A stretch of DNA of 10,973 nt, taken from assembly GCA_003170935.1 (NCBI GenBank), contig PMYA01000152.1, forward strand, positions 1 through 10,973, in the 5' to 3' direction. The first letter of the stretch is position 1. Every line of letters begins with the position of its first letter. This document shows, piece by piece, positions 1-10,973 of the stretch. Position numbers and translations under genes: made by a program. The notes beneath the pieces were generated by a model. The model was given only the letters and a program-made list of their open reading frames with translations. It made no database searches and was not told the DNA's origin. Source of the DNA: Methanobacteriota archaeon. Lineage in GTDB: Archaea; Halobacteriota; Bog-38; Methanoflorentales; Methanoflorentaceae.

Positions 1-138
1 GTAATAAGGCGTCCGTTGCGCTTTAGCGCTTTTGGGCACGCTGATTTAACGCTACTTGCCTCGCAACCTATTTATAAAGATATAGTATATAAAGACACGG
101 AAATTTCAACACAACGTGAGGGTTTAAGAGCAATTTGA
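1..138 (+). CDS. Possible C-terminal end of an upstream gene (partial)
   Basis: The first frame of the window is open from base 1 to a TGA at 136-138, giving 45 codons that end in GLRAI. The stop overlaps the TTG start of the next gene in a TTGA arrangement, as is common for translationally coupled genes. I do not recognise the family. The peptide is moderately charged with no cysteine motif and no membrane segment. An open run of this length occurs by chance roughly one time in ten, so the coupling-type overlap is the main argument. If the gene is real, the AT-rich box at 71-94 lies inside its coding sequence and the activator gene may be co-transcribed from further upstream. Confidence 0.35.
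   Translation, partial: VIRRPLRFSAFGHADLTLLASQPIYKDIVYKDTEISTQREGLRAI
71..94 (+). promoter_or_regulatory. Candidate TATA-type promoter for the RACo gene
   Basis: An AT-rich stretch contains TTTATAAAG (71-79) and TATATAAAG (86-94), both good matches to an archaeal TATA box. A start about 25 nt after the second box would leave a leader of about 20 nt that contains GAGGG (118-122) before the TTG at 135. Read as bacterial, TATAGT (81-86) is a possible -10, but its best -35 (TTGCCT, 56-61) is 19 nt away. The element may be fortuitous if the open frame at 1-138 is coding. Confidence 0.4.
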
Positions 139-2006
139 AGAAAGAATTCAAGGTTATTTTTAAGCCTGACAACAAAACTGTCAAAGTAGAGCGGGGCACT
201 ACCGTACTTGATGCGGCCACAAGCTCAGATATCTACATCGACAGTATCTGCGGCGGCAGAGGCAAATGCGGCAAATGTAAGGTCCTCATTGAAGGGAGGG
301 TCGAGTGCGACGAAACGGACCTCCTAACTGACGAAGAAAAAGCGCATGGCTATTTTTTAGCGTGTTTAGCTCGGGTCACAGGCAATTTGAAAGTGACGAT
401 ACCCAAAGAAAGCAGAGTGGAGTCGCACCAAATACTCATGAAAAGCGTGATCGCCCCCTTGCCAGCGATTTGTCCACCTGTGTCTAAAGTGCAGATTTCC
501 CTTACTCCGCCGTCACTAGCCGATTACGTAAGCGACCTTGACAGAGTGACGCACGCGCTACGCAATCCTGATATGGGGCACGTAACGATCGGATTGCCGA
601 CCCTGAAGAACTTGAGCAAAGTACTCAGAGACAATCAATGGAACGTGAACGTGACGCTTATGGATCTCTGGGACAGGAAAGAAATTATCGACGTCGGTCC
701 ACCTTCAGACAACGACTTAATCGGGATAGCGGTGGACATAGGCACGACAACAATCGTCGTCGAGTTAGTTGACTTGACCTCTGGCAAGGTGATTGACGCG
801 CGATCCGACTACAACAAGCAAGTTGTATATGGTGAGGACGTCCTTTCGCGTGTGATGTACACCGAGGAACACGAAGATGGCCTCCAGAAGCTGACGAGCA
901 CAATTAGGTACGGCATCAACGACCTCGTGCGAGAGCTCGTCATCGAAAATAACATGAAATACGAAAAGATTTGCCGCGCAGTCCTTTCAGGCAATACTGT
1001 GATGATGCACCTTTTTTATGGGTTGGATCCGAAATACATACGCCACGAACCCTACATACCGGTGATGACTTTCGTTCCCCAGATGAAGGCGGTGAAACTC
1101 GGACTGAGCGTCAATCCAAATGCTTACATCTATACGCTTCCGTGCCGGAGCAGCTACGTCGGCGGCGACGTCACAGCTGACATAATTGCGTCAGGAATGA
1201 GTGATATCAAGGACACTTCGTTGCTTATCGACGTCGGAACCAATGGTGAGGTAGTACTCGGGAATGATACGTTCCTCGTGTCGTGCTCTTGTTCGGCGGG
1301 GCCAGCTTTTGAAGGTGGGGAGGTAGAGTTCGGCGTACGAGCGATGAACGGAGCAATAGAGCGCGTTTGGATCAACAATGGCCTAACAGAGTACTCCACC
1401 ATCGGCGACGCAAAAGCAAAGGGCGTTTGCGGATCGGGCCTTATTGAACTCATCGCAGAGCTCTTCAGTAGCAACGTAATTGACAGAACGGGAAAGATAC
1501 AGAAGGATGAGAACAACGTTAGGATTGAATTAGGGAGCAACGGCAACCAGTTTGTTGTGGCGTTCAAAGAGGACACTGCCATCGACAAAAACATTGTAAT
1601 TACCGACGTAGATATTCAGAACATATTGCGAACGAAGGCCGCTGTCTACGCGAGCTGTAGCGTGGTGCTCAAAACGTTTGGCTATCAATTCAGTGACCTT
1701 AGCAACATCTTCATCGCGGGGAGTTTCGGCAACTACCTCGACGTGAAGAAAGCGATCACGATTGGCTTGCTGCCTGACCTTCCGCTTGATAAGTTTAAGT
1801 TTATCGGTAACGGGGCCCTTGGTGGGGCACGAATGGTTTTGCTATCACAAGACCTGCAAGACAAGGCTGCAGAAGTTGTCGGGAATATGACACACATCGA
1901 GTTAAGTGTCAGCAGCATGTTTTTTAAAGAGTTTACATCAGCATTGTTCATTCCTCACACGGAACTTGACCAGTTCCCCAACGTTTCCAAACGAGGTTAT
2001 GTATAA
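135..2006 (+). CDS. acsV: RACo-type reductive activator of corrinoid iron-sulfur protein
   Basis: This 623-residue protein is close to the usual RACo length. It has an N-terminal plant-type [2Fe-2S] domain with ligands C39, C45, C48 and C77 (spacing 5, 2 and 28). A linker region follows, then a C-terminal ASKHA ATPase domain (DUF4445 type) with phosphate-1 motif DIGTTT near residue 201, phosphate-2 motif DVGTNGE near 365 and adenosine motif IAGSFGNYLD near 526. Known RACo proteins use ATP to drive the uphill reduction of inactive Co(II) corrinoid to Co(I). RamA-type relatives do this for methylamine corrinoid proteins, but linkage to acsC/acsD points to the CODH/ACS corrinoid protein as partner. 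It is cytoplasmic. The start is TTG, because an in-frame TGA at 117-119 leaves no ATG or GTG option, and the Shine-Dalgarno site is weak. Function is assigned by domain architecture and context; confidence is high. Confidence 0.93.
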   Translation: MKKEFKVIFKPDNKTVKVERGTTVLDAATSSDIYIDSICGGRGKCGKCKVLIEGRVECDETDLLTDEEKAHGYFLACLARVTGNLKVTIPKESRVESHQILMKSVIAPLPAICPPVSKVQISLTPPSLADYVSDLDRVTHALRNPDMGHVTIGLPTLKNLSKVLRDNQWNVNVTLMDLWDRKEIIDVGPPSDNDLIGIAVDIGTTTIVVELVDLTSGKVIDARSDYNKQVVYGEDVLSRVMYTEEHEDGLQKLTSTIRYGINDLVRELVIENNMKYEKICRAVLSGNTVMMHLFYGLDPKYIRHEPYIPVMTFVPQMKAVKLGLSVNPNAYIYTLPCRSSYVGGDVTADIIASGMSDIKDTSLLIDVGTNGEVVLGNDTFLVSCSCSAGPAFEGGEVEFGVRAMNGAIERVWINNGLTEYSTIGDAKAKGVCGSGLIELIAELFSSNVIDRTGKIQKDENNVRIELGSNGNQFVVAFKEDTAIDKNIVITDVDIQNILRTKAAVYASCSVVLKTFGYQFSDLSNIFIAGSFGNYLDVKKAITIGLLPDLPLDKFKFIGNGALGGARMVLLSQDLQDKAAEVVGNMTHIELSVSSMFFKEFTSALFIPHTELDQFPNVSKRGYV

Positions 2007-2171
2007 AAGCTGAAACATATTCAGGATCATTTACCCTTGTTTTTTCGTAGTAATCCTATAAACGGAAGACTTGTGAGGGGGGTGTTTGCTTCCGAGCAAC
2101 GACGAGGGAATGCAATTTTAAGTAGCATAGCAGTGTATTTTTGTAGAGCGACGTACATCGCGGAAAAAGTC
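2007..2171 (+). other. 165-nt leader between RACo gene and cooC
   Basis: No convincing gene is seen. It contains a weak 5-bp hairpin (CTGAA/TTCAG, 2010-2024) followed at 2040-2045 by a short T run, possibly a weak terminator, and a TATAAA at 2057-2062. A very purine-rich GAGGGGGG (2075-2082) resembles a Shine-Dalgarno site but has no start codon in cooC frame at the right distance. A T-rich TATTTTTG at about 2136-2143, about 30 nt before the cooC ATG, could be a TATA-type box for a leaderless or short-leader cooC transcript. The cooC frame happens to be open through most of this stretch, but the encoded residues lie outside the known family start. Confidence 0.35.
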
Positions 2172-2918
2172 ATGCAAACCATTGCCATAACGGGTAAAGG
2201 TGGAACAGGCAAAACGACGTTTGCCTCTCTCCTTGTAAAACATCTGAGCACTAATAACAAAGCCATTTTGGCAGTTGACGCAGATCCCAACTCAAACTTA
2301 GATATGCGACTGGGACTTCGCGTTCAGCAGACAATTGGCGACTTACGAGAAGATCTGCTTAAAGAATCTTTTCCCGCAGGGATTGCCAAAAATGAGCTTA
2401 TAGAGTACCAAACACGTCTAGCTCTCGTTGAAGGGGATACCTTCGACCTTATCGCTATGGGACGGCCCGAAGGACCCGGATGCTACTGTTATATCAACAA
2501 CGTGTTACGGGATGTCCTAGACAGACTCTCGGTCAATTACGACTACGTTGTCATTGACAACGAAGCGGGTATGGAGCACCTTTCTAGACGGACAACGAGA
2601 GACGTTGATGTGCTGTTCATTATAAGCGACGTCACCGCGCTTGGTATAACCACTGCAAGTCGGATCAAAAAGCTTTCCGAGGATCTCAATCTCGTCGTAG
2701 GAAAAACATATTTGGTCCTGAATGAAGTCAAAGACAGCGTGCCCGACAGCATCAAGGGTCAGATCAAGCAGCAACAGCTAGATCTCATCGGGGCCATTCC
2801 GACAGATCCCTTAATTGAAGAGTATGCGTTGGAAGGAAAGTCTTTTTTTGAGCTGCCGAGTGATTCGGCTGCGCTAAAAGCAGTTCGCGAAATCGCAGAG
2901 CGCTCTATAGCACCTTAA
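2172..2918 (+). CDS. cooC: CooC-type CODH nickel-insertion ATPase
   Basis: This is a 248-residue MinD/SIMIBI-class P-loop ATPase. The deviant Walker A GKGGTGKTT starts at residue 8, VDADPNSN follows near residue 35, and the Walker B-like VVIDNEAGMEHLSRR lies near 126-140. The CYC pair (C104, C106) matches the CxC motif through which CooC dimerises and binds metal. CooC proteins couple ATP hydrolysis to nickel delivery into the C-cluster of CODH, and AcsF-like relatives mature ACS. I chose the ATG at 2172 because it places the P-loop at the N-terminus as in the family. The frame is open further upstream to about 2037, but that extension looks unlike any known CooC. The gene ends 11 nt from the oppositely oriented acsC. 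Whether this copy serves the C-cluster, the A-cluster or both in the fused enzyme cannot be told from sequence. Confidence 0.93.
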   Translation: MQTIAITGKGGTGKTTFASLLVKHLSTNNKAILAVDADPNSNLDMRLGLRVQQTIGDLREDLLKESFPAGIAKNELIEYQTRLALVEGDTFDLIAMGRPEGPGCYCYINNVLRDVLDRLSVNYDYVVIDNEAGMEHLSRRTTRDVDVLFIISDVTALGITTASRIKKLSEDLNLVVGKTYLVLNEVKDSVPDSIKGQIKQQQLDLIGAIPTDPLIEEYALEGKSFFELPSDSAALKAVREIAERSIAP

Positions 2919-2929
2919 CCTTGAATTCG

Positions 2930-4264
2930 CTATCCATTTGACAGCTCCTTCAAATACTTCGGAAGAGCGGATGAGTCCTTTACACCAACAATGACTTCCC
3001 AGCCCGTGAGCTCCTCTAATTTCATTTTCAGCATCGCGATCATGCCGGGAATTATGAGCTTTCGGTGATCTACCTTATCTGCAACCTTGTATTCCGTGAG
3101 AGTTTCTGCGATTTTTTCTGGCGTAAACTTGTCAGCGGCGAATGCCGTCATCACCGATAAACCCTCGGTATCTACCACGAGAAGATGTGCAGGAACCTTG
3201 CTTGCCTCAATATCGCTTGCCACAGTAAAATACGTAAGTGAGAAGTTAGACGTGACGATGACCGGTGAGTTACGATTTGGCTTTCCTATTTCATAGAGGC
3301 CTGGATTGACCTGTATAAGCGCTTGCGGATCCGTATAAATATTCGTTCTTAAAGTGGTGAGGGGGTATAGCCGCGCAGGATCAAGGTCTTTGAAAATAAT
3401 TAACGAGGTATATTTCAGCGTTCCTATCGCCGCTCTAATTGCTTGAGTTTCAACATCTGCGCCGTTATCCAAGTTTATCATAACAGGAAAACCTAACGGC
3501 CGGAAAAGCTTCTTGACGCTAAGGCGACGCAGAATCGTCAACCATTCGAGTGTCTGGCGCAGGGGCTTAGCACCGAGGTTTAGATCTAAAACGATATCCT
3601 CTATGCCCTCACTTTTAGCTACTTCCGACAGTGAGACGAGCTCATCGATGTCATCTGCATAAAGCGCGAGCGGGCACGCGTACTCCTTGGCAAGCTTTGC
3701 CATTGACGCACAGTTGTTTGTGCTGCCCGCGTAGATTAACGGCTTAGACTTCGATACAACTTTGAGGCCCGATTCAACGACCTCAGGATCTTCACTCATC
3801 AGAACTAACGGCAATCCACTGTTATCGTTCACGAGCGTCACCGCGTCAGAGAAACGCTGTGCGTCTCCTTTCGCTTTGACCCCGATCAAGTCAACTCCCG
3901 AAACAATGCCAATTCGCTCGTATTTCATCGCATCAAGCTTCTTAGCCCTTTCAACAATTCTTTGGTCATCGACGTCATCTTCGATTATGAGCGCATATGC
4001 CGTCTGGTTGAAGAACTTCTTTTCGTGTCTGAAAAGCTCTGTTTCACCCCCGATTTCTATATTACCTACTTTCACAGTGCGCATAGGTGGCGAAGCGGAA
4101 CTTTCTAGTTGTTCGACCACATCAGGGGACACGTATGGACACTTCGTGAGTTCTGCCTGTTTGTTAGCTAACATCATAGCAAACGCTAAGCACGTAGGTA
4201 CCCCACATTCGCCACAATTCTTTTTAGGCAACAGTTTGAATATGTCGAGGGCTGTCATCGGCAT
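2930..4264 (-). CDS. acsC: Corrinoid iron-sulfur protein large (gamma) subunit
   Basis: This 444-residue protein matches AcsC/CdhE in length. The N-terminal [4Fe-4S] domain has C17, C20, C25 and C42 (NCGECGVPTC then KCPY), typical of the subunit whose low-potential cluster reduces the cobalt. The middle is a TIM-barrel region, and the C-terminus, from about residue 320, contains the cobamide-binding domain with an IPGMIAMLKMKLEE-like helix and a GVKDSSALPKYLKE tail. It accepts the methyl group from a methyl-tetrahydropterin and passes it to the A-cluster nickel of ACS. It is last in the minus-strand operon. Its ATG lies 3 nt after the acsD stop, and GGTGGG (4277-4272) sits 7 nt upstream, supporting the first ATG rather than the one two codons later. 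No AcsE methyltransferase is visible nearby, so methyl entry must rely on a gene elsewhere or on the corrinoid protein itself. Confidence 0.95.
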   Translation of the reverse strand: MPMTALDIFKLLPKKNCGECGVPTCLAFAMMLANKQAELTKCPYVSPDVVEQLESSASPPMRTVKVGNIEIGGETELFRHEKKFFNQTAYALIIEDDVDDQRIVERAKKLDAMKYERIGIVSGVDLIGVKAKGDAQRFSDAVTLVNDNSGLPLVLMSEDPEVVESGLKVVSKSKPLIYAGSTNNCASMAKLAKEYACPLALYADDIDELVSLSEVAKSEGIEDIVLDLNLGAKPLRQTLEWLTILRRLSVKKLFRPLGFPVMINLDNGADVETQAIRAAIGTLKYTSLIIFKDLDPARLYPLTTLRTNIYTDPQALIQVNPGLYEIGKPNRNSPVIVTSNFSLTYFTVASDIEASKVPAHLLVVDTEGLSVMTAFAADKFTPEKIAETLTEYKVADKVDHRKLIIPGMIAMLKMKLEELTGWEVIVGVKDSSALPKYLKELSNG

Positions 4265-4267
4265 GGT

Positions 4268-5242
4268 CTATCCCACCAATTCATCGACAACGTTTCTGAT
4301 GATCGCTACAGACTTCGGGTGCCGGAGTATTAACGCGTTAGCACCTGCCATTAAAGCGGCAAGCGCAGTGGCGACTTCCCAAAAGACCGCCCTATCTCTC
4401 TCATCGCCGAGATTGGCGTCTATACGATACGCTTCCTTCGCGCTCCACGCAACACTAATATCGGCGATCATCGGGGATTGGAGCATTTTGTCTCCGACGA
4501 GGCCGGCGAGTTTGATTCGCTCCATCGCTGAATAAGCGTACTCCATCCCAAAGCCAACCCCCGCCATAAGCGGGTCACTAACAATATGATCGGGCGGTAC
4601 GCCAAACTCAGTAAGCATAATGTTGAGCTGCTTAGCGATATTCACATCGATGTTAGAGAACGCTACGACCGCGTGGTCGTTAGCAGTGGCAGCAACGGCT
4701 ACGGATTTATAACCATCCTGTTCAGCACGTGCGAGCAAACACTGTTCTCCTTTCGCAGCTTCACCGCAAATCTCGAAAACGCGGGAGTCCTTTTCATAAT
4801 CGCCGCTTCCTTGAATGACTAACGGAGCTTTAACTTGCTTGAGCACCGTTGAAACGAGCGATGCTGCATCCTCAGCGCTGATGTTTTCTTCTTCTGGATT
4901 TGTGCTCAGCAGTTTCAAACAGACAAAGTCTGCGCCATATATATTCACGCACGCGTCTGCCCACGCGACAGGATCTCTTATAACATCGCCAACTTCATCG
5001 ATGATGAGCTGAGGGTAGTCTTCACCAAGGTGATCGATCACTTCCATACCGATAGCAGGTCGCGAAACTGCGCCCTCGAACGCCAAAAACGGAAGGGTCG
5101 TCTCTCCGCCCAAACGCAGTTTCCTATCCCTAGTTCCCCCTTCGTCATCCGTTGCACCAAATGCGACCTCTTTTATCTTCCCGCTCCAATTCTCCTTCGG
5201 TATTGCCACCATTACAGTTACCCCAAAGTTACTCACGACCAC
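4268..5242 (-). CDS. acsD: Corrinoid iron-sulfur protein small (delta) subunit
   Basis: This protein of up to 324 residues is a TIM-barrel AcsD/CdhD family member. It is recognised by the GATDDEGGTR segment near residue 29, PAIGMEVIDH near residue 61, the GSGDYEKD motif, AEQDGYKSVA, and the ending ANALILRHPKSVA. It is close to bacterial AcsD in length (about 320) and lacks the extra regions of longer archaeal CdhD forms. It pairs with AcsC to form the heterodimer that carries the methyl-corrinoid. The listed start is a GTG that follows the acsAB stop by 1 nt, implying translational coupling. An ATG ten codons in (5212) is a credible alternative that gives an N-terminus similar to known AcsD. 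Neither has a strong Shine-Dalgarno sequence. Confidence 0.94.
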   Translation of the reverse strand: MVVSNFGVTVMVAIPKENWSGKIKEVAFGATDDEGGTRDRKLRLGGETTLPFLAFEGAVSRPAIGMEVIDHLGEDYPQLIIDEVGDVIRDPVAWADACVNIYGADFVCLKLLSTNPEEENISAEDAASLVSTVLKQVKAPLVIQGSGDYEKDSRVFEICGEAAKGEQCLLARAEQDGYKSVAVAATANDHAVVAFSNIDVNIAKQLNIMLTEFGVPPDHIVSDPLMAGVGFGMEYAYSAMERIKLAGLVGDKMLQSPMIADISVAWSAKEAYRIDANLGDERDRAVFWEVATALAALMAGANALILRHPKSVAIIRNVVDELVG

Positions 5243-5243
5243 G

Positions 5244-8200
5244 TCAGAACATACCCATTGGAGGCATATGCAGCGCAGGGTGATCGACCTTTGCCAAGTA
5301 CTCCGCTAATTCATCCGCATCTGTCGTAATAGTTTCGTCAGCAATCTTGTTTACTAAGTCAGGCAAGTCGAGTTCCTGTGCTCGCTTCTGAAGGTCTTCT
5401 CGCATCGCTTCTTTGAGCTCTTTAGGCATCCAAACGACGCGCGCTAACCCCCCGTCTGCACGGATAAATTTCTTACTCGTAATGAACTGCCTGCCGACGC
5501 CGATGAACCCGGGCGTTTGATTACCTCCGCCAACAGAGCCCGCGAGCGTTGAGAACTTCATACCGATAGGCGTCATACCTGTATATTCACGGTTGACCAC
5601 TATAACGCCCTGTAGGTCGCTGCTGATCGCAACGATACACTCAAAGCATCCGCACGACGTCTGCGGATCCTCCATCATCGTGTATTGATTCATCCGCTCG
5701 ATGTGGCCATGCGTGAGCTCTTTGACCGCTTCGTTTACGTTCGACCACTGGCCCTTCTGCTCGTCAATCGCAGCGCCCTTCTCAACCGGCTGATTTGGTC
5801 CGTTTGGATCGATGCTGAATCCCGCAGCCGCATCGAGCCAGTTTAGTGCGCCGCACAGCCCCAAGCGTTCAGGAGAGATGATACAGACATGACTCGGAGC
5901 GAAGCTCTGACATAGCGTACACGCGTAAAACGTGTCAACGCTCTCGTCTGTTAGCCCTGCAATACGGTGATCCCGCTCTGCATACGATTCCATAGCCTCA
6001 GGCAGATGTTTTTCCACCTCCTTTTCGTCAGTGATGATTGTGACTTGTATCCGGCTGATGATACCGCCGAGCTCCTCCTTCATTTTATGATAAAGGATAT
6101 CACCGAAGTTCTTGAAGCGTAACCCATTGGCCACACTATTCTTGCTCAGACGCACCCAAAGCAAGTTTCTCTGACCCGTATGCCACGCGCCCTCTGCGTA
6201 ATTGATGAACTGGTGGATGCGTCGTTCGACGACGGGCTCAAACTCCTTTTTCATATGCTTTCCGTACACTTCAACAAGAATCCCAAGCGCTGACACACTG
6301 CCCTCTTCCATCTCATCGACATCCTTCCCGATGAGCGTGATCTCGCCGTCCTTAACCTCGTCTGCATCGCGGATCTTCACGAGCTCAAACACCTTTGTCT
6401 TGGTCGGACCTCCACACTCGACGTAGGTCTGGGGCTTGCGCACCGTTTCTCCCTCGAAGGCAAGCCCGTAAGCGACCGGTAACGAGACCTCGCCGACGGT
6501 GACCTGCATGTTCCGCATCTCGATTGCGTGCGCAACGATCTGACTGTAATCCGTCTCCACCTCGTACTTGCCCGGCACTTCCTCCACATCTTGATCGGTG
6601 ATCGTCGGTGAGCCATTGAACATCACCGCGAACTCAATAGCTGCCTTAATGTCGTCGATAGGACCTAATTGGACGACGACAACTTTCGGACGCTTTGTAA
6701 GATACTCTAAGAGCCCTGTTCGATCGCCCGGCTTGACGTTCCCGAACGTCAGCGCTGCGCGGATCGCAAAGCTTAGCCCGTGAATAGCTTGCGTGAATTC
6801 ACCCACGCAAAACAGGAGCCGGTCAAGTCCCTTACGCTCGCCTATCTCGATGCCTGCCTCGGCAATCTGCTGGATGGTGTCAAATGTGGGGATTACGAGC
6901 ATGCCCTTACTCTGGCAATCTCTGATGATCTTTGCTAACAGTTTAGGGTCCTTTGCCTTTCCTACCAAGACTAAGACCCCTGGTATTGTATCATCAACGA
7001 ATGAGATGCCCAACCTCCGGAGCACCTCGTCTGCAATGAACCCAGTGTATGGAGTATCCGCATACGGGTCAGGATTATCGATGTACTTCAGGGCCTCAAC
7101 GATCTCTGCAGCGACCATAGTCGCTTCTCCTGAAGCCACAGCGTTGTCAAACGTGTACTCCTCCCTGATCTTGCCCCTCACCTCTCCGAGGATTCGCGGC
7201 AACTGCGCCAGTTTCGTCACTCTTTCGCCCGTCCACGCGGTGATGCACGGAAGATAGTACCCGGTGCTTGGGTATCCAATCTCCTTATCACGCCCGTGTT
7301 GACGTATCGCCTTATTGAGGAGCTGATCTGCGTATCCGGTTGCGATTATAGCCCCGTCGATCGCTTTCTTGTAGAGGGCCTCTTTTGGTGTGACAGGCTT
7401 ACCTACGTCCGGGGTGGTGCCATTCCAATACGTGACCCCGCCGTCGAGTTCACTAAGCGCGTTCATCTTCCATCTGCGGTATTGAACGGTGTTCACTAAC
7501 GTTTTCGCGGCAATCGTAGGATCGGGTTCAAATATGAAGTGCCCGCCGTAAACGTCCTTTGCAGTCGCCTGGACCACCTCATCAGCAAGAGGGCTTCCCT
7601 TGATAAATGGATAGACCCCGACGTGGGTGGGCCATCCCGTTGCGACGCACCACGTTCCAATCGCTACAGCTTTTTCGCTCATCGCTTCTGGAGCACTCGC
7701 AACGATGGGAAGGTCCTGTATGTCAACTCCCATCACCTGAGCGAGTTCGCTTACGAAATTTTCGACGCGCGAATTGTCCACGCATGACCCCATATGGAGC
7801 ACAAGCGGCAAGGACTCACCAATGTTCTTTTCGCCGACTTCTTTAAGGAACGCCTTAAGCGACTCACCTGCGTGCTCCTCGACTGCTTCTGGCGCCAACA
7901 AACCGTGCTTCGCGAGGGATTGCGCCGCACAACCGGTTACAAGTGTTAGTATGTTATTTCTGACGAGCTCTTTGGCGATAGTCAAATGACCAAGGTCGTG
8001 TTCAGCCTTAGCGGGATTGTTACACCCAGCGATAAGTGCGATGCCCTGAACCTCCCCGCTGCGAATCTTATCAGCGAGATACTGGAGCGGTTCATCTTCA
8101 TTAAAGGCGCTTAACAACGATTTTATGTACTCCAGGCTAAATCCTGCGACGACCTTGCTCGAAATGTTAGGGATAGAGATTTTTGTGGGATCCCTATTCT

Positions 8201-9377
8201 TGTACGCTTCAATAGCAACATTCACGATCTCCTTAGCACCTTCACGCGCCGCTGCTTCATTGAATTCGATGTGCGTGTCGCCCGGGATACGGGTAATCGG
8301 CATTGTCGATATCAGCTTTGTATGGAAACACTGTGTCCAGAATCCAACCGACGGCGCAATGCATTGATAATCAATGACCATCGCGTCGATGACACCTGTC
8401 ATTATTGCCAATTCTTGGCTAGCGAAATTGGTGACAATCGGGATCCCTCTTCGCATGAGCAGTTCGTTGGCAGTGCAACAAATACCGACGATATTTATTC
8501 CCTTGGCTCCTGCGGCAATTGCATTGTCTTTAAGCTCATCTGCAGCGTCGCAAATAACTTCGCCAAGAATGGGATTATGCCCATGTACACAGACGTTGAT
8601 ATGGTCCTCCTTCAGCGCGCCGAGATTTGCCTGGGACACTACCATTTGCGGTACGCCGAACAAGACGTCAGAAAGGTTAGAGCTGATGTTCTCTCCAGTC
8701 ACATCACCGAGCGAGCATTTGATGCCCCCAAAAATCAATGGCACGGGATCTGCATCACAGCCCATATGGGTCCGGTGCATGACTTCGGTAATTCCCCTGT
8801 CAATGTTTGTCGCAACGACGTCATTTCGCTCAAGCAGTTCGAGCCGCTTTGCGGGAAGCATAATTTTGAGCCAGGTACAGGCTTCTTCCTCATTCCTTGA
8901 GAAGTCCTCCAAAGCTGAATTCGCTACGGCCACTGCAAGCTCATTTACGTTCTTATTGTTCTCCAAACCGAGCTTTGCAGCAAGGGACCGTAATTTCGCC
9001 TCGTCTTTAACGCGATAGTCGGGTGCCTTACCTTCGCCGACGCTCTTTAGGGCATGTGCAAGATGCCTTCCGTGATCAGAGTGAGCAGCACAGCCGCCTG
9101 CCATCATTCGGATCAAGTTTCGCGCTACAATAGTGTAATCTTTAGCACCGCAGATACCTCTCTGTGGCTCTTTTCCAAAAGGATTGATCCGACAAGGTCC
9201 CTGCAAACAGATTCGACAACACAGGCCTGACTCACCAAAGCCGCATTGTGGCTGCATTAAGTCAGCCCTATCCCACATCGTCTTCATCTTGTCCCGCTCG
9301 GCAAGCGGCATCATTTCGAGTGCCGCAGGGTCCACGGTCATCGATCTTGGATCCGCTTTATTACGTCTCTTGTCCAT
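5244..9377 (-). CDS. acsA-acsB: Fused CO dehydrogenase-acetyl-CoA synthase (AcsA-AcsB)
   Basis: A single 1377-residue polypeptide joins a complete CODH (about 1-645) to a complete bacterial-type ACS (about 648-1377). CODH part: C45 and C53 fit the dimer-bridging D-cluster; C54, C57, C62 and C76 fit the B-cluster; H267, C301, C339, C452, C483 and C532 fit the nickel-iron C-cluster; H99 and K569 match the catalytic acid-base residues. ACS part: C1153, C1156, C1165 and C1175 ligate the A-cluster cubane, and the C1242-G1243-C1244 motif binds distal nickel. These spacings (3, 9, 10, 67, 2) equal those of Moorella AcsB with a constant offset of 647. F1159 corresponds to the A-cluster phenylalanine. 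The enzyme interconverts CO2, CO and acetyl-CoA in the cytoplasm. The reading frame is uninterrupted. The ATG overlaps the preceding ferredoxin gene by 17 nt, and acsD follows after 1 nt. An archaeal alpha/epsilon/beta arrangement is ruled out by the bacterial-style CODH length and the complete ACS N-terminal region. The fusion should be checked against raw reads. Confidence 0.96.
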   Translation of the reverse strand: MDKRRNKADPRSMTVDPAALEMMPLAERDKMKTMWDRADLMQPQCGFGESGLCCRICLQGPCRINPFGKEPQRGICGAKDYTIVARNLIRMMAGGCAAHSDHGRHLAHALKSVGEGKAPDYRVKDEAKLRSLAAKLGLENNKNVNELAVAVANSALEDFSRNEEEACTWLKIMLPAKRLELLERNDVVATNIDRGITEVMHRTHMGCDADPVPLIFGGIKCSLGDVTGENISSNLSDVLFGVPQMVVSQANLGALKEDHINVCVHGHNPILGEVICDAADELKDNAIAAGAKGINIVGICCTANELLMRRGIPIVTNFASQELAIMTGVIDAMVIDYQCIAPSVGFWTQCFHTKLISTMPITRIPGDTHIEFNEAAAREGAKEIVNVAIEAYKNRDPTKISIPNISSKVVAGFSLEYIKSLLSAFNEDEPLQYLADKIRSGEVQGIALIAGCNNPAKAEHDLGHLTIAKELVRNNILTLVTGCAAQSLAKHGLLAPEAVEEHAGESLKAFLKEVGEKNIGESLPLVLHMGSCVDNSRVENFVSELAQVMGVDIQDLPIVASAPEAMSEKAVAIGTWCVATGWPTHVGVYPFIKGSPLADEVVQATAKDVYGGHFIFEPDPTIAAKTLVNTVQYRRWKMNALSELDGGVTYWNGTTPDVGKPVTPKEALYKKAIDGAIIATGYADQLLNKAIRQHGRDKEIGYPSTGYYLPCITAWTGERVTKLAQLPRILGEVRGKIREEYTFDNAVASGEATMVAAEIVEALKYIDNPDPYADTPYTGFIADEVLRRLGISFVDDTIPGVLVLVGKAKDPKLLAKIIRDCQSKGMLVIPTFDTIQQIAEAGIEIGERKGLDRLLFCVGEFTQAIHGLSFAIRAALTFGNVKPGDRTGLLEYLTKRPKVVVVQLGPIDDIKAAIEFAVMFNGSPTITDQDVEEVPGKYEVETDYSQIVAHAIEMRNMQVTVGEVSLPVAYGLAFEGETVRKPQTYVECGGPTKTKVFELVKIRDADEVKDGEITLIGKDVDEMEEGSVSALGILVEVYGKHMKKEFEPVVERRIHQFINYAEGAWHTGQRNLLWVRLSKNSVANGLRFKNFGDILYHKMKEELGGIISRIQVTIITDEKEVEKHLPEAMESYAERDHRIAGLTDESVDTFYACTLCQSFAPSHVCIISPERLGLCGALNWLDAAAGFSIDPNGPNQPVEKGAAIDEQKGQWSNVNEAVKELTHGHIERMNQYTMMEDPQTSCGCFECIVAISSDLQGVIVVNREYTGMTPIGMKFSTLAGSVGGGNQTPGFIGVGRQFITSKKFIRADGGLARVVWMPKELKEAMREDLQKRAQELDLPDLVNKIADETITTDADELAEYLAKVDHPALHMPPMGMF

Positions 9378-9789
9378 ATATCAATGCACCACACTTGCAC
9401 GCAAGCACGCACGATAGCTCCGTTGCTCCTTGACAGAGATCACATTTTATCGCTTCGTTTTCGCGCCTCTGTATCGCCCCAAATGGGCACGCATCTACAC
9501 ATTCAAAACACCCATTGCAGCGTTCTTCATCAATAGTCACGACACCACCATCACTTTTTGTAATCGCTCGTGCTTCACAAGCTTCAATACACTTCGGTCG
9601 CTTACAGTGAAGACACCTCGTCATATGCAATTTGCCATCCTTAAGACCGATTTTTAGCCTCGAAAGAGGGCGAGGATACTCACTCATTGCATCATTGATG
9701 TCCCCTGCCGTGCTATGCCTCAGCGCGCATGCAAGCTCGCACGACTTGCATGCCGTACAATTCTTCGGAACATACCTAACGATCAACAT
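9361..9789 (-). CDS. cooF: CooF-like four-cluster ferredoxin
   Basis: This 142-residue iron-sulfur protein has four cysteine quartets: CTACKSCELAC (from residue 11), CLHCKRPKCIEAC (near 59), CNGCFECVDAC (near 92) and CDLCQGATELSCVLAC (near 116). This is the pattern of the CooF/HydN/DmsB family carrying four [4Fe-4S] clusters. There is no signal peptide or membrane segment, so it is cytoplasmic. In characterised systems CooF is the direct electron partner of CODH. Being first in the operon and overlapping the fused CODH-ACS gene by 17 nt supports that role here. It is shorter than Rhodospirillum CooF (about 190 residues). The physiological acceptor or donor beyond it (hydrogenase, ferredoxin, other) is not shown in this window. 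The start ATG at 9789 puts the first cysteine at residue 11, as usual. Confidence 0.92.
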   Translation of the reverse strand: MLIVRYVPKNCTACKSCELACALRHSTAGDINDAMSEYPRPLSRLKIGLKDGKLHMTRCLHCKRPKCIEACEARAITKSDGGVVTIDEERCNGCFECVDACPFGAIQRRENEAIKCDLCQGATELSCVLACKCGALIYGQET

Positions 9790-9917
9790 AAACAGAAAAA
9801 ACCCAACGTAGATATTGTCACGACTCTCGACGCAGTTGTGTGCCCACCGCTATATTCGTAATCCTGCTCTGTTTTAAACGCGCGCAAAACAAGTGTGGAC
9901 TCAGCACAAACTTGAAA

Positions 9918-9929
9918 AAATGCGCATTT
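9918..9929. promoter_or_regulatory. 12-bp perfect palindrome AAATGCGCATTT, possible operator
   Basis: The sequence AAATGCGCATTT is its own reverse complement and sits near the middle of the non-coding region upstream of both the ferredoxin/CODH-ACS operon and moaD. Symmetry of this kind is typical of a dimeric regulator site. It does not match the ModE or CooA/CRP consensus as I know them. A single 12-bp palindrome can arise by chance in AT-biased sequence, so this is only a candidate. Confidence 0.25.
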
Positions 9930-10067
9930 AACCCTGCATGGTGAAAGGACGATAAGCGAAGTATTTGTCGCATTCTGAGATCCTTGAAATAACGCAATAT
10001 TAAGCAGTAGGCAAAGATCTAATGTTTATACTATTTTATATGGTGCGAGTCATATATATGTATGGTC

Positions 10068-10096
10068 TTGCCAGGACGACAGAAAGTATTTATAGT
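10068..10096 (+). promoter_or_regulatory. moaD promoter (TATA-type or sigma70-like)
   Basis: TATTTATA (10087-10094) is centred about 30 nt before the moaD ATG and is preceded by purine-rich GACAGAAAG. This is the layout of an archaeal BRE/TATA promoter with a leaderless or nearly leaderless transcript. The same region also reads as TTGCCA (10068-10073), 17 nt, TATAGT (10091-10096), a respectable bacterial -35/-10 pair. GGAG at 10106-10109 is 10 nt before the ATG, which would fit the bacterial reading. The sequence alone does not decide. Confidence 0.5.
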
Positions 10097-10119
10097 GAAA
10101 ATATGGGAGTAGATACGTA

Positions 10120-10392
10120 ATGGGGCTTGTGAGCGTCCGCTTATTCGCAAATCTACGCGAAATCGTAGGTAAACCGCAGCTCGTTTTGGAGGCAAGCACC
10201 ATTCGTGAGGTACTAACGACGCTTCGATCAGAGCACCCTGCGTTGCAGCCGCTACTCTGCGAAGACGGTGATGTCCGACCATACATCACGATCCTAATCA
10301 ACGGTAATAACATACGCGATATGGATGCGCTTGCTACGATTCTTTCCGATGGCGATGAAGTCGCGATCTTTCCTCCTGTTTCAGGCGGTTGA
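10120..10392 (+). CDS. moaD: MoaD-like molybdopterin synthase small subunit
   Basis: This 90-residue beta-grasp, ubiquitin-like protein has the family start VSVRLFANLREIVG and end [14 protein letters not shown]. The C-terminal Gly-Gly is the residue pair that MoeB-type enzymes adenylate and thiocarboxylate, so that MoaD can give sulfur to the molybdopterin precursor. The length is standard (80-95). Archaeal relatives can also act as small protein modifiers (SAMPs), so a second role is possible. The neighbours modE-like and moeA support cofactor synthesis. Its last 12 nt overlap the convergent regulator gene. The ATG at 10120 is chosen because it begins the first beta strand and fits the promoter spacing. 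Confidence 0.88.
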   Translation: MGLVSVRLFANLREIVGKPQLVLEASTIREVLTTLRSEHPALQPLLCEDGDVRPYITILINGNNIRDMDALATILSDGDEVAIFPPVSGG

Positions 10393-10716
10393 ACCGGACA
10401 ACGACCACTCACTGAGGTCAACGTACCACTTCGCGAGCTGGTTCAACGGACCTTCCACGCCACGATAATCCACGAGAAGCTCATGGCCGAACGCTGTCAG
10501 CTCGACCCCTCTCTTTGCCACCTCGCTTCCTGTCAACAAGTTGACGACTGGCCGTTTTTCGACGATGGTTATGCGTTCTAGAGCGTAGCGGTAGGTCATG
10601 CCCAACTTGCGTGCCGCAGCGCTTATGGAGCCAAGTTTATCGATTTCAGCAAGAAGCCTCATAGTGCCAAGGCCAAAACGTATTCCCCCTCTTCTTCGAC
10701 AAACCAAAGAGTGCAC
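10381..10716 (-). CDS. modE: ModE-type single-domain HTH regulator
   Basis: This 111-residue protein matches the N-terminal winged-helix domain of ModE. It has [20 protein letters not shown] and [10 protein letters not shown], the recognition helix-turn-helix, then a wing region ending in [14 protein letters not shown]. The C-terminal molybdate-binding (Mop) domains of Escherichia coli ModE are absent, as in many archaeal and some bacterial single-domain forms. Ligand sensing, if any, must therefore differ. The start is GTG at 10716: an in-frame TAA lies seven codons upstream, and the domain needs the GGIRFGLG segment that precedes the internal ATG at 10662. A TTG at 10707 is an alternative. 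The gene is divergent from moeA and overlaps the moaD 3' end, so it probably regulates the molybdenum/tungsten cofactor genes around it. Confidence 0.85.
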
Positions 10717-10731
10717 CGCTGTCTGATTCTC

Positions 10732-10773
10732 TTGTTAGTCTCACACTCGTAAGGTATAATAGCGCACGTGCAC
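10732..10773. promoter_or_regulatory. Shared divergent promoter of modE-like gene and moeA, with palindrome
   Basis: TATAAT (10755-10760) lies about 30 nt before the moeA ATG, right for a TATA box with a leaderless transcript. With TTGTTA (10732-10737) 17 nt upstream it also reads as a bacterial promoter. On the minus strand the same bases read TATTATAC, about 40 nt before the GTG of the regulator gene, so one box may serve both directions. The near-perfect palindrome GCGCACGTGCAC (10762-10773, core GCACGTGC) follows the box toward moeA and is well placed to be a repressor site. Confidence 0.45.
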
Positions 10774-10787
10774 ACTTATCCGTAACA

Positions 10788-10973
10788 ATGAGACTTAAAA
10801 CATTAACTCCGTTCGATGCGGCTTTCAACATATTTCTTAACGCCATCGTGCCTATCGAAGATACCAAAGTCACGCCCATTCGAGAGGCCAGAGGGGGGGT
10901 GCTCGCCAGCCAGATCATAGCGCCACGAGACGAACCTAATTATCGGCGGGCAGCTATGGACGGTTATGCGGTC
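10788..10973 (+). CDS. moeA: MoeA-like molybdopterin molybdenumtransferase (5' part)
   Basis: The frame is open from the ATG at 10788 to the window edge, giving 62 residues of a protein usually about 400 long. It begins [12 protein letters not shown] and contains the family segment REARGGVLA, then [13 protein letters not shown] at the edge, the highly conserved MoeA N-terminal motif in which the MDGYA core is nearly invariant. MoeA inserts molybdate or tungstate into adenylated molybdopterin. It is divergent from the ModE-like regulator. It is truncated only because the window ends. Archaea often carry two MoeA paralogs, and which one this is cannot be told. Confidence 0.9.

What the first reader, a model, noticed from the sequence alone, without database searches (positions are those of the whole stretch)
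5244..9377. Natural fusion of CODH and ACS into one 1377-residue enzyme
Seen directly: one uninterrupted frame carries a full CODH and a full ACS, with all metal-cluster ligands present. The ACS half keeps Moorella AcsB spacing exactly (offset 647), and the CODH half keeps CooS spacing (mostly offset 6). Known: in characterised bacteria the two subunits are separate and form an alpha2beta2 complex with an internal CO tunnel, the ACS N-terminal domain contacting CODH. Inferred: the fusion would fix 1:1 stoichiometry and may secure CO channelling or aid assembly. I do not know of a characterised enzyme of this form, but cannot rule out that such fusions are recorded in genome surveys.
Basis: partly seen in the sequence, partly recalled or inferred. 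Interest (0 to 1): 0.88.

Follow-up and report, generated by a model that had tools for sequence, protein, structure and literature searches.

The report
Single-protein CODH/ACS in peatland methanogens
Two enzymes that are separate proteins in characterised organisms, one making carbon monoxide from CO2 and one building acetyl-CoA from it, are joined here into one long protein of bacterial type in a peatland methane-producing archaeon, where it seems to stand in for the usual archaeal enzyme complex.

Summary
The fusion is real. One 1377-residue frame (5244-9377, minus strand) holds a complete CooS/AcsA-type CODH, a linker of about 20 residues and a complete three-domain AcsB-type ACS. It is no assembly accident: 4 of 6 other same-genus genomes carry it across the junction, and 119 of the 120 listed database hits (of 1573) have the same four Pfam domains. 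The host is an mcrA-bearing archaeon, by inference GTDB genus Bog-38 ('Ca. Methanoflorens'). Archaeal cdhA and cdhB were found in 0 of 7 genomes of the genus, so this acetogen-type cluster is probably its only CODH/ACS. Nearest relatives are other fused archaeal proteins. Among 392 genomes of the phylum no fused frame was listed outside the genus. Stand-alone versions occur even next to Bog-38, so fusion and splitting have both happened. Most likely it works like Moorella CODH/ACS with its two subunits tied together. I found no description of the fusion in print, but sequence databases already hold it and one CODH survey lists fused CODHs in a table I could not read. No advantage of the fusion is shown.

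The parts
5244..9377 (-). CODH-ACS fusion gene, 1377 aa
7449..9377 (-). CODH half, residues 1-643
   Evidence: aligns with Moorella CODH 24-661 over residues 10-643
7386..7448 (-). linker, about residues 644-664, variable in length and sequence among fused proteins
   Evidence: stretch matching 634-673 mostly 29-40 residues long in 123 rows, 13 in three; model pLDDT 85 and 81 for 641-650 and 651-660
6498..7385 (-). ACS N-terminal domain A1, about residues 665-960
5247..6497 (-). ACS domains A2 and A3 with the A-cluster ligands, about residues 961-1377
9361..9789 (-). 4Fe-4S ferredoxin-like protein, 142 aa, overlapping the fusion start by 17 bases
4268..5242 (-). acsD/cdhD-type small CoFeSP subunit
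   Evidence: NF003376 375 bits, cut-off 280
2930..4264 (-). acsC/cdhE-type large CoFeSP subunit
   Evidence: NF003195 534 bits, cut-off 306
2172..2918 (+). CooC-like nickel-insertion ATPase (P-loop family by Pfam; the name CooC is inferred from context); ORF opens at 2037, likely start 2172 by comparison with L021 (248 aa)
135..2006 (+). RACo/AcsV corrinoid activator
   Evidence: RACo_C_ter 326 bits; AcsV model 631 bits, below its cut-off of 800

Best explanation
It is a genuine one-gene fusion of a class 1 (Moorella-type) CODH with its ACS, probably the only CODH/ACS of the methanogen genus Bog-38 and gained laterally. Shown here: one frame, the cluster ligands, an A1 domain, conservation in relatives, an acetogen-type gene cluster around it, and no archaeal cdhA or cdhB found in the genus. 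Inferred: two fused chains pair through their CODH halves to make the usual particle of two CODH and two ACS units; CO made at the C-cluster passes through an internal tunnel to the A-cluster of an attached ACS; a methyl group delivered by AcsE and the AcsC/AcsD corrinoid protein, and CoA, complete acetyl-CoA. The linker lengthens the C-terminal extension with which class 1 CODHs already hold ACS, so joining the chains needs no new geometry. The effect would be obligate co-production and no loss of ACS from CODH.
Confidence: 0.8

Rival explanations
1. The long frame is an artefact: a lost stop or an indel in the assembly joined two neighbouring genes.
For: Separate neighbouring CODH and ACS genes are normal elsewhere, and close stand-alone ACS proteins exist.
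Against: Same junction in 4 of 6 other genus genomes and in 119 of 120 listed hits; coding-type substitution across the junction.
Confidence: 0.01
2. The fused frame is made into two proteins after all, by cleavage in the linker or by a second translation start.
For: The linker is the least conserved part. A Met stands at residue 638 in the window protein.
Against: In many other fused rows shown that position is Leu, not Met, so an internal start there is not a general feature; the DNA before Met638 shows no spaced ribosome-binding motif to my eye.
Confidence: 0.1
3. The fusion is close to neutral: two adjacent genes of an already tight complex joined and split from time to time without changing how the enzyme works.
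For: Fused and unfused rows interleave: at least 7 changes on the ACS tree and 2 on the CODH tree. Stand-alone forms lie next to Bog-38. Linkers vary freely.
Against: Fused forms hold over large divergence (50-91% identity), and fused and paired unfused complexes part cleanly on the concatenated tree (1 change, 100/99).
Confidence: 0.4
4. In Bog-38 the enzyme mainly works backwards, cleaving acetyl-CoA or oxidising CO to reduce ferredoxin, rather than fixing carbon.
For: The reaction is reversible by general knowledge; a ferredoxin gene overlaps the start; Ile914 may narrow the tunnel.
Against: PMC12203004 (passage) reports expression of hydrogenotrophic methanogenesis genes in Bog-38, for which assimilation is the simpler use; A1-bearing enzymes are argued to favour synthesis (PMC11474084, passage).
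Confidence: 0.12

Closest known systems
Class 1 bacterial CODH/ACS (Moorella thermoacetica, Carboxydothermus hydrogenoformans; PDB 1OAO, 1MJG, 7ZKJ)
   Same: Both halves align nearly end to end; same cluster ligands, A1 domain, alcove residues and a C-terminal extension on CODH.
   Different: One chain instead of two; archaeal host; Ile at the place of Ala265; the tryptophan of the ACS gating helix (IKMVDW) is Asp here (ISFVDD).
Unfused archaeal relatives (names given: Thermoplasmata, Candidatus Thermoplasmatota, Methanobacteriota)
   Same: Closest separate CODHs by sequence after three fragments of fused frames; ACS 61-69% identical; the CODH tail (for example YWSGET) resembles the fusion linker (YWNGTT).
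   Different: Two proteins; that they lie on one contig is inferred from equal contig length, not read from DNA.
Archaeal ACDS complex (CdhABCDE) of methanogens
   Same: Same overall reaction; ACS domains A2 and A3 are homologous (cdhC model 460 bits, cut-off 356).
   Different: CODH half scores 59 bits on the cdhA model (cut-off 781); no cdhB in the genus; A1 present here, absent from the methanogen ACS of PMC11474084 (passages).
Stand-alone A1-bearing ACS of other genomes of the phylum
   Same: A-cluster ligands and A1 kept in 26 of 27 rows.
   Different: Not fused (frames 639-739); bulky residues at Ala222 in 27 of 27 rows.

Membership tests
Class 1 bacterial-type CODH/ACS | Ni-Fe C-cluster, B- and D-cluster ligands of CODH | tested here: met
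Class 1 bacterial-type CODH/ACS | A-cluster ligands of ACS | tested here: met
   118 of 118 fused rows, window included in the alignment
Class 1 bacterial-type CODH/ACS | ACS with N-terminal domain A1 | tested here: met
Class 1 bacterial-type CODH/ACS | CODH N- and C-terminal extensions that bind ACS | tested here: inconclusive
   C-terminal extension present by length and alignment; contact with A1 not measured; N-terminal lead is short
Class 1 bacterial-type CODH/ACS | Two separate subunits in an alpha2beta2 complex | tested here: not met
   one open frame; hence filed as a fused variant, not as a plain member
Class 1 bacterial-type CODH/ACS | Internal CO tunnel from C- to A-cluster | tested here: inconclusive
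   Ala110 and Ala222 positions kept in 118 of 118, Ala265 is Ile in the 11 Bog-38 rows (mutant names recalled)
Class 1 bacterial-type CODH/ACS | CODH and ACS activity | not testable with these tools
   needs protein
Archaeal ACDS (CdhABCDE) | CdhA-type CODH | tested here: not met
   59 bits against a cut-off of 781
Archaeal ACDS (CdhABCDE) | CdhB epsilon subunit in the genome | tested here: not met
   0 of 7 genus genomes, controls positive; genomes incomplete
Archaeal ACDS (CdhABCDE) | ACS without A1 | tested here: not met
   A1 present

The most novel reading that the evidence does not exclude
A peatland methanogen genus runs the carbonyl branch of acetyl-CoA metabolism on a laterally acquired, acetogen-type CODH/ACS made as one chain that tethers ACS to CODH, in place of the archaeal complex; the tether is a selected trait that changes CO retention or assembly.
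Probability: 0.35. Interest if true: 0.8.

Novelty: new variant of a known kind. Interest (0 to 1): 0.6.

Why it matters
A single-chain CODH/ACS has fixed 1:1 stoichiometry and a tethered ACS, so it is a natural test of whether ACS must leave CODH during the cycle and whether tethering improves CO channelling, and a one-gene handle for engineering CO2 fixation. [quoted passage not shown] The window's mcrA-bearing genus contradicts this. So, by sequence, do stand-alone A1-bearing ACS proteins in 33 other genomes of the phylum, 31 of them with an mcrA match. Marker searches that look only for archaeal cdhA would score this genus as lacking CODH/ACS.

Tried and rejected
Assembly artefact: rejected. 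Archaeal complex elsewhere in the genome: not found. Fusion unique to this genome: rejected. Fusion in other families of the phylum: none among the listed matches of 392 genomes (weaker matches were not listed).

One clean origin of the fusion: not settled. The ACS tree (quick LG+G4, 96 rows) needs 7 changes. The CODH tree (quick, 131 rows; the chosen bacterial outgroup was not one side of a branch; fragments P0117, P0239, P0240, P0241, P0292 and P0301 were set down by hand as fused) needs 2. The careful concatenated tree (44 rows) needs 1 but has no outgroup and only 9 unfused pairs. The trees disagree on the place of the small fused group P0035/P0037/P0042/P0043. Rows dropped: one search kept 231 of 252 ACS parts (ambiguous starts, broken fused frames and intein-bearing rows left out) and then one row per 85% identity cluster; one search took 234 CODH parts down to 130 plus the window; one search kept 35 fused rows with both halves nearly complete. 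In one search the base of the Bog-38 group is unresolved, so the split is inferred from an outgroup of 12 fused rows and 1 unfused.

A first mapping of CODH ligands by recalled numbering failed. A shift by one residue mended only the B/D part and His93, so the C-cluster statement rests on counts at the query positions. The C. hydrogenoformans gate positions used wrong numbering and are not used. In one search one of 27 rows lacks the ligands, probably because the longest ORF of L042 (717 aa) is not its ACS (679). A survey of Thermoplasmatota genomes was not possible: 'relatives' stayed inside the phylum and the one genome-contig scan gave five loci, all in peat or fen records. PADLOC gave nothing. 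The second structure job was not used.

Literature: ten answered searches listed no paper that I could see describing a CODH-ACS fusion. Passages only were seen of PMC12203004, PMC10805028, PMC6146748, PMC9982363, PMC13240472, PMC9239135, PMC9635834, PMC12289521, PMC11474084, PMC9012536, PMC8621161, PMC13056359, PMC10992861 and PMC11264602. Of PMC6344411 (Inoue 2019) I saw passages and parts 2 and 3 of 7 of its main section. [quoted passage not shown] PMC9239135 (passage) already reports CooS, CooF and AcsB/AcsE genes in Thermoplasmatota. The Adam 2018 paper and the DOI tried for the original Methanoflorens genome paper are not held.

Full report
What is there. The minus-strand frame 5244-9377 encodes 1377 residues from an ATG to a single stop. 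Residues 15-638 match the anaerobic CODH catalytic subunit and 673-1374 the bacterial ACS, both over their curated cut-offs. Against solved structures, 10-643 align with Moorella CODH and 654-1374 with Moorella ACS. The C-cluster positions are invariant in 118 fused proteins.

It is not an accident. Of 6 other genomes of the genus, 4 carry the frame across the junction (one of them with a break later in the ACS half), one holds only residues 782-1377 at a contig end and one has no match. The five loci found in named records are peat and fen MAGs, one of them isolate 'bog_38'. Their coordinates coincide with those of unnamed same-genus genomes, for example L023 with G004 and L021 with G003. Two papers equate GTDB Bog-38 with 'Candidatus Methanoflorens', a hydrogenotrophic methanogen (PMC10805028 and PMC12203004, passages). 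That the genus of the window is Bog-38, and its phylum Halobacteriota, is my inference from these names. Of 1573 database hits 120 were listed, and 119 of those have all four Pfam domains; the exception, P0117, ends early in the ACS half. Near the junction, differences between relatives fall mostly on third codon positions, without gaps. The linker itself is the loosest part.

Context. The window reads ferredoxin, fusion, acsD and acsC on one strand, a CooC-like gene and acsV on the other. In L021 an AcsE-like methyltransferase follows (224 bits, cut-off 259, on an ORF cut by the locus end). In G003 the matching pterin-binding gene lies about 5 kb from the fusion on the same contig, and in the window's own genome on contig C182. 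Upstream in L021 lie archaeal pheS/pheT and molybdenum-cofactor genes. mcrA is present in 5 of 7 genomes of the genus, the window's included. Archaeal cdhA and cdhB are found in 0 of 7, with both methanogen controls positive. The large CoFeSP subunit is single-copy in 6 of 7. All seven genomes are incomplete (61-90%), so the absence rests on the seven together.

Distribution and history. Among 392 genomes of the phylum, 38 have an ACS over the curated cut-off: 5 of the genus, and 33 others with frames of 639-739 residues, too short to be fused. In the ACS tree the window protein sits with fused archaeal proteins, far from those stand-alone ones. Names given by sources for fused proteins include Thermoplasmata, Methanomassiliicoccales, Methanobacteriota and Halobacteriota; I could not survey those genomes. 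Fused and unfused rows interleave: 7 changes on the ACS tree, 2 on the CODH tree, 1 on the concatenated tree of complexes. Five stand-alone ACS proteins 84-90% identical to the window's fall in the Bog-38 group, whose outgroup is 12 fused rows of 13, which points to a split there. Lateral gain by Bog-38 is inferred from this pattern; its direction was not tested.

Novelty. Ten literature searches showed no description of this architecture, but the library holds open-licence papers only, and Inoue 2019 lists fused CODHs in a table I could not see. Bacterial-type CooS and AcsB genes in Thermoplasmatota are already in print (PMC9239135, passage). Databases already hold the fused protein, in several cases under a double name from one source. 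I therefore call it a new variant of a known kind. The stronger point for specialists is a methanogen genus with an A1-bearing, acetogen-type CODH/ACS and no archaeal one found. Methanocella paludicola is reported to lack CODH/ACS (PMC8621161, passage), so a regain by transfer in Bog-38 is conceivable; this is speculation.

Limits. There are no expression or protein data, and any advantage of the fusion is unknown.

Noticed in passing
P0081, P0114 (fused); P0201, P0203, P0204, P0215 (ACS only); P0163: Inteins interrupt the ACS at the residue matching C1156, an A-cluster cysteine, in six proteins; in P0163 the break lies near 1241-1267, beside C1242-G-C1244.
   Followed up: partly
33 other genomes of the phylum; loci L028-L055 except L029 (27 of them): Stand-alone A1-bearing ACS, not fused. 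31 of 33 genomes have an mcrA match and 17 of 33 no archaeal cdhA. A-cluster ligands kept in 26 of 27 rows, but bulky residues at tunnel position Ala222 in 27 of 27, as if they no longer receive CO through a tunnel.
   Followed up: partly
P0183-P0206, P0219, P0220: A clade of stand-alone ACS (13 rows; some named Methanomassiliicoccales or Methanomassiliicoccus) nests inside the fused clade.
   Followed up: no
G003:C19:17955-18101: A 49-residue CODH remnant (61% identity, one TGA) on the same contig as the fusion.
   Followed up: no
G001:C32:35593-39592; P0117: Frame breaks inside the ACS half in single records, possibly sequencing or assembly errors.
   Followed up: no
10120-10392 (+) and 10381-10716 (-): MoaD/SAMP1-like and ModE-like genes beside the cluster, with a MoeA gene next to them in L021.
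   Followed up: no
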